Of a DNA stretch of 64,000 bases, positions 1-64,000 are shown one piece after another (within the stretch, counting starts at the first letter, position 1; each line of letters begins with the position of its first letter). The notes beneath the pieces are model-generated. The model worked only from the letters and a program-made list of their open reading frames with translations, ran no database searches and had not been told where the DNA came from. The DNA is from Phycisphaerae bacterium (lineage in GTDB: Bacteria; Planctomycetota; Phycisphaerae; Sedimentisphaerales; Anaerobacaceae). The stretch covers positions 142,158 to 206,157 of the forward strand of contig JAQTLP010000004.1 in NCBI GenBank assembly GCA_028714855.1. Reading direction: 5' to 3'. The position numbers and the translations under genes are program-made.

Positions 1-87
1 ATCACCCATCTCCAGCAGCAGGGCGCCATCGCTTCCCGACAAAAAAACGGCGTAACCTTCTTTTTCAAAGCAAATTAGTAGATATTC
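1..87 (-). other. Receiver-like open frame, remnant or partial
   Basis: Read on the minus strand, 29 codons stay open to the window edge and give a protein text resembling the start of a response-regulator receiver domain (FEKEGYAVFLSGSDGALLL). An in-frame stop lies just upstream (88-90) and no ATG, GTG or TTG precedes the similarity. It may therefore be a decayed 5' end or a chance match. Too little is in the window to decide. Confidence 0.22.
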
Positions 88-160
88 CTAACGCACGGGG
101 GACGAGCCGGTAAAAATCTGGTGAATTTACACCTAATTGCCGGATTCATATTCATTTTAG

Positions 161-188
161 TAAAGACGGACGTCTTATTGGCCGATAA
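161..188 (+). promoter_or_regulatory. Possible FliA (sigma-28) promoter
   Basis: TAAAGACG at 161-168 is followed by 12 bases and then GCCGATAA at 181-188. The Escherichia coli FliA consensus is TAAAGTTT, 11 bases, GCCGATAA. The -10 match is perfect and the spacing is one base long. It lies about 110 bases before the small gene at 300. A second CCGATAA in an inverted pair with TTATCGG sits at about 259-282. Confidence 0.4.
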
Positions 189-299
189 AAGCGTTGTAAC
201 GTTTTCCAAAGCTTCGATTTTATCGAATTTGTCGCGAAAAACTGGATTTTAGCAATAGGTTATCGGCTTTTAGACCGATAAAAAATATAGGCGACTTTG

Positions 300-551
300 A
301 TGACCAAACACAGGAAACAGCAGCTGGTTCTAAACAAAGGCACCGAGAAGTTTATATTCCGTTACGACAGCGGCTCCGAAGACAAACTTCTCGACGCCCT
401 GATTGAGCAGGCCAAGGATAAACGAACGAATTTCGATTGGTTCGATGCCGCGGTGCTCAGTTTCAAGCTCGCGCAATCGCTTATTAACCAGGCCGATAAG
501 CTCATCGGCGATAAGAAACCCATTTTGCAGGAAGACTCGCAGCCGCAATAA
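300..551 (+). CDS. Small hypothetical protein, 83 residues
   Basis: I do not recognise a named family. The product is a charged, soluble, probably helical protein with no signal peptide or membrane segment; the middle (KLLDALIEQAKDKRTNFDWF) reads like an alpha-helical bundle. The ATG at 300 is preferred over the in-frame TTG at 297; no clear Shine-Dalgarno sequence is visible. It lies 65 bases before xerC on the same strand and behind a FliA-like promoter, so cotranscription with xerC is possible. The reading frame is convincing by its amino-acid composition rather than by any motif. Confidence 0.65.
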   Translation: MTKHRKQQLVLNKGTEKFIFRYDSGSEDKLLDALIEQAKDKRTNFDWFDAAVLSFKLAQSLINQADKLIGDKKPILQEDSQPQ

Positions 552-616
552 CCCGGCTGATATAACTAAGATTGAAACCTTTATTACATAAAGATGCTGA
601 ATAGGTAGGTGCGATT

Positions 617-1696
617 ATGGAAGATAATGTAATTGTTTCGGAGTTTCTAAATTACTTGAAATTCGAAAAGCGGTTTTCCCCGCATACGGCCAAGTGCTAC
701 GGCGCGGACCTCGAGCAGTTTAGCGATTTTCTAGCTGGTCGCTCCGGTCACACGGATGAGCACGCCCCGGCCGGTGCCCATCAGGGCGGCGCAGCTACCG
801 CTGTCGCTACGCGGACAAATCTCAAACTGGACCAGCTCCTTCTTGCCGTCGATGTCAATTCCATCAGGGCATATCTGGCCGCCCTCAACGAGAAGCAGTA
901 TTCAAAGTCAACCGTCGCTCGCAAGCTTGCCACGCTGCGCAGCTTCTACAAATTCCTCGTTAAAAGAAACCAGCTCTCCACCAATCCTGTTATGGCCGTC
1001 CGCACCCCCAAGCAGGACAAGCGCCTGCCCCACTTCCTCGAATACGAAGACATCAAGAGATTAATCGAGACCCCTTCTATGGATAACTGGCTCGGCGCAA
1101 GAGATAGGGCCATCATGGAGACCCTTTACAGCACAGGCGTCCGCGTCAGCGAGCTTGTCTCCCTGAATATGGACGACGTCGACTTCCTCGGCGAAGTCAT
1201 ACACATCCGCGGTAAAGGCAAAAAGGAAAGAATCGTCCCAATCGGCACCTCCGCTTTGCAGGTCATTCAGCACTATATGGAATTTCGCAACAAAAGGGCA
1301 AGCAGCAACGCCAATTTCGATACGAAGGTTCTGTTCGTTAATAAGCACGGCCGGCGACTAAGCACACGCAGCGTCCGCCGAAAAATGGATAAATACCTCA
1401 AAATGGCTGGCCTCGACCCTACTATCAGCCCGCATACCCTCCGGCACAGCTTCGCGACGCACATGTTAAATAACGGCGCCGATTTAAGAAGCGTTCAGGA
1501 GCTGCTCGGCCATCAGTCGCTTTCGACCACCCAGATTTACACCCATCTGACAACCAAAAAGCTCAAAGAGACCTACGACAAGGCCCACCCCCGCGACCAG
1601 CAGACCACTCCCGAGCAGCCGGTTTCGAAAGACCATATTTCGAGCATAACCGAGCCGAGCAAAATGAATAAGGATAATAACGAACACGAGTGGTAA
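617..1696 (+). CDS. xerC: Tyrosine recombinase XerC
   Basis: A site-specific recombinase that, with XerD, resolves chromosome dimers at dif during division. All catalytic residues are present: R176 (TGVRVSEL), a lysine in GKGKKERIVPI near 200, H273 and R276 (HTLRHSFATHML), H299 (ELLGHQS) and the nucleophile Y308 (QIYTH). The tail LKETYDKAHPR resembles XerC rather than XerD. The protein is 359 residues, longer than the usual 300 or so: about 30 extra residues rich in Ala, Gly, His and Thr interrupt the N-terminal core-binding domain near 41-72, and the C-terminus has a polar extension of about 30 residues. The gene is followed directly by a strong terminator. Nothing nearby suggests that it belongs to a mobile element. 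Confidence 0.92.
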   Translation: MEDNVIVSEFLNYLKFEKRFSPHTAKCYGADLEQFSDFLAGRSGHTDEHAPAGAHQGGAATAVATRTNLKLDQLLLAVDVNSIRAYLAALNEKQYSKSTVARKLATLRSFYKFLVKRNQLSTNPVMAVRTPKQDKRLPHFLEYEDIKRLIETPSMDNWLGARDRAIMETLYSTGVRVSELVSLNMDDVDFLGEVIHIRGKGKKERIVPIGTSALQVIQHYMEFRNKRASSNANFDTKVLFVNKHGRRLSTRSVRRKMDKYLKMAGLDPTISPHTLRHSFATHMLNNGADLRSVQELLGHQSLSTTQIYTHLTTKKLKETYDKAHPRDQQTTPEQPVSKDHISSITEPSKMNKDNNEHEW

Positions 1697-1730
1697 AACC
1701 TCGCCGCGAGAGATAAGAAGAAAAGAACTG

Positions 1731-1762
1731 CCCCCGAAGTCTGAGACTTCGGGGGTTTTTTA
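1731..1762 (+). terminator. Intrinsic terminator of xerC
   Basis: A perfect 11-bp GC-rich stem (CCCCCGAAGTC at 1731-1741 and its complement at 1745-1755) with a TGA loop is followed by six Ts. It lies 35 bases after the xerC stop codon. Confidence 0.93.
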
Positions 1763-1767
1763 TTAAC

Positions 1768-1830
1768 TCATCCCCTCATCCCCCCATTCCCTCATTCCCT
1801 CATTCCCTCATTTACTCATACCTCATTCCC
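1768..1830. repeat. Low-complexity TCATTCCC tandem words
   Basis: Eight-base words close to CTCATTCC recur in tandem, with drift, just after the xerC terminator. From about 1871 to 1917 there is a second run of ACTAATTAC-like words. I see no coding potential. Confidence 0.7.
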
Positions 1831-1949
1831 TTGCTTTTTCCCCACCGACCCTTTACAACACCCCTATTATGGTAATTACTGCTTACCAGTTACTAATTAC
1901 CAATAACTAATTACAACCAAAGGTCGTATTCCTATGGCGGAGAAATTCA

Positions 1950-2153
1950 ATGGCTAAAGAACACCCGAAAGATAATGCTCAATGTAAAAGCGATGAGCAC
2001 ACTAAGCATCTGTGTTATTTCGTATCGTATGGCTATCATATAAATGATGAGCAGGACTACAAGGGATTAGTCGACGAGCCCAAATTTAAGTGTTATTTCT
2101 GCGGCCGTACCGCTCACTCTGCTGAAAGTCTCTGCAAACCCATGGATTTGTAA
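1950..2153 (+). CDS. Small cysteine-rich hypothetical protein
   Basis: A 67-residue protein with five cysteines, including a CYFC knuckle near residues 47-50 and single cysteines before and after it, so a small zinc-binding fold is plausible. There is no signal peptide and no recognised family. GGAG eight bases before the ATG supports the start. It stands alone between xerC and the AT-rich GHKL operon. Confidence 0.6.
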   Translation: MAKEHPKDNAQCKSDEHTKHLCYFVSYGYHINDEQDYKGLVDEPKFKCYFCGRTAHSAESLCKPMDL

Positions 2154-2533
2154 TTTACCTGTTTAGCCCCTCGAAGCGAAGCGTGCATCGCCAGAACGCT
2201 TCGAAGATAACTTCTCCACACAAGCTTAGTTCGAGAGAGTATATCTGTTGCCTTTTCCCATCGTTTTGATATCCCCTTGCCAAGTACTGTTCCCTAAAAA
2301 TATTTATTTAACAATTCCCCAATTAACTATTTAACTAATCACTAATTAACCAATTAGCCCCAATCTCGAAAACTCCGAGCCAATTGACAAAAGTCTTAAT
2401 TGTCAATTGCAAGTGCCTCGCCAGCATGCGTTTGGTGACGCATCCTTGGCCGTAGCTTAGTGCGAGAGAGTTAATGTTTTTGGTGTTCAACAACCAACGC
2501 TTTTGATGGATTTCTTCCCGCCCGCGGGAACAC
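2154..2533. repeat. Intergenic region with a diverged direct repeat and an inverted repeat
   Basis: No gene is visible. Two diverged copies of a word of about 60 bases occur; each starts near TCGCCAG and ends in AGCTTAGT-N-CGAGAGAGT (ends at about 2240 and 2470). Between them CAATTGACAA at 2381-2390 is mirrored by TTGTCAATTG at 2400-2409. The region is otherwise AT-rich with ACTAATTAAC-type words. Confidence 0.5.
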
Positions 2534-4921
2534 TCAATCTGAATCTTCTATCTCTTTTAGCATTGTTTCATTTGCCATGACGTGCAAAAGAATTTTGGCT
2601 AACCCCTTCATTATGTAGGACGTCATTTTAGTTGGGTCGTAGTATAATTTCTCATCAGTATATTTATCTTCATTGGTTTCCTGGGTTTTTTTTAGCTTCT
2701 GTTGCAATTCGTAAAACAACACCAATGATATCAAGTACACCGATATTTTATATGTTCGCTGGACAACCTCAATCCTTTTGCCGCCAAGCTTTTTTGCCCT
2801 GACGAACTTGTCGAGTTCTTGCGACTCCATATTGATTGCTACAGCATCAATTAAAGTTCCTTCTTCGCTTGACTCTTGGAGGTGACAAATGTCTAATTCG
2901 TTCCATCCATAGTCCGCCCAGCAACCATAATCCTGCTTTTTCTCTCTATAGACATCTATAATTGTTGGTAATGAGTATTCTTTTTTCTTTTCGACGTCTT
3001 TTTGAGTTGAGTTACTATGCGGCTTATCAACAACTACTTCGGCAATTAAGTGATGTGGGCCGTCAGGAGAGCTCATTTCAATATCTATAGGCACTCGCGC
3101 ACCAACAGGTAACGGTTTTTTCGGCTTTACCCTCAACCTAATTGAACCTTCGTTAGGTCCAACAACATTGACATCTATGCTATCTTCATAATTGGGACCA
3201 GGACCAGGGTTTGGACCAGGACCAATACCCGAATGAGATCTCAAAATTCTTATTTTTAGTTCTCCCTTATCATGAGGGCGCATTAAATATTCGTTTTCTA
3301 CGTCAGTTTCGATATTTATCTTGCATTCGCCGTTCTGAGGTAGCATTTTGTATTTGCCCTGTTGCAGATTTGTAAACCTAAAAATTGTGGGATATCTTTT
3401 TCCTGCAAATTTTTCCCGTTTGGCCTCAATGTGTTTTTTCACTTTGGTTAATTCGTTGCCGATTATCCCCCCTTTGAAACCCAAAAGTTTTTCTATTTCC
3501 TTATCATCTTTCAACAACCTACCGACTATGTTTTTCAAAAAACTTTCGTCCTTAGGATTCTTGAATATCAGTTCTTTTCTCCATTCTTCATCAAGGTCTG
3601 TGAGGTATTCATTATCTTTGAGTTCTTTAATAATATTATCAACCAGATTTCTATATTGGGCTATATTTCGCATTTGTGATCGTGAGGACATAAATATATC
3701 TTCGTGGAGTTCCCTTGGCATGTCCGAACAATCGATATTTATCAGTATATGTCCTTTTAAATATGCCTTTTTCAATTCCTGACTTATAAAACTGTTATTT
3801 ATTGAATGTTGCACCTGTCCGTTTACAGAAAAAGTCAATGCCATATCTCGTACAAATTCCCTCGTTGAAACGTCTCGATTAAAAACAAATACTTCCCCTG
3901 GATATTTGACTCCATCTGATTCTATATTTATTGGGAATTTGTTTTCAACGTTTTCGCGATCATCAAGAAAACAACGCATTCTGTTGCCATGCATCACTTT
4001 TGTAGGAGTTCTTCCTCTCTCGTAACGTCCCTTTTCATATCTCTTTTCAAATAACAAGATAGGGAGAGCAGGTTTATAAAGATATCTGTTAAGTTCTCGC
4101 CACAAATCAAGTGTTATATCTGAAGGGCTTGTTAAACCATAATTATAAAGCTTAATATAGGTTCCGTATTCAAACTTTTTCCCAAATAATCCAAGTTCTA
4201 GAGGCCTGCTATCAAATTCAAAGATCTTGCCGTTTTCATCGATGCAATATTCATACCAAGAACATTTTACGTGCTCTTCTGATCCTCTGTTACGTCTTAC
4301 TAAAGTAAAACCATATTTATTATTTTCGTTAATTGGCCAACCTTTTCGTGATATTATAAGTTGATATCTATTGTCTCCGCAAAATGGTAGTGTTGCCGTC
4401 CCTCCCATATTATATTTACCCTGAACAAAGAAAACGTCACTCTTATTTTTTTTATTCAGCGAAACAAAAGTATTAGGAAAATCCTGTGGATTCTGCCCTT
4501 CACCGGAATCCTCAATTATCATATTGGGCTTATCAAGAGGGCCTTCCGCGATGACCTGAATATTTGATGCTAAATCCCTTCTTTGAGAATCTTTCATATC
4601 TAGGTACTTCGCGTCGTTAAGATCAAAATATCTTTCCAATGCTTCATCGATAGATTGGGCGGAAGAAGGTGATTTTGGGTCATCACCTTTCATTATGCAT
4701 TTTTTAATAAGAAGTGCGTCGATTGAATTTGTAATTTTTTCTATAAGAGAAGGAACCGCTTCAGGATGTTGGCCAGTAATAGTGCCTATATTATTGGCCA
4801 CATCACCATAGTGCTTCCAACCTTCTTGCCTTGCTAAAGTTGGATGATTTTTTATTATCGCTGAAACCTCCTGTTCGGATTCAGCTAATGCTAATTTCAT
4901 ACAAAGTTCTTTTGGGTTCAT
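2534..4921 (-). CDS. GHKL-superfamily ATPase, possible defence protein
   Basis: A 795-residue protein with an N-terminal GHKL (gyrase, Hsp90, histidine kinase, MutL) ATP-binding fold. Visible motifs are an N-box EKITNSIDALL near residue 61, a G1 box IEDSGEGQ near 137 and a G2-like GKYNMGGTA near 169. A second conserved block, DIFMSSRSQMR near 398, resembles the transducer loop of Hsp90/MutL/MORC-like proteins. A Gly-Pro linker (GPGPNPGPGPN) near 565 separates a C-terminal beta-rich and helical part with no recognised domain. No membrane segment is seen. The start is supported by AAGGAGAGG. It is the second gene of an operon, 30 bases after the partner gene. Codon use is more AT-rich than in the flanks, suggesting transfer. 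GHKL ATPases are common in phage-defence islands, but that role is an inference here. Confidence 0.8.
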   Translation of the reverse strand: MNPKELCMKLALAESEQEVSAIIKNHPTLARQEGWKHYGDVANNIGTITGQHPEAVPSLIEKITNSIDALLIKKCIMKGDDPKSPSSAQSIDEALERYFDLNDAKYLDMKDSQRRDLASNIQVIAEGPLDKPNMIIEDSGEGQNPQDFPNTFVSLNKKNKSDVFFVQGKYNMGGTATLPFCGDNRYQLIISRKGWPINENNKYGFTLVRRNRGSEEHVKCSWYEYCIDENGKIFEFDSRPLELGLFGKKFEYGTYIKLYNYGLTSPSDITLDLWRELNRYLYKPALPILLFEKRYEKGRYERGRTPTKVMHGNRMRCFLDDRENVENKFPINIESDGVKYPGEVFVFNRDVSTREFVRDMALTFSVNGQVQHSINNSFISQELKKAYLKGHILINIDCSDMPRELHEDIFMSSRSQMRNIAQYRNLVDNIIKELKDNEYLTDLDEEWRKELIFKNPKDESFLKNIVGRLLKDDKEIEKLLGFKGGIIGNELTKVKKHIEAKREKFAGKRYPTIFRFTNLQQGKYKMLPQNGECKINIETDVENEYLMRPHDKGELKIRILRSHSGIGPGPNPGPGPNYEDSIDVNVVGPNEGSIRLRVKPKKPLPVGARVPIDIEMSSPDGPHHLIAEVVVDKPHSNSTQKDVEKKKEYSLPTIIDVYREKKQDYGCWADYGWNELDICHLQESSEEGTLIDAVAINMESQELDKFVRAKKLGGKRIEVVQRTYKISVYLISLVLFYELQQKLKKTQETNEDKYTDEKLYYDPTKMTSYIMKGLAKILLHVMANETMLKEIEDSD

Positions 4922-4951
4922 TACAGGATTCCTCTCCTTTTCAAAATTCGA

Positions 4952-5539
4952 TTATCTACTCGCCAGCTCAGTCCACATTGTTTTTGCCTTTTCCGCAACA
5001 TCTGGTGGGATATTGTACCCATCCCGCCCATCTTGGCTGATTAGATTCCATTCCCTAAGAGCTGCCAAAACTACGTAAACTTGGTATGCTGGCATAGAAT
5101 CTTCCGTTGTCGCGTTTATTTTATTTATTACCGCCTCGGCCATAAAAGGCCCACTTCCTTCCTTTGCCAGTGCAGACATCGTGTTTACTATTGTGTCAAC
5201 CGCCGCTCTCGGAACTTTGTGTTCGTATTCCTTTTTTTGTTTTCTTGACCATCCTATTCTATATAGTGAACCGTTCCGTATCTCGATTCTTGGCAATCCT
5301 TCCGGCTTGTTTCGTCTTGAAACTTTCTTTTGTTTCTTTCTGCTTGCAGACCCTTCTTTTGTTTCTAACGGTTTTGAAGATTTAATTCCATTCCCCGAAA
5401 TTCGTTCGCACAATTCTTTTATATTTACGGCAACGGTGCGGCCTATATCAACATCACGGTACTCACCAGCACGAGCTGCTTCCGCAATTGCTTCTCTCAA
5501 ATCTTCCTCTGCTTTTCTCAGTATGTCTAATATCTTCAT
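4952..5539 (-). CDS. Partner protein of the GHKL ATPase, unknown function
   Basis: A 195-residue protein that I do not recognise. Residues 1-60 form a charged helix (ILRKAEEDLREAIAEAARAG) and a second helical piece; the middle (65-115) is very basic, with RKKQKKVSRRNK. The last 80 residues read like a winged-helix or similar small helical domain (AYQVYVVLAALREWNLI), so DNA binding is plausible. It is the first gene of a two-gene operon with the GHKL ATPase. AAGGAG lies eight bases before the ATG, and a palindrome overlaps its promoter. The protein could be the operon's own repressor or a substrate-recognition partner of the ATPase. Confidence 0.7.
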   Translation of the reverse strand: MKILDILRKAEEDLREAIAEAARAGEYRDVDIGRTVAVNIKELCERISGNGIKSSKPLETKEGSASRKKQKKVSRRNKPEGLPRIEIRNGSLYRIGWSRKQKKEYEHKVPRAAVDTIVNTMSALAKEGSGPFMAEAVINKINATTEDSMPAYQVYVVLAALREWNLISQDGRDGYNIPPDVAEKAKTMWTELASR

Positions 5540-5560
5540 TTGACTTGCTCCTTAATAATG

Positions 5561-5608
5561 GCTCTATTATATTTTCTATAATATAATAGAGCAGAATTGC
5601 TTTGTCAA
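5561..5608 (-). promoter_or_regulatory. Promoter with overlapping palindromic operator
   Basis: On the minus strand TTGACA (complement of 5603-5608), 17 bases and TATATT (complement of 5580-5585) form a near-consensus sigma-70 promoter. A perfect inverted repeat with 13-bp arms (5561-5573 and 5580-5592) and a 6-base centre covers the -10 box and the likely start site. A repressor binding there would block the GHKL operon. Confidence 0.75.
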
Positions 5609-5738
5609 GTGTTTTTTTGTTATATTTTACAAAAATTTGAGAAATTTTCCCTTCATGCCCCCTACCCCAAAAAACCTCTGCGTCAAAAAAATCTGTGTAA
5701 ATCCGTGAAATCTGTGGCTAATTAAAAATCAATCAAAT

Positions 5739-5885
5739 GCGCAGGGGGGTAAAAAATTGCCTACCATTTTCAACCATTTTCCGCACACTTTGTCTCACTT
5801 TTGCGCGCGTTTTTACCAATTTTTAGCAATTTCTACCACGTTACACCCACCAAAAACCACCAACTTGCGCGTTTGATGCTACCCC
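5739..5885 (-). repeat. 147-bp dispersed intergenic repeat, copy 1
   Basis: Read on the minus strand, this matches 26542-26687 at roughly 85 percent by eye over its whole length, starting at GGGGTAGCATCAAACGCGC and ending at CCCCCCTGCGC. It contains several GTAGAAATTGCTAAAA-type words and a CGCGCAAAAGTGAGA core. The rest of the 5593-5972 gap shows only AT-rich DNA and a common genomic word (AAATCCGTGAAATCTGTGG). Confidence 0.85.
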
Positions 5886-5972
5886 AAATTCCCCATTTTG
5901 CTTATTTTACCAGCAACGGCTGGCTAAAACGACCCCATTTTTGACTAAAAACTCGACATTAAAAACTCAAAA

Positions 5973-7922
5973 CTAATGCTTCCCGGAATTGTTATTTTCC
6001 CCAATATAGTTCGGCACGAGTTCTTTTATTTTTTTAGTTATGTCGTTGTAACCGCCTGTCTTAGCGATAGTTACAAGCTCATTTATGCCGGCGCGAAGCT
6101 TTTCGCGGTCTTTGATGATATTCTTCCAGATAGCGATTTTCGGATGGCTTGTCGGCTGCATATCCTCGCCTACAATCGTAAGCTCCTCGAAAAGCTTTTC
6201 CCCCGGCCGGACGCCGGTAAATTTTATTTCTATATCCTCTTCCGGACTAAATCCGCTAAGGGTAATAAGCTCTTTCGCCAAATCGACGATTTTTACGGGT
6301 TCGCCCATATCGAGGACGAAGATTTCGCCGCCTTTACCCATTGTAGCGGCCTGTAGGACGAGTTGGCTGGCTTCTGGTATGGTCATAAAGTAGCGTTTCA
6401 TATCAGGATGCGTAACGGTTACGGGGCCGCCTTCTGCGATTTGTTTTTTGAAGATTGGCACAACCGAGCCTTCGGAGTCGAGGACGTTTCCGAAGCGGAC
6501 GGTTACGAACTGCGTTTTGCTTGTTTTGGCCAAGTCCTGGACGTACATTTCAGCGATTCGCTTTGATGAGCCCATTATGCTGGTCGGGTTGACGGCCTTG
6601 TCGGTGCTAATCATTACGAAATTAGTGCTGCTGTGGCTGTCCGCGGCGTTAGCGACGGTCTGTGTGCCAACGATGTTGTTCTTGATGGCTTCGCCGGGGT
6701 TAAGCTCCATCAACGGGACGTGTTTATGGGCCGCGGCGTGAATAACGACTTCGGGTTTATATTTGTCGAAAATCTCGTTGACGCGGATTTTGTCGGTGAT
6801 GTCGCAGATGATAGCTTTTATCTGGAGGTCTGGGAAACGGAACCGCAGCTCGCGTTCTATGTAGAAGAGGGGGTTTTCGGCCTGCTCGACGAGCAGAAGC
6901 AGCTTCGGGCCGAAGTTAGAGACCTGCCTGCACATTTCGGAGCCGATAGAGCCGCCCGCGCCGCTGACGAAAATAACCTTGTTTTTCAGAAAGGTTTCTA
7001 TGGATTTAAGGTCGAGCTCGACAGCCTCTCTGCCCAGAAGATCGTTTATTTCCACGTCTCTGATTTGTGAGACTTTGAGCTTGCCGGAGACGATGTCGGA
7101 GTAAGCCGGCACGGTGTGGAAACGGATTTTAATACCTTCGCACACCTGAACGACTCGTCTTCGCTGACGGTGGGATGCCGAGGGCATAGCGATTGCAATT
7201 TCTTCGATGTTATGGTCTTTGCATATCTTAGGCAGCTCTTCCACTGTTCCGAGTACGGGCATGCCGAGGATAAACGTGTCTTGTTTGTGAGGGTCATCAT
7301 CGATGAAGCCAATTACCTCATATTCGGCGACCTGTTTTTTATGGATGTCGCCTAATAATGTTACGCCGGTGTTTCCTGCGCCGACGATAAGAAGGCGTTT
7401 GAGCCGGCCGCTTTCGACGGTGCGAAACTCCTCGTGGTATAGTCTTATCAGCAATCGCAAGCCGGCCAGCAGCAAAAACGTAGTGAACAGGTCGGCCATG
7501 AATACACTTTGCCCGACGAAGGTTACGTTCTGCAGTTTTTGACGGATCGGAGTCGGGGCAAAAAGCAATATGGTCCAGAGCGCCACGATTATCAAAGTGC
7601 TTACCAGTGAGGCCCGCAGAATCCCAATAAGGTCTGAAATTCCGACGTATCGCCACCAGCCGCGATATTGCTTGAAAAATCCGAATACCATCAACTTGAT
7701 AATGATAAAGAAAAATAGCAAAGGAGGATACTGGTATATAAGCCATTCGCGTCTTAATTGCATATTGTTTGCCACCAAAAAGGCAAGCATCAAAGAGATG
7801 GCGAAGGCAACTATATGAGCGAATATAATCAGGAATTTGCGATAGCGCATAACTGTTGGGAGCATCGATAGTTCTGATGTGTTTTTATTTTTCAGCTCTG
7901 AATTTTCGTTCGAGTCAGGCAT
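5973..7922 (-). CDS. Membrane-anchored nucleotide-sugar 4,6-dehydratase/epimerase (CapD/WbpM family)
   Basis: A 649-residue protein of the FlaA1/CapD/PglF type, which makes 4-keto-6-deoxy UDP-sugars for surface polysaccharides or glycoproteins. Four membrane helices occupy about residues 27-160. A CoA-binding-like Rossmann domain follows (VGAGNTGVTLLGDI near 175), then an NAD-binding SDR domain (VSGAGGSIGSEMCRQ near 315) with STDKAV and NPTSIMGSSKR motifs typical of this family, where the usual SDR tyrosine is replaced by methionine. Length matches WbpM (about 650). It stands alone between the repeat-bearing gap and the yacG group; a weak promoter is visible upstream. The sugar substrate cannot be told from sequence. 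Confidence 0.9.
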   Translation of the reverse strand: MPDSNENSELKNKNTSELSMLPTVMRYRKFLIIFAHIVAFAISLMLAFLVANNMQLRREWLIYQYPPLLFFFIIIKLMVFGFFKQYRGWWRYVGISDLIGILRASLVSTLIIVALWTILLFAPTPIRQKLQNVTFVGQSVFMADLFTTFLLLAGLRLLIRLYHEEFRTVESGRLKRLLIVGAGNTGVTLLGDIHKKQVAEYEVIGFIDDDPHKQDTFILGMPVLGTVEELPKICKDHNIEEIAIAMPSASHRQRRRVVQVCEGIKIRFHTVPAYSDIVSGKLKVSQIRDVEINDLLGREAVELDLKSIETFLKNKVIFVSGAGGSIGSEMCRQVSNFGPKLLLLVEQAENPLFYIERELRFRFPDLQIKAIICDITDKIRVNEIFDKYKPEVVIHAAAHKHVPLMELNPGEAIKNNIVGTQTVANAADSHSSTNFVMISTDKAVNPTSIMGSSKRIAEMYVQDLAKTSKTQFVTVRFGNVLDSEGSVVPIFKKQIAEGGPVTVTHPDMKRYFMTIPEASQLVLQAATMGKGGEIFVLDMGEPVKIVDLAKELITLSGFSPEEDIEIKFTGVRPGEKLFEELTIVGEDMQPTSHPKIAIWKNIIKDREKLRAGINELVTIAKTGGYNDITKKIKELVPNYIGENNNSGKH

Positions 7923-7968
7923 ATTTTACCGGTACCATAGTATTTACATACGACTTTTTGCAACCTTA

Positions 7969-7997
7969 ACTTTAACAAGAACTTAAGCATGTGTCAA
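7969..7997 (-). promoter_or_regulatory. Candidate promoter of the sugar dehydratase gene
   Basis: On the minus strand TTGACA (complement of 7992-7997), 17 bases and TAAAGT (complement of 7969-7974). The -35 is perfect and the -10 weak. It lies about 47 bases before the ATG. Confidence 0.35.
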
Positions 7998-8072
7998 GAG
8001 ATTGTCGCTGTGCAGCTGGATGCATAAGAAACCCTCCACAGGCGGGTAAACATCGTCCAGTCTTTCGTTCCG

Positions 8073-9407
8073 CTATTGGTCTGAATCTGACGGCTCATGC
8101 TGCGTTTTTGACCTGGGCTGCACCTGTGATTTTTCAGGCTCGAATTCGGCAGCGATGGACTCTGTCTTGGCCTCAGCGGCAGAGGTGTAAATGTCCTGCA
8201 GGGCGGTATTGTCGACTCTGTTGCGCATAAGTGCGTAGATTATGGTATTGGCGGAAAAATAAAAACTTATTACGAAAGAAACTAATAAGCCGACAACAAC
8301 CAACAGGGCTAAATAAATCAGAAATATCGCCAGCGATTCCGACCAGTTAGCTGTTACCCAGCCCGGTGCGCCTCGCAAACACATAAAGCTCGGCTCCGGC
8401 CAGATTGCGGTAAGTTTGTTGACCCTGTGACTGCTGTTGTCTGCCCAGATGAAAAGCTGCAAAAACCAGCGAGTAACCCAGAGCAGCAAAAAGGTAAGGA
8501 ACCGAACGAATATGTAACAAACCGCGCCGTAAACAGCGGCTATCGCAGTATAAAAGCCCATCCGCCACGGCTTTGAATATACATAACTGAAAGAACGGCT
8601 TATAGCATCAAGGCAGTCCGAGCCGTCATAGACAATAGCAGGGAACATCAGGTTAAATCCGGCAACCGTTCCTATCAGAACAATTGTTATCAACGTTCCT
8701 GCAATCAAAGCCGGCAGCATAAAAACGCCTAATATCAACTCGCCGATTCTTGGGATGTTGCCTATCAGTCCTAAAAGAAAAATAAAAAGGCCTATACAAA
8801 TAATCGTGCCGACCGGTGCCAAAGGTACGGTGAAGAAGCTCATGAATCTTTTTGTGCTGAAGCGCAGCGCCTCGGTTATGCCGGGTTTTTCATTCCCGGC
8901 AAATTGCAGAGCTGCGATTCGACATAGACCGCCGCCCCCGAGAGAAATCACAGCAAATGTTATTGCGAGAAATGGGATGCTGTAAAAGTAATGATACCTG
9001 ATCGCCCACATTAGCGCTTTGAAACCATCTATGATATTTTTCGCCACGCCGGGGAGGTCGAATGCGAATAGCGACTGCAATGCGCCGTGAAATTTTTCAG
9101 AGCCGAACCGCCAAAGCGTGGAAAATACGCCGGTGTGCCCGCCGCATATCTTGTAATATTCAATATGTAACTTTACTTTATCCGGGTTGGTTATATAAAC
9201 TTGCAACTCTGTAATTCCACCTTGTGCTTTTGGTGTGGTGACAACCGTTTTGCTTAAGTCCATGATCCAGCCGCTCAGGCATATAATGACCAGCGCCGCA
9301 AAAGCAATTATCAGTTTGCTTGGCTGAATAGCTATACGGAAAGTTTGGAATATTTTTGGAAATAAAAAGTTGTCAAAAAATTTAGGGGCTCCTTTTTCAT
9401 TGCCCAT
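8073..9407 (-). CDS. Polytopic membrane protein of unknown function
   Basis: A protein of 444 residues with six or seven hydrophobic segments: one near residue 30, two in 150-185, two in 200-260, and two near 290-320 and 355-385. A short polar C-terminal tail (about 45 residues, rich in Glu, Gln and Ser) follows. The segment DCLDAISRSFSYVYSKPWR between helices resembles large planctomycete inner-membrane proteins, but I cannot name a family. The start is the ATG at 9407, since GAAAGGAC lies just before it; the longer frame to 9446 has no ribosome site. It may be cotranscribed with yacG, 107 bases upstream. Confidence 0.75.
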   Translation of the reverse strand: MGNEKGAPKFFDNFLFPKIFQTFRIAIQPSKLIIAFAALVIICLSGWIMDLSKTVVTTPKAQGGITELQVYITNPDKVKLHIEYYKICGGHTGVFSTLWRFGSEKFHGALQSLFAFDLPGVAKNIIDGFKALMWAIRYHYFYSIPFLAITFAVISLGGGGLCRIAALQFAGNEKPGITEALRFSTKRFMSFFTVPLAPVGTIICIGLFIFLLGLIGNIPRIGELILGVFMLPALIAGTLITIVLIGTVAGFNLMFPAIVYDGSDCLDAISRSFSYVYSKPWRMGFYTAIAAVYGAVCYIFVRFLTFLLLWVTRWFLQLFIWADNSSHRVNKLTAIWPEPSFMCLRGAPGWVTANWSESLAIFLIYLALLVVVGLLVSFVISFYFSANTIIYALMRNRVDNTALQDIYTSAAEAKTESIAAEFEPEKSQVQPRSKTQHEPSDSDQ

Positions 9408-9514
9408 TTTGTGTCCTTTCGAAAGGATTACTATTGTTCTGTGCACAAGAATTATAAGTTATTATCGGCCGGTTTCAACGGATTTTATGACAATTTGTTT
9501 TTGAGTGTCGATGT

Positions 9515-9709
9515 TTACCGCCTGCCGGCGGAGGTGTCCGTGGGCGTATCGGAGGATTTTGTTACTATTCTGTATTTGTCATCCAGCCAGGCGCCCAAAT
9601 CTATTAACTTACAGCGCTGTGAGCAGAAAGGAAAGAAGGCTGCCTCTTCGGATTGTTTTTCAAGTGATACTTTGACCGGTTTTTTGCAGGTTGGACATCT
9701 GTGTTTCAT
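9515..9709 (-). CDS. yacG: DNA gyrase inhibitor YacG
   Basis: A 64-residue zinc-binding protein. Cysteines C5, C8, C29 and C33 form the CxxC-x20-CxxxC site, followed by the family motif SQRCKLIDLGAWL and a polar tail. In Escherichia coli YacG binds GyrB and blocks DNA binding by gyrase. Length and motif order agree with the family. It lies 24 bases after the DksA-like gene and is probably in one transcript with it. Confidence 0.92.
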   Translation of the reverse strand: MKHRCPTCKKPVKVSLEKQSEEAAFFPFCSQRCKLIDLGAWLDDKYRIVTKSSDTPTDTSAGRR

Positions 9710-9733
9710 ATTAAGATATCGAAATGGTGTCTG

Positions 9734-10189
9734 TCATTCCGGTTTTTTCGCATTGCCCTGTTCCATCTTCCTGGCATATTCAACGCAGTATCTCGCCCAC
9801 GGTTCGGCTTCAAGCCGGGCTTTTTGTATTTGCCTGCCGGTGCCTTCGCAGAGGCCGTAAACACCCAGTTCGATGCGCTGCAGCGCATCGTCGATTTCTG
9901 TCAGCAGTTTTCTTTCGCTATCCATTAAGCCCAGGGTGAATTCCTGCTCATAGTTGTCGGAGCCGATATCAGCCATGTGGATTGGCATGCTCGATAAATC
10001 TCCGGCCGCATCCCCCCGGGATTTCTTGAGGGTTTCATCTTCCATTTCATTTACGCTTGATAGAATCTCGCTGCGTTTTTCCATCAGCATTTGTTTAAAA
10101 TGCTCAGTATCAGCGGCGGTCAGAGCATTTTCCTTTGCCTGAGGCGGGCTTATTTTTTCTCTAAATGTCTTTTTATGTTTCTGTGCCAC
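9734..10189 (-). CDS. TraR/DksA-family RNA polymerase-binding protein with reduced zinc finger
   Basis: A 151-residue protein with the DksA layout: an N-terminal coiled coil (about residues 25-110, including EFTLGLMDSERKLLTEIDDAL) and a C-terminal zinc-finger region. In DksA the finger is CxxC-x17-CxxC. Here only the first cysteine of each pair remains (LCEGTGR and YCVEYAR), while the RLEAEPWARYC framework is kept. It may thus fold without zinc, as in other cysteine-poor members. Binding in the RNA polymerase secondary channel is inferred from the family. It is the first gene of the yacG group. Confidence 0.85.
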   Translation of the reverse strand: MAQKHKKTFREKISPPQAKENALTAADTEHFKQMLMEKRSEILSSVNEMEDETLKKSRGDAAGDLSSMPIHMADIGSDNYEQEFTLGLMDSERKLLTEIDDALQRIELGVYGLCEGTGRQIQKARLEAEPWARYCVEYARKMEQGNAKKPE

Positions 10190-10341
10190 TTGTTTTCATG
10201 CCTCAATCTTATCACTGACCTTTTCTTTGCATATTTGCGGAAAACACCATTATAACACATTAAAGTATCTAATATATAATATATAATATATTTACTCAGG
10301 AGGGTAACACAGAAAATATATAGTCGGCAAGTAGATTTGGT
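10190..10341. other. Short spacer with AT tandem words
   Basis: TAATATA-type words repeat between about 10268 and 10291. No gene or clear terminator is seen between the convergent ends of the DksA-like and ABC operons (both read on the minus strand). Confidence 0.5.
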
Positions 10342-11139
10342 TCAGTTGCTGCTGCGGGATTTTGAAAATTTGCCTAAAGGGAGGAAAAAGTTTTCCTGCC
10401 CGACCTTACCGGCAAATGTCCTGACTCCGAAGACTCTTTCAATTTGCTGCTGGGAAAAAACATCCCTGGTTTTGCCGATAAGGTAGCTGCTGTCTGCTCC
10501 GAGAAGCAGAGCTTCGTCCGCATACTGGATTGTGAGGTTGATATCGTGTGTTACTGCCACGATTGTTTTGCCGTATTCCTGCTGCATTTTTTTGAGCAAA
10601 TCGTATATGCCGACCTGATGTTTCATATCGAGAAAGCTTGTCGGCTCGTCCAGGAGCAGTATCGGCGTCTGCTGCGCCAGCGCCCGAGCGATGAAAACCC
10701 GCTGCCGTTCGCCGCCGCTGAGGTGATTAAGCGTTCGGTCAGCAAACCGTGCGGTGTCGGTCATCTCGAGCGCGTCGGTTACCGCCTGCCGGTCAGCTTT
10801 ACTCTCGAAGGCAAACGTGCCTAAATACGGCGTTCTGGCCATCGACACAACCTGCAGCGCCGAAAATTCAAAGACGGGGACAAACTCCTGGCGGACAACC
10901 GCGATTTTTTTTGCTAAATGCCGGATTGAATATGATTGCAGCGTGGAATCGTCGATTTTTATTGTCCCGGCCGTCGGTTTGAGCAACCCTGAAAGCAGAT
11001 TAAGCAGCGTTGTTTTGCCCGCGCCGTTCGGACCTGCTATCGAGAGAAAGCTGCCCTGGGCAAGTCGGAAGCTGATATTTTTTAATATCTCAGCCTGCAC
11101 CTTATAAGTGAAACAGAGATTTTCAACTTCGATACTCAT
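10342..11139 (-). CDS. Iron-siderophore/cobalamin-type ABC transporter ATPase
   Basis: A 265-residue ATPase of the FecE/BtuD/HmuV type. Walker A is GPNGAGKTT (residues 36-44), the signature is LSGGERQRVF (near 140), Walker B is LLLDEPTSFLD (near 160), and the H-loop is in VTHDIN. It drives import through the adjoining permease. The ATG overlaps the permease stop by four bases, so the two are translationally coupled. It is the last gene of the three-gene importer. The substrate (corrinoid, haem or ferric siderophore) is not decided by the sequence. Confidence 0.92.
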   Translation of the reverse strand: MSIEVENLCFTYKVQAEILKNISFRLAQGSFLSIAGPNGAGKTTLLNLLSGLLKPTAGTIKIDDSTLQSYSIRHLAKKIAVVRQEFVPVFEFSALQVVSMARTPYLGTFAFESKADRQAVTDALEMTDTARFADRTLNHLSGGERQRVFIARALAQQTPILLLDEPTSFLDMKHQVGIYDLLKKMQQEYGKTIVAVTHDINLTIQYADEALLLGADSSYLIGKTRDVFSQQQIERVFGVRTFAGKVGQENFFLPLGKFSKSRSSN

Positions 11140-12188
11140 CTTTGATACCCTACTTTTTTACTGTATCGCGCCAATAGCAGCAGGAATACGGGGCCTCCGA
11201 TTACGGCAGTTATGACGCCTACGGGAAACTGGGCCGGTGCGATTATCACGCGGGCAATCGTGTCACAGATGACTACAAAGGCCGCGCCGACAAATGCGCT
11301 TGCGGGCAACAGCTGGCGATGGTCAGGCCCCAAAACCAGGCGCACGGAGTGCGGAACAATCAGGCCGACAAAACCAACAAGGCCGCTTAACCCGACGGCA
11401 ACAGCAGTGATAAATGAAGCCATCGCGAAGGCGGCGAAAGTGACCGCGCGTGGATTTACACCGAGCGATTGTGCCTCCTGCGTGCCGAACGTCAGGACGT
11501 TCAGCTTCTGGCAAATCGTGAATAATCCGAAGATACCGGCCACGATAAAAATTGCGCTGGCCAGCAAAGTCGGGAAATCCTTTTCGCCGATATTGCCCAT
11601 AAGCCAGAAAATGATAGTGCGAAGCTGATAGCTGTCAATCAGCGAGGTCAGAAGCATTATCACCGCCGAGAAGAAAGCGTTTACGACTACGCCTGCCAGA
11701 AGCAGGCTGGTTATGCCCGAACCGCCCGCTAAATGCCCTATGAGCCAAACCAGCCAGCAGGTGGCCAGCGCAAACAAAAACGCAAAGACAGAGATAGAAG
11801 CGCCTGCCCCGAAAGCCCCCAATTTTAAACCTGCGGTTATACTTGCACCTGTCAGGACGGCGGTTATTACGCCAAGCGCGGCGCCGCTCGATATGCCGAG
11901 GATATACGGCTCAGCAAGCGGGTTTCGCAAAATCGCCTGAAGCACGACGCCGCTTGCCGCCAGGGCCGCCCCAACAAGCGCAGCGAGAATTATTCGCGGG
12001 ATTCGAACCCTGACGTAAATATCATAATCGGTGTTCGCCCCCGGCGCGCTGCCCGGACCATTGAGAACGGAACCGAGAGAGATTTTCTGCGTTCCGATAA
12101 GCGAGCAGACAAACGCGACTATTACCAGCAAAGCCATACACAGGATTAGCCGGATTATCAAACGTGTTGGCGTAAGAGGCTGCGTCAT
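11136..12188 (-). CDS. FecCD/BtuC-family ABC permease
   Basis: About 350 residues, very hydrophobic, with the ten-helix pattern of BtuC/FecCD permeases and family motifs (RIPRIILAALVGAALAASG, LAEPYILGISSGAALG, GLVGFVGLIVPH). The ATG at 12188 is chosen over the one at 12212: it has AAAGGAA upstream and makes a four-base ATGA overlap with the binding-protein stop. It forms the membrane channel with the ATPase downstream. No riboswitch precedes the operon, so the vitamin B12 assignment rests on homology alone. Confidence 0.92.
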   Translation of the reverse strand: MTQPLTPTRLIIRLILCMALLVIVAFVCSLIGTQKISLGSVLNGPGSAPGANTDYDIYVRVRIPRIILAALVGAALAASGVVLQAILRNPLAEPYILGISSGAALGVITAVLTGASITAGLKLGAFGAGASISVFAFLFALATCWLVWLIGHLAGGSGITSLLLAGVVVNAFFSAVIMLLTSLIDSYQLRTIIFWLMGNIGEKDFPTLLASAIFIVAGIFGLFTICQKLNVLTFGTQEAQSLGVNPRAVTFAAFAMASFITAVAVGLSGLVGFVGLIVPHSVRLVLGPDHRQLLPASAFVGAAFVVICDTIARVIIAPAQFPVGVITAVIGGPVFLLLLARYSKKVGYQR

Positions 12189-13072
12189 TGGTTTCCTTTT
12201 TGTCTCAGGCATTGTGCTACGGTCTGCACACCATCCCCGACGCGGGGGCCCAGACGGAGCACCGTATCGGGGTTGATAACGTAAATTCTTTTATTCTTTA
12301 CCGCGGGCAGATTGGCAAACCTGTTCCAGGATTTCTCCGCTGATTTCTGCTGTTTTGCCAAATCCTCTGTCCCCATCGCCGATTGAATTATCACTTCCGC
12401 GTTACAGCCGATGAGTTCCTCTGTTGATATCGAAGGATACTGGTCGCCGGTCGGCGCTATGGTGTTTCGGCCTCCTGCCAGCTCGATTATTTCGTTTACG
12501 AAGGTGTTCACGCCCGCTACCCGCACCGGCTCGGTCTGTATAACCCATAAAACCTTAACCTTTTGGAGCGAAGAGGATTCTTCCCGGATTTGGTCGAGCT
12601 GTTTCTTTAGACTATCGGCAAGCTGCTCGGCCTTTTCAGGACAGCCGGCGTCCTGACCAATCGAGCGAATCGCGGAGAAAAGCTCGTCGATTGATTCTAT
12701 CCGTAATGCGAGAACGTTTAATCCTACCCTTTTGAGGGCCTGGGCGGCTTCATTTTGCTGAAGGAATGTCTCGCAGATAACCAAATCTGGTTTGGCGGCG
12801 ATAATTACCTCGATGTTCGGCTGCCAGAATGTCCCCACCTTTGGTTTTGAATTTGCCTCCGCCGGCCAGTCACTGTCGCTTGAAACGCCGACTACCCTGT
12901 CGCCCAGGCCAAGCGAGAAAACAATTTCCGTCAGATTTGGTGAAAGCGACACAATTCTTTGGATGCTCGGCGATCGATGCTCGTTGCCGGATACTTGTTC
13001 GAGTACCAAGAATTGAGTATTGAGCATCAAAAACACAAAGGATACAGCTAAGATTGCCAGTCGTTTTTTCAT
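12185..13072 (-). CDS. Periplasmic substrate-binding protein of the importer (BtuF/FepB type)
   Basis: A 295-residue periplasmic-binding-protein-2 family member (PF01497). A signal peptide occupies about residues 1-30, followed by the typical RIVSLSPNLTEIVFSLGLGDRVVGVS block and a late GGRNTI segment. It captures the ligand for the permease. It starts two bases after the mutL stop. Oddly, the DNA of residues 18-38 looks like a dispersed intergenic phrase (see findings), so the signal/linker part may have been rebuilt from spacer DNA. Confidence 0.9.
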   Translation of the reverse strand: MKKRLAILAVSFVFLMLNTQFLVLEQVSGNEHRSPSIQRIVSLSPNLTEIVFSLGLGDRVVGVSSDSDWPAEANSKPKVGTFWQPNIEVIIAAKPDLVICETFLQQNEAAQALKRVGLNVLALRIESIDELFSAIRSIGQDAGCPEKAEQLADSLKKQLDQIREESSSLQKVKVLWVIQTEPVRVAGVNTFVNEIIELAGGRNTIAPTGDQYPSISTEELIGCNAEVIIQSAMGTEDLAKQQKSAEKSWNRFANLPAVKNKRIYVINPDTVLRLGPRVGDGVQTVAQCLRQKGNQ

Positions 13073-13073
13073 A

Positions 13074-14840
13074 TCAGGTTCGCTTGAATTGTTTTTCCAG
13101 TTCTGCCAGGGTAAATTTTATAATTGTCGGTCTGCCGTGGGGACAGCGGCTTAGTCTTTCGGTTTTTTCTTTATCCGCAAGCAGCTGTTCCATTTCGCTG
13201 CCAGTCAGTTTCGTGCCGGCCTTGACAGCCGCCTTGCACGCAACCATATTCAAAATCTCATCGAGTAATTTTTCCGCATCAAGGCCCACGCCTTTATCGG
13301 AGAGTAAATCGATTAAATCCTGAACAAAATCGAGAGGCGATGCTTTTGCCAGCAGGGTGGGAAATGCCTGTATAGCGAAGGTTCTGGGGCCGAACGGTGC
13401 AATCTCAATACCCAGCTTTTCGAGCAGTTCTGCATTGGCGTCAAGAGCGTCGGCCTGCGCATCGGTCAGCTGGAAACTTTCGGGTATCAGCAGTTTCTGT
13501 GATTCGAGGCTGCTTTTTTGTATTCGCCCGCACAAATCCTCATATATTATACGTTCGTGAAGCGCGTGCTGGTCAACGATGATAAATCCGTCATCGGCTT
13601 CTGCAACAATATAGCTGTCATGTATTTGTAAAAGTCCTTTTTGACTTTCAGTTATTTGCCTGGCAGGAGGATGGAGCGGTTCGAAGCGGTTTTTTGCCGG
13701 CAGGTCAAATTGCTGCTGCGTCTGGACAGCCCTGTGCTTTTTGAAAAATTCTGCCATTGCGTCAGCGATTTCCCGACTCCGGTAGCCTGATGGCGAAGGT
13801 CCTTCTCTTCGCGGGCTTTCTACGGACGGCAGTTTCGCCTGTGTTTGGAGATTTGTTCCTAAAAGTTTTTCCCGCAAAGCACCGAGGACCTGCGAATGAA
13901 TCAAATTGGCATTATAAAAACGCACCTCAATCTTCGTAGGATGGACGTTGACATCGTAATTTTCGCAGGGCATCCGGATAAACAAAAAGACCACGGGAAA
14001 TCTATCCTGCTCAATGCAGCCGCGATACGCCTCCTTGATTGCGTGCGAGATAAATTTGTCACGGATAAATCGGCCGTTCAGAAATACGTATTGGAATTTA
14101 TTGTTCGTTCTTGAAATGCCGGGCTTACCCAGCAAAGCGGAAATGTGCAGGTCTTTTTCGCTGCTTTCGGCTTCAATTAAATTTTCACCAAATTCGGAAG
14201 AAAGCAGCTCGGCTATGCGCTGGCGAAGGTCTTGTTTGCCTGACAGCCGATAAAGCTCTTTGCCGTTGTGATTCAGAACCATATCAAGATTGCCGTTTGC
14301 CAATGCGATGCGCGTGAAATACTCAGTGATGTGTCCCATCTCTGTGTTGGCGGTTTTGAGAAATTTACGTCTGGCCGGCAGTTTGTAGAACAGATCCCTG
14401 ACCTGGATTGTTGTGCCGTAATCCGCGTTGGCCGGGCTGATGCTGCCTTTATTTCCGCAGTCGATTTCAATGCAATTTCCAGAAGCGGAACCTTTTGTTC
14501 TGCTTATAGCTCTGACTTGTGCTACCGAGGCAATGCTTGCCAGGGCTTCACCTCTGAAGCCGAGCGTCGATATGCTCTGCAGGTCTTTACTGGTTTTGAT
14601 TTTGCTTGTGGTATGCGATTCAAAAGCCGTTGCCAGGTCTTTGGCATCCATTCCGCAGCCGTTGTCGGTGACAGATATGAGTTTTCTGCCTCCATCTTCG
14701 ATGGAGACAGTTATTTTTGTTGCGCCGGCATCGATGCTGTTTTCCATCAGTTCCTTGACCACGCTGGCAGGGCGTTCAATCACCTCGCCGGCCGCAATCA
14801 TATTAATCATATTCTGGTCAAGAACGACGATTTGGGCCAT
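13074..14840 (-). CDS. mutL: DNA mismatch repair protein MutL with nuclease motif
   Basis: A 588-residue MutL. The GHKL ATPase motifs are ENSIDAGA (residues 33-40), TDNGCGM (58-64) and STLGFRGEAL (91-100). A variable linker covers about 330-400, and a C-terminal dimerisation/endonuclease domain follows. The metal motif DQHALHERIIYE (from D423) fits DQHA-x2-E-x4-E, and the partner motifs ACKAAVKAG and CPHGRPT are present, so this MutL should nick the nascent strand, unlike the Escherichia coli protein. No mutS is in the window. It lies between gpmI and the importer genes on the same strand. Confidence 0.96.
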   Translation of the reverse strand: MAQIVVLDQNMINMIAAGEVIERPASVVKELMENSIDAGATKITVSIEDGGRKLISVTDNGCGMDAKDLATAFESHTTSKIKTSKDLQSISTLGFRGEALASIASVAQVRAISRTKGSASGNCIEIDCGNKGSISPANADYGTTIQVRDLFYKLPARRKFLKTANTEMGHITEYFTRIALANGNLDMVLNHNGKELYRLSGKQDLRQRIAELLSSEFGENLIEAESSEKDLHISALLGKPGISRTNNKFQYVFLNGRFIRDKFISHAIKEAYRGCIEQDRFPVVFLFIRMPCENYDVNVHPTKIEVRFYNANLIHSQVLGALREKLLGTNLQTQAKLPSVESPRREGPSPSGYRSREIADAMAEFFKKHRAVQTQQQFDLPAKNRFEPLHPPARQITESQKGLLQIHDSYIVAEADDGFIIVDQHALHERIIYEDLCGRIQKSSLESQKLLIPESFQLTDAQADALDANAELLEKLGIEIAPFGPRTFAIQAFPTLLAKASPLDFVQDLIDLLSDKGVGLDAEKLLDEILNMVACKAAVKAGTKLTGSEMEQLLADKEKTERLSRCPHGRPTIIKFTLAELEKQFKRT

Positions 14841-14912
14841 TGTTTCTGATGCTCCTCCGAAGAGCAGCCGAGTATCGAGCGCGGGGTTTTGATGTTCCCT
14901 GTTCGATACTTA

Positions 14913-16478
14913 TTATTCTATCAGGCTTTTGCCGGTCATTTCTTCGGGTATAGGTAATTCCATCATTTTCAGCAGTGTCGGCCCGACGTCGGCCAACCTG
15001 CCGTCTTGGCGTAATTTTCTCCCCTTATAGCGTTCATCGAACACAATCAGCGGCACGTTGCCGGTGGTGTGGCTGGTGAAAGGCTGATTAGTGTCAAAAT
15101 CCCACATTTTTTCAAAGTTGCCGTGGTCGGCGGTAATTATTGCTGCGCCGCCCATACTCTTGACTTTGTCCAATATTTTGCCGACGCATTGGTCCACTGC
15201 CTCAGCAGCTTTGACTGCTGCTTCCAACACGCCGGTATGGCCGACCATATCCGGATTGGCAAAATTTATCACCATTACATCGTATTTATTCGAATCCAGT
15301 CTGTTTAGTATAACATCGGCGACCTCGAAAGCCGACATCTCAGGCTTCAGGTCATAAGTTCGCACACGCGGTGAAGGCACGATTTGCCTGTCTTCACCCT
15401 TAAAAGGATTTTTGGCGTAGTCGTTGAAGAAGAAGGTAACGTGGGCGTATTTTTCTGTTTCGGCACAGCGAAACTGCTTCAGACCCAGAGAACTCCAGTA
15501 TGCCCCCAGGATATTTTTCATTTTCGGCGGTTTCGGAAATGCCACTGGTGCGGGTATTGTCGCATCGTATTCAGTCATACATACGAAATATATATTGGGT
15601 TTAGTGGTTCTCGGAAACTCTTTGAAGTTCGGCTCAACAAACGCCCGTGTAATTTCACGAGGTCTGTCACCGCGGAAATTGAAAAATATTACGCCGTCAC
15701 CATCCTTGACAGTTGCTATCGGCTCATTGTCTTCGTTCACGATACAGGTCGGCTCAATAAATTCATCTGTTACTTTCTTTTCGTAGCTTTTGGCCACGGC
15801 TTCTGCTGCGCTGGTGGCTTTAAGGCCTTTGCCTATCCTCATACAATCGTATGCCTTTTGCACCCGCTCCCATCTGCTGTCGCGGTCCATCGCATAGAAC
15901 CTTCCCATAACGGTCGCAATTTTGCCTGTGCCTATTTTCTGGGCTTGTTGTTCAATCTCAGCTATATAACCTGCGCCGCTGTCCGGCGGTGAATCCCGCC
16001 CATCGGTAAATGCGTGGATAAAGACATCTTTTATGTCATTTCTTTTTGCCAGTTCGAGCAGGCCGTATAGGTGGTCCAACAGCGAGTGCACGCCAATGTT
16101 ACTGCAAAGTCCCATAACGTGCATCTTGCCGTTATTATCTTTTATAAACTTGATTAAATTCTGAAATTCTTGATTTTCAAAGAAGGACCCGTCGCGAATG
16201 GTTCTGCTTATTCTTACTGATTCCTGCGGGACTATTCTTCCTGCTCCGAGATTTTGATGCCCTACCTCGCTATTGCCCATAGTTCCGTCCGGCAGGCCTA
16301 CGTCTTCACCGCTGGTATGAACGATGCAATTGGGGTATTCGGCCATCAGCATATCGTCAACGGGGGTATTAGCGCACTTAATAGCGTTATAAGCGTCTTC
16401 GGCGCTGTTTGGGTTATAGCCCCAGCCGTCGCGGATAATCAGCATGAATGGTTTGTTTTTCAAAACTGCTTTTGCCAT
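14913..16478 (-). CDS. gpmI: 2,3-bisphosphoglycerate-independent phosphoglycerate mutase
   Basis: About 521 residues. Interconverts 3- and 2-phosphoglycerate in glycolysis using two manganese ions. The family motifs are present: IRDGWGYN with the metal Asp near the start, the nucleophile serine in MGNSEVGHQN, HAFTDGRDSPP, NFRGDRPREITRAF, NFANPDMVGHTG and TADHGN, followed by TSHTTGNVPLIV. The start at 16478 is preferred, with GAAAGG upstream; the longer frame to 16526 adds an unconserved leader. It may be the first gene of the mutL-importer operon, although a 70-base gap with an inverted TATCGA repeat separates it from mutL. Confidence 0.96.
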   Translation of the reverse strand: MAKAVLKNKPFMLIIRDGWGYNPNSAEDAYNAIKCANTPVDDMLMAEYPNCIVHTSGEDVGLPDGTMGNSEVGHQNLGAGRIVPQESVRISRTIRDGSFFENQEFQNLIKFIKDNNGKMHVMGLCSNIGVHSLLDHLYGLLELAKRNDIKDVFIHAFTDGRDSPPDSGAGYIAEIEQQAQKIGTGKIATVMGRFYAMDRDSRWERVQKAYDCMRIGKGLKATSAAEAVAKSYEKKVTDEFIEPTCIVNEDNEPIATVKDGDGVIFFNFRGDRPREITRAFVEPNFKEFPRTTKPNIYFVCMTEYDATIPAPVAFPKPPKMKNILGAYWSSLGLKQFRCAETEKYAHVTFFFNDYAKNPFKGEDRQIVPSPRVRTYDLKPEMSAFEVADVILNRLDSNKYDVMVINFANPDMVGHTGVLEAAVKAAEAVDQCVGKILDKVKSMGGAAIITADHGNFEKMWDFDTNQPFTSHTTGNVPLIVFDERYKGRKLRQDGRLADVGPTLLKMMELPIPEEMTGKSLIE

Positions 16479-16812
16479 AAGTAGCAACCTTTCAAAGTAA
16501 TACGCCGGGGGCCTATAAGACAGCAAAAACGAAGTATTGCCTCATCTATATCTTTAGGGGCTAACCGGTTTTGCATCCTGCGATTTGTCGCAAAATAGGG
16601 TCCCGTTTGGATTAAGCGGATATGATATACCGCTGCGTTAAATATGTCAAACATTTAGCAAAAAACGCTCAAAGGGTGGCTGTTTTGTGACGATAAAAGC
16701 CTCTGGCAGCGGCAATTATTGTGTGTAATTAGGCCGTCAGTTTAGAACTATTTGTAGATGTTTTGGGATAACCACGGCAGTGTTATCCAGTGTCGGAAAG
16801 GAATAAACATCT
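16479..16812. other. Divergent intergenic region between gpmI and the TPR lipoprotein gene
   Basis: No gene is visible. GGATAAC at 16766-16772 is mirrored by GTTATCC at 16782-16788, 24 bases before the downstream ATG, so a hairpin in the leader is possible. I find no clear sigma-70 pair on either strand. Confidence 0.4.
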
Positions 16813-17829
16813 ATGTCTAATAATATGGATGTCCGCTTTATGATCAAGTCTTGTTTAGCGACTATGAGAATTCTCTGTGTATGTATAGTGGGTCTGTTGG
16901 CTTTTGGCGGTTGTGGGGGGCAGGAGCAGCGGTCGGTTGATTTATATGTCGATGCCGTAATGCTCAAAGAGCTTAACGAGAATGAAAAGGCTGTTGAAAA
17001 GCTCAACTCGGCGGTAGAACTAAACAAGAAATTTTCGCTGGCTTATTCCATGCTCGGCGATATTTACCAGGAGACGGAAGATTATGAAAGAAGCATTGCC
17101 TCTTACGAAAAAGCGATAGAGTTGAATCCCTGGTCATTCAAGGACTATTTCAATCTTGGGCAGGTTTACCAGACGATGGGAAAATCTTACCAGGCCGTTA
17201 GTGCATACTCTAAAGCTTGTGAGATTAAACCTGACCATCTGGAGGCGCATGTCAATGCCGCCAAATCTTACTATGAAATCAGAGACTACGACAATGCTTT
17301 GACTTACGGCCAGCGCGCCGAAAAAATTGACCCTAATGTAGTCGAAATTCAAAAGATGCTCAGCGGTATTTACGAATCGCAGGTAGATTATGAACGGGCC
17401 ATTGCTTGCTATAAACGCATTCTGCAAATAGAGGGTGGCAACCCCGAGATTATGACTTCGTTGGCGGTCGCGTACCTGAAAACCAGGCGCATCGACATTG
17501 GGAAAGATTTGTTAACATCGGTGATACAAATCCAGCCTGATAACACCACCGCCTATAAATATCTTGGATTTTGTTACCTGGACCTTAAAGATGCGGACAA
17601 ATCGATAGAAAGCTACAGCAAAGCGATTGAGATGAACGATAAGGATTGGGAGTCGTATCGGGGACTCGGAGTTGCTTACATGTTAAAAGGGAAAAATACA
17701 GATGGAACTGTAGATAATATACTGAAGACAAAAGCCATCCAGCAGTGGCGATTGTCTTTGGAAATTAGGCCCGACCAGCCGAATAGCAAAAAATTGCTTA
17801 AATTGATAGATTATTATTCGAAAAAATAA
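16813..17829 (+). CDS. TPR-repeat lipoprotein
   Basis: A 338-residue protein with a lipobox (LLAFGGC, Cys near residue 34) after a hydrophobic signal, so it is exported and lipidated. The rest is tandem tetratricopeptide repeats, about seven, with typical lines such as LAYSMLGDIYQETEDYERSI and AYKYLGFCYLDLKDADKSI. TPRs mediate protein contacts; the partner is unknown. GGAAAGG lies before the ATG. The gene encoding lipoprotein signal peptidase follows 95 bases downstream, a fitting neighbour for a lipoprotein. Confidence 0.85.
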   Translation: MSNNMDVRFMIKSCLATMRILCVCIVGLLAFGGCGGQEQRSVDLYVDAVMLKELNENEKAVEKLNSAVELNKKFSLAYSMLGDIYQETEDYERSIASYEKAIELNPWSFKDYFNLGQVYQTMGKSYQAVSAYSKACEIKPDHLEAHVNAAKSYYEIRDYDNALTYGQRAEKIDPNVVEIQKMLSGIYESQVDYERAIACYKRILQIEGGNPEIMTSLAVAYLKTRRIDIGKDLLTSVIQIQPDNTTAYKYLGFCYLDLKDADKSIESYSKAIEMNDKDWESYRGLGVAYMLKGKNTDGTVDNILKTKAIQQWRLSLEIRPDQPNSKKLLKLIDYYSKK

Positions 17830-17924
17830 GAAAAGCTGCTTTTCAAAAACACTCGCACGTGTTACAAACTATAGAGTTGTAATCTTTTACTAGTTTCCAG
17901 TTATCAGTTTAAGGTAAAGCAGAA

Positions 17925-18479
17925 TTGAAGAGGGAAGAAAATAACACTCCGTTGAGTTCAAATCAGACTTTTTTGAAGCGTCTGCTTTCGGTATTGCCGG
18001 ACTTGCGGGCACATCTTATTTTCTGGCCTTTAGTGGTCATCGGTATAGCGTTGGATTTGTGGAGTAAGAGTGCCGTATTTGACTGGCTGGTGGGGGAGCA
18101 TAACGGCAGCTTTTCGATTATAGACGGTTTCCTGCGATTGGTAATGGCAGTCAATGACGGCGCAGCTTTTGGGCTATTCGCCGGGCATATTGGCTGGCTC
18201 ACAGTAGTTTCGTGCGTTGCGCTGGTAGCGATTTTTGCGGTTTTCCTCTTCGGCGGGGCCAGGCAGAGATTGGTTAACGTTGCTCTCGGACTCTTTGCCG
18301 CCGGTGTTTGCGGCAATCTTTATGACAGAATATTTAATGATGGCCTCGTGCGTGACTTTATCGATGTTTATTACCGTCAGCATCATTGGCCGGCGTTCAA
18401 CATCGCAGACAGCATGCTTTGCATCGCTGTTGGATTGGGGATTATTTCCTGCTTTCAGACTCCCAAACACTCTTCATAG
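17925..18479 (+). CDS. lspA: Lipoprotein signal peptidase II
   Basis: An integral inner-membrane aspartyl protease that cleaves the signal peptide of prolipoproteins. About 184 residues with four membrane helices. Both catalytic aspartates sit in their motifs: GNLYDRI with the following RDFID, and FNIADSM. The asparagine motif AVNDGAAFGLF is also kept. The N-terminal 30 residues are polar and longer than usual. No ATG fits; TTG at 17925 is the likely start, with a weak AAGG upstream. It lies between the TPR lipoprotein and the ABC-F gene. Confidence 0.93.
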   Translation: MKREENNTPLSSNQTFLKRLLSVLPDLRAHLIFWPLVVIGIALDLWSKSAVFDWLVGEHNGSFSIIDGFLRLVMAVNDGAAFGLFAGHIGWLTVVSCVALVAIFAVFLFGGARQRLVNVALGLFAAGVCGNLYDRIFNDGLVRDFIDVYYRQHHWPAFNIADSMLCIAVGLGIISCFQTPKHSS

Positions 18480-18542
18480 CATCTCGTCAATGATTAAAAA
18501 ACATACGACTGTAAAGGTTGACGCTGAGAGGCACATAGCAGT

Positions 18543-20432
18543 ATGGCAATAATAGGAATGCAGGATGTGAGCGTTGGTTTTGGCGGCCGGCCATTGCTTG
18601 AACATATAAATTTGCAGATACAGGCAGGCGAACGGATTTGTCTGCTCGGCCGCAATGGCGTGGGAAAAACGACGCTGATGAAGCTCATTACGGGCGAAGT
18701 TTTGCCCGAAAAAGGCGATGTTTCGCGTGTGCCGCAGCTTACGGTGACGTGCTTGACACAGGATGTGCCGGATAATCTGAATGGGACGGTGTTTGAGTTT
18801 GTTTCCGAGGGGCTGGGGGAATGCGGAAAGCTGCTGGCGCAGTATCATTTTGTCAGCCATCAGCTCGCCCTTGACCACGATAACAAATCGCTGCTGACTA
18901 AGCTTGATAAACTGCAGCACTCGCTCGATACAGAAAACGGCTGGCAGATGGACCGGTATGTCGAGAATATTATTGAACACATGGAACTGGATGCCGAGAC
19001 GCAAGCGGCGAGCCTTTCGGCTGGGATGAAACGGCGGGTATTGCTGGCACAGGCGCTCGTTCGCAATCCCGATGTGCTGCTGCTCGATGAGCCGACTAAC
19101 CATATCGATATCGAAGCGGTGACGTGGATTGAGGATTTTCTGGCCGGTTATAAAGGGACGCTGATTTTTGTCAGCCATGACCGGGTATTCGTCAGGAAGC
19201 TCGCGAAGCGCATCATCGAGCTTGATAGGGGCCGGGCAGTAAGTTATTTTTGCGATTATGAAACATTCCTCGTTCGCAGGGATAACGCCAATGAAGCACA
19301 GGCGGCCGAGGATGCGCTGTTCGATAAAAAGCTGGCGCAGGAAGAGGTGTGGATTCGCAAGGGGATAAAAGCACGTCGGACGCGCAGCAAGAGTCGTGTG
19401 CGGGCGCTCAAGAAGATGCGTAATGAGCGGAGCTTGCGCAGAAAGAAAATCGGGAATGCCCGGATGCAGCTGCAGGATGTCCAGCAATCCGGCAGGCTGG
19501 TTATCGAGGCAAAGGACATTTCATTTGCATATCTGGCCGAAAAGCCGATTATTTCGAAGTTTTCCGCGACTATCATGCGCGGCGACAAGATCGGCGTCGT
19601 CGGGCCTAACAGCTCGGGAAAAACGACGCTGCTGCGGGTGCTGCTTAAGGAACTTTCGGTGCAGCAGGGCACAGTACGCCATGGCACGAACCTGGAAATC
19701 GCGTATTTCGACCAGCTGCACGCGCAGCTTGAGTATGAAAAATCCGTGTATGAAAATATCGCCGATGGCAATGAAAGAGTGGTGGTTAACGGAAGACCCC
19801 GGCACGTCATCGGCTATCTTCAGGACTTTTTGTTTACGCCTGACCAGTCGCGAAGCCCGTTGTCGAATCTTTCCGGCGGAGAGCGGAATAGGCTGTTGCT
19901 GGCGAAACTTTTTACCAGGCCTGCGAATGTGCTCGTGCTGGATGAGCCGACAAACGACCTTGATATCGAAACGCTGGATTTGCTCGAAGAACTTTTGCTC
20001 GAATATCCAGGCACGGTCCTGATGGTAAGTCACGACCGCCAATTTCTAAATAACGTAGTCACCAGTATCATGGCGATGGAAGGTAATGGCGTTATAAACG
20101 AATACGTGGGTGGCTACGATGACTGGCTGCGGCAGAAAAAGGCACTGCCCAAACCGGAGCCGCAACAGTCACCGGCGAAAGGGGTAAAAGCAGTGCCGCC
20201 AAAAGAGCAGGTGCGAAAATTGACCTTCAAGGAAAAGAAGGAACTCAAAGGGTTGCCCGCTCTTATCGAAAAATTGGAAAGCGAGCAGCGGCAGTTGTAC
20301 GAGGTGATGGCTGATCCGGCATTTTATAAAAAGGGTTCAGAAGTTGTCGCAGCTAGTACCAGGGCTGGGGAATTGAAGAAGCAGCTCGATGAAGTTTACG
20401 CCAGGTGGCAGGAGCTGGAGGCTCTGCAATAG
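18543..20432 (+). CDS. uup: ABC-F ATPase, Uup type
   Basis: A 629-residue soluble protein with two ABC domains: Walker A at GRNGVGKTT (near 37) and GPNSSGKTT (near 355), signatures LSAGMKRRVLLAQAL and LSGGERNRLLLAKL, and Walker B LLLDEPTNHID and LVLDEPTNDLD. A P-site-tRNA-interaction-motif linker rich in Arg and Lys joins them. A C-terminal coiled coil (about 555-629) matches Uup rather than EttA. ABC-F proteins act on the ribosome, and Uup also affects transposon excision and DNA structures in Escherichia coli. A 337-residue antisense frame over it is a shadow. Confidence 0.9.
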   Translation: MAIIGMQDVSVGFGGRPLLEHINLQIQAGERICLLGRNGVGKTTLMKLITGEVLPEKGDVSRVPQLTVTCLTQDVPDNLNGTVFEFVSEGLGECGKLLAQYHFVSHQLALDHDNKSLLTKLDKLQHSLDTENGWQMDRYVENIIEHMELDAETQAASLSAGMKRRVLLAQALVRNPDVLLLDEPTNHIDIEAVTWIEDFLAGYKGTLIFVSHDRVFVRKLAKRIIELDRGRAVSYFCDYETFLVRRDNANEAQAAEDALFDKKLAQEEVWIRKGIKARRTRSKSRVRALKKMRNERSLRRKKIGNARMQLQDVQQSGRLVIEAKDISFAYLAEKPIISKFSATIMRGDKIGVVGPNSSGKTTLLRVLLKELSVQQGTVRHGTNLEIAYFDQLHAQLEYEKSVYENIADGNERVVVNGRPRHVIGYLQDFLFTPDQSRSPLSNLSGGERNRLLLAKLFTRPANVLVLDEPTNDLDIETLDLLEELLLEYPGTVLMVSHDRQFLNNVVTSIMAMEGNGVINEYVGGYDDWLRQKKALPKPEPQQSPAKGVKAVPPKEQVRKLTFKEKKELKGLPALIEKLESEQRQLYEVMADPAFYKKGSEVVAASTRAGELKKQLDEVYARWQELEALQ

Positions 20433-20479
20433 GCAGGAATAATTTTTTATCATTACGCTTTTGTGCGTTTGAAGAACTG

Positions 20480-20875
20480 CTACTGGGAAGTTTTTTCGAA
20501 GACTTGCTCGGCAACGTAAATAGGGGCGTTCGAAGCGATACCCAGCGCAATCGCGTCGGAAGGGCGGGAGTCAATTTGGATAGTTTTGCCGTTTGAGTTC
20601 AGGTGTATGTTCGCGTAGAAAGTGTGATTGCGCAGGTCGGTTATAACTACCTTTTCTAATTTGACGCCGAGATTTTCTAATATATTCTCTAATAAATCGT
20701 GCGTCATTGGTCGCGGCGGCCTGATGTCTTTCAGCCGGCGGTCGATTGCAAAAATCTCGACTATGCCTATGACGATGGGGAAGGCGCGCTCGCCGTGCCG
20801 TTCTTTTAAAACGATTACCTGCTGGTCGGATGTTTCATTAATGATTATTCGCGATAATTCGACTTCAACGTCCAT
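20480..20875 (-). CDS. Bifunctional nuclease family protein (DUF151)
   Basis: A 131-residue BFN-domain protein. Landmarks are IVLKERHGERAFPIVIGIVE at the N-terminus, PRPMTHDLLENIL in the middle and SRPSDAIALGI near the end, all typical of the family. Relatives in plants and bacteria have RNase and DNase activity, and the fold is also found fused to UvrB-like domains. The cellular role is uncertain. It lies 32 bases after valS on the same strand. Confidence 0.88.
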   Translation of the reverse strand: MDVEVELSRIIINETSDQQVIVLKERHGERAFPIVIGIVEIFAIDRRLKDIRPPRPMTHDLLENILENLGVKLEKVVITDLRNHTFYANIHLNSNGKTIQIDSRPSDAIALGIASNAPIYVAEQVFEKTSQ

Positions 20876-20907
20876 TTTCGGCGGTGCCTTATTTAAGTAA
20901 CTGTAAA

Positions 20908-23900
20908 TTATAGTTCTGAAAGATGTTTTTCAAGCAGTTTCAGTTGTTCCGATAGTTCAGTCAGCTTATCTCTGGTCGCAGCCACGACTTGCGGCTTGGC
21001 CTTGGCAACAAAGTTTTCGTTGTTTAATTTGGCTTCTGTGGCTCTTTTGGCCTTTTCTATTTCATCCTTTTGCTTTTCTAACCGCTGGCGTTCAGCTTCG
21101 GGGTCAATAACATCAAGTACATATATCTGCATGTCATCATGTATTACGGCTGCTGCATTCTTTGGCTTCTTAATGTCATCTCCCACCCTAAATTCACCGA
21201 GGCGCTCAAGTTGGCAGACCAAATTGCTATGTTTTTTGTAGAGATTAATTATGGGTTCGGTATCTTTTGCTGTTATGTTCACCGACACATTTAGTTTGCG
21301 AGAAGGAGCAATGTTGTATTCATTTCTAATATAGCGGATATCGCGAACTACACTCTGGATAAGGGTAATATCTGCCCCAACATTATAATCACTGCTTTGG
21401 GTAAAATTCAATTCCTTTGGCCATTGGGCGATTGTTAACGCAGTAGAACCATTAGTCTCGATTAGACCTTTGAGTTTTCTCACCGGGGTAATTTCGTTGA
21501 GCTTCTGGAATATCCCTTCGGTGATAAACGGCACAAACGGATGCAGCAGCCGTAAAGTCTGGTCCAGCACAAACGCTAAGACGTTTTGAACGACTGGCTT
21601 TTTCTGTTCATCCTCCATTCTTGGCTTTACCCATTCCAGATACCAGTCACAGAATTCGTTCCAGAAGAATCTCGAAATAAGATGCAGAGGCTCATGGAAC
21701 TGGTAATCATTTAGTTGTTGTGTTGCTTCCACAATTGTGTAAGACAATCGCTTTAAGATCCATCTATCGGTTATGTCCAACTTCTTAGCGTCGAATTTGT
21801 TTGGCTCTAGACCATCCAGATTCATCATCGCAAAGCGCGAGGCGTTCCAGAGTTTATTGCAGAAATTCCGGCCGATGTCGAATTTCGGCGATGTATTTTC
21901 CGTCCGCCCATCCGGCAGTTTCATTTTCTCCACCGGCATCCTGACGTCCTGCGTCTGTGTTGTCATACTGACCAGCGTGAACCGCATCGCATCGGCCCCG
22001 TGGCTGTTAATGGCCACAAGCGGGTCAATCCCGTTGCCGAGACTCTTGGACATCTTGCGTCCTTCGCCGTCCTGTATCATCGCGTGAATGAAAACGTCCT
22101 TAAACGGAATATCGCCGGCGCAATACTGTCCCATCATTACCATACGCGATACCCAGAGCGTGATAATTTCACGGGCGGTGCAAAGCACGTCACCCGGATA
22201 GAAGGTTTTAAGCTCCGCCGTCTCATCCGGCCAGCCAAGAGTGCTGAACGGCCAAAGGGCAGACGAAAACCACGTGTCAAGAACATCCTCATCTCGATTC
22301 CATATTTGTACATGCTTCTCAAACTCATAGCAGGCTTTTTGTAGCTCTGGCACACCTGTAATACCCTCGACCCGTTTTATACGAGGATACGCTTGTCCTG
22401 ACCGCATTGGGAGTGGACCATCAGGGCGGGAGAAGAGAAACTTGCCGACTTTATTCAATATATCATCTCCATCTGGTGTTTCGATACAAACATAGCCAGT
22501 ACATAGTTCGTTTTCAGAAACACAGACTGTGAAATCGATATCTTCACGCTTAAAAGTACAAAATAAATCTCTAAGTGCGGACTTGAGTATTGGGGCTGGA
22601 TCAGAATAGTCAGATGCGCTTAGATTGTCATTTTTGAGTTCCATTTTCCATATTGGTATCCTGTGTCCCCACCAGAGCTGCCTGCTTATGGGCCAGTCAC
22701 GGAGGTTTTCCAGCCAGCTTTGATATGTATTTGCGTATCGGTCAGGGATGAAACGCAATCGGCCGTCAAGCAATGGCTTTAACGCCAAACCCGCCAATGA
22801 TTTTACCGGCACATCGGTGTCTTCGATAAGCCCGGAGCCAAATTTTTCTTTCAAATGATCGATAGGTTTTTTAACGGCGATATACCACTGGTCGGACAGA
22901 TACGGCTCGATAGGCACGTGGCTGCGGTAACTGTGGCCTACCTCGTGACTATAAGGCCTTACTTCTTCGAGCAATCCCTCTTCCCTGAACCATTCGACTA
23001 TTGCCTCTCTTGCCTCGAAACGGTCCATACCGATAAGATTTTCGACATCCGGATTTTTAATTTGCCCCCAGTCTGTCCAGCCGAATTTGTCGCTGATAGA
23101 GCCGTCCGGGGCCATAACATTGATGACTTCGAGTTTTTGTCTTTGGCCTATGTCCCAGTCGTCCGGGTCGTGTGCGGGCGTAACTTTCAAAAATCCGGTG
23201 GAAAATCGCGCCTTTTCATCTTCGCTTTCAGCATCCGGCAGAACAACGTGCTCATCCGCTATAATCTGGATAATCCTGCCTGCAATTGGCAGCCGGACTT
23301 TTTTACCAACAAGATATTTCGCTCGCGGGTCTGCCGGGTTCATCGCGACAGCCGTATCGCCGAGCATTGTCTCCGGCCGGGTCGTGGCGACAGTGACGTG
23401 TTCGACTCGCTTACCTTCAATTTCAACAGGTTCAACAAGCGGATACCGCATATACCAAAAATGTCCGTCTATCGTCTCGTGCTCGACCTCATCATCGGCC
23501 AGCACAGTTTGTGTAGCCGGATCCCAGTTGACTAATCGTTTGCCTCGGTAAATTAGTCCGTCTTTGAAAAGTTTGAAAAATGCTGCACGGACGGCTTTTG
23601 CGCACACATCGTCCATTGTGAATCGCGTCCGCTGCCAGTCGCACGAGCAGCCCATCGCCTTGAGCTGGCTGATAATCGTGGCTTCGTATTCGTCTTTCCA
23701 GGCCTGCACGTGGGCTATGAATTCGTCCCGCTGGAAGTCTGTGCGTTTTTTACCCTGTTCAGCGAGCAGTCTTTTCTCAACGACTGTCTGTGTGGCGATG
23801 CCGGCGTGGTCGGTGCCGGGCATCCATAATGTATTGTAATTTTGCATCCGGCGGAATCGAATCAGCACATCCTGCAAAGCGTTATTCAGGGCGTGGCCGA

Positions 23901-24075
23901 GGTGCAGCGGCGCCGTGACGTTAGGCGGCGGTATCACGATTGTATAAGGCTTGCGTGTGCTTTTCTTCCCGGCCGGGGGGGCTTCAGCGTGAAAGAAATT
24001 TTGCGAAAACCAAATCTCGTTCGCCTGCTTTTCTATCGTCTTTGGTTCGTAAACTTTCGAAAGTTCTTCGCCCAT
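20908..24075 (-). CDS. valS: Valyl-tRNA synthetase
   Basis: Class I aminoacyl-tRNA synthetase charging tRNA-Val. HLGH (residues 58-61) is the HIGH motif and KMSKS lies in EGRKMSKSLGNGID. The editing domain is present (TTRPETMLGDTAVAMNP), as are the anticodon-binding region and the C-terminal coiled-coil arm (ERQRLEKQKDEIEKAK). At 1055 residues it is about 100 longer than bacterial norms. The excess lies mainly between WWGHRIPIWKM and DEDVLDTWFSSALW in the catalytic domain, where about 125 residues replace the usual 50-60. The start MGEELSKVYEPKTIEKQ is standard. Confidence 0.97.
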   Translation of the reverse strand: MGEELSKVYEPKTIEKQANEIWFSQNFFHAEAPPAGKKSTRKPYTIVIPPPNVTAPLHLGHALNNALQDVLIRFRRMQNYNTLWMPGTDHAGIATQTVVEKRLLAEQGKKRTDFQRDEFIAHVQAWKDEYEATIISQLKAMGCSCDWQRTRFTMDDVCAKAVRAAFFKLFKDGLIYRGKRLVNWDPATQTVLADDEVEHETIDGHFWYMRYPLVEPVEIEGKRVEHVTVATTRPETMLGDTAVAMNPADPRAKYLVGKKVRLPIAGRIIQIIADEHVVLPDAESEDEKARFSTGFLKVTPAHDPDDWDIGQRQKLEVINVMAPDGSISDKFGWTDWGQIKNPDVENLIGMDRFEAREAIVEWFREEGLLEEVRPYSHEVGHSYRSHVPIEPYLSDQWYIAVKKPIDHLKEKFGSGLIEDTDVPVKSLAGLALKPLLDGRLRFIPDRYANTYQSWLENLRDWPISRQLWWGHRIPIWKMELKNDNLSASDYSDPAPILKSALRDLFCTFKREDIDFTVCVSENELCTGYVCIETPDGDDILNKVGKFLFSRPDGPLPMRSGQAYPRIKRVEGITGVPELQKACYEFEKHVQIWNRDEDVLDTWFSSALWPFSTLGWPDETAELKTFYPGDVLCTAREIITLWVSRMVMMGQYCAGDIPFKDVFIHAMIQDGEGRKMSKSLGNGIDPLVAINSHGADAMRFTLVSMTTQTQDVRMPVEKMKLPDGRTENTSPKFDIGRNFCNKLWNASRFAMMNLDGLEPNKFDAKKLDITDRWILKRLSYTIVEATQQLNDYQFHEPLHLISRFFWNEFCDWYLEWVKPRMEDEQKKPVVQNVLAFVLDQTLRLLHPFVPFITEGIFQKLNEITPVRKLKGLIETNGSTALTIAQWPKELNFTQSSDYNVGADITLIQSVVRDIRYIRNEYNIAPSRKLNVSVNITAKDTEPIINLYKKHSNLVCQLERLGEFRVGDDIKKPKNAAAVIHDDMQIYVLDVIDPEAERQRLEKQKDEIEKAKRATEAKLNNENFVAKAKPQVVAATRDKLTELSEQLKLLEKHLSEL

Positions 24076-24100
24076 AACTTGCCCGGTTTAAATAACAACC

Positions 24101-24140
24101 AATAAAAAAATTCCGGCTTAATAATAAACTGCCGGAATTT
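24101..24140 (-). terminator. Intrinsic terminator after rho
   Basis: Perfect 10-bp arms AAATTCCGGC (24108-24117) and GCCGGAATTT (24131-24140) enclose a 13-base loop. On the minus strand the stem is followed by seven Ts. It lies about 100 bases after the rho stop. Confidence 0.8.
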
Positions 24141-24238
24141 TATCTTAATAAAATCGAATAGAGATGTAAAGCAAACAATTGTAAACGAAGCGAGCGTTGC
24201 TTGCTGTAACAGCAGTTAGTTTTGTGCCGGCGTTTAGC

Positions 24239-25708
24239 TTAGTCGATATTCATTGTCATCAGGAACTCGGCGTTGGTTCGGCACTTGGTCAGCCTGCTTT
24301 TCAGCAGTTCTATTGCTTCAACCGGATTCAGTTCGCTGAGCACCCTTCGGAGCCGGTATATAAGTTCGAGTTCTTTCGCATCGAGCAGCAGCTCTTCCCT
24401 TCTGGTTCCGCTTCGGCTGATGTCTATGGACGGCCAGGTCCTTCTTTCAACAAGGCGCCTATCCAGGTGCAGCTCCATATTTCCGGTTGCCTTAAACTCT
24501 TCGAAAATGACCTCGTCCATCTTCGAGCCGGTGTCAATTAGCGCCGTTGCGAAGATAGTCAGCGAGCCGCCGAATTCGACGTTTCTCGCTGCTCCGAAGA
24601 ATTTCTTCGGCATCTGCATCGCGCCGGAATCGACGCCGCCTGTCAGAATCTTGCCTGAGTGCGGCTGCTCGGTGTTATATGCTCGGGCTAGTCTCGTTAT
24701 CGAGTCCAGAAGAATGACCACGTCCTGGCCGTATTCCACCATTCGCTTTGCCTTTTCGATTACGACCTCGGCCACCTGGCAATGACGGGCGGCCGGCTCA
24801 TCGAAAGTGGAGCTTATGACCTCGACGTCCTCAGCGGTTTTGCGCTCCATTTCCGTAACTTCCTCGGGCCGTTCGTCAATCAGCAGCACTATGAGTTTTA
24901 CTTCAGGGTGATTTGTGCTGATGGCGTTCGCGATTTTTTGAAGCAGGACTGTCTTGCCGGTTCGTGGTGCGGCGACGATCAGACCTCGCTGGCCTTTGCC
25001 TACCGGTGTTATCAAATCGACTATTCGCATATTCAATTCTTCCGGCGTGGTTTCGAGTATAATACGCTGCTCCGGATGCAGGGGCGTCAAATCGCTGAAT
25101 ACCACTTTTTCCGCGAGGTTATCCGGGTTCTCGAAGTTAATCGCCTCGACCCGCAGCAGGGCAAAATACTTTTCCGAATCTTTAGGCGGCCGGATTTGAC
25201 CCGATACTGTGTTTCCAGTTCGCAGGCCGAAACGCCTGATTTGAGAGGGCGAGACGTAAATGTCATCCGGGCTGGATAGGTAGTTGTAACTCGGATTCCG
25301 CAGAAATCCGTAGCCGTCCGGCAGCACTTCCAATACGCCTTCGCCGTACAGCAGCCCGTTTTGGCGGATACGCTCTTTGAGAATCCTGAAAATCAAATCC
25401 TGCTTCTTTAACGCGGTGTATTCCTGTATTTTTTCTTTCTTGGCGATATCGTGCAACTCTGCTACGCTCAGCTTCTGCAAGTCCGTCAAATACAGGCTCC
25501 CTTTCTTAATCCGCTCGTATTTGGCATGGGTGGATTCTTCTTCAGCCTGCTTAGCCTTCTGAGCTTCTTCCTCAGTAACCGCAGCGGCGGGGGCTTCCTG
25601 CTTTGCCGCTGCCTCGGGTTCCGCTTGCTGACCGTTGATAATCGGTTCTTGTTCTTCCGCGCCGGCTCTTTTCTTTACGCCTTTTCTTCTTGCAGGGGCC
25701 TTAGCCAT
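24239..25708 (-). CDS. rho: Transcription termination factor Rho
   Basis: Hexameric RNA helicase that ends transcription. 489 residues: an acidic Ala/Glu/Gln-rich N-terminal extension (about 1-70) not found in Escherichia coli Rho, a Rho_N helical domain ([20 protein letters not shown]), the RNA-binding cold-shock domain ([20 protein letters not shown]), then the ATPase with P-loop [23 protein letters not shown], and the Q-loop/R-loop segment ([13 protein letters not shown], then GGVDSGAM). Motifs are intact. AAGGAG precedes the ATG. The leader between coaE and rho is about 145 bases, which could serve Rho autoregulation, although no structure stands out. Confidence 0.97.
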
Positions 25709-25854
25709 ATTTACTCCTTCTTTTTAATCTACCAAACACCTGTTGTTTGTTTAATCAGCATTCCAGTAGGAATTCTCTAAGATTTGGATTTTGAACACTT
25801 GTAGAAATAAAACTTAAATTATCAAATGGGCTAACTGCTTCTTTTTGATAAACC

Positions 25855-26478
25855 CTACTTACCCATTATACTTGAGAAGATATCAGTGACTTGCCCGGCC
25901 AAAGCCGAGAAGCCAGAATTGTTATCAATGGTATTATCGGCGATTGTCTTTTTCTTGTAAAGAGAAATTTGAAATTTTTCTCTACATTTTAGCTCGCCTA
26001 ATTCCATTTTGGCTCGTTTAACCCTTATTTTCCGGCTGCATTTGACGAAAACTAACTTGTCGCAGCGTTTTGCCCAGCCGACCTCCATCAAAAGCGGCAT
26101 ATCCAAAACGATTGCCTTGACCTTGTTTTGGCCGTTTGCCTTTTTGATAAGCGCCGTAACTTGTTTAAGGACAAGAGGATGTATTAGCTTGTTAAGGGCC
26201 GCGATTTTGCCGGTGTCGGCAAAGGCAAGTTTGGCCAGCTTACGCCGGCTGATTTTGCCTTTGGAATCCAAGATCTCACGGCCAAAACGGGCGACAATTC
26301 GTTTTCGTAAGTCTTGTTTGTTAAGGAGGTTATGGGCGAGTTTGTCGGCGTCGATTACGGCGCAACCCAACCTGGCAAACTCGGTTGCGACGGCGGTTTT
26401 GCCGGAGCCGAGGCCGCCTAAGATTCCGATTATTGGCTTTTTCTTGGGTTTGTTCACGAAGAGAGAACTTAATCGCAA
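25855..26478 (-). CDS. coaE: Dephospho-CoA kinase
   Basis: Last enzyme of coenzyme A synthesis, phosphorylating the ribose of dephospho-CoA. 207 residues with P-loop GGLGSGKTAV (residues 21-30), the family motif GCAVIDADKLAHNLL, and the later IHPLV and DMPLLMEVGW segments. The N-terminus has about 12 extra basic residues before the first strand. The C-terminal part is unusually rich in lysine. It lies upstream of rho on the same strand. Confidence 0.93.
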   Translation of the reverse strand: MRLSSLFVNKPKKKPIIGILGGLGSGKTAVATEFARLGCAVIDADKLAHNLLNKQDLRKRIVARFGREILDSKGKISRRKLAKLAFADTGKIAALNKLIHPLVLKQVTALIKKANGQNKVKAIVLDMPLLMEVGWAKRCDKLVFVKCSRKIRVKRAKMELGELKCREKFQISLYKKKTIADNTIDNNSGFSALAGQVTDIFSSIMGK

Positions 26479-26541
26479 GTTGAAAATATGTCAAGTGAGA
26501 TGTCGGAAGTGTTCTGTTGGAATGGGGACAATGGGTAAAAT

Positions 26542-26687
26542 GGGGTAGCATCAAACGCGCAAGTTTGCGTTTTTAGGCGGGTAGAAAGTGGTAGAAATTG
26601 CTAAAAGCTGCTAAAAATGCGCGCAAAAGTGAGAGAAAGTGCGCGGAAAATGTTGAAAATTGCAGTGGATTTTTTACCCCCCTGCGC
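26542..26687 (+). repeat. 146-bp dispersed intergenic repeat, copy 2
   Basis: The plus strand matches the minus strand of 5739-5885 at about 85 percent by eye, with sharp matching ends (GGGGTAGCATC and CCCCCCTGCGC). It lies just before coaE's 5' end in opposite orientation. The 26690-26900 stretch beyond it is AT-rich filler with a CCGCCAGAGGCGG word and no credible gene. Confidence 0.85.
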
Positions 26688-26904
26688 GAATTGTTCGAAG
26701 CGAACAAGCGCGGGAAAAATTTCAAAAAACAAGCGACAAAATTCAAATAAATTCCAATCACCAAGATACAATCCGCCAGAGGCGGATAAAAATTCAAAAC
26801 AGAAATTAGCCGTGAAGAAAAATTAACTACGTGGCGTAAGCTATCCCAAGGGGAGATGGACATGAAGGGACACAAATTTTTTAGATGCTGGTTACGCAGG
26901 GGAG

Positions 26905-26927
26905 AATACCTAAGATACTTAGGTATT
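26905..26927. repeat. PadR-operator-like palindrome 1
   Basis: Perfect arms AATACCTAA and TTAGGTATT around GATAC. It lies 80 bases beyond the padR stop codon, with no gene start nearby. Confidence 0.85.
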
Positions 26928-26992
26928 CTTCTTCTCACAATTTAAGATAAAGTCGAAGTGTAGATAGCCAAAGCGAACGGCAAGACGGAATA

Positions 26993-27015
26993 TAATACGC
27001 AAGATGCTTAGGTAT
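26993..27015. repeat. PadR-operator-like palindrome 2, degenerate
   Basis: Three mismatches to the 23-base consensus (AATACGCAA, GATGC, TTAGGTATT). It contains the TAA stop codon of padR, so coding sequence and motif overlap. Confidence 0.6.
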
Positions 27016-27334
27016 TGGCAGTCAGTTTGTTCATACATTTGGAAAAGGCGAGCCATTCGGTTCGGTTCGCGAGGAGTAACTGCCTGCCTTTGCTGGTAAG
27101 GTGGTAGTATTTTCGTTTTCTGGCGATCCCCGCAGGTCTCCATCTGCTTTTAACCAGCCCGGCTTTTTGCATATTGTGCAGAGTTGTATAGACGGCGGAC
27201 TGTCGCCATTCAAAAAAGCCTTTGGTTTGACGATTAACAGCCTGGATAAGGCCATAGCCATACACTTCTCGGTTTTTGAGGATTGAGAGGATTACAAATT
27301 TGATGCTTCCTTTTATAATCTGATGGCAGAACAT
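27008..27334 (-). CDS. PadR-family transcriptional regulator
   Basis: A 108-residue winged-helix protein. The PadR signature is clear: KFVILSILKNREVYGYGLIQ, then SAVYTTLHNMQKAGLVKS (recognition helix and wing) and KRKYYHLTSKGRQLL. The short C-terminus makes it a PadR subfamily-2 type member that dimerises by a last helix. GGAG lies nine bases before the ATG. Its promoter is covered by a 21-23 bp palindrome repeated eight times in the surrounding 1.3 kb, so strong autorepression is likely. PadR proteins usually answer phenolics, drugs or envelope stress and control a neighbouring pump, but none is seen here. Confidence 0.9.
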   Translation of the reverse strand: MFCHQIIKGSIKFVILSILKNREVYGYGLIQAVNRQTKGFFEWRQSAVYTTLHNMQKAGLVKSRWRPAGIARKRKYYHLTSKGRQLLLANRTEWLAFSKCMNKLTANT

Positions 27335-27377
27335 TCGACAATTCTCCTATTACGAATTATAAGTAATTTTCCAAAGG

Positions 27378-27412
27378 ATACCTAAGATACTTAGGTATTC
27401 TTTGGACGTCAA
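27378..27412 (-). promoter_or_regulatory. padR promoter with overlapping palindromic operator (copy 3)
   Basis: On the minus strand TTGACG (complement of 27407-27412), 17 bases and TATCTT (complement of 27384-27389) make a promoter. The palindrome ATACCTAA-GATAC-TTAGGTAT at 27378-27398 covers the -10 and the end of the spacer. This lies 44 bases before the padR start. Confidence 0.8.
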
Positions 27413-27531
27413 GCATAAAATTGTTTTGTGGGGATTTTAAGCAGGGGGCGTTAAGCATAAGATTGTTTTGTGGGGATTTTAAGCAGGGGGCGTTAAGCAT
27501 AAGATTGTTTTGCAGGGCTTTAAGAAGGGAC
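27408..27531. repeat. 42-bp tandem repeat, three units
   Basis: Units begin at 27408, 27450 and 27492, each reading GT(C/T)AAGCATAA(A/G)ATTGTTTTG then GGGATTTTAAGCAGGGGGC with small changes in the third. The first unit carries the padR -35 box, so the array seems to have grown from the padR promoter edge. Confidence 0.9.
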
Positions 27532-27564
27532 GTCGCTGCATGATGCGGAACAGTCGCTGAGGGG

Positions 27565-27587
27565 AATACCTAAGATAGTTAGGTATT
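27565..27587. repeat. PadR-operator-like palindrome 4
   Basis: Perfect arms AATACCTAA and TTAGGTATT around GATAG; start of the first 88-bp unit, followed by CTTTCTG on the plus strand. Confidence 0.85.
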
Positions 27588-27652
27588 CTTTCTGTCAGTC
27601 GAAGCTTTTTTGGCGCTGGGTTTTGAGAAGAGACCCGGCTATGTGGAGGGAT

Positions 27653-27675
27653 AATGCCTAAGATAGTTAGGTATT
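27653..27675. repeat. PadR-operator-like palindrome 5
   Basis: One arm mismatch (AATGCCTAA) around GATAG; start of the second 88-bp unit. Confidence 0.82.
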
Positions 27676-27740
27676 CTTTCTGTCAGTCGAAGCTTTTTTG
27701 GCGCTGGGTTTTGAGAAGAGACCCGGCTATGTGGAGGGAT

Positions 27741-27763
27741 AATGCCTAAGATAATTAGGTATT
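27741..27763. repeat. PadR-operator-like palindrome 6
   Basis: AATGCCTAA, GATAA, TTAGGTATT. On the plus strand it is followed by CTTTTTATC, and on the minus strand preceded by TTGATA, a -35-like word. Confidence 0.82.
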
Positions 27764-27902
27764 CTTTTTATCAAGCGGGGATTTTTAGATGCCGGGGGTT
27801 GAGAAATGGTGGTTTTGAGAAGGAGTGGCTGCCACCGGGGGCAGGTTGGTCGCTGGTTTCTGGCCGCTAGTCACTCCGCCAGTTACAGGGACCGGCAAAG
27901 AG

Positions 27903-27925
27903 AATACCTAAGATAGTTAGGTATT
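27903..27925. repeat. PadR-operator-like palindrome 7
   Basis: Perfect arms around GATAG, followed by TTTTCTTTCG on the plus strand. No gene start lies within 300 bases. Confidence 0.83.
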
Positions 27926-28169
27926 TTTCTTTCGAATCCATGGGTTGAAAATGCCGGGAATTGAGAAGTGGGGATTTTTTTGGGGGGATGGTTTTGGGGT
28001 TGACGGATTGGAGGATAGAAAGATTGAAAATCAATCCGCCTTCGCTGAAACTTAGGCGAGACAAGTCTGTCTTCGCCGAGGCTGCAGCGAGACGCTGCGC
28101 GAATGCAAAAATAAAAATTGTGGAGCCCCTTCGCGGGGGAATTTAGTCGTCGTTCGGAGTGTGGAGTAT

Positions 28170-28192
28170 AATACCTAAGATAATTAGGTATT
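28170..28192. repeat. PadR-operator-like palindrome 8
   Basis: Perfect arms around GATAA, then CTTTTTTTTG. This copy lies 305 bases before the DUF6132-like gene. Between copies 7 and 8 (27930-28140) are common genomic spacer words such as CCGCCTTCGCTGAAACTT, without a credible gene. Confidence 0.83.
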
Positions 28193-28496
28193 CTTTTTTT
28201 TGTCTGCTGGATTTGAGAATGCAGGGGTTTTTTCTTTTTTTGGGCGTTTTTTTGATGTTGACGGGGTGGGTTGCCGCCGAAGGCGGAGAACAGTTGAACA
28301 GTGGAGCAGTTGAGCAGTAGAAAAGGACGGAGGAAAGAGGTTGCATGAATTTTGAAAGTGGGGTAAAATTTATGTGCACCTTTGGAGAGGAGGCAACCTT
28401 TGGGTTCGTGATAAGCGTTTAATCGTTAGTATTCAGCAGACTGGAATTGAGGATATTTTTTATTGCTCTGCGGTGTATAAAATGAAGGCAGTGAAA

Positions 28497-28655
28497 ATGA
28501 GAATTATCACAGGTGTACTTATCGGCGGGGGTGTAGGATTTCTGGTCGGTTACTTTGGTAAATGCGCATCCGGGACATGTCCATTTACAAGCAATCCGAT
28601 TGTAAGCACAATAATCGGCGCATTGTTAGGAGGATTACTCGCTGCAGGAAAGTAG
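28497..28655 (+). CDS. Small membrane protein, DUF6132-like
   Basis: A 52-residue peptide with two hydrophobic segments (IITGVLIGGGVGFLVGYF and STIIGALLGGLLAAG) separated by GKCASGTCPFTSNPI. The paired cysteines and TSNP in a G-C-x-SG-x-CP context match my memory of the DUF6132 family, often found near thiol, sulfur-transfer or rhodanese genes. The start at 28497 is chosen because AAGG lies before it; the frame is open back to 28374 but without a ribosome site. Function is unknown. Confidence 0.72.
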   Translation: MRIITGVLIGGGVGFLVGYFGKCASGTCPFTSNPIVSTIIGALLGGLLAAGK

Positions 28656-28806
28656 AAAAGAAGGTAAAATATGGCGAGCACCTAGGGCATGCTTCGCACA
28701 ACGGCGGAGAAAAAGCATCGGGAGATTAGTAAATTTCCGGCTTGTGTTTGGCGAGAATTGGCAGGAGGTGGAAATAGGTAGGTGGATTTAGGTTTTTAAT
28801 GGATTA

Positions 28807-29796
28807 ATGATTACCAAGAAAACAGTGCTAGTTTTAGGGGCGGGGGCAAGCGCACCTTTTGGTTTTCCAACAGGGCAAGGCCTTAAAGACAAAATTTGTT
28901 ATTTGCTCGACACAGGAGCTACAATTAAGGAGTTGACGAAGCTTAAATTTACTCCAGATGAGATTAATAATTTCAGACAGGCCCTGATAAAGTCACCACT
29001 TTTTTCTGTTGACGCGTTCTTGGAACGTCGTAGTGAATTTGAGCGTGTTGGTAAGGCGGCGATTGCTGCTGCACTGCTGCCGTGCGAGAAAACCCACGGT
29101 CTTTTCGATGATTGGATAGAGAAGAGAAAAAAAGAGAATAGTAAGGATTCTAACGAAAAAGAAGGTAATTGGTACGACCAGTTGTTCAACGCCCTTAACA
29201 CAGAATTTGACAAATTAAATCAAAATAAACTCTCTATCATCACTTTTAACTATGACCGCTCACTTGAGCAGTATCTTTTCACGGGCTTAAGAAATACCTA
29301 TGGCCGAACTAGCATTGAATGCGAAGAAAAGTTGAGCGAAATTCGAATATTACACATATATGGCAGTATAGGTCATTTACTGTGGAACAGACCTGATGAT
29401 TTGAGCGTAGAATACGATTCTTGTGATTCTATAGCAACAGCAAAACCAATCGGGATTGCGATGAAAAATATAAAGATTATACCTGAAAATAAAAACGTAG
29501 AAGAAATAGAGGAATTCAAAGAGGCGCGACAATTACTAAGGTCTGCCGAGCGAATATACTTTCTGGGTTTTGGATACCATCCAATGAATCTTGAAAGATT
29601 AGGTGTGAAATGGTTAACTCGCCAAAACGGTCAAGATATACAAGGCACTTCACTGGGATTATCCGTTGGGACACGGGAATTGGTCAATAGATTAACCTAT
29701 TCAGTAGCTAACGCCCCGGCGAGACTATTTTGTGCGCTACGTGACTGTACAGTTTGGAGGTTTTTCCACGACTACGTATCTTTAAAAGATGTTTAA
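28807..29796 (+). CDS. SIR2-like domain protein, possible defence NADase
   Basis: A 329-residue protein with a SIR2-like Rossmann fold. The NAD-binding start is VLVLGAGASAPFGFPTG (residues 7-23). The catalytic-region landmarks of the SIR2_2/defence type are present: SIITFNYDRSLEQYL near 143 and ILHIYGSIGHLLWN near 182. A later IYFLGFGYHPMNLERL (near 250) completes the fold. There is no membrane segment and no fused partner domain. Stand-alone SIR2-like proteins in bacteria often deplete NAD on phage infection, but some have other roles. The gene is AT-rich compared with housekeeping neighbours, has a poor ribosome site, and is followed by a terminator. Confidence 0.78.
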   Translation: MITKKTVLVLGAGASAPFGFPTGQGLKDKICYLLDTGATIKELTKLKFTPDEINNFRQALIKSPLFSVDAFLERRSEFERVGKAAIAAALLPCEKTHGLFDDWIEKRKKENSKDSNEKEGNWYDQLFNALNTEFDKLNQNKLSIITFNYDRSLEQYLFTGLRNTYGRTSIECEEKLSEIRILHIYGSIGHLLWNRPDDLSVEYDSCDSIATAKPIGIAMKNIKIIPENKNVEEIEEFKEARQLLRSAERIYFLGFGYHPMNLERLGVKWLTRQNGQDIQGTSLGLSVGTRELVNRLTYSVANAPARLFCALRDCTVWRFFHDYVSLKDV

Positions 29797-29863
29797 ACAA
29801 AATACTAACCGAAGCGGAGGGTGTTGGTAAAAATCAATCATTCATTTCAAGGGAAAAGAAATA

Positions 29864-29959
29864 AGAGATTGCCGCGGCCAACGGCCTCGCAATGACAGAG
29901 GCGGGAGTAACCCCTGCCGCGAGCGGCAGGGCTAACCAACCCCCAAGCAGGCTTGGGGG
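29864..29959. repeat. Dispersed spacer words with two hairpins
   Basis: GAGATTGCCGCGGCCAACGG followed by CCTCGCAATGACAG is a word common in many bacterial genomes. Two GC-rich hairpins follow: CCCTGCCGC/GCGGCAGGG (29912-29931) and CCCCCAAGC/GCTTGGGGG (29940-29959). Neither has a T tract. Confidence 0.6.
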
Positions 29960-29974
29960 CTAAACGAGAATGAT

Positions 29975-30002
29975 AACCCCCAACATAAAGTTGGGGGTTT
30001 TT
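29975..30002 (+). terminator. Intrinsic terminator after the SIR2-like gene
   Basis: AACCCCCAAC (29975-29984), loop ATAAA, GTTGGGGGTT (29990-29999), ending in a run of five Ts (29998-30002). The stem could also serve the convergent glycosyltransferase gene. Confidence 0.82.
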
Positions 30003-30010
30003 GGACGCGG

Positions 30011-31801
30011 TTAAATTAATTTTGCGCATTCGGCCAGGGTGTAAGATTTGGACAGGACCTTGTGTAAGCAGGGGAGGAGATGGTTTTTGACCACTTCGTC
30101 CCAGCTCATATTTTTAGCCAGCGCGTAGCCGGTCTTAATCATATCTTCGGTTTCGGCGTCGCTTTTCGGCAGGCGAGAGCAGAGCTGCATAGCGACACGC
30201 TCGCTGACGGCCTGCTCGATTTCCCTGCGAGCTTCGTCGTCGATTTTCAGCAGGTCTTCGATTTTGCCGGTTTCGTGGCCATTCAGGCGGGTGTAGTCTG
30301 CGATGACGAGATTCTTTGCGCCTTCTGCGCCTGCGATATCGAGGACGAAGCCGGCACATCCGCAGACGCTGCTGATGACGCAGATACCGCCGAAGGTCAA
30401 CGGCTCAAGCTGTGCGATACCGAACGGCTCATAAATGCTCTGGCCGAACTCGACGTCGCTTCCTTTGCGGACGTCCATAAAATCCATATCGGAAGGCATT
30501 CTTTGGCCGCAAGTGGTCTGATTGAATCCGAACTGGTTTACGAAGACGATTTTTATATTTCTGCTTCTGGCGTTGAATTCCTGGACGCCGGTATAGAAAG
30601 CGGCCTCCCCCCCTGAAAGGTCGGGCATACCTTCGCGGTGTGCCACAGGCCAGTTGTAGGCCGATTCCATTTTATTAATATCGCCGTTGCGCCGCTGGGA
30701 GACCTCGGTTGAGAGGACGAGCAGGACGGCGGTTTTGTTTTGCGTTCTGAACTCTCTTTCCATATGTTCGAGCACGCGCAAGTCTCGCCAGAGGCCCTTG
30801 CTTCGGACGAGGCGGGTAACATGCGTGAAGATAAAGTCGGGCCTGAAGCCGAGCAGGGTTTCGCAGTATCGCTGGAGTTTTTCTTTCGAACGCAGTTTGT
30901 CGGCGAGGGTGATTTGATAAGCAGGGATGCCGTTATAGACTATGTCGATGTCTTCGTTTTCGAATTCCGGCGCGAGGAATCGCAGCTCGCTGACGATGTC
31001 ATCGCCGACCGCGCAGATAGCGTCGCAGCGTTTCGAGGCATCGACGAGGACGTGTTTGAAGTAGGAGGTCTGGTCGCCGAAGACGTCGTTGACGTAGAGT
31101 TTATTTTCGTGAGCCAACTTGATGGCGTTATAGAACATCGTATCGTGGCCGGGATGGCCTTCGACGATTCGGCGCATCGTAGCGACTTCGTGGGCGTAGA
31201 AGACGGTTTTGAACTCGCATTCCGTATCGAGCATGGCGGCCAATACCGTCGGCATACCCATAAACTCGTGCGCGATAACGATGGTCGAACTTTTGGCGGC
31301 GCCGATAGCTTTGAGGGCGGCGATAGCGGGCGGGGCGAGGCGGACGTACTGCTCGTATTCCCACAAATTTTCATACTGATTGCTGCGAATGCCGAACTGT
31401 TCGAACAGATGTTTTTTGAATTCGTTAATCGCATATTTATTCGCGCGCGTTATATCGATGAGCAGCACCTCGGGCGAGCTTTTTAGGCCTGTGTGCTCGT
31501 CGACGAACGTTCGCCTGCCGTAGACGATGCCGACGTTGTAGGTGTTTTCGATGTGCCGGAAGGCATCGAGGTAGCCGGTTTGGATGAGGCCATCGACGGA
31601 GGAATAGAGGACTTCGCCATTTTCGCCGAGGCGATTCGAGACGGGGCCTTCGGTAGAGAACAACGGTCCGACGAGGATGGAGCGGCCGACTGATTCGAGA
31701 TAGGAATTGCAGGTAAAGAATCCCTGCAGGACGGCGCCTATGCCGCCTATTTTGCCCACGATTTCGTGGGTGACATGGACAACTGTTGTGTCACTGGCCA
31801 T
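30011..31801 (-). CDS. GT-B glycosyltransferase, glycogen/starch synthase-like
   Basis: About 596 residues. The N-terminus VVHVTHEIVGKIGGIGAVLQG resembles the K-x-GG-L-x-D loop of GT4/GT5 and the eukaryote-like GT3 enzymes. A C-terminal GT4-type Rossmann half has FIFTHVTRLVRSKGL and an acid-base pair segment in SIYEPFGIAQLEPLTFGG, the E-x7-E motif. ADP- or UDP-glucose glucan synthesis is likely but the donor is uncertain. GGAGGAAA precedes the ATG at 31801, which is preferred over 31816. A promoter TTGGCT-N17-TATATT lies upstream. Confidence 0.8.
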   Translation of the reverse strand: MASDTTVVHVTHEIVGKIGGIGAVLQGFFTCNSYLESVGRSILVGPLFSTEGPVSNRLGENGEVLYSSVDGLIQTGYLDAFRHIENTYNVGIVYGRRTFVDEHTGLKSSPEVLLIDITRANKYAINEFKKHLFEQFGIRSNQYENLWEYEQYVRLAPPAIAALKAIGAAKSSTIVIAHEFMGMPTVLAAMLDTECEFKTVFYAHEVATMRRIVEGHPGHDTMFYNAIKLAHENKLYVNDVFGDQTSYFKHVLVDASKRCDAICAVGDDIVSELRFLAPEFENEDIDIVYNGIPAYQITLADKLRSKEKLQRYCETLLGFRPDFIFTHVTRLVRSKGLWRDLRVLEHMEREFRTQNKTAVLLVLSTEVSQRRNGDINKMESAYNWPVAHREGMPDLSGGEAAFYTGVQEFNARSRNIKIVFVNQFGFNQTTCGQRMPSDMDFMDVRKGSDVEFGQSIYEPFGIAQLEPLTFGGICVISSVCGCAGFVLDIAGAEGAKNLVIADYTRLNGHETGKIEDLLKIDDEARREIEQAVSERVAMQLCSRLPKSDAETEDMIKTGYALAKNMSWDEVVKNHLLPCLHKVLSKSYTLAECAKLI

Positions 31802-31852
31802 ACAAATTTCCTCCAAGTTGTAGAGTAAAGCTTATAACGTTGCTCCACATAA

Positions 31853-31881
31853 AATATAAGAAATAGTTGCATTTTAGCCAA
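31853..31881 (-). promoter_or_regulatory. Promoter of the glycosyltransferase gene
   Basis: On the minus strand TTGGCT (complement of 31876-31881), 17 bases, TATATT (complement of 31853-31858), about 50 bases before the ATG. Confidence 0.55.
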
Positions 31882-31999
31882 ATAAAAGGGGTTTGCGGAG
31901 GGTATTAAATTTTATGGTCTGAAAAAAACGGGGCTTGTTTGCGTTTTTGCGGCGCTTTTTGGGACGTTTAAGTCTGGCCCTGAGATTTTTGCCGGCGCG

Positions 32000-32506
32000 T
32001 TATTTTATTTTGGCGCGCAATGCCTTTATCATACCCATAAGGACCTGCTTAGGGATGTCGGCAAGCTCTGGTTCGGGGATTTCGCTAACGGCGATGCCAT
32101 CGAGGATATTTAAGCCCCTTTTGCCGGAGCGGATAAAGATACTTGAGACCCTTTCTGCCTGCTCGAGGTCGCCATCGGCCATCAGGCGCAAGTAGATGAT
32201 AATATTTTTGGTCAGCTCGTTATCGCTTACTTCATATACGGGGGCGGACCTTTCGGGCGAGTCATCGAGGACATCGGCTTTTTCTTTCAGTATCTCCTGT
32301 TCAATTCTGCGAGTTTCATCTATCAGGCGTTTTTGTTCTGCGAGGTCGTTGGTATCCATAGGGGCGAGTTTGAGCTCTTCGCCGGCGTCCGAATCAGGGA
32401 CGTAGACTTTGTTATGACAGGCGGGACACTTGCCCCATTTGCCTCCGGTGTTGTCCGGCGCTTCTATTTTTTTGCCGCAATGTTCGCAGTGAAATGCTAT
32501 AGCCAT
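32000..32506 (-). CDS. Zinc-ribbon hypothetical protein
   Basis: A 168-residue protein. Residues 7-30 form a zinc ribbon (CEHCGKKIEAPDNTGGKWGKC then PACHNKVYVP), with two CxxC knuckles, a type frequent at the N-terminus of planctomycete proteins. A charged helical middle (NDLAEQKRLIDETRRIEQEI) and a C-terminal helical part follow; there is no membrane segment. GGAGGTGA lies five bases before the ATG. It starts 14 bases after queF on the same strand, so it is cotranscribed with queF, but a role in queuosine synthesis is not implied. Confidence 0.75.
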   Translation of the reverse strand: MAIAFHCEHCGKKIEAPDNTGGKWGKCPACHNKVYVPDSDAGEELKLAPMDTNDLAEQKRLIDETRRIEQEILKEKADVLDDSPERSAPVYEVSDNELTKNIIIYLRLMADGDLEQAERVSSIFIRSGKRGLNILDGIAVSEIPEPELADIPKQVLMGMIKALRAKIK

Positions 32507-32520
32507 TTGTCACCTCCGAA

Positions 32521-32874
32521 TTATTTGTCTTTTTTATACTCTGCAATTACCTCGGTGGTTATTCCGCCTCGTGGAGTGAACCGCGAGGTAACTTTCATCC
32601 TGCGCGGCCTGGAGGAGCCGGACAGGTCATCCAGTATATCATTTGTCAGGGCTTCATAAAAGATGCCTTTGCTGCGGTAGCTTTGCATGTAGAATTTGAG
32701 GCTCTTTAGCTCGATGCAAAGTTTATCAGGGCAATATTCGATGGTAATTTCGCCGAAGTCAGGCTGGCCCGTTCGCGGGCAAACGCTGGTGAATTCGGGA
32801 CATCTGATTGTTATCCAATAGTCCCTCTGCGGGCTGGGATTGTCGAACAGTTCGAGTTCGGGCTTTTTATCCAT
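32521..32874 (-). CDS. queF: NADPH-dependent preQ0 reductase (QueF)
   Basis: Reduces 7-cyano-7-deazaguanine (preQ0) to preQ1 for queuosine in tRNA. A short type I enzyme of about 117 residues. The catalytic cysteine sits in [15 protein letters not shown], and the QueF NADPH motif region is [20 protein letters not shown]. The start at 32874 is favoured ([10 protein letters not shown]); the frame to 32892 adds an unlikely leader. It is divergent from queC, with a 71-base shared promoter region. Confidence 0.95.
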
Positions 32875-32945
32875 ATTTATTGAACCTCGCAAAAATTCGG
32901 CAGAATTAATATAATAGATATCAATGACTTTGGCAAGGCTGAAAA

Positions 32946-33638
32946 ATGAAAGATAAAAAAGCGGTTATTTTGCTGAGCGGCGGACTCGATTCGACTACGA
33001 CTTTGGCGATAGCGCGAAGCGAGGGGTACCGATGCTACGGCCTGACCTTCCGATACGGGCAGCGGCACGGGCTTGAAATCGAAGCGGCGAAGAAGGCGGC
33101 CAAGTTTCTCGGGGTAATCGAACATCGCTGCATCGATATTGATTTGGCCCAGTTCGGCGGTTCGGCGCTGACTGATTCGGCAATCGAGGTGCCGAAGGAC
33201 AGGGACGATTTGGGCAAAGAGGGCCTGATACCGCCAACATACGTGCCTGCCCGCAACACAGTATTTTTAAGTTACGCACTTGCCTGGGCTGAGGCGCTCG
33301 GTGCGTTCGATATCTTCATAGGCGTTAACGCGGTCGACTACAGCGGGTATCCGGATTGCAGAGGCAAATTTATAAGGGCTTTTGAGAAAACGGCCAATCT
33401 CGGCACGGCGGCGGCTATCGAAGGGAAGGGCAAATATAAAATTCATACGCCGATTATAAATATGACCAAAAGCGAAATCATTCTTACAGGGACAAAGTTA
33501 GGCGTTGATTATTCGCTGACACACAGCTGCTATGACCCGGATGGGCGGGGCAGTTGCGGGCGGTGCGATTCGTGCAGATTGAGGTTAAAAGGCTTTGCGG
33601 AAGCGGGCCTGAAAGACCCGATAAGATATGCAAGATAA
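32946..33638 (+). CDS. queC: 7-cyano-7-deazaguanine synthase (QueC)
   Basis: Makes preQ0 from 7-carboxy-7-deazaguanine with ATP and ammonia. 230 residues, N-type ATP pyrophosphatase with SGGLDST (residues 11-17), [17 protein letters not shown], and a four-cysteine zinc site [20 protein letters not shown]. Length and motifs are standard. It is divergent from queF and lies upstream of the exopolysaccharide operon, with queE on the far side of that operon. Confidence 0.96.
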
Positions 33639-33798
33639 AGCAATCCTTGCTACTATCTGCATATAGTCGCTTTTTCATCAATCAGTCCGAAAAAAACAAA
33701 TCTCATAAGGTCAATTTCCCCGTTTATCCCGCCAATTAGGGCATAAAGTCGTCATCAGAGACCGCCGAAATTACTCATATATCAAATTGGGGTGAAAT

Positions 33799-35835
33799 TT
33801 GGGCAAATACCTAAGAGAGGTCGTTTTATGCGCAGCAGTTTTGGCAGTTATCGCTGCCACTACGGTGATGTTCCATGGTACGAAGTCATCTCTGAAAGAT
33901 TTTACAAAGGGCAAAAAATTCTTCAAGCAGGGAAGAACTATGATGGCTCTTTTGCATCTTAACTCCGCATCTGCGGCCGAGCCGGACAATGGGGAAATTC
34001 TTTTATATCTTGCCTCAACCTATGACAAACTCGGCAGAAAAGAAGATGTCCTGAAGACGCTCGAAGCGCTCCACGAAATCGACGGCAAAGACCTTGAAGT
34101 CAATAAATGGCTGGCGGGGGCCTACTATGGGAAAAATGAATTTGCAAAGGCAGAAAAATTATATCAGGAAAGTCTGGCCGAGAAGTACGATACCAATTCG
34201 CAAATGAAGCTCGCAGAAGTCCAGGCGTGGCAGAAAAAATACGGCAAGGCGGTAATAACGCTCGAGCAGATGATAAAGCAAAACCCGAACAATGTCAGGG
34301 CGAGAAAGCTGCTGGCTGATATTTACATTTGGAACAAAAAGTATGACAGGGCGTTCGATATTTTAACAGAGCTGCACGAAAAATATCCGCAGGACAACAG
34401 TATATCCCTGCAATACGCCATGATTTTTGTAGAGAGGAAAGATTATTCCGGGGCGGAGGAATTGTACCGGGGCATCCTCGCAAATGACAAGAACAATGCG
34501 GAAGCCAAATTATGGCTGGCAAGACTGCTGAGCTGGGAAAAAGAATACGATTCTGCTCTGAATATATACACAGAATTGATAGACGCCAATTCCGAGTGGA
34601 TAACCGCAAGAAGGGAAAAGGCAAGAGTTCTGGGCTGGGCGCGCAGATATGAGGAGGCAATCGCGGAATACAAAAAGGCCGTTGAAGCGGACGAATCCAT
34701 CCCCGCGACAAAATATGAAATGCTTTCCAAATACAACCTTTATAATCAATTCGACAAGACGGCCATTGAAAATTACAAACACTGGCTCGATGCTGAGCCG
34801 AATAATTTAGAAGCGTCTTATGATTTGGGGCAGGTTTATGCCAAACAGATGCAATGGGACAACGCGAAAAAGATGTATCAGCTCACGCTTGACAATGACG
34901 GCGGGCACTTCAGAGCGAAACAGGCCCTTGAAAAAGTCAACATTTATTCAAATATGATGCGTCTGGAAACTGGTTTTAAGACTTTCGAGGCGGACAGCAG
35001 CGGCAGAAATATGGACAAACGGTACCGAGGTATCTTTACATCAATTAAAAAACCTTTGAATGAAAATACTTCCGTTACAATCCGGCAGGACAATATCTGG
35101 CGAAATTTTCGAGATTATAAGCAAGTCTATCAGCAGCAGTTTTCGGTCGGCGTGGACTATTCACAAAAGCCTGACTTCTGGGCGGGAGCGAATTACACGG
35201 GCAGCGTTTATCCCGAAGAAAAGGGGCTGGCGCATACTTTCGGCGGATATTTTAACTTTATGCCGGCTGACCCATTGACCGTGGGCCTATCCCATCAGCG
35301 AGAACAAATCACCGATAACAGCAGGACGTTCCTCGATAAACTTTACGCGGACAATTATAAAATCAGGGTCGATTATAAGCCGACGAGACGGCTGGCTGCG
35401 GGGACAGATTATACCTATTCGCCCTACAGCGACGGAAACAGGAAAAACGCTTATGGTCTCGATGTCGGCTATTATCTGGCACTCGAGCCAAAGAGTCTAA
35501 AAATTTCATACAAGTATGAGCAATACGGGTTCAAGGACAAAGACGGCGATTATTTTTCGCCGGGGAGTTTCCATCATAATAACGTTGCCCTTGAGTGGAG
35601 GCACTTTCTTAATAAGGAGGAGATGTTCTGGGGGGCCAACGACACCTATTATACGCTACGTTATGAAATTATTTTCGATGTTCATCAGCAGACCGGCCAT
35701 AAATTCTATTTTGACTTTCATCACGACTGGAATAATAAATGCAGCAGCGGTATTGAATTTTCAAAAACCATGTATGAACACAGCGGCATTTACAGCGAAG
35801 ATATGCTGATGTTCTATACGTCAATTTATTTCTAA
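33799..35835 (+). CDS. TPR and outer-membrane barrel protein of an exopolysaccharide system (BcsC-like)
   Basis: A 678-residue envelope protein. A membrane anchor or signal lies at residues 7-25. Tetratricopeptide repeats cover about 35-380 (for example EILLYLASTYDKLGRKEDVL and SYDLGQVYAKQMQWDNAKK). The last 290 residues are beta strands with alternating aromatic residues, ending in phenylalanine, as in outer-membrane barrels. The order TPR then barrel is that of BcsC and PgaA/AlgK-AlgE export proteins, but half the length of BcsC. The start is TTG at 33799 with GGGGTGA upstream. It heads a five-gene operon with a GT2 synthase and GH8 hydrolase. Export of the glucan is the inferred role. Confidence 0.82.
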   Translation: MGKYLREVVLCAAVLAVIAATTVMFHGTKSSLKDFTKGKKFFKQGRTMMALLHLNSASAAEPDNGEILLYLASTYDKLGRKEDVLKTLEALHEIDGKDLEVNKWLAGAYYGKNEFAKAEKLYQESLAEKYDTNSQMKLAEVQAWQKKYGKAVITLEQMIKQNPNNVRARKLLADIYIWNKKYDRAFDILTELHEKYPQDNSISLQYAMIFVERKDYSGAEELYRGILANDKNNAEAKLWLARLLSWEKEYDSALNIYTELIDANSEWITARREKARVLGWARRYEEAIAEYKKAVEADESIPATKYEMLSKYNLYNQFDKTAIENYKHWLDAEPNNLEASYDLGQVYAKQMQWDNAKKMYQLTLDNDGGHFRAKQALEKVNIYSNMMRLETGFKTFEADSSGRNMDKRYRGIFTSIKKPLNENTSVTIRQDNIWRNFRDYKQVYQQQFSVGVDYSQKPDFWAGANYTGSVYPEEKGLAHTFGGYFNFMPADPLTVGLSHQREQITDNSRTFLDKLYADNYKIRVDYKPTRRLAAGTDYTYSPYSDGNRKNAYGLDVGYYLALEPKSLKISYKYEQYGFKDKDGDYFSPGSFHHNNVALEWRHFLNKEEMFWGANDTYYTLRYEIIFDVHQQTGHKFYFDFHHDWNNKCSSGIEFSKTMYEHSGIYSEDMLMFYTSIYF

Positions 35836-35843
35836 AAAGCTAT

Positions 35844-37361
35844 ATGAAAAAGACGGCAGAAAAAACCGGAAAAAACGACTTGTCCCAAGCATTGGTTGTG
35901 CTTCTTATTAGCGTCGTTATTTATCTTGTCCTGCGGACAGTATTCACCGCTTACGCCGAATATAAACCGATAGAAAAGGTTTTGGCGTTTGTTTTGTTAT
36001 TTTCCGAGATGTATGTAATAATTCATTCTCTCGCCTATTTCGTCGGCATTTTTGTAATAAGCAGGGCAGACAAATCCGAACCTGCAAAAGCCGTCCTGAC
36101 GGAATTTCCGCTGGTTGACATATTGATTCCGTCGAGGCACGAGCCAAGAGATATTTTGGAAAACACGGTTATAGCCTGTTATAATCTGGGCTACCCGGGG
36201 AAAATAATACATATCTTAGACGACTCGTCCGAGCAGAGTTATAAAGACGAGGCCGAGGAAATCGCAAAAAAATACGGCTGTAAACTATTCAGAAGACAGA
36301 CAAGGCACGGAGCAAAGGCCGGAGTGGTAAACGACTGTCTCAAAACCTGCAGCGGAAAATACGTTGCCATATTCGATGTCGATCAAAACCCAATCGGCGG
36401 CTTTCTGGCAACACTAATTTCGATTCTCGAGGCAGATGACGGGCTTGCTCTTGTTCAAACGCCTCAGTATTACAGTAATTTGGATACCAATAAAGTTGCC
36501 TGCGGAGCCAATATGCAGCAGGCGATTTTTTACGAAAATATATGCGAGGCCAAAAGCCTTAACGGAGCTATGATGTGCTGCGGCACCAACGTCGTAATAA
36601 GACGGTCAGCGATTGACACAGTCGGAGGTTTTGACGAAAGCTCGGTAACTGAAGATTTCGCAACAACGCTGCAGTTGCACCTGGAGGGTTTTAAGACGCT
36701 ATATTACAATCACGTGGGCACTTTCGGGCAGGGGCCACGGGGCATAGGCCCATATCTCGCACAGCAGAGCAGATGGTCTTTAGGTGTCACGGGAGTTTTA
36801 AAAAAGGTTCTGAAAAAGTTGTTCACGCAACCATCGACGATGCGCTTTATGCAATGGTGGGAATACGTTATCAGCAGCACATACTACCTTTCAAGCTGGG
36901 CGTTCCTGCTGCTGCTGTTTTGTCCGATTGTCTATCTTTTCTTCGGAGTGCCGTCGTTTTTTATGAATCCCGTGATTTACGGACTGGCGTTTGTTCCATA
37001 TCTGCTGCTGTCAACAAATATATTTTATACAAGCATGAGAAGCCGCAACTATCGAATCAGAGATTTGCTGAAGGGGCAGGCGATGTTTTTTGTTTCGCTA
37101 CCGATTTACTTAAAAAGCAGCGCTCTTGGGCTTTGCGGCATAAAAGGGAGTTTTAAGATAACGTCAAAAGCCGGCAGCAGCAGAATTTCATATTTAAGGC
37201 TCTGGCCGCAAATCACACTATGGCTGATTGCTCTTGCTGCTATTGTTTGGGGCATCAATTTGTTCGTATATACCGGCTCTGTCGCCGCAATTGTAAATAC
37301 CGTATGGATAATTTATTATTTTGCTTTCAGCATGAGCATATTCTACTTCAATGAGGAGTAA
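35844..37361 (+). CDS. Cellulose-synthase-like GT2 membrane glycosyltransferase
   Basis: 505 residues with two N-terminal and four to five C-terminal membrane helices flanking a GT2 domain. The processive beta-glycan motifs are all there: DDSS (near 128), DVDQNP (near 181), SVTEDFATT (near 273) and QQSRW (QxxRW, near 311). This is the BcsA catalytic layout, but the protein ends soon after the last helices and lacks the C-terminal PilZ domain that makes BcsA answer c-di-GMP. No bcsB is nearby. The substrate is probably UDP-glucose, by the GH8 neighbour. Eight bases separate it from the barrel gene. Confidence 0.88.
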   Translation: MKKTAEKTGKNDLSQALVVLLISVVIYLVLRTVFTAYAEYKPIEKVLAFVLLFSEMYVIIHSLAYFVGIFVISRADKSEPAKAVLTEFPLVDILIPSRHEPRDILENTVIACYNLGYPGKIIHILDDSSEQSYKDEAEEIAKKYGCKLFRRQTRHGAKAGVVNDCLKTCSGKYVAIFDVDQNPIGGFLATLISILEADDGLALVQTPQYYSNLDTNKVACGANMQQAIFYENICEAKSLNGAMMCCGTNVVIRRSAIDTVGGFDESSVTEDFATTLQLHLEGFKTLYYNHVGTFGQGPRGIGPYLAQQSRWSLGVTGVLKKVLKKLFTQPSTMRFMQWWEYVISSTYYLSSWAFLLLLFCPIVYLFFGVPSFFMNPVIYGLAFVPYLLLSTNIFYTSMRSRNYRIRDLLKGQAMFFVSLPIYLKSSALGLCGIKGSFKITSKAGSSRISYLRLWPQITLWLIALAAIVWGINLFVYTGSVAAIVNTVWIIYYFAFSMSIFYFNEE

Positions 37362-38525
37362 ATGAAAGTTTTGCCTAAACTATTGCTGATTGTTTTTGCC
37401 GCGGCTGCAATTATTTTCGGCGTCGGGAGGGGGCTGAAGTCTGCCGATGCAAAAGCCGGAATGCTCAAGAGATGGGCGGGCTTTAAGCATTATTTCATAG
37501 ACGGCAGCGGCAGAGTTAAAAGGCCTGACGAAAACGACAGTGTTTCCGAAGGACAGGCATATGCCATGCTGCGAGCGGTCTGGCTGAACGACAAGGAAAC
37601 TTTCGATAAATGCTATATCTGGACAGAGAATAATATGTCCCGATATAAAACAAGAGGCGATAATCTGCTCGCCTGGCGATGGAAGGGCGGCAAAGTCATT
37701 GATTTTACGCCGGCAAGCGACGCTGATATTGATTATGCACTTGCCCTGATTTTTGCCGATGCCCGCTGGGGTGATCCAGGCAGCAGCGCGATTGAAAATT
37801 ATGGTGATAAGGCCAAGAAGATTCTCGATGACATATTGAACCTCGAGACCTATTCAACGGTGAGCGGCAGGTTATATCTTTCGCCGTGGATTTATGACGG
37901 TAAGGTTATAACAGAATCTTTCGCGGTCAATCCATCTTATTATTCGCCAGCACATTTCAGGATATTTTATAAATATACACAGGACAAGCGATGGCTCAAG
38001 CTGGTTGACACGACGTATTATATGCTTAATTCATTATCGCGGAGTTTTGCCGGCCAGCAGGGCATAGGCCTTATTCCTGACTGGTGCAGCGTTGATATGG
38101 AAGATAAATTCGGCATTCTCGAAGGCAAGGGGGACAGATTCGGTTATGAGTCGATTAGAATACCATTCAGGGTGGGGCTGGATTATTTCTGGTTTAAGAG
38201 TAAAGACGGCAAGAAATTTCTGAAGGGTTTCAGCGGTTTTCTGGAACAGCAATTTGAGAAAAACGGGATTATATTCTGCGAATATGACTACGCCGGGGAT
38301 GCATTGAAAAAATTTGACAGCCCGGCTTTTTATTCCTGTTATTATTATTCTCTTTCAGCGGCAAAGAGCCGATATGCGCAAAAAGCCCTTGAGAAGAACA
38401 GGAGCCGACTGAAAATAGACGGCGACTTTTGGTTTTATGAAAACAATCAGGATTATTATTTGAATTGTCTAAGCTGGCTTGCCGAAGGGCTCAAGGCCGG
38501 TGTAATAGAGGATATCTCAAATTAA
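37362..38525 (+). CDS. Glycoside hydrolase family 8 endoglucanase (BcsZ-like)
   Basis: 387 residues with an N-terminal signal or anchor (PKLLLIVFAAAAIIFGVG). GH8 motifs are SVSEGQAYAMLRAVW, with the acid Glu, ASDADIDYALAL, with the Asp, and FGYESIRIPFRVGLDY. GH8 enzymes cleave beta-1,4-glucan, and BcsZ trims nascent cellulose. This supports a cellulose-like product. The ATG directly follows the synthase TAA, with GAGGAG as ribosome site inside the synthase end, so translation is coupled. Confidence 0.9.
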   Translation: MKVLPKLLLIVFAAAAIIFGVGRGLKSADAKAGMLKRWAGFKHYFIDGSGRVKRPDENDSVSEGQAYAMLRAVWLNDKETFDKCYIWTENNMSRYKTRGDNLLAWRWKGGKVIDFTPASDADIDYALALIFADARWGDPGSSAIENYGDKAKKILDDILNLETYSTVSGRLYLSPWIYDGKVITESFAVNPSYYSPAHFRIFYKYTQDKRWLKLVDTTYYMLNSLSRSFAGQQGIGLIPDWCSVDMEDKFGILEGKGDRFGYESIRIPFRVGLDYFWFKSKDGKKFLKGFSGFLEQQFEKNGIIFCEYDYAGDALKKFDSPAFYSCYYYSLSAAKSRYAQKALEKNRSRLKIDGDFWFYENNQDYYLNCLSWLAEGLKAGVIEDISN

Positions 38526-38535
38526 GGAGTCTGAT

Positions 38536-38772
38536 ATGACTAAGGAGAAACTCTTAAATTTGCTCGGGGAATCACTAAAAGCCGAGGAAAGCGCTCTGCC
38601 GCTTTATACCAAGCATCTAAGCAGCACGCTGTTTCTGTCCAATTTCGACGCTGATGAGCAGCAGCACGTAAAGCGGATTTTGCAAACGCTTGAAAACGAA
38701 TCGAAAGGCCATTACCATACCCTGCGGTGTTTAATAGATAAAATTAAAGAGGAGAAAAAAGATGTTTACTGA
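38536..38772 (+). CDS. Small ferritin-like helical protein 1
   Basis: 78 residues, all helical. KAEESALPLYTKHL carries a Glu and a His in the spacing of a ferritin-like helix, and DEQQHVKRILQ an ExxH-like iron ligand (D/E-x-x-H). Only one helix hairpin fits, so it would need to pair, perhaps with the next gene product, to form a four-helix di-iron bundle. GGAG lies before the ATG. It follows the GH8 gene by 10 bases and overlaps the next gene by 11. Confidence 0.68.
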   Translation: MTKEKLLNLLGESLKAEESALPLYTKHLSSTLFLSNFDADEQQHVKRILQTLENESKGHYHTLRCLIDKIKEEKKDVY

Positions 38773-38965
38773 ACAGGATTATAGAGGATATTTTACCGAT
38801 CTGGAAAAAGCCGAAGAAAGTATGATACAATGCCTCGATGAGATTTTGTCTGAAATATCAGATGCCGATGTTTTAAAGACGCTAAAAGGCATTCGCAGTG
38901 ACGAATTCCGTCATCTGGGTTTGGAAAAAGAATTATTTGCAATCCTCGACGGGGCGAAAGTTTAA
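38762..38965 (+). CDS. Small ferritin-like helical protein 2
   Basis: 67 residues and a paralogue of the preceding protein. LEKAEESMIQCLDEIL and SDEFRHLGLEKEL repeat the E-rich helix and the E-x-x-H pattern of ferritin-like and rubrerythrin-like proteins. GAGGAG lies before the ATG, and its start overlaps the end of the previous gene by 11 bases, a sign of coupled, perhaps equimolar, synthesis. A metal-binding hetero-dimer is my inference. The link to polysaccharide is only by position. Confidence 0.68.
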   Translation: MFTEQDYRGYFTDLEKAEESMIQCLDEILSEISDADVLKTLKGIRSDEFRHLGLEKELFAILDGAKV

Positions 38966-38970
38966 TCAAT

Positions 38971-39666
38971 ATGGACAACCCTAAGATAAAGATTACTGAG
39001 GTGTTTTACTCGCTTCAAGGCGAGGGATTTCTGGCAGGCGTTCCCAGCGTGTTTATCCGTTTGGCGGGATGTCCTCTGCGGTGCAGGTGGTGCGATACGA
39101 AATACGCCTGGGACGAAAGGACAGAAAAAGATTACAGCGTTGAAGAAATACTTGGGACAATCCAACAAGAAAAAAGCAGATTCGTCGTTATAACCGGCGG
39201 GGAGCCGATGATAAATTCCAACCTGGCAGAATTAGTCCAAAAGTTAAAGTGGGTTGGTAAACATATTACAGTTGAAACTGCGGGGACCACATTCATAGCA
39301 GGCATGTTCTGCGACTTAATGAGCATTAGTCCGAAACTAAGCAACTCTACACCTGAGAAAATCGGACTTGCAAAGGCTCACGAAGCGTTAAGGTTAGACG
39401 TGGATGTCTTGCGTAAATTGATAGATAATTATAATTACCAGCTAAAATTTGTGGTGGATTCACAGGGCGATTTGGCCGAGATTGAGCAAACAATAGAAAG
39501 TATCGGAAACGTCGATCTGGCAAGGGTGATGTTGATGCCGCGGGGGGCTACAAGAGACGAGCTTTTAGCCAAATCGCCGATGGTAGCGGAAATGTGCAAG
39601 CGCATCGGCTTTGCATTTTGCCAGCGTCTGCAGGTTTTGCTTTGGAATAACAAAAGGGGTACGTGA
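38971..39666 (+). CDS. queE: 7-carboxy-7-deazaguanine synthase (QueE)
   Basis: Radical SAM enzyme turning 6-carboxytetrahydropterin into 7-carboxy-7-deazaguanine. 231 residues. The iron-sulfur site is CPLRCRWCDT (C-x3-C-x2-C, near residue 30), preceded by FYSLQGEGFLAGVPSVFIRL, which is diagnostic of QueE. VITGGEPMI is the SAM-binding GGE motif. It lies five bases after the second ferritin-like gene, so it is probably in the same transcript as the exopolysaccharide genes. queD is not in the window. Confidence 0.95.
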   Translation: MDNPKIKITEVFYSLQGEGFLAGVPSVFIRLAGCPLRCRWCDTKYAWDERTEKDYSVEEILGTIQQEKSRFVVITGGEPMINSNLAELVQKLKWVGKHITVETAGTTFIAGMFCDLMSISPKLSNSTPEKIGLAKAHEALRLDVDVLRKLIDNYNYQLKFVVDSQGDLAEIEQTIESIGNVDLARVMLMPRGATRDELLAKSPMVAEMCKRIGFAFCQRLQVLLWNNKRGT

Positions 39667-39742
39667 GCGGGCCTTTACGAACTTATGATTTCCCGATTGA
39701 CACTAAATGATAAATAGTGAATAATTAACAGCAAATCGCAAG

Positions 39743-39825
39743 GCTCGGGTGGCGGAATTGGCAGACGCGCTAGCTTGAGGTGCTAGTGGGGATACCCCTT
39801 GCAGGTTCAAATCCTGTCCCGAGCA
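39743..39825 (+). tRNA. tRNA-Leu (anticodon GAG)
   Basis: Acceptor stem GCTCGGG (39743-39749) pairs with CCCGAGC (39818-39824) and A73 follows. The D-arm is GGCGGAATTGGCAGACGC, the anticodon loop TTGAGGT gives GAG, a long variable arm TGGGG-ATA-CCCC marks a class II tRNA, and the T-arm is GCAGG-TTCAAAT-CCTGT. The 3' CCA is not encoded. Confidence 0.97.
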
Positions 39826-39867
39826 TTAGCGCTCGATTGGAATTCTTTTTTGTGATATTATTTTGTC

Positions 39868-39895
39868 TTGACCACATTGGTGTGGCGGCTATAAT
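39868..39895 (+). promoter_or_regulatory. Promoter facing an intrinsic terminator
   Basis: TTGACC (39868-39873), 16 bases and TATAAT (39890-39895) predict a start near 39902. The next element on this strand is the terminator hairpin starting at 39909, so the transcript would be about 55 bases, unless the pair is chance. Confidence 0.5.
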
Positions 39896-39908
39896 TGAAT
39901 TTTCCTAT

Positions 39909-39958
39909 AACCCCTGCTTTTTCCTCTCTCCCCTCCCTCCGCATAGCAGGGGTTTTTT
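39909..39958 (+). terminator. Intrinsic terminator
   Basis: AACCCCTGCT (39909-39918) pairs with AGCAGGGGTT (39945-39954) around a 26-base pyrimidine-rich loop, followed by Ts to 39958. It may end tRNA-Leu or queE transcription. Confidence 0.8.
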
Positions 39959-39964
39959 ATTTTG

Positions 39965-40231
39965 TTATTTATCGCTGCCGCGGTCATCTTTTTTTGTTCT
40001 GGATTGTTTTTTCTTAAGAAGGTCGTCTCGTATGTCTTGGATTGCATTTTTCTTTTGGATGCTTCCTTCTTTGAAGGAATAAATCAGGCCGCCTGCTACG
40101 AGGGCTACTATGAACACCCATACGGTGAAACCATAAGGGCAGAGGAGGCCGTAGTTTTTTATAACGGTAAGGCCGGCCAATGCAATAGCTGCTATTGCGC
40201 ACCACATAGTAATGAATTGTTTCTGGTTCAT
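39965..40231 (-). CDS. Small two-helix membrane protein
   Basis: 88 residues. Two membrane helices (WCAIAAIALAGLTVI and FTVWVFIVALVAGGLIY) with a short loop, then a charged cytoplasmic tail rich in Lys, Asp and Arg. No family is recognised. AAAGGA lies eight bases before the ATG. It follows the NtrC-type regulator gene on the other side of a 26-base gap, all on the minus strand from 40258 upward being separate genes. Confidence 0.6.
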   Translation of the reverse strand: MNQKQFITMWCAIAAIALAGLTVIKNYGLLCPYGFTVWVFIVALVAGGLIYSFKEGSIQKKNAIQDIRDDLLKKKQSRTKKDDRGSDK

Positions 40232-40257
40232 AATTCGAATCCTTTAGTAATTAAATA

Positions 40258-41637
40258 TCAGGTCAGCCCCAATCGCTCGGCTTCGGCGTCGAGGCCGTAT
40301 TGTTTCATTTTTTTGTATAAAGTTGTGCGGTTTATCCGCAGCGCTTTGGCGGTTTCCTGCCTGTTCCAGTGGTTGGCCTCAAGAGCTTGGTGGATGATGT
40401 TTTTCTCCGGTTCAGCCATTGCTTGCTTTAAGCTCATTTGGTTATATGTTTTTTGCCGCTGGTCCTGTTTGATTGAGTTTGGCAGATCGAGAGGGCCGAT
40501 GAATTTGTCTTTACTCAGCAAAACCGCCCGTTCGATGGTGTTTTCCAACTCGCGCACGTTGCCAGGCCAGGGGTAACGCTCCAGATATTCCATCGCCTCG
40601 GTGGTAATGCCGAGTTTGTCTTTGTTGTTTTGTGCGCAGTAAACCTGCAGAAAATGCTTTGCCAGCAGCCGAACGTCACCCACTCTGTCGCACAGCGGCG
40701 GCAGGTCTATCGTTACCACATTTATCCGGTAGTACAAATCTTCTCTGAACCTGCCTTGCTTTACTTCGTCGTTCAGGTCTCTATTTGAAGCGAGTAATAT
40801 TCTCGTGTCGACGGTTTCAGTTTTGTTACTGCCGACCGGCTCGAATTGCCTATCCTCCAGCACCCGCAGGAGCTTTGCCTGAAGGGCGGGTGAGGCATTG
40901 GAAACTTCATCGAGGAAAATTGTGCCGTTATTTGCCGCGAGGAATTTGCCTTCCTTATTTTTTACGGCGCCGGTGAACGAACCTTTGACGTGGCCGAATA
41001 ACTCACTTTCAAGCAGAGTTTCCGGCAGTGCGCCGCAGCCGACCTCTACAAAGGGCTTGTTCCTTCGGCTCGAGCGATGGTGTATTGCTTTTGCGAGCAT
41101 GCTTTTGCCGGTGCCTGAGGGGCCAGCCATTAGTATTGTTGTTTTGCTGTCTGCGACGGCCTCTACAAGCTCGAAGATTTTGGCCATTTTGTAGTCGTGG
41201 CTGATTATGTTTTCCAGACTGTATTTTTGTTCGAGCTGTAATCGCAGGTTCTCGTTTTCACTTATAATGGATTGCTGTTTAATTGCTCTTTCCACTACCA
41301 GTCGCAGCTCATCGTCAACAATCGGCTTGGTAAGGTATTCGTAGGCGCCTCGCCTTATGGCCTTGATTGCGCTTTCGATGCTGCCATAGCCGGTTATCGC
41401 AATTACTACTGTTTGCGGGTAGTTTTTCCCGATGGCATCCAATAATTCGAAGCCGTCTCCGTCCGGCAAGTTAATATCCGTTATAACAAGACTATAGCTT
41501 TGTTTTTCCAGCTCGGTTAAAGCGGCCTTTAACGTTTCGGCGCCGTTTGTTTTGAATCCTTCGAGCGATAAAAATTCACACAGCGAATCCAATATGATTC
41601 TATCGTCATCAACAACAAGAATATTTTTTTCTCTCAT
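40258..41637 (-). CDS. Sigma-54-dependent response regulator (NtrC family)
   Basis: About 459 residues in three parts. The receiver domain has DDD near 10-12 and the phospho-acceptor D54 (VITDINLPDG). The AAA+ domain has Walker A AGPSGTGKS, the sigma-54 loop as GSFTGA rather than the usual GAFTGA, and a Walker B segment TIFLDEVSN. A Fis-type helix-turn-helix lies at the C-terminus (NRQETAKALRINRTTLYKKM). It activates RNA polymerase with RpoN after phosphorylation, presumably by the kinase next door. The start at 41637 is supported by AAGGA. Targets are unknown. Confidence 0.94.
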   Translation of the reverse strand: MREKNILVVDDDRIILDSLCEFLSLEGFKTNGAETLKAALTELEKQSYSLVITDINLPDGDGFELLDAIGKNYPQTVVIAITGYGSIESAIKAIRRGAYEYLTKPIVDDELRLVVERAIKQQSIISENENLRLQLEQKYSLENIISHDYKMAKIFELVEAVADSKTTILMAGPSGTGKSMLAKAIHHRSSRRNKPFVEVGCGALPETLLESELFGHVKGSFTGAVKNKEGKFLAANNGTIFLDEVSNASPALQAKLLRVLEDRQFEPVGSNKTETVDTRILLASNRDLNDEVKQGRFREDLYYRINVVTIDLPPLCDRVGDVRLLAKHFLQVYCAQNNKDKLGITTEAMEYLERYPWPGNVRELENTIERAVLLSKDKFIGPLDLPNSIKQDQRQKTYNQMSLKQAMAEPEKNIIHQALEANHWNRQETAKALRINRTTLYKKMKQYGLDAEAERLGLT

Positions 41638-41655
41638 AGTAATCCTTGTCATCTT

Positions 41656-42426
41656 TTATGGGTTTTCTATCGGTGCAGCAGGCAGATATACGGTGAAAAT
41701 ACTGCCGCCACCGGGCGCATTTTCAGCAGTTATCCGGCCGTTGTATCTTTCGATTATGTCTTTACATATTGCCAATCCCAATCCCGTTCCTTTGCCTTTA
41801 TCTTTTGTGGTAAAGAACGGCTCGAATATAACTTTGGCGTTTTCGGGGGCGAAGCCGGCCCCTGTGTCGCGAAACTCCACGACAGCGGTATTATCTGCTG
41901 CAAGGCGCGTGGAGATGCGAAGCTGTCCGCCATCCGGCATTGCGTCCAGCGCATTCTTTATAAGGTTACAGAAGACTTGAAATAAATTGCCGCTCGGGAC
42001 TTCCGGTATGCCGGCGGCGCAGCTCGATAATATCCGGACATTCAAGTTTTCGGCCTTGGTGTCCATTGTTTTTACAGCATCTTGAACAATCTGCTCTATT
42101 TTGACGTGTTCAAATTGCGCATAAGTGCTACGAGAGAATTCCAACAACTCACTTACGATTTGAACCATCCTCATAAGTCCCTTGCGGCACTGTGTGAGGT
42201 ATTCTTTGGCTTTTTCGAGATTTTCCTGCTCAACGATTCTCATCGTAAGATTGATGTATCGCAGTATTCCATCCATAGGATTATTTAACTCGTGTGCCAC
42301 TTTAGAAGTGAGCTTGCCGAGGGTAGCCAGCCTTTCAGTGTCAGCCAACTGTTTTTGAGTACCGGCCTTTTCAGGTGGTAATTTCTTACGGTTAGTCATA
42401 GCTCGTATAAAAACTATCTCCCACAT
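41656..42426 (-). CDS. Histidine kinase partner of the NtrC-type regulator
   Basis: 256 residues and no sensor domain. H-box LTSKVAHELNNPMDGI, N-box FCNLIKNALDAM, G-boxes DTGAGF and GTGLGLAICKDII. It is thus a cytoplasmic kinase that must take its signal from another protein. The regulator gene begins directly after it, so the pair is a two-component system. The first nine codons (up to 42399) may not be translated; neither candidate start has a clear ribosome site. Confidence 0.92.
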   Translation of the reverse strand: MWEIVFIRAMTNRKKLPPEKAGTQKQLADTERLATLGKLTSKVAHELNNPMDGILRYINLTMRIVEQENLEKAKEYLTQCRKGLMRMVQIVSELLEFSRSTYAQFEHVKIEQIVQDAVKTMDTKAENLNVRILSSCAAGIPEVPSGNLFQVFCNLIKNALDAMPDGGQLRISTRLAADNTAVVEFRDTGAGFAPENAKVIFEPFFTTKDKGKGTGLGLAICKDIIERYNGRITAENAPGGGSIFTVYLPAAPIENP

Positions 42427-42775
42427 AGACGTTGTGAAAAATCAACGTTTCTGTTCTTTTTTCGGATTGAAATGGAGGCGTGTTTAGTAGAAAGCGCAAC
42501 ATTCTATAGAATAAGCGTCTAAGGGGATTTTTTCGGTCCTTGTGTTCGACTTAAACAACAGAAGTGGACTTTTGGCGTTGTTATTTCGCAACACTACAAA
42601 TATCTTGCCGAGCGGATTCGTCTCAGATTGGGCGTTGATTCCGCTTAACTTTATGGCGGATAAGTAGTTGTAAAAGTGAAAATGGGCTATTTGCTCATTA
42701 TTCGTTTTGGTATGCGCTTTGCGGATTTATGCGAATTGGTCATAAGGAATAATCGAAAAATGAGCAAGGAAGCAA
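42427..42775. other. Divergent spacer between the kinase and PilZ genes
   Basis: About 350 bases with no gene. I looked for a sigma-54 GG-N10-GC pair and a sigma-70 pair on both strands and found none that convinces. CATTCTATAGAATA near 42502 is a small palindrome. Confidence 0.4.
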
Positions 42776-43117
42776 ATGATGGAAAGTGTTGAAAAACGCA
42801 AGTTTAAGCGGTTACCAATAACGCTTGGTTTATCGTGTCGAAAAGTTGGTTCGACAACAGAGAAACTATATAAAGGCCGCACGGTTAATGTGGGGCCGGG
42901 CGGTTTGTATTTTGAGACCGCGGATGACGCCTTTATGCCGGGCAATCTTTTAAAGGTAGAACTGTCAATACCCCCTACAGCAGGACTGCTTGAAATTGGC
43001 GGTAAGATAGCGGCTTTTGCAAAGGTCTTGAGGACTTCTAACCTCAGCGATACCTTGTCTCCTACCAAGTATGGCGTGGCCCTTCAATTTTGCCAGTCCC
43101 CGAAACTTTGCGCATAG
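42776..43117 (+). CDS. PilZ-domain protein
   Basis: 113 residues: a stand-alone PilZ c-di-GMP receptor. The arginine motif lies in EKRKFKRLPITLGLSC (RxxxR type) and the second motif is NVGPGGLYFET (D/N-x-S/G-x-x-G). No other domain is present, so it would act by binding partners. AAGGAAGC precedes the ATG. Since the GT2 synthase lacks its own PilZ domain, this protein could supply the c-di-GMP link, but they are 5 kb apart and this is speculation. A GGDEF cyclase lies at 47.6 kb. Confidence 0.85.
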   Translation: MMESVEKRKFKRLPITLGLSCRKVGSTTEKLYKGRTVNVGPGGLYFETADDAFMPGNLLKVELSIPPTAGLLEIGGKIAAFAKVLRTSNLSDTLSPTKYGVALQFCQSPKLCA

Positions 43118-43199
43118 CGTTTAATACAGCGTTTTATGAGTCCCTCGACTATTCGTCGCTTAAAATTATTTTTCGGAATACGAGAAGTCATTTTTTTTC

Positions 43200-43228
43200 T
43201 TGCATTTCTATTCTTGATGTGATATAAT
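43200..43228 (+). promoter_or_regulatory. Sigma-70 promoter of the PEP-CTERM protein gene
   Basis: TTGCAT (43200-43205), 17 bases, TATAAT (43223-43228). The leader to the ATG at 43325 would be about 90 bases. CATTTCTATTCTTGATGTGA and the nearby CACATCG give a TGTGATATAATCACA palindrome across the -10. Confidence 0.75.
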
Positions 43229-43324
43229 CACATCGAAACTGGGGGTAGGAGAACTAATTGCGATTCTATCTCGTCTGCTCACAACTCGGCGGAGTTTCTC
43301 TGCAAACTATTTGAAGAGGGGAAA

Positions 43325-44329
43325 ATGAAAAATGCGAAAACAACAATTTGTTTGGCAGTTGTGTGCGTGATGACAGCGATAAATTTTGCTTCGGCTGAGC
43401 TCATACGAGGAATTGACATTGATTTTGTAACTATCGGTAATCCGGGAAATCCGGGTGATACGAGAGTCCCAACACCGGAGTATGGGGCTACTCTGGCAAA
43501 CCCATACGGCTGTGGTGCAGTTAGTTACAATTACCGTATCGGCAAATACGAGGTTACCAACGCTCAGTGGAACGCTTTTACAGCCGCTGCCGGCGCCCCC
43601 ACTGGCAATCTGAGCAATGCTTACGACCAAAGTGCATATTTCACCGGTGCCCAGCAGCCGACCAATCGTGTAAGCTGGTATGAAGCGGCCCAGTTCTGCA
43701 ACTGGCTGACCAGCGGCGATAAGAGTCTTGGTGCCTATCAGTTCAGCGGTGATAACACCAATCCCGGTGACTTTCTCGGTATAGACCGCACAGCGGCCCA
43801 GGCAACTTATGGCACGGTTTATGTCATCCCAACCGAAACCGAATGGTACAAGGCTGCTTATCACAAGAACGACGGCGTTACGGGCAATTACTGGTTATAC
43901 GCAACTCAGGTTCAATGGGACAATACGCCGAGCAACGCACTGATTAATCCTGACCCGGGTAATAACGCCAATTTTTATCTGCACAGCGGTTATACCGTTG
44001 GCAGTCCTGATTACCTGACTAATGTTGGGGAGTTCGAGAACTCTGATAGTGCCTATGGCACGTTTGACCAGAGCGGCAATGTCTGGGAATGGAACGAAAC
44101 TCTTGTTGACGGTCCCTCTCGTGGTTGTCGCGGTGGGGGGTATGATTACGGCTTAGGCGGCCTTAACTCGGGCGGCCGGGGCTGGCAGGACCCGGCGAAC
44201 GAAGCTGTCGCTGTAGGATTCCGTATCGCCGAAATTCCTGAACCGTGCAGTTTGGTTTTGCTGTCCTTGGGCGGATTGGCCCTTCGACTTCGCTCAGGGC
44301 GGGCTTTGCTTAGAAAACGCAGGGCATAA
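43325..44329 (+). CDS. Secreted SUMF1/FGE-like protein with PEP-CTERM tail
   Basis: 334 residues. The signal peptide is at 1-24 (ends NFASAE). A formylglycine-generating-enzyme-type fold follows: YRIGKYEVTNAQWNAF, PTNRVSWYEAAQFCNWL, PTETEWYKAAYH, FDQSGNVWEWNET and RGGGYDYG to GFRIAE. It does not show the active-site cysteine pair of true FGE, so a structural or other role is likely. The C-terminus has the PEP-CTERM sorting signal IPEPCSLVLLSLGGLAL with a late RKRRA, processed by exosortase in other planctomycetes. An in-frame insertion has split the transmembrane part (see 44279-44300). GAGGGG precedes the ATG. Confidence 0.85.
   Translation: MKNAKTTICLAVVCVMTAINFASAELIRGIDIDFVTIGNPGNPGDTRVPTPEYGATLANPYGCGAVSYNYRIGKYEVTNAQWNAFTAAAGAPTGNLSNAYDQSAYFTGAQQPTNRVSWYEAAQFCNWLTSGDKSLGAYQFSGDNTNPGDFLGIDRTAAQATYGTVYVIPTETEWYKAAYHKNDGVTGNYWLYATQVQWDNTPSNALINPDPGNNANFYLHSGYTVGSPDYLTNVGEFENSDSAYGTFDQSGNVWEWNETLVDGPSRGCRGGGYDYGLGGLNSGGRGWQDPANEAVAVGFRIAEIPEPCSLVLLSLGGLALRLRSGRALLRKRRA
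44279..44300 (+). repeat. Dispersed palindromic word inserted inside the PEP-CTERM tail
   Basis: CCCTTCGACTTCGCTCAGGG (44280-44299), flanked by a G and C that complete a GCCC/GGGC stem. The same word is common in spacers of many genomes. Here it is translated and adds about seven residues (RLRSGRA) to the C-terminal helix. Confidence 0.6.
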
Positions 44330-44396
44330 AAGACTCGAAAAGGCAACTTGTGTTACGAATCAAAGGGCTGTGCGAACAGCACATCTCTTTTTCTGT

Positions 44397-45272
44397 TTAA
44401 ACGTTGGGCCAGATGCCTTCGAAGACCTCGACGGCCGGGCCGGTCATATAGACACAGTTGTCTTTTTCACACCAGTTCAATTCGAGGTCGCCTCCGGGCA
44501 GATGTGCGGTGCATACCCGTTCTCCTCGGCCGGTGAGCACCGTTGCCACACAACACGCGCAAGCGCCTGTGCCGCAGGCGAGGGTAATTCCGCTGCCCCG
44601 TTCCCACGTCCGCATAGTGAATTCAGCAGGGTCATCAACCTGAACAAAATGCACATTAGTGCGGTTGGGGAAGATGCTGTGCTTTTCGATAGCAGGGCCA
44701 AATTTTTCAAGCTCAATTAAGCTGACATCATCGCAGAAAAATACGGCGTGCGGATTTCCCATTGATACACAGGTCATCCGCAGCTTCTCTCCGAGAATCT
44801 CTATCGGCTCATCTATCACTTTTTCCCCAGGCAGTTTTACAGGTATATCTTTTGGTGTCAGGGCCGGCTGGCCCATATTGACGCATACCTTTTGGATCTT
44901 GCCGCTGCTGATTGTAAGCCCGACGTTTTTAACACCACTGCCGGTCTCTATGCTTAATGAGGCGGGGCAGGGGGGGCAGCCCGGCACGATAAATGACTTG
45001 CCCACCTTGGCTAATTTATGTTCGTAGGAGAATTTAGCCACGCACCGAATCCCATTTCCGCACATTTCGGCTTCGGAGCCATCGGCATTGAAGATGCGCA
45101 TCCGCACATCGGCTTTCTGCGAGGGGCATATCAGAATCAAGCCATCCGAACCGATACCGAAGTGGCGGTCGCTGACGATTTGAGCTAATTTTGCAGGGTC
45201 GGCGACTTTCTCCTCGAAGCAATTCACATAGACATAGTCATTGCCGATACCGTGCATTTTTGTAAATCTCAT
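44397..45272 (-). CDS. dapF: Diaminopimelate epimerase
   Basis: Converts LL- to meso-diaminopimelate for lysine and peptidoglycan. 291 residues. Both active-site cysteines are in place: AEMCGNGIRC (near residue 71) and ACGTGACACC (near 233). The N-terminus MRFTKMHGIGNDYVYVN and the MGNPHAVFF block are diagnostic. It lies downstream of fliA on the same strand with a 98-base gap. Confidence 0.96.
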   Translation of the reverse strand: MRFTKMHGIGNDYVYVNCFEEKVADPAKLAQIVSDRHFGIGSDGLILICPSQKADVRMRIFNADGSEAEMCGNGIRCVAKFSYEHKLAKVGKSFIVPGCPPCPASLSIETGSGVKNVGLTISSGKIQKVCVNMGQPALTPKDIPVKLPGEKVIDEPIEILGEKLRMTCVSMGNPHAVFFCDDVSLIELEKFGPAIEKHSIFPNRTNVHFVQVDDPAEFTMRTWERGSGITLACGTGACACCVATVLTGRGERVCTAHLPGGDLELNWCEKDNCVYMTGPAVEVFEGIWPNV

Positions 45273-45370
45273 TTTTTGTTCTCCTTGCGAAACTAAATAT
45301 ACGCATAAATGAGAACAAAATCAAGGCTTGGCAAGAGGCAGGCCGCAAATTTATCCGCTACAGGCGGGAT

Positions 45371-46150
45371 TTACTCGACTGCGAATTCCTTTTTGCGGGT
45401 GTTCATTTGAGCTTTTAGACGTGCAACAATGGAGGAGTGCATTTGAGAGACGCGGGATTCGGATAAATCGAGCGTTGCGCCGATTTCCTTCATAGTCATT
45501 TCTTCGTAATAATATAAGACGATAATCAGCCGTTCAGCCCGTGTCAGACCTTTGGTGAGCAGGTTTTTCAGGTCTCGCTTTTGGGCTTCGGTGAGGGGGT
45601 CTTCGCTTCTTTGGTCTTTGATTACGTCTATTTCGCGAATATCTTTTTCGCCCTCGCCCTCGCTGTATTTGGTGTCGAGAGAAACCAGTCCGACCGCATT
45701 TGCATCGTGCTGGAGTCTGCTAAACTCCTCTGTATTCATATCCAGTTCTTCAGCCATTTCTTTTTCTGTGGGCTTGCGGCCGAGGTGGGTTTCAAGCGAA
45801 TGGACGGCCTTGGTCAGCTGGTGGGCACGGGCACGTACCAGCCGCGGCACCCAGTCCATACTCCGTAACTCGTCAAGGATGGCGCCTCTTACACGAGGCG
45901 AGCAATATGTCTCAAATTTTACGCCCCTGGAGGGGTCGAAAGCGTCAATGGCGTCCATCAATCCGAAGATGCCGGCGCTGATAAGGTCATCCAGCTCAAC
46001 CTTATCAGGCAGTTTGCTGCGTAACCGCTCGGCGGTATATTTTACCAGGGGCCTGTAATGTTCCATAAGGAGATTGCGGGAATGAGTGTCGCCGGTTTTG
46101 TGAAATTGCTCCCATATTTGGTCAATGTCGAGTTGTTGGTCGGTTTTCAT
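45371..46150 (-). CDS. fliA: RNA polymerase sigma factor FliA/WhiG (sigma-28)
   Basis: 259 residues, group 3 sigma factor. Region 2 is RNLLMEHYRPLVKYTAERL with DDLISAGIFGLMDAIDAFD, GVKFETYCSPRVRGAILDELR is the FliA hallmark, region 3 is HLGRKPTEKEMAEEL, and region 4 has LSESRVSQMHSSI. It directs late flagellar or developmental genes. Its own FliA-type promoter lies upstream at 46280-46306, inside the end of flgB, so positive autoregulation is expected. No flgM antisigma gene is seen in the window. Confidence 0.94.
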   Translation of the reverse strand: MKTDQQLDIDQIWEQFHKTGDTHSRNLLMEHYRPLVKYTAERLRSKLPDKVELDDLISAGIFGLMDAIDAFDPSRGVKFETYCSPRVRGAILDELRSMDWVPRLVRARAHQLTKAVHSLETHLGRKPTEKEMAEELDMNTEEFSRLQHDANAVGLVSLDTKYSEGEGEKDIREIDVIKDQRSEDPLTEAQKRDLKNLLTKGLTRAERLIIVLYYYEEMTMKEIGATLDLSESRVSQMHSSIVARLKAQMNTRKKEFAVE

Positions 46151-46279
46151 AGTATTCCTCCGTGAGACTCTATGCCCCTGAAAAGTTTTGCAAAGCCGGT
46201 TTTAAGTCCTATAAGTTCCAGCATTTTTTTATCTTCTGATTCTCCAGCCGTGCCAACAAAAAAACACTCATCACATTTT

Positions 46280-46306
46280 TTATCGGCTTTCCAGCCGATA
46301 ACTTTA
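46280..46306 (-). promoter_or_regulatory. FliA-type promoter upstream of fliA
   Basis: On the minus strand TAAAGTTA (complement of 46299-46306), 11 bases and GCCGATAA (complement of 46280-46287). Only the last -35 base differs from the Escherichia coli FliA consensus. The TAA of the -35 is the flgB stop codon. The fliA start is 130 bases downstream. Confidence 0.85.
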
Positions 46307-46720
46307 TTCGAAGATTGAAATCGCTTCCTGTTTTTGCCTGAGCAGTACTGCCGCTGCTCTTTGGTTGAGCGAATTCTCCAAAAGCTTATTTATTTGAAGC
46401 TCGATATACTCATTTCGACTCTTTTCGAGCAGCTCTTTGGCATATTCGTCTATTGTCGGCTGTGTCTCTAATCTGCCGGCAGCGCCAAATTTGATGTTTT
46501 TAGTATCACAGAACAGAAGACGCCGGCTTCGAGTATGCTCATCGATTGCATTGTTCAACAGGCCGGAGAACTCATCAACCGCCAAATCCTTCGGAACAAA
46601 ACCAGACCTGTGGATATTGTTTATATTATGGGTAAGGATTTTCTGACGGCTCTGTGTGAACTCAATTATTTTAACGAGCAGCTCGGAGATATTATCTGTT
46701 ACCAATGGCGTCAAATTCAT
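46304..46720 (-). CDS. flgB: Flagellar basal-body rod protein FlgB
   Basis: About 138 residues, the normal FlgB length. The segment TQSRQKILTHNINNIHRSGFVPKDL is the flagellar rod/hook N-terminal motif in its FlgB form, and the C-terminal half is helical, as in rod proteins. The start at 46720 has GGAAGGA upstream. Unlike most flagellar operons, flgC and fliE do not follow; fliA does. The hydrophobic LLFCDTKNIKF part is a loop, not a signal. Confidence 0.82.
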   Translation of the reverse strand: MNLTPLVTDNISELLVKIIEFTQSRQKILTHNINNIHRSGFVPKDLAVDEFSGLLNNAIDEHTRSRRLLFCDTKNIKFGAAGRLETQPTIDEYAKELLEKSRNEYIELQINKLLENSLNQRAAAVLLRQKQEAISIFE

Positions 46721-46865
46721 AAGCAATCCTTCCTATAGGGACTGTATTTTCGTTATGTTTATATGATTAATTTCTCCCCTTTGAGTGCAGGGGAAGCAGG
46801 AGAGGTAGTCTGTGGAAAGCGAAGCCGCGTTTATCATCCTTGATTCTTTTTTCATAAGCTCCAAG

Positions 46866-47153
46866 CTAGTTGCGTTTTGTTATTTCGCCGGCTGGTTTTT
46901 CTTTATTTAAAATCCGCCTTATTTCCCAAAGCGTTTTTGTTTTCTTGAGTTCCATGATCTTTGATAATTTTTCAAAGACCGACTCGTCATACAGCCGGTG
47001 CCCGCCTTCGGTCCATTGCGCCTCACGAATGAGTCCCATTATCGTGTAGTTATGGATAGTTTGCCGGGAGAAGGGGGTGCAACGGACCAAATCACCAATT
47101 CGATAGAGCTTGGTAGGTATCTGCAATATGCGATTTTTAACTTCTACCTGCAT
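46866..47153 (-). CDS. MerR-family DNA-binding protein, short
   Basis: About 95 residues. LYRIGDLVRCTPFSRQTIHNYTIMGLI is a MerR helix-turn-helix and TEGGHRLYDESVFEKLSKIM the wing. It ends after about 15 more residues of helix, without an effector domain, as in small MerR-like or excisionase-like regulators. The ATG at 47153 is preferred to the GTG at 47156. A 42-bp perfect palindrome and a promoter lie just upstream. flgB and fliA follow downstream, so it may act on flagellar genes. Confidence 0.8.
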   Translation of the reverse strand: MQVEVKNRILQIPTKLYRIGDLVRCTPFSRQTIHNYTIMGLIREAQWTEGGHRLYDESVFEKLSKIMELKKTKTLWEIRRILNKEKPAGEITKRN

Positions 47154-47200
47154 CACGAATTCAGCTTCTCAATCAGCGACCGTTAGTTTACGTTAGTCTG

Positions 47201-47253
47201 TAAAAGGTATTTTACATTTTGCAAAATGTAAAATACCTTTTATCGGATGTCAA
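47201..47253 (-). promoter_or_regulatory. 42-bp perfect palindrome overlapping a promoter
   Basis: Positions 47201-47242 form a perfect 42-base palindrome centred on GC (47221/47222). The half contains TGTAAAA and TTTTACA words, so TGTAAAA-GGTA-TTTTACA (about 47200-47217) is itself a palindrome. On the minus strand TTGACA (complement of 47248-47253), 17 bases and TACATT form a promoter for the MerR-like gene, with the palindrome over its -10. Confidence 0.85.
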
Positions 47254-47629
47254 CCTTTTTTCAGATTTTTTTGGAAAAATTTGAAAAGTTTTTTTATAGG
47301 CAACGGTTTTTATTGGATGTCGTTTGCCCTGCAGGCAGGGACTATCCGATATTTCTTTGAATTTATCGTTATTATCGGTATTTTTCGCGGAATATCGCTT
47401 GGAGAGGACTTGGGCACACCCGCGGCTTCACTCTGAGGCGAGTTCTGGAACAAGCACACCGTTCTGTGAGCGATTTTGTTGCCTAGGGAGGGGGGCTTTG
47501 GCTAATACGAAGACGGCCGGCATACGCAGAAAAGCCTGGGAAGTTACAAGGTTTTTGCCAAATACCCTTATTAAAATGTCCGATAGATAGTAAGCGAACC
47601 TAATAATACTATCTGAAACTGTTAAAACT
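47254..47629. other. Leader region of the GGDEF gene
   Basis: About 375 bases. Long T-rich start, then a GC-rich block (47400-47550) with possible pairing such as CTAGGGAGGGGGGCTTTGGC. I compared it with the c-di-GMP-I riboswitch (GCAAAGCC, CCGGCC) and could not match the core. No gene is credible. Confidence 0.4.
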
Positions 47630-48712
47630 ATGCACCAAAGCAGTAAGAGTTCCGATAATACCGGTGACCCTGCTCCCTGCGGTGTTTCCCAGCTTGAGCA
47701 GATAACTCCATTGGCCCGGCAGATAAACTGTCTCGACATCGAACGAATAGCCAATGTTTGCATTAATGACATTCCCAAATTGGTCGGCGTGAGATTTGCT
47801 TCGCTGTATATACTTGACGAAACAAACAATATTTTGCTCCTCCAGAAATACAATCATCCGTTTCTTATAAATAAAATAGTCTCAGTCAATCAAAATCCGC
47901 CTTCTTCTATGGTTGTGGCGGTAAGAAGTAAAATGCTTATACAGATACGAGACATAGACACCCATAAAAAGCCTATCATCAGGAAATCTCAACGTGCTTT
48001 TGCCGAGAATTACCAGACCAGCAATTGCATTATTGTGCCGCTTATTTGCCAGGATAAGGTGGTTGGTGTTCTCAATTTGGCGGACAAAATGGAAGGTAAG
48101 GGCTTCAGCGGTGATGATATTGCACTTGTAGAGTTGCTCAGCCAATTAGTTGGCGCCTCAATCGGCAATATAAAGCTTTTTGAGAAGATACAGCATCAAG
48201 CTATAACGGACGGTTTGACCGGTCTTGCGAACCACAAAACATTTTATGAAACTCTGGAGAAAGAGCTGTGGAGGATGCGGCGATATGGCGGCCAGATTTC
48301 ACTGATTATGGCAGATATCGATGGTCTCAAGAGGATAAACGATGCCTACGGCCATCATGCCGGCGACAAGGTCATCAGTGAAATCAGTAAGAAAATAAAG
48401 GCGTGCGTCCGACAAATCGACACGGCAGCACGTTACGGTGGGGATGAATTTGCGGTAATTTTGCCCAGTACTTTGCTGGCGGATGCCGTTATTGCTGCTG
48501 AGCGTATGGTCAATTCGGTCTCAGGGTCGCCGATAACGTGGAAAAAAGAGCAAATAGCCCTGTCTATCAGCGTCGGGGTCGGAGAATATGATTCAGAGAG
48601 TAGTCCCGAGGATATTACAAGCCGGTCCGACCAGGCCCTGTATATGGCTAAACAGGCAGGTAAAAACACAGTAAAGATATTTGAGGCAACCCACCAGAGG
48701 CAGACAAGCTAG
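47630..48712 (+). CDS. GAF-GGDEF diguanylate cyclase
   Basis: 360 residues. A GAF domain occupies about 30-185 (LVGVRFASLYILDETNNILL). The GGDEF domain is at about 190-350, with TDGLTGLANHKTFYETL, the active RYGGDEFAVILP and the inhibitory I-site RQID five residues before it. The protein should make c-di-GMP and be feedback-inhibited. No membrane segment. No Shine-Dalgarno sequence is visible before the ATG, so the true start could be elsewhere. It could feed the PilZ protein at 42.8 kb and indirectly the exopolysaccharide operon. Confidence 0.93.
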   Translation: MHQSSKSSDNTGDPAPCGVSQLEQITPLARQINCLDIERIANVCINDIPKLVGVRFASLYILDETNNILLLQKYNHPFLINKIVSVNQNPPSSMVVAVRSKMLIQIRDIDTHKKPIIRKSQRAFAENYQTSNCIIVPLICQDKVVGVLNLADKMEGKGFSGDDIALVELLSQLVGASIGNIKLFEKIQHQAITDGLTGLANHKTFYETLEKELWRMRRYGGQISLIMADIDGLKRINDAYGHHAGDKVISEISKKIKACVRQIDTAARYGGDEFAVILPSTLLADAVIAAERMVNSVSGSPITWKKEQIALSISVGVGEYDSESSPEDITSRSDQALYMAKQAGKNTVKIFEATHQRQTS

Positions 48713-48866
48713 AGAAATATAAACAGCAGGCGGGCTGTTTATGAGCTGGAGATTTACGCCGATTTCGGGCAAAACCCCTCCCGCTTGTCTTTGACGACGG
48801 CTTTGAAAGTTGTTAATCGCGGATTAGACGAATTCCGCCAGAGGCGGAAAATCGGGACGCAGAGAA

Positions 48867-49052
48867 TTAAGGATTATTTCTCTTCTTTATGTAACAGCTT
48901 TTGCAGTAAACGGGTTTGCCTTCCTTAGGCTGAAACGGAACTTCACATTCCTGTCCACATTCTGCACAGGTTGCTTTAAACATCTCGCGTGGTCCAAAAT
49001 CTTTCCTTGGGCCTTTGCCAAAATCTCTCACGACTTTTCTCCAAATAGACAC
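48867..49052 (-). CDS. Small CxxC-CxxC zinc-ribbon protein
   Basis: Up to 61 residues. TCAECGQECEVPFQPKEGKP and YCKSCYIKK form a four-cysteine ribbon of a type found in many bacteria (CxxC-x17-CxxC), perhaps RNA- or DNA-binding. The frame begins with GTG at 49052, but GTG at 49031 has GGAGA eight bases ahead and leaves 54 residues, which I think more likely. Function unknown. Confidence 0.75.
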   Translation of the reverse strand: MSIWRKVVRDFGKGPRKDFGPREMFKATCAECGQECEVPFQPKEGKPVYCKSCYIKKRNNP

Positions 49053-49167
49053 AATAAAAAATGTTTAGAACGTTAATACGAAGTGACGAGTGTAATCAAA
49101 TTTCATCCCGTTATCAAGACATATTTTTTGAAATAATACGTTTTTTTTAGCGAATCCAAAAGGGAAA

Positions 49168-50238
49168 TCAGACTTCTGCGGGGACGGGTTTTAGCTTTGC
49201 CCGACGGGGTTTTGCAGCAGCTTTTATCTGGGTTTTGCTTATATTATCTTTGGCGAGATTATTTATGTTACTGCCTATCGAGCGTAATTTTTTGTATCTG
49301 CTGTCAAGCAGATTGTCAATTTTCATGCGTTTGAGGTCGCGGAGGGTTTTAACAATATATTCCTCGACATTGTGAACGGTGTCGTGGACGTTACGATGAG
49401 CTCCGCCGAGGGGCTCTGGAATAATAGCATCAACGAGATTTAACTTATACAAATCCTTACTTGTCAATTTAAGCGCCTCAGCGGCATCGGGGGCCTGTGA
49501 GCCATCGCGCCAAAGAATTGCGGCACAACCCTCAGGGGATATTACCGAATAATATGCGAATTCAAGCATCGCCATCCTATCACCTACTCCTATACCCAGA
49601 GCGCCACCTGAACCGCCCTCGCCGATACAGATGCAAATTATCGGCACGTGCAAGCGAGCCATCTCCATAAGATTGACCGCGATAGCCGGTGCCTGTCCGC
49701 GTTCCTCAGCTCCAATGCCCGGATAAGCGCCGGGAGTGTCAATGAGAGTAACGATGGGAATACTGTACTTTTCTGCGAATTTCATTTTGGCCAACGCTTT
49801 GCGGTAGCCTTCGGGATTGGCACAGCCGAAATTGCAGGCGACTTTTTCCTTTGTGTCCCTGCCTTTATTCTGGCCGACGATTAATACTCTCTCTCTGCCG
49901 ATTTCTCCTAATCCTGTTATGATTGCACGGTCATCGCCAAAGCACTTATCGCCGTGCAATTCGCGGAAATCTTTCACCATCCGGTCGAGGTAGTCTGTGA
50001 GCAGGGGCCTTTTTGAATGGCGTGCCACCTGGACAGTCTGCCATGCGGTCAGACTGGAATAGACCCGTTTAAGCTCGGCAACCTGCTTTTGCTGGAGACG
50101 GGAAATCTCAGCCGAATAGTCGATTCCTTTGACGGAACTGAGCCTGCGCAGCTCGTTTGTCTGGCGGTCGATGTCAGCAACTTTGTCTTCGAAGACGAGA
50201 TAATCACCATCGCTGATTTTATGTTTATTGTTCGACAT
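49168..50238 (-). CDS. accA: Acetyl-CoA carboxylase carboxyltransferase subunit alpha
   Basis: 356 residues. Together with AccD it transfers CO2 from carboxybiotin to acetyl-CoA for fatty acid synthesis. Key blocks are LHGDKCFGDDRAIITGLGEI, GCANPEGYRKALAKMKFAEK, LIDTPGAYPGIGAEERGQ and IGEGGSGGALGIGVGDRMAMLEFAYYSVISPEGCAAILWRD. Full length. The C-terminus has a basic tail (KPRRAKLKPVP). accD is not in the window. Confidence 0.96.
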   Translation of the reverse strand: MSNNKHKISDGDYLVFEDKVADIDRQTNELRRLSSVKGIDYSAEISRLQQKQVAELKRVYSSLTAWQTVQVARHSKRPLLTDYLDRMVKDFRELHGDKCFGDDRAIITGLGEIGRERVLIVGQNKGRDTKEKVACNFGCANPEGYRKALAKMKFAEKYSIPIVTLIDTPGAYPGIGAEERGQAPAIAVNLMEMARLHVPIICICIGEGGSGGALGIGVGDRMAMLEFAYYSVISPEGCAAILWRDGSQAPDAAEALKLTSKDLYKLNLVDAIIPEPLGGAHRNVHDTVHNVEEYIVKTLRDLKRMKIDNLLDSRYKKLRSIGSNINNLAKDNISKTQIKAAAKPRRAKLKPVPAEV

Positions 50239-50505
50239 TTGGTTCGATCTTGCTCACCATAGGTTAATTCATTAAAGCCTTCGGTTTTGTTGTATGCGTC
50301 GTAACCATATACACCAAGAAACCATAAAAAAAGCCAGCTCCTAAGGAGCGGGACATTTTTTCTTTCGCCGTATCCGTCGGCTTTCTCCTATTAAAGCTAA
50401 AATATTACCATTTCAGGAGTGTAAATGAAAGAAAAAATTTGACATCCGTAGCAACTTGCTATATTTTTTAGCAATATTTATTTTGCGTCATATTTCCGTA
50501 AGGTC
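50239..50505. other. Divergent spacer between accA and tyrA
   Basis: GCTCCTAAGGAGC (50337-50349) is a short perfect palindrome followed on the plus strand by GGGACATTTTTTC. It could be a weak terminator or leader hairpin. I see no gene. Confidence 0.4.
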
Positions 50506-50511
50506 TTGATA

Positions 50512-51387
50512 TTGAGAGAGTTAAGGCAAATAACGGTCTTAGGGCTTGGTCTTCTGGGCGGGTCGATAACATTAGCGGTTTCTCGCACATTTGCAGGTGT
50601 GAAGACGGTAGGTTACAGCCATCGCAGCGTTACCCGCCGCAAAGCGAGAGAATTGGCGGTCGCAACCGAAATCGCGGATGATATAAGGGCGAGCGTATCC
50701 GATGCAGACCTTGTGATACTGGCAACGCCGATAGGCACATTCGAGAAAATATTCGGCGAAATAAGCGATGTGCTGCCAGAGGGCTGCATTGTTACCGATG
50801 TCGGCTCAACAAAAGCCCTGCCGCACCAGTGGGCGGCAAAGAAGCTGCCTGAAACGGTTCACTATGTCGGCTCTCATCCGATAGCCGGTTCAGAACAAAG
50901 TGGTGTTGAATTTGCCAGAGATGATTTGTTTGAGCGGTCCATCTGTATTCTAACAACGACGAACAAAACCAACCGCCAAGCAGTACGGACTCTTAAGAGA
51001 TTCTGGTCGAAGCTCGGATGCAGCGTCAAATTGATGAGCCCGGCCGAGCACGACAGGATTCTGGCGAATGTAAGTCATCTGCCACACATAACGGCAGCGG
51101 CTCTAATAAATGCCAGCAACGTCAAGGAACTGCCATTTTCCGGCAAAGGCTTTATGGATATGTCGAGAATAGCATCGAGCCCGACCGATATCTGGGCTGA
51201 TGTGCTGGTGACAAACGCAAAAAATGTGACCAGAAGTATCGATAAAATTACGGCGGAGCTGGGGAAATTGAAAAAAGCAATCAAAAGCGGCGACAAGAAA
51301 CAAATTGAAAAGCTGCTGAAGACGGCAAGAAGCAAACGCAGCGCACTCATAAAATACAAGATAAGAAAGAAGGAAATAATATCGTGA
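50512..51387 (+). CDS. tyrA: Prephenate dehydrogenase
   Basis: Tyrosine pathway enzyme, oxidative decarboxylation of prephenate. About 291 residues. The NAD motif is VLGLGLLGGS (near residue 9), then VTDVGSTK, GSHPIAGSE and the C-terminal SHLPHITAAAL with the catalytic histidine. Two TTG starts compete: 50506 and 50512; AAGG at the right distance favours 50512. The C-terminus has a lysine-rich extension (about 40 residues). The end overlaps the purL start by four bases. Confidence 0.92.
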   Translation: MRELRQITVLGLGLLGGSITLAVSRTFAGVKTVGYSHRSVTRRKARELAVATEIADDIRASVSDADLVILATPIGTFEKIFGEISDVLPEGCIVTDVGSTKALPHQWAAKKLPETVHYVGSHPIAGSEQSGVEFARDDLFERSICILTTTNKTNRQAVRTLKRFWSKLGCSVKLMSPAEHDRILANVSHLPHITAAALINASNVKELPFSGKGFMDMSRIASSPTDIWADVLVTNAKNVTRSIDKITAELGKLKKAIKSGDKKQIEKLLKTARSKRSALIKYKIRKKEIIS

Positions 51388-54266
51388 AGCAATGGCGGTT
51401 CGAAGTATTTAATCGTCCCGGCTTTGCCGATGTCGGCGGCAACAGGGTATTGGAAGACATCAGGGAATTGGGCATTGGTTCAGTCGAAGCGGTCCAGTCA
51501 GCCAAAGTTTTTTTGATTGAGGCTGAATTCGATAAAAGTTTTGCGGAGCGGCTGGGGAAAGAACTCTTAACTGATACTGTTTGCGAAGATTATTATATAG
51601 GTAGGAGCGGCAAACCTGCTGGGCTGGCGAAAGCAATAATAATCGAGGTGCACTTGAAAAGCGGTGTTACCGACCCGGTGGCTGAATCGGTGATGACTGC
51701 GATAGCCGATATGGGAGTAACCGCCAATAATGTGCGAACAGCGAGGAAGTACGTCCTGTTAGGTGATATCAAGCAGAGTCAAACGGACACAATCGCAAAG
51801 AAAATTCTGGCAAACGACTGCATAGAAGACGTAATAATAGGAAGCGAAGCTGAGTCGCCAAGTCCGCACCTTAAACCTTATGAATTGAAGATAACGCACT
51901 GGCCTATATGCAAGCTCGACGATGACGGGCTGGTTGCCCTGAGTAAAGAAAAGGACCTGTTTCTTAATCTGGCCGAGATGCAGACCATCCAAAAATACTA
52001 CAAGCAGTTAGGCAGAGAGCCGACAGATATAGAACTGGAATCGCTTGGGCAGACGTGGAGCGAGCATTGCGTCCACAAAACGCTTAAAAGCGCTGTTGAT
52101 ATGTCAATCAACGGCCAGGAAATACACTTCGAGAACCTGCTAAAAGAGACTGTTTTTAAAGCTACGCAGCAGCTTGCAAAGAGCTGGTGCATATCTGTTT
52201 TTTCCGACAATGCCGGCGTGGTGGAATTTGACGAGGATTCGGCGGTTTGTTTTAAGGTCGAAACGCATAATCGTCCTTCGGCACTGGACCCATACGGCGG
52301 GTCAGCTACGGGCATCGGCGGAGTAATTCGCGACCCGATGGGGACAGGGTTGGGGGCGAAACCTATCGCCAACACAGATATATTCTGCTTCGGCGAACCC
52401 GACAAGAAGCTGGAAGAAATCCCAAAAGGAGTTTTGCATCCGCGAAGAATTATGAAAGGAGTTGTCGGCGGCGTTCGGGACTACGGCAACAGGATGGGAA
52501 TACCAACGGTCAACGGCGCAATTTACTTCGATGACAGGTATCTGGGTAACCCTTTAGTTTATTGCGGCAACATTGGGATAATGGACAAGAAGAAATGCTT
52601 TAAGAATCCGCAATGCGGGAACCTGATTATAGTGGTGGGGGGGCGAACGGGACGAGACGGGATACACGGGGCGACGTTTTCAAGCGGCGAGATAACGCAC
52701 GAGTACGAAACAATCTTCTCTCACGCAGTCCAAATCGGCAACCCAATAGTGGAGAAGAAGATGTTAGATGTGCTGATACAGGCAAATGAAGCCGGGTTAT
52801 ACGAGGCAATTACTGATTGCGGAGCAGGCGGGCTTAGCAGCGCGGTAGGCGAGATGGGTGAAAAACTCGGGGTGGAAGTTGATTTGGAAAGAGTGCCGTT
52901 AAAGTATGCCGGGCTTAACTATGCCGAAATCTGGATAAGCGAAGCACAGGAGAGAATGGTCATAGCCGTTAAGCCGGAAAATCTGCAAGCAATAAAGAAG
53001 ATATTCGACGGCGAAAACGTCGAGTCAACGGTAATAGGTAAATTCAGGAATGATAAGAAGCTGATATTGCGTTATAACGGGCAGCAGGTAGCCGAGATGG
53101 ATATGGATTTTCTGCACGACGGGGTGCCGAAAATTCGGCGGAAAGCGGAGTGGAAAACTCCGAGGCTTTCTGAGCCGAGGATGGCGGAGAAGGATAATTA
53201 CAACGACGAACTTCTGCGGATTCTCTCCAGCTATAATGTTGCGAGCAAGGAGTGGGTAATCCGGCAATATGACCATGAGGTTCAGGGCAGCTCAGTAATC
53301 AAGCCTCTGATGGGCGTTAACAACGATGGGCCGAGCGACGCGGCAGTGATAAGACCGAAGTTTGACTCGGACAAGGGGCTTGCGATTAGCTGCGGAATGA
53401 ATCCATTGTATGGCGATATCGACCCATACTGGATGGCAATAGCCGGCATTGATGAGGCGATAAGAAACCTGGTATGCACAGGCGGGCGGGTGGACAGGGT
53501 TGCGCTGCTCGATAATTTCTGCTGGGGCAACTGCACAAGGCCGGAAACGTTCGGGACACTGGTTCGTGCGGCGCAGGCGTGCTATGACGGCGCAATCGCC
53601 TTCGGTGCACCGTTTGTCTCCGGTAAAGATTCGCTGAATAACGAGTTTTCCTGCGAAGACGGAAGAAAGATTTCCATACCATCAACACTTTTGATAAGCG
53701 CAATGTCGATAGTCGATGACGTCAATAAATGCGTGACGATGGATGCAAAAAAGGCGGGCAATTTCCTTTTTGTGGCAGGCGAGACGAAGAATGAATTAGG
53801 CGGCTCGCACTATTACAAAATCAACAGTCAACTTGGGGCTAATGTTCCGAAAGTGGATTTGGAAACAGCTCCAGAAATGGCCAAGAGAGTAGGCGAGGCG
53901 ATTGCGAGGGGTCTTGCAGTAAGCTGTCATGATTGCTCGGAAGGAGGATTGGCGGCAGCACTGGCGGAGATGGCTTTTGCCGGCGGGCTCGGTATAGAAG
54001 CAGACCTGCGGGGCCTGCCGAAAAGCGAAGATTGTTCGCGAACGGATGCGATGCTGTTTAGCGAATCAACTTCGCGGTATATCGTAGAAGTTGAGCCGGG
54101 GAATTACGATGCCTTTGTAAAGCTGATGTTAAATTTGCCATTCGGACAAATTGGAAAAGTTACAGAAGAAAAAACACTTATAATAAAAGCGGAAGACGGC
54201 AAGAAAGTTATTGAGGCGGATATTGATTCGCTAAAACAAGCGTGGCAGAAGCCGCTTGACTGGTAA
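51384..54266 (+). CDS. purL: Phosphoribosylformylglycinamidine synthase PurL with fused double PurS-like domain
   Basis: 960 residues. The N-terminal 155 residues are two copies of a PurS-like fold: copy one is WRFEVFNRPGFADVGGNRVL to about 72, copy two AIIIEVHLKSGVTDPVAESV to about 155. PurL proper follows with QTWSEHCVHKTLK, KVETHNRPSALDPYGGSATG, GCGG-type ATP-binding and SCHDCSEGGLAAALAEMAF. Small PurL normally needs separate PurS and PurQ; here PurS is built in and purQ follows. GTG start overlaps tyrA. Confidence 0.95.
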   Translation: MKQWRFEVFNRPGFADVGGNRVLEDIRELGIGSVEAVQSAKVFLIEAEFDKSFAERLGKELLTDTVCEDYYIGRSGKPAGLAKAIIIEVHLKSGVTDPVAESVMTAIADMGVTANNVRTARKYVLLGDIKQSQTDTIAKKILANDCIEDVIIGSEAESPSPHLKPYELKITHWPICKLDDDGLVALSKEKDLFLNLAEMQTIQKYYKQLGREPTDIELESLGQTWSEHCVHKTLKSAVDMSINGQEIHFENLLKETVFKATQQLAKSWCISVFSDNAGVVEFDEDSAVCFKVETHNRPSALDPYGGSATGIGGVIRDPMGTGLGAKPIANTDIFCFGEPDKKLEEIPKGVLHPRRIMKGVVGGVRDYGNRMGIPTVNGAIYFDDRYLGNPLVYCGNIGIMDKKKCFKNPQCGNLIIVVGGRTGRDGIHGATFSSGEITHEYETIFSHAVQIGNPIVEKKMLDVLIQANEAGLYEAITDCGAGGLSSAVGEMGEKLGVEVDLERVPLKYAGLNYAEIWISEAQERMVIAVKPENLQAIKKIFDGENVESTVIGKFRNDKKLILRYNGQQVAEMDMDFLHDGVPKIRRKAEWKTPRLSEPRMAEKDNYNDELLRILSSYNVASKEWVIRQYDHEVQGSSVIKPLMGVNNDGPSDAAVIRPKFDSDKGLAISCGMNPLYGDIDPYWMAIAGIDEAIRNLVCTGGRVDRVALLDNFCWGNCTRPETFGTLVRAAQACYDGAIAFGAPFVSGKDSLNNEFSCEDGRKISIPSTLLISAMSIVDDVNKCVTMDAKKAGNFLFVAGETKNELGGSHYYKINSQLGANVPKVDLETAPEMAKRVGEAIARGLAVSCHDCSEGGLAAALAEMAFAGGLGIEADLRGLPKSEDCSRTDAMLFSESTSRYIVEVEPGNYDAFVKLMLNLPFGQIGKVTEEKTLIIKAEDGKKVIEADIDSLKQAWQKPLDW

Positions 54267-54282
54267 TAAAGAAGGGTTGTTA

Positions 54283-55068
54283 ATGGCACAGGTAAAAGCA
54301 ATAGTTTTACGAGCGGCTGGGATAAATTGCGATATGGAAACCGAGTATGCACTGGAACTGGCAGGTGCAAAGGCTGAGCGGGTGCATATAAACAGGATAA
54401 TCGAGAACAAAGGAGCGCTCGATGAGTATCAGATAATCGTTATTCCCGGCGGTTTCAGTTACGGCGACGACGTGGCAGCCGGTAAAATTCTGGCCAACCA
54501 AATCGTACACCATTTATACGAGCCGATACGAAAATTTATACAAGATGGCAAATTAGTACTCGGAATCTGCAACGGTTTCCAAGTGCTGGTCAAGGCGGGG
54601 ATTTTGCCCGGGGTTGATTCAAACGATGGAAAAGGGGCTGTTACCATAACTTACAACGACAGCGGTAAATTCGAAGACCGATGGGTGTATCTTGTTCCGC
54701 AAACAGATAAGTGTATTTTCATCGAACGCGGCAGGCAAATATACCTGCCTATTGCGCACGGCGAGGGCAAAGTTGTTACCAAAGACAAAGCTACATTAGA
54801 GAAACTGAAGTCCGAGGGACACATTGCCTTCAAATATGTGGATAAAAACGGCAAAGAGGGTAATTATCCTGTTAACCCAAACGGTTCGGTGGATTCGATA
54901 GCTGGGTTAACCGATACAACCGGCCGGGTTTTGGGGCTTATGCCGCATCCGGAAAGATACGTTCGGGCCACTCAGCATCCGCATTGGTCTCGCTTAAAAA
55001 ATAAGCAAGACGGTGACGGGAAGACAGTCTTTGCCAATGCAGTAAGATTTGTGCAGGAAAACATTTGA
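54283..55068 (+). CDS. purQ: Phosphoribosylformylglycinamidine synthase glutaminase PurQ
   Basis: About 261 residues. Class I glutamine amidotransferase that supplies ammonia to PurL. The nucleophile is in LGICNGFQVLVKAG, and the histidine and glutamate are in GLMPHPERYV. IPGGFSYGDDVAAGKI is diagnostic of PurQ. The start at 54283 has AAGAAGGG upstream; the longer frame overlaps the purL end. It completes the purine step with the preceding fused PurL. Confidence 0.95.
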   Translation: MAQVKAIVLRAAGINCDMETEYALELAGAKAERVHINRIIENKGALDEYQIIVIPGGFSYGDDVAAGKILANQIVHHLYEPIRKFIQDGKLVLGICNGFQVLVKAGILPGVDSNDGKGAVTITYNDSGKFEDRWVYLVPQTDKCIFIERGRQIYLPIAHGEGKVVTKDKATLEKLKSEGHIAFKYVDKNGKEGNYPVNPNGSVDSIAGLTDTTGRVLGLMPHPERYVRATQHPHWSRLKNKQDGDGKTVFANAVRFVQENI

Positions 55069-55104
55069 TGCTGAAGTGTTTCAGAGGAAAGAGGTGTTTT
55101 TGGC

Positions 55105-55527
55105 CTATTCGCCTGCCGGCAATTCACTTAAAGTCCAGTAGATATTAATTGTCCTGATTGTCTCCACAAACTCTTTATAATCAACGCTTTTAAGCATATA
55201 ACCGGCAACACCGAGTCCAAAGCTCTTGATTTTATCCCGTTCTTCCTGAGAGGTAGTTAAAACCACGATTGGAATCTCTTTTAATTTATCATCGGCTTTT
55301 ACGACTTGCATAAATTCGATGCCGTTCATCCTCGGCATATTCAAATCCAGAAGGATAATACACGGTATCTTATTCTCCTGGTTTTTTAAATACTTCAGCG
55401 CTTCCTCTCCATTAAGGGTATGGACCAATGGATTTGCAACGTTCAGGTCCTTAAACGCCCGCTTAACGGTCATTGCGTCGATGCTATCGTCTTCAACCAA
55501 CAACACCGGCCTGGATGAGTTCCTCAT
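55105..55527 (-). CDS. Stand-alone receiver (Rcp1/CheY-like) response regulator
   Basis: 140 residues with only a receiver domain: acidic pair EDD near 12, phospho-Asp in ILLDLNMPRMNG near 62, then VVLTTSQEERD. This Rcp1-type layout is typical of partners of HisKA kinases with phytochrome-like cores. AGGAG lies before the ATG, and its start overlaps the upstream kinase gene by 35 bases. The three kinases next to it are the likely phospho-donors. Confidence 0.93.
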   Translation of the reverse strand: MRNSSRPVLLVEDDSIDAMTVKRAFKDLNVANPLVHTLNGEEALKYLKNQENKIPCIILLDLNMPRMNGIEFMQVVKADDKLKEIPIVVLTTSQEERDKIKSFGLGVAGYMLKSVDYKEFVETIRTINIYWTLSELPAGE

Positions 55528-57022
55528 TTTTTTTAGCTCCTATATTCTGCTTTGGTAATGTAAAGAAGAAGGTGCTGCCCTCACCGACTTTTGACTGTAC
55601 CCATATTCTGCCATTGTATAATTCCACGATTTTCTTTATCACAGTGAGGCCGATACCTGTGCTTTCACACTCATCGCGCGGCGCCAATGTCTGGAAAAGC
55701 TGGAAGATTTTTCCGAAGTGTTTTTCTTCGATGCCGGGTCCATTATCGGCAACACTAAACTTCCAGAAGCCATCTTCTTCGACACAGTCAACTTTTATTT
55801 GGCCTTTCGGTTTATCTATATATTTCACGGCGTTGCTCAGCAGGTTCTGGAACACCTGCATAATGCGAGTCGGGTCACACTCAATCGCAGGCAGCGTGTT
55901 TTCGATTGTAATAGTAACGTTTTCCGGCGGAGCAATCATATCAATAATCTCTGTGACAAGCTCATTTAGATTTACCACGACCTTTTCTTTTTCAATACGT
56001 CCGATTCTGGAGTACCGCAAGATACCGTCAATGAGGTTGTGCATTCGGTTCGCGCGTCTCATAAGTAAATTCATTTGCTCTTTGCCGTTATCATCGAGTT
56101 TATCTGCACAATCGGCAGATATCCATTCCGCAAGAGTCTTGATTCCTCGCAGCGGTGCTTTCAAATCATGTGAGACTATGTATGCGAAGTTTTTTAGTTC
56201 CTGATTTGTCTTTTCCAACTGCTCGAGCAGTTGGGCCTGTCGCTGCTCTGCCTGCTTACGTTCTTGAAAGAACCCGCCTATTCTGTAGAGGGCTGCATTG
56301 CCGGATATATCAGGATGACTTTGCAGATAGTCTTGAAGGTACTGATTAATCTTAGAAGGGTGTGCCATAATGAAGCGGCAGGTACTATCACCCTTGGCTT
56401 TGCACATTATCTCAGAGGCAACCAATGGAATCCCAAAGCTCTCCTCGCACCATCCAGATGAATATCCGGCATTCATGGCGCAAACACAGAAAGTACTCTT
56501 TTTTCCGTTCTTCTCCCAGGCATCGGCCTCGAACGAAAATGGGTGATCGTATATAAGATAGTAGTTCTCGTCAGGCGTTGGTCTTGACTCGGCCGATATA
56601 TCGACAAAAGCCCAACCTGTATGAGCGAAATGAATCGGACCTGCAGAGAGTTTCTCTATCGGGTCCTGCACACCCATTTTTTGGTGGAAGTTTTTGGCAT
56701 CCATCTTTCCAATAGCATGTGCGACATCAAAAAGAAGGCTCCTTGTTATTTCCGACGCTTTTTCATCCCCCAAGTCTTTGAACATATCCTTTATGGTATC
56801 GAAGAAATCCACCGACATCGAAGCTGCTCTGACAAGAATATATCGTTGGCCAAATATTTCTATCTTGCCCTTCGATGGATCTTCCTTTTTTTCGCCGAAG
56901 TACCTTCTCACATAGTCCTGGGCCTTCCGGAAAATCGGCTCGAACTGTTCTGGAACACTTACGGTATCTAACATATACCTTTCCTTCATTATGTCAGTGA
57001 ACTTCTGACCATCAGATAGCAC
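55493..57022 (-). CDS. Histidine kinase with V4R sensor domain
   Basis: 509 residues. The N-terminal half is a V4R (vinyl-4-reductase)/XylR-N-like ligand domain, with the typical late motif SEIMCKAKGDSTCRFIMAHP near 230. A short coiled coil (RKQAEQRQAQLLEQLEKTN) leads to the kinase: H-box YIVSHDLKAPLRG, N-box FQNLLSNAVKYID, G-boxes ADNGPGIEEKHFG and STGIGLTVIKKIV. V4R domains bind small hydrophobic molecules in relatives. The GTG start at 57022 or the ATG at 56989 are both possible. The kinase core is nearly identical to those of the two other kinases here. Confidence 0.92.
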   Translation of the reverse strand: MLSDGQKFTDIMKERYMLDTVSVPEQFEPIFRKAQDYVRRYFGEKKEDPSKGKIEIFGQRYILVRAASMSVDFFDTIKDMFKDLGDEKASEITRSLLFDVAHAIGKMDAKNFHQKMGVQDPIEKLSAGPIHFAHTGWAFVDISAESRPTPDENYYLIYDHPFSFEADAWEKNGKKSTFCVCAMNAGYSSGWCEESFGIPLVASEIMCKAKGDSTCRFIMAHPSKINQYLQDYLQSHPDISGNAALYRIGGFFQERKQAEQRQAQLLEQLEKTNQELKNFAYIVSHDLKAPLRGIKTLAEWISADCADKLDDNGKEQMNLLMRRANRMHNLIDGILRYSRIGRIEKEKVVVNLNELVTEIIDMIAPPENVTITIENTLPAIECDPTRIMQVFQNLLSNAVKYIDKPKGQIKVDCVEEDGFWKFSVADNGPGIEEKHFGKIFQLFQTLAPRDECESTGIGLTVIKKIVELYNGRIWVQSKVGEGSTFFFTLPKQNIGAKKNEELIQAGVVG

Positions 57023-57045
57023 CTGTCAGCGTTATCAGGATGATT

Positions 57046-58770
57046 TTAATTAATAATACTGGCTTCAAGTTTCGCATCTTTAACTTCTATTTCCTGCTTT
57101 GGCAATGTAAAGAAGAATGTGCTTCCCTGCCCTGGTTCTGATTCCACCCATATTTTGCCATTGTATAATTCCACGATTTTCTTTGCCATAGTAAGGCCGA
57201 TGCCTGTGCTTTCAAACTCATCACGCGGCGTCAATGTCTGGAAGAGCTGGAAGATTTTTTCGAAGTATTTTTCTTCGATGCCAGGGCCATTGTCGGCGAT
57301 ATGGAATTTCCAGAAGCCTTCTTCTTCGAGGCATCCAACCTTGATTTGGCCTTTCGGTTTATCCATATATTTCACGGAGTTGCTCAGCAGATTCTGGAAC
57401 ACCTGCATAATGCGAGTCTGCTCGCACTCGATCGTAGGCAGCTCGTTTTCGATTGTAATGGTGATGTTCTCCGGCGGGGCAATCGCGTCGATAACTTCTG
57501 TGACAAGCTCATTCAGATTCACCATAGCCTTTTCTTTTTCAACACGTCCGATTTTGGAGTACTGCGAGATTCCGTCAATGAGGTTGTGCATTCGGCTTGC
57601 GCGCCTCATAAGTAAATTTATTTGCTCTTTGCCGTTATCATCGAGCTTGTCTGCATAATCAGTTGATAGCCAATCAGCCAATGTACTAATCCCGCGGAGC
57701 GGAGCTTTCAAATCATGTGAGAGTATGTATACGAGACTTCTTAGCTCCTGATTTGTTTTTTCCAGCTGCCTGAGCAGATTGGCCTGACGCTGCTCAGCCT
57801 TCTTGTTTTCGGTGATATCCCGGAATATACCCTGCAGTATTTTTTTGCCTCTGAATTCAAGCAGAGTGGCCTTTATTGCAACATCTTTTATTTCTCCGGT
57901 TTTGGTGATAACCTGCGTTTCGATGGTCTGGCCCCGGTTTTCTTCGAGATGCTGCCTGAAAGTCTTATTAAATTCTCCTTCAATCATTTCCGGAGGATGA
58001 AGAATCTGGTGCGATTTACCAATCAGTTCTGTTTTTTCCCGGCCAACCAGCGCTGTTGCGGCGGGGTTACAGTCGATTAGTATGCCTGTTTCTGCATCGG
58101 CTACGAAGATAGCATCCAACGATCCCTCAAACTGCGTTCTGTATTTTTCTTCAGTTTTACGTAACTGCTCTTCCGCCTTCTTGTTCTCGGTGATGTCGCG
58201 GAAACTCCATACTCGTCCTACAATTTTATCACCTACTTTTTGAGGTTGCGAAAACCTTTCAAATATACGACCATCCTTGAACTTTAACAAATTAGAAGAT
58301 TCCTCCTCGGTACCGGCGTAAAGCCTTTGAACTTCAGCCAGAAATTCTTCAGGGTTTGTTAGTTGATCCAGTACGAACGCGAGCAATTTATTATCGTCTT
58401 TGCTTTCAATTATTTCGTTAGGAACTCGCCACATCTGCTGGAACTTCTTATTGCTACTGATAATCATCCCATTGAGGTCAGCGACAAGAATACCATCTGC
58501 GGTTGACTCAAGGGTTGCCGTAAGGAGCGAGAGCGTTTGTTCGATTTTTTCCTGTGCTTGCCTGCGGTCGTCGACTTCCTGACAGAGTTTTTTATTTGTT
58601 TCCGTGAGTTCCTCAGAGCTTGTATCGAGTGCGCGCTCGATTAAGTTCCGGTCTGCATCAAAGCTGTCGTAGGCATCACTTATGGCTTTAAACAACAGTT
58701 CAAGGGCTTGCGGAGCGGAATCTACATCTCCGAAGAATTTCTTAATCTGACGCTGCAGCAACTTATTCAT
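57046..58770 (-). CDS. PAS-PAS histidine kinase
   Basis: 574 residues, cytoplasmic. A helical leader (about 1-80, including SSEELTETNKKLCQEVDDRR) precedes two PAS domains (near 88-205 and 215-335, each ending in a FRDITENKKAE PAC motif). The shared coiled coil (QANLLRQLEKTNQELR) and kinase core follow, with H-box YILSHDLKAPLRG and STGIGLTMAKKIV. It starts nine bases after the FIST gene. The redox or ligand signal cannot be read from sequence. Confidence 0.93.
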   Translation of the reverse strand: MNKLLQRQIKKFFGDVDSAPQALELLFKAISDAYDSFDADRNLIERALDTSSEELTETNKKLCQEVDDRRQAQEKIEQTLSLLTATLESTADGILVADLNGMIISSNKKFQQMWRVPNEIIESKDDNKLLAFVLDQLTNPEEFLAEVQRLYAGTEEESSNLLKFKDGRIFERFSQPQKVGDKIVGRVWSFRDITENKKAEEQLRKTEEKYRTQFEGSLDAIFVADAETGILIDCNPAATALVGREKTELIGKSHQILHPPEMIEGEFNKTFRQHLEENRGQTIETQVITKTGEIKDVAIKATLLEFRGKKILQGIFRDITENKKAEQRQANLLRQLEKTNQELRSLVYILSHDLKAPLRGISTLADWLSTDYADKLDDNGKEQINLLMRRASRMHNLIDGISQYSKIGRVEKEKAMVNLNELVTEVIDAIAPPENITITIENELPTIECEQTRIMQVFQNLLSNSVKYMDKPKGQIKVGCLEEEGFWKFHIADNGPGIEEKYFEKIFQLFQTLTPRDEFESTGIGLTMAKKIVELYNGKIWVESEPGQGSTFFFTLPKQEIEVKDAKLEASIIN

Positions 58771-58779
58771 GGTTCAATG

Positions 58780-59919
58780 CTATCTTTCAGAAAAAGTAGT
58801 TATTGTCATGGTCTGATTGTGTAATTCTGGTTGTTTTTCATCAGGTCCAATGGGGCATATTTCACCATACGAATAAAAGCCCGTTAAGGCGGTGCCTGCA
58901 CCGAGCGTATCTTGGACACACTCTATTTCTTCATCAATTCTCTGCTTTAGCACCAACTTTCGGCCAACACAACTAACGAGTATGGCCAAATCCGGGGCAG
59001 GTGAACCTAATGTCAGGGACTGCTTAGCTGACTCTGCAGCGCCATCCACTAACCGTTCGAAATTGGCTTTCATGAGACGCGCACAATTACCCTCCGGCAC
59101 ATCTCCTGCAAATGTCATACTTCCGTCATTCTCGTTGACCGACAGAATGGTCCGGACAACTCGTTTGCCCCCCCCATTCAAGGAAATACTCAGCGGAAAC
59201 AGTAGCCCCGTGGCCGGCAAGCCATTGGCCTGCTCGCCAAGATACTTCTTATATAGCTCCAAAGCGGCTTGTCCATCAAGTTCATAGAGAATGTTTGCTT
59301 TTGAGCGTGTGACCCGTCGGTCCGGACCGAATGAGTCCCAGCCTCCTTTCGAACCATAGCCTATCCGTAAAGAGTCACCATAGAAGCCTATTACCGCGAC
59401 AGCGTTCTTCCTTAAAACATTGTCTATTAACACCATGGTTTCTTTAAACCTGTCTTGATCCCCGGCCAGACCACCGGTCACAGCCACGTTGACAGGAAGT
59501 TTGCTTCGTAGTCCCTTAACCAGTTCGCTTCCATTAACATTCAGACCTTCTGACAGTACAAAAACATGAGACAGTCCATTGGGATCCAGAGCTTCACACA
59601 ATTTTTTACCTGCGTTGAAACTTTCTTCCATATTATTCAGTGTAGTCTCAGCGAACTGCAGCCTGGTATTCTCAAAAAATACTCCCGTTGCTGTGAGTGA
59701 GTTGTCGAAGACGCGACGGCCGATTATCTCACCTGCTGTCGAGCAGCCGATGATGCGGCCTTGAGGGAAAAACTGCTTGATTTCTTGTAGTCGTGATTCC
59801 TGTCTGAGGACCGTGTTGTCACCGAACACAAGAACTAATTGAACTTGCTCGCTGACTCCATTCGCAGACAGTGTTTGCCACCCCGTTCCTTCAGTCCAGT
59901 GCTTTTGTATGATTTTCAT
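58780..59919 (-). CDS. FIST-domain sensor protein
   Basis: 379 residues, with FIST_N (GRIIGCSTAGEIIGRRVFDNSL, near 54) and FIST_C (VSCVGRKLVLKQRIDEEI and GFYSYGEICPIGPDEKQPELHNQ near the end). FIST domains are thought to bind small ligands such as amino acids and feed two-component or GGDEF proteins. This is a free-standing version with no output domain, so it should hand its signal to a neighbouring kinase. AGGAG lies five bases before the ATG. Confidence 0.9.
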   Translation of the reverse strand: MKIIQKHWTEGTGWQTLSANGVSEQVQLVLVFGDNTVLRQESRLQEIKQFFPQGRIIGCSTAGEIIGRRVFDNSLTATGVFFENTRLQFAETTLNNMEESFNAGKKLCEALDPNGLSHVFVLSEGLNVNGSELVKGLRSKLPVNVAVTGGLAGDQDRFKETMVLIDNVLRKNAVAVIGFYGDSLRIGYGSKGGWDSFGPDRRVTRSKANILYELDGQAALELYKKYLGEQANGLPATGLLFPLSISLNGGGKRVVRTILSVNENDGSMTFAGDVPEGNCARLMKANFERLVDGAAESAKQSLTLGSPAPDLAILVSCVGRKLVLKQRIDEEIECVQDTLGAGTALTGFYSYGEICPIGPDEKQPELHNQTMTITTFSER

Positions 59920-60050
59920 AATTACTCTCCTACGTTATGGAGCGTTGTTTTACCATATACTGAGCGTTTATCACCAAGAGGCGGCACGTGAGGTTTGCCA
60001 CGCACCATAATTCATCTTCTTTATTAACAGAATCTTCAATAGAGATCTGA

Positions 60051-62330
60051 TTATTTGTAATCAACAACGGTTTCAAGTTTCGCGTCTTTGACTCCTGTTT
60101 CCTGCTTTGGCAATGTAAAGAAGAATGTGCTTCCCTGCCCTGGTTCTGATTCCACCCATATTTTGCCATTGTATAATTCCACGATTTTCTTTATCACAGT
60201 AAGGCCGATGCCTGTGCTTTGAGACTCATCACGCGGCGACAATGTCTGGAAAAGCTGGAAGATTTTTCCGAAGTGTTTTTCTTCAATTCCGGGTCCATTA
60301 TCGGCAACACTAAACTTCCAGAAGCCATCTTCTTCGACACAGTCAACTTTTATTTGGCCTTTCGGTTTATCCATATATTTCACGGCGTTGCTCAGCAGGT
60401 TCTGGAACACTTGCATAATGCGGGTCGGTTCACACTCAATCATAGGCAGTGTGTTTTCGATTGTAATAGTAACGTTTTCCGGCGGAGCAAGTAGATCAAT
60501 AATCTCTGGAACAAGCTCATTTAGATTCACCACAACCTTTTCTTCTTCAACACGTCCGACTCTGGAATACTGCAAGATACCGTCAATGAGGTTGTGCATT
60601 CGGTCCACGCGACTTCCAAGCAGGCTTATCTGCTCTTTGCCGTTATCATCGAGCTTATCTGCGTAATCGGTTGATATCCATTCCGCAAGGGTCTTGATTC
60701 CCCGCAGCGGCGCTTTCAAATCATGTGAGACTATGTATGCGAAGTCCTTTAGTTCCTGATTTGTCTTTTCCAGCTGCTCGAGCAGCTCGGCCTGGCGCTG
60801 CTCTGCCAGCTTGCGTTCGGTGATATCTCGCGAGACGGCCAACAAACGGTTAATGCTGCCATCAGCGTCTTTGATGGGCGTAATGATAACCTCCCACCAT
60901 TTTGGCTTGCCTTTAGCTGTTTGGAAATACCCATAAAAGATACCTGTATCACCTTGTTTGGCCTTTGAAATAGCTTCGAGGCAATCCTCTTTTTCCTTAC
61001 CTTTCCAATAATCAACAAATGACATATTCAAATAAGGCGTTATATCATCGATCTCGAGTATTTTCTGCCCACCTTCGCTCATCGACAATAAACGCCCTTC
61101 CAAATCTAAAACTTTGATACAGTCACTACTGCTCTCGATGATACGCTTGGTAAATTCCTCGCTTTTCCGCAGGACCTCCTCCGCCTTCTTGCGCTCGGCC
61201 ATCTCTCGATTGAGATTATCTATCGATGTGGTCGTTTTGCGCAGGTTCCCTGTCATCTGGTTAAAAGCTGCCGCTAAATCCCCTATCTCATCATTCTTTT
61301 TAATTTCTATTTGCGTGTCTAACCTGCCTTGGCCTATTCTAACGGCAGCATCTCTCAAGCTTATTATTGGTTTTGCAATTCTTTTTGAAAGAAAGACGCC
61401 GAATATAATGGCCAAGGCAAAGCTTAGAAGCATAATTAATCCAGATATTACGAGCGTGGTAATTACAGTTTCATATGCCTCCAGAACCGGTAATTCAACC
61501 ACAACTGCCCAGTCAGGCGTGCCAAGATGCGCATGGTTAGCCACAACCAGGTTTTCTTGGATACCTTTTACTACCTTGGCACCGTCTTTATGGGTTAATA
61601 AATCCCCCTTTACAAATTTATTTACCTCATTCAGATAAATTAAATTTTCTCCCTTTAAAACACGGCTGACATCACCAGAGGCTATGAGCTTGCCCTGCCT
61701 GTCTACCACATAGGCCCGGCCTTTATTACCAACCTTTATTCCGCCCACTAAATCCCACATGAATTTTAAGTTCACCTCAGCTGCCAATGCTCCTTGAAAA
61801 TCGCCGAAAACATTTATGACCGGAACAGCCATCATTACCATTGGTTCACTGGTTATTTCATCAATATATACAGAGCTGATGTATATTTCCCTCTGCCTTG
61901 TTTGAGAAAATAGTTCGCTGCTGTCCTGCTCTATCTGCTTTTTCATCTGACCTGCCAGTAAATTCGATAAACGGGAGTCTCTTAGCAATTCCTGTTCCTG
62001 CGCGTTGAACAGGACCAGCTGGCGAAAGGCCGGCTCGCAACCAAGTAATTTTTCCAGAATCAGTTTTTGCTCCTGCTGAGAAGAAGCTATCAGATCGCCA
62101 AGACCTGCTGCTGTTTTCAACACATCAAATTTTCCCTGAACAAAACTCTTTACCGTATTGGCCGCATTTTGAGCAATGAATCGTTGCTCATTAATAATGA
62201 GTTTTTGCTGGTTTTGGAGGCTGAAATACATACTTAAGCTGCCGGCAATCAACAGGACTGCCACACTCAAGGCTAAAAAAGCAATAGCTAAGGTAACAGT
62301 TAAACTGCGGAATTTCTTTGCTTTTTTCAT
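60051..62330 (-). CDS. Transmembrane Cache-HAMP-PAS histidine kinase
   Basis: About 759 residues. TM1 is near 11-35, an extracytoplasmic double-Cache domain spans about 40-290 (NKGRAYVVDRQGKLIASGD and LGTPDWAVVVELPVLEAYE), TM2 near 293-315, HAMP near 315-370 (LSKRIAKPIISLRDAAVRI), PAS near 395-510, then the shared coiled coil and kinase core with YIVSHDLKAPLRG and STGIGLTVIKKIV. Two lipoproteins of the periplasmic-binding type lie directly upstream and may present ligands to the Cache domain. The start at 62330 is preferred over the TTG at 62342. Confidence 0.94.
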   Translation of the reverse strand: MKKAKKFRSLTVTLAIAFLALSVAVLLIAGSLSMYFSLQNQQKLIINEQRFIAQNAANTVKSFVQGKFDVLKTAAGLGDLIASSQQEQKLILEKLLGCEPAFRQLVLFNAQEQELLRDSRLSNLLAGQMKKQIEQDSSELFSQTRQREIYISSVYIDEITSEPMVMMAVPVINVFGDFQGALAAEVNLKFMWDLVGGIKVGNKGRAYVVDRQGKLIASGDVSRVLKGENLIYLNEVNKFVKGDLLTHKDGAKVVKGIQENLVVANHAHLGTPDWAVVVELPVLEAYETVITTLVISGLIMLLSFALAIIFGVFLSKRIAKPIISLRDAAVRIGQGRLDTQIEIKKNDEIGDLAAAFNQMTGNLRKTTTSIDNLNREMAERKKAEEVLRKSEEFTKRIIESSSDCIKVLDLEGRLLSMSEGGQKILEIDDITPYLNMSFVDYWKGKEKEDCLEAISKAKQGDTGIFYGYFQTAKGKPKWWEVIITPIKDADGSINRLLAVSRDITERKLAEQRQAELLEQLEKTNQELKDFAYIVSHDLKAPLRGIKTLAEWISTDYADKLDDNGKEQISLLGSRVDRMHNLIDGILQYSRVGRVEEEKVVVNLNELVPEIIDLLAPPENVTITIENTLPMIECEPTRIMQVFQNLLSNAVKYMDKPKGQIKVDCVEEDGFWKFSVADNGPGIEEKHFGKIFQLFQTLSPRDESQSTGIGLTVIKKIVELYNGKIWVESEPGQGSTFFFTLPKQETGVKDAKLETVVDYK

Positions 62331-62345
62331 TTCAAGATTCAACCT

Positions 62346-63359
62346 TTAACGAATTATCTCATCTGCCTTGCTCAATAAACCTTCAGGCACCGTCAGCCCC
62401 AGTTCTTGAGCCGCTTTGTAATTGAACTGGAAAAACCCCTCTGCTGAAACAACCGGGATGGTGCTGGCCGGGGTACCTTTGAGGATTTTGTCGGCCAGGA
62501 TCGCTGTCTGTTTGCCCATATTGACGGTATTAACGTTCACACCAAAAACAGACCCATAGTCTCCCACCAACATTAAGGCACCGCCAATAGGCACCTTGTG
62601 TTCAGCCGCAAACTTACCCATTACTGCAAAAGCATCAGCCGTCACGCCAAGAGGTTCAGCAATTATCAGCATGGCATCTATACCAATATCAGCCGATTTA
62701 GTCCGCGCATCCAGTTCAGCCTCAAGTTCTGCCGCATTGTCGGCGGGACATTCCACCAAGGTTACACCCGAGGCCTCTGCCACCGGGTACAATACCTTTA
62801 ACTGGCTGGCTACAATAGGGTAGCCTCGCTGATAGGGTATCCAGATTCGTTTGACCTGCGGCACCAACTCGAGCATAATCTCAAAACGCTTGACCGCGAG
62901 GTCTGGGCCGGGGTAGCGAACACCGGTGATATTTCCTCCGGGCTGGCGTACGCTGTCAACCAGGCTGGTGTCTTCTATGTTGGCAAAGGTAAAAAGCACC
63001 GGGATGTTTGTCCCTTGGGTGGCTGCCTTAGCAGCCATGGATACCTCAGTGGGAAACGTAAAAATCAGGTCAACTTTATCTTTTACAAATTGCCTGAGAA
63101 TTTGCTCTTCTTTGGCAGGTTCAAAGTTCGTTCTCTGTATGTCATAAATGATGTTTTCCCCCTCGATGTAGCCCAACTCGGTCATTTTGGCCTTGAAGCT
63201 ATCTGGTATATCGGCAATATAATCTAGGCCGCACAGAATACCCACGCGATATACCTTTTGCGTTTTTTTACCACAGCCGCTCAAAAGTGTACAAATCGCA
63301 ACTAATAGAATTAGAAGCAGTATTTGCCGTCTAAAACTGATTTGCTTACTTAGATTCAT
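62346..63359 (-). CDS. Substrate-binding lipoprotein (ABC_sub_bind/TrpX-like)
   Basis: About 337 residues with lipobox LLSGC and then a PF04392-type periplasmic binding fold: YRVGILCGLDYIADIPDSFK, TFPTEVSMAAKAATQGTNIP, RQPGGNITGVRYPGP and FNYKAAQELGLTVPEGLL. No permease or ATPase gene is near, and a sensor kinase follows instead, so a sensing role is likely. AAGGTGA precedes the ATG at 63359. It is a paralogue of the next gene upstream. Confidence 0.92.
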   Translation of the reverse strand: MNLSKQISFRRQILLLILLVAICTLLSGCGKKTQKVYRVGILCGLDYIADIPDSFKAKMTELGYIEGENIIYDIQRTNFEPAKEEQILRQFVKDKVDLIFTFPTEVSMAAKAATQGTNIPVLFTFANIEDTSLVDSVRQPGGNITGVRYPGPDLAVKRFEIMLELVPQVKRIWIPYQRGYPIVASQLKVLYPVAEASGVTLVECPADNAAELEAELDARTKSADIGIDAMLIIAEPLGVTADAFAVMGKFAAEHKVPIGGALMLVGDYGSVFGVNVNTVNMGKQTAILADKILKGTPASTIPVVSAEGFFQFNYKAAQELGLTVPEGLLSKADEIIR

Positions 63360-63389
63360 TTTAATCACCTTTTTTTCAGTAATAATAAT

Positions 63390-64000
63390 TTAACGAATTA
63401 TTTTCTTTGCTCTGCTTAGCAAGCCTTCAGATACTGTCAAGCCGAGCTCTTGAGCTGCTTTGTAATTCAGCCATAGATAATTCGCCGGTGTTGCTAACAT
63501 AATAGAGCCGGCTGGAGTGCCTTTGAAAATTTTGTCAGCTAAGGGCGCGGCCATTTTGCCCATTTCAAAGTCGTCAGGAAGAAAACTGAATACAGCGCCA
63601 AGGTCTAACGTATAGGGCACGCCACCGCCAACTGGTATATGATATTTATTAGCAAACTTGATTATCACCCCAGAAGCACTTGGCGACTGAGAAAGGGCCT
63701 CAGGCAGAAGCAGAATGGCATCTATGCCGACATCGCCAGATGCAGCTCGTGCCTGCAGGTCAGCCTCAACTTCGTTAGCATCAGTGTGAGAAGATTCCAC
63801 TAAGGTTACACCCAAAGACGAAGCCGCTAAGCGCAGCGCATCCAGCATAATGGGCGTGTTAGGATAACTTGGGTCATAGGTTACCCAAACTCGTTTGGCC
63901 TGTGGCTTCAATTCAATCATAATCTCCAGATGTTTAACCACGTTGTCCGGGCCGGGGAAGCGAACGCCGGTTATATTCCTGCCTGGATGGGCCACGCTCT
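63390..64000 (-). CDS. Substrate-binding protein paralogue, 5' end outside the window
   Basis: The C-terminal 203 residues of a second ABC_sub_bind/TrpX-like protein (PGRNITGVRFPGPDNVVKHL to NYKAAQELGLTVSEGLLSRA). The reading frame is open through 64000, so the gene is cut by the window edge, not truncated. It lies 30 bases upstream of its paralogue. Sequence divergence suggests an old duplication with a different ligand. Confidence 0.93.
   Translation of the reverse strand, partial: SVAHPGRNITGVRFPGPDNVVKHLEIMIELKPQAKRVWVTYDPSYPNTPIMLDALRLAASSLGVTLVESSHTDANEVEADLQARAASGDVGIDAILLLPEALSQSPSASGVIIKFANKYHIPVGGGVPYTLDLGAVFSFLPDDFEMGKMAAPLADKIFKGTPAGSIMLATPANYLWLNYKAAQELGLTVSEGLLSRAKKIIR

Follow-up and report, generated by a model that had tools for sequence, protein, structure and literature searches.

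The question raised by this locus is why a small gene for a PadR-type regulator should lie among eight copies of one 23-bp palindrome, and whether those copies form a regulatory array or have some other origin. In the reading that we favor, and consider probably correct, padR is a PadR-s2 gene that regulates itself and its operator has turned into a REP-like repeat that is now dispersed, the unit having spread between genera of one Sedimentisphaerales family. Features of the region are listed below in coordinates of the window, which is the whole 64,000-nucleotide stretch of DNA that was analyzed; the genome from which it comes is referred to as G000, and related genomes by other G numbers.

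26479–30010: insertion between coaE and a glycosyltransferase gene; contains padR with the array, along with a DUF6132 ORF and a SIR2-like ORF
26905–26927, plus strand: palindrome 1, exact
26981–27445: interspecies unit, composed of the stop-codon palindrome, padR, the promoter palindrome and the start of the spacer
26994–27016, plus strand: palindrome 2, with three mismatches; extends over the padR stop codon and forms the edge of the unit common to G016 and G086
27008–27334, minus strand: padR, 108 amino acids, PadR-s2 type (Pfam PadR, 2.6e-21)
27348–27344, minus strand: AGGAG ribosome-binding site of padR
27356–27361, minus strand: probable padR -10, TATAAT, predicted from sequence; palindrome 3 would then be on the -35 position
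27377–27399, plus strand: palindrome 3, predicted operator in the padR promoter
27404–27529, plus strand: 42-bp tandem repeat of three units, which lengthens the spacer upstream of padR
27565–27587, plus strand: palindrome 4, exact
27565–27767, plus strand: 88-bp tandem duplication carrying palindromes 4–6
27653–27675, plus strand: palindrome 5, one mismatch; lies within the 88-bp tandem duplication
27741–27763, plus strand: palindrome 6, one mismatch; end of the 88-bp tandem duplication
27903–27925, plus strand: palindrome 7, exact
28170–28192, plus strand: palindrome 8, exact

A sequence search of the window for AATACCTAAGATANTTAGGTATT returns eight sites between 26905 and 28192, all in a single shared orientation, which bears out the eight palindromes in 1.3 kb that the first-pass annotation had counted; a chance origin of the array is ruled out by dinucleotide shuffles, 100 of which yielded none. 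Seven of the eight palindromes are within 0–1 base of the consensus, and the copy at 26994 has three mismatches, two of them in one arm and one in the center. Elsewhere in the genome (2,310,481 bases) there are only three close copies, at C1:185033, C11:38552 and C2:173096, together with one poor match at C10:49925, such that eight of the eleven lie within 1.3 kb. A uniform genome-wide density of the palindrome, which the annotation had named as the outcome contrary to its proposal, is ruled out by this whole-genome search. The center of the palindrome is GATAN, and where N is C it forms a 10+3+10 dyad (CCTAAG ATA CTTAGG); in variants found elsewhere the symmetry is kept through paired changes, as CCTAAC TTA GTTAGG in G002 and CATACC...GGTATG in G016. 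In both G000 and G002 the dispersed copies and the array copies have the same flanks, purine-rich on the left and CTTTT on the right. The combination of palindrome and CTTTT might be taken for a transcription terminator or an mRNA-stabilizing hairpin, and several copies do form stable hairpins (z about -5 to -7), and in G000, G002, G013 and G016 most copies are followed by a T-rich tract. However, a terminator scan places none at the palindromes, there is no T tract in G052, G078 and G099, the longest T run belongs to copy 8, whose hairpin is weak, and eight terminators without a preceding plus-strand gene would make little sense; we consider a role as an RNA element to be highly improbable.

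The PadR fold of the padR product is clear at the level of sequence. It contains a PadR winged-helix domain (PF03551; 2.6e-21, with 75.9 bits where 27 is the cut-off). Among solved structures it is closest in sequence to cdPadR1 of Clostridioides difficile (PDB 5DYM), which is in the same subfamily by sequence, as are other PadR-s2 autoregulators such as LmrR. At 108 amino acids, the product has the short C-terminal part of PadR-s2 proteins, in which a single predicted helix carries a conserved tryptophan: Trp94 is invariant in four orthologues and aligns with the last-helix tryptophan of 5DYM, and this residue together with 5DYM as the nearest relative fits the PadR-s2 assignment. Between orthologues dN is well below dS (0.049 and 0.33 for G000 and G002; 0.101 and 0.48 for G000 and G016), which indicates that the product has been under purifying selection. 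It has the sequence features of PadR-s2 proteins, with DNA binding and repression as predicted activities.

Palindrome 3 overlaps the padR core promoter under either choice of promoter. The first-pass annotation had set one copy on the padR -10 box, and the overlap with the core promoter stands; the palindrome covers the -35 position if TATAAT is the -10, however, and covers the -10 only with the alternative promoter TTGACG/TATCTT. All four orthologues have this palindrome starting 62–65 bp before the padR start codon, with 20–21 of the 21 core positions kept. The 21-bp core can be written as ATAC-N13-GTAT, and when at least seven of its eight bases are required within a 110-bp upstream stretch it is found upstream of 19 of 26 other PadR genes of the same taxonomic family, compared to 1.8 expected from base shuffles and none downstream of those genes; because these paralogues belong to a small number of related groups, they do not amount to 26 independent trials. 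One group has ATACATAG-N5-CTATGTAT or something near it, with the same geometry as ATACCTAA-N5-TTAGGTAT. The full ATACCTAA half-site is mostly non-significant gene by gene when compared with the paralogue upstream regions, and the signal common to the paralogues is the outer ATAC/GTAT plus the 21-bp spacing. We note that the 21-bp ATAC-N13-GTAT inverted repeat lies ∼70–120 bp upstream of most PadR genes of the family (loci L068–L091), and it provides a usable rule for predicting their operators. cdPadR1 provides a published parallel: it requires TACT(N11–12)AGTA, with a core rich in AT, in the promoter of its own gene (PMC5050560); the inverted repeat in the padR promoter has the same spacing, as TACC-N11-GGTA. 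The palindrome also occurs in all four genomes with a padR orthologue and in five of 85 others (P about 5e-5). Its position in the promoter, the family footprint and the cdPadR1 parallel support the operator identity well, and the co-occurrence also fits; the palindrome is very probably the operator of PadR, as the annotation had proposed. PadR dimers would bind ATACCTAA-N5-TTAGGTAT over the core promoter and repress padR.

The annotation had also drawn on VanR, whose half-site is reportedly given as TTAGGTATTT in a 2015 VanR paper. VanR of Corynebacterium glutamicum is a PadR-like repressor (PMC8358305). The target of VanR is a catabolic operon, and no such operon lies close to padR here. Comparable support from the literature is provided by cdPadR1. 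Were each palindrome the operator of an adjacent gene besides padR, the cdPadR1 motif would be a precedent, being likewise reported at many other places in its genome (about 200; PMC5050560), and the DUF6132 ORF does begin about 180 bp after palindrome 8. However, most copies, including the remote ones, lie hundreds of bases from gene starts or after gene ends, and the arrays of different species have only padR in common, which makes such a regulon barely credible. The extra sites differ from those of cdPadR1 in being near-identical 23-bp copies clustered around the gene, with shared flanks and with padR fragments in relatives, and they thus appear to be duplications rather than scattered motif matches.

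The end of padR is also marked by a palindrome. One arm of palindrome 2 includes the stop codon (ACC TAA, Thr-stop), and because a palindrome is present at the padR stop codon in all four orthologues, the gene is bracketed by palindromes in each of the four species that have it, the two being 381–384 bp apart. The unit so defined is 88% identical to G002 (26981–27445), 82% to G016 (26993–27429) and 73% to G086 (26992–27334); homology to G016 begins at 26993 and to G086 at 26992, which is the palindrome edge, and to G002 13 bp earlier. Pieces of the unit also occur separately. The promoter palindrome, the spacer and the next palindrome recur in G016 as a pair (∼117–128 bp apart) at several loci without a complete padR, one of which retains a 5′ stump of the gene; the 3′ end of padR is found three more times in G086, adjoining palindromes; and G013 has five scattered single palindromes, four of them with shared flanks, and no padR orthologue. 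Single dispersed palindromes are also present in G000 and G002. There are about 5 to 15 copies per genome, and the numbers for the relatives are lower bounds because the key contigs are short (4.4 kb in G002, 16 kb in G016 and 7.9 kb in G086) and several end near palindromes, with mis-binning being possible; the window itself comes from a syntenic contig of 208 kb, which makes the main case secure. Beyond the family, the palindrome is found in none of the 72 other genomes of the order, nor in a class sample. The relatives are Planctomycetota MAGs obtained from a protein search, one of them named Sedimentisphaerales, for which absence and context are less certain.

These patterns bear on whether the eight sites act jointly and are kept by selection, either to set the level of PadR by acting as decoys or to provide a PadR–DNA complex with a nucleation or partition-like site. 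The palindromes are better conserved than the spacers and cluster tightly around padR in both G000 and G002, and cdPadR1 is able to build higher-order complexes on DNA (PMC5050560). However, the spacings are irregular, do not match whole helical turns, and are not conserved in sister species other than at the padR-length 383 bp; at least two of the copies are plain tandem duplication products; and G013 keeps single copies with neither an array nor a padR orthologue. Joint function is in our estimation unlikely, and the nucleation array for DNA bridging that the first-pass annotation had suggested fits poorly with these spacings. Its other suggestions were titration of PadR and a selfish operator repeat, and the last of these is the best fit of the three, given the palindromes at the unit edges, the dispersed fragments and pairs, and the signs of horizontal movement.

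The order rho–coaE–glycosyltransferase is kept in G001, G013 and G016 (in G002 the contig stops past coaE). Between coaE and the glycosyltransferase gene there are 3,532 bp here, compared to 67 bp in G016, 127 bp in G013 and 803 bp in G001; the shorter gaps show that the array sits in an insertion. The neighbors of padR differ in each species, being coaE here, trmB/dprA in G002 and hflX/gpsA in G016 (the G002 and G016 names were assigned from translations), and G001, of the same genus, has neither padR nor the palindrome. Since the loci differ between species, the padR array is not a fixed regulatory locus, a point that the annotation overlooked. Between G000 and G016, dS for padR is 0.48 (synonymous proportion 0.35), compared to 1.61 (0.66) for coaE and a saturated proportion of 0.77 for rho; padR is short, with roughly 75 synonymous sites and a standard error of the proportion put at about 0.055, and the gap stays clear. 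A padR dS so far below those of rho and coaE indicates horizontal transfer. As to plasmid or phage origin, there is no match in PLSDB, INPHARED or IMG/VR. No target-site duplication was identified at this level of divergence, and padR is the only gene common to the units.

Several other observations concern insertion sites. The SIR2-like ORF (28807–29796) adjoins the array and partially matches PADLOC SIR2 profiles (7e-7), and is possibly a defense gene. The same gap in G001 holds a Y1/RAYT-like transposase gene (L124:4611–5156), which, set beside the padR insertion here, suggests an insertion hot spot between coaE and the glycosyltransferase gene. Palindrome loci are also near the same genes in different genera, with hflX/gpsA in G013 and G016 (L056:5135, L057:1143–1781) and trmB in G002 and G016 (L048:2320–3119, L060:5436–5575); these coincidences could reflect old shared sites, hot spots or chance.

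Where palindromes are dispersed in a bacterial genome, the usual explanation is a linked RAYT transposase. What sets the padR repeat unit apart is that repeats of this sort normally move together with a transposase and not a repressor. REP/REPIN–RAYT systems (REPtrons) have short extragenic palindromes that are single or paired, a bracketed gene, and dispersed copies without the gene (PMC3733652), and the repeats described here resemble them in all of these. Unlike a REPtron, however, the bracketed gene encodes a PadR repressor and not a Y1 tyrosine transposase (RAYT), the copies number about 5 to 15 per genome where REPtrons often have over 100, and the GTAG/CGTC tag that is a feature of REPtrons is absent from the flanks of 18 copies in G000 and G002. 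Without a linked RAYT, a high copy number or the tag, we do not file the padR repeat unit as a REPtron. The palindromes might instead be REPs or REPINs moved in trans by a RAYT or other transposase, with padR as a passenger and a secondary resemblance to an operator; they are short, paired in G016, dispersed and bracket a gene, a Y1 gene is present in G000, and in G001 a Y1 gene occupies the site of the window's array. However, no Y1 gene occurs in G002, G013 or G016, three of the four relatives that are most informative, G001 has five Y1 matches yet no palindrome, the GTAG/CGTC tag does not adjoin the palindrome, and the palindrome fits the PadR footprint; mobilization of this kind seems to us improbable.

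Spread of an autoregulated padR gene together with its operator remains our preferred reading. A padR gene bracketed by its own operator would constitute a small duplicating unit, from which palindrome-bearing pieces multiply both in tandem and at dispersed positions. The gene and its palindromes would have moved as a unit among genera of one Sedimentisphaerales family, as supported by synteny, unit edges and dS. The extra palindrome copies are probably duplication products and at most decoys: they would control no conserved gene, and if they soak up PadR then padR expression would settle by copy number. Recombination between the palindromes or the surrounding repeats could explain the local arrays, but not obviously the dispersed single copies. 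Several points count against the preferred reading: no transposase is consistently linked among these genomes, the copy number is low for a REP family, and G013 has near-perfect copies without a padR orthologue, such that an operator role alone is insufficient. It is conceivable, if doubtful, that the unit is a self-spreading minimal mobile element, in which binding of PadR to the palindromes aids copying, targeting or control of the unit and the operators outlive the gene in the form of dispersed repeats. In the literature searched, which was mostly outside subscription journals, we saw no PadR gene described with a repeat family of this kind. Should the preferred reading hold, a regulator would be able to spread together with its binding sites as a family of repeats. 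Operators could in this way be distributed directly across a genome, giving rise to new regulatory links, and padR would be a natural example of an autorepressor titrated by copies of its operator.

Other repeats occur in the vicinity of the palindromes. A dispersed repeat of ∼240 bp (26530–26769) is 88.8% identical to a segment of contig C1 of G000 (L043:5491–5729, reverse), 85.5% to 5739–5897 of the window and 88% to L045:7664–7774, and it adjoins palindromes at two places. ORF remnants resembling 'ETNPIFKMPKM...KRTQTNPI' lie near palindromes in G000, G002 and G013 (L048:3756–4106, L044:3883–4233, L051:3843–4769 and L056:3509–4711), and are probably another intergenic repeat family.
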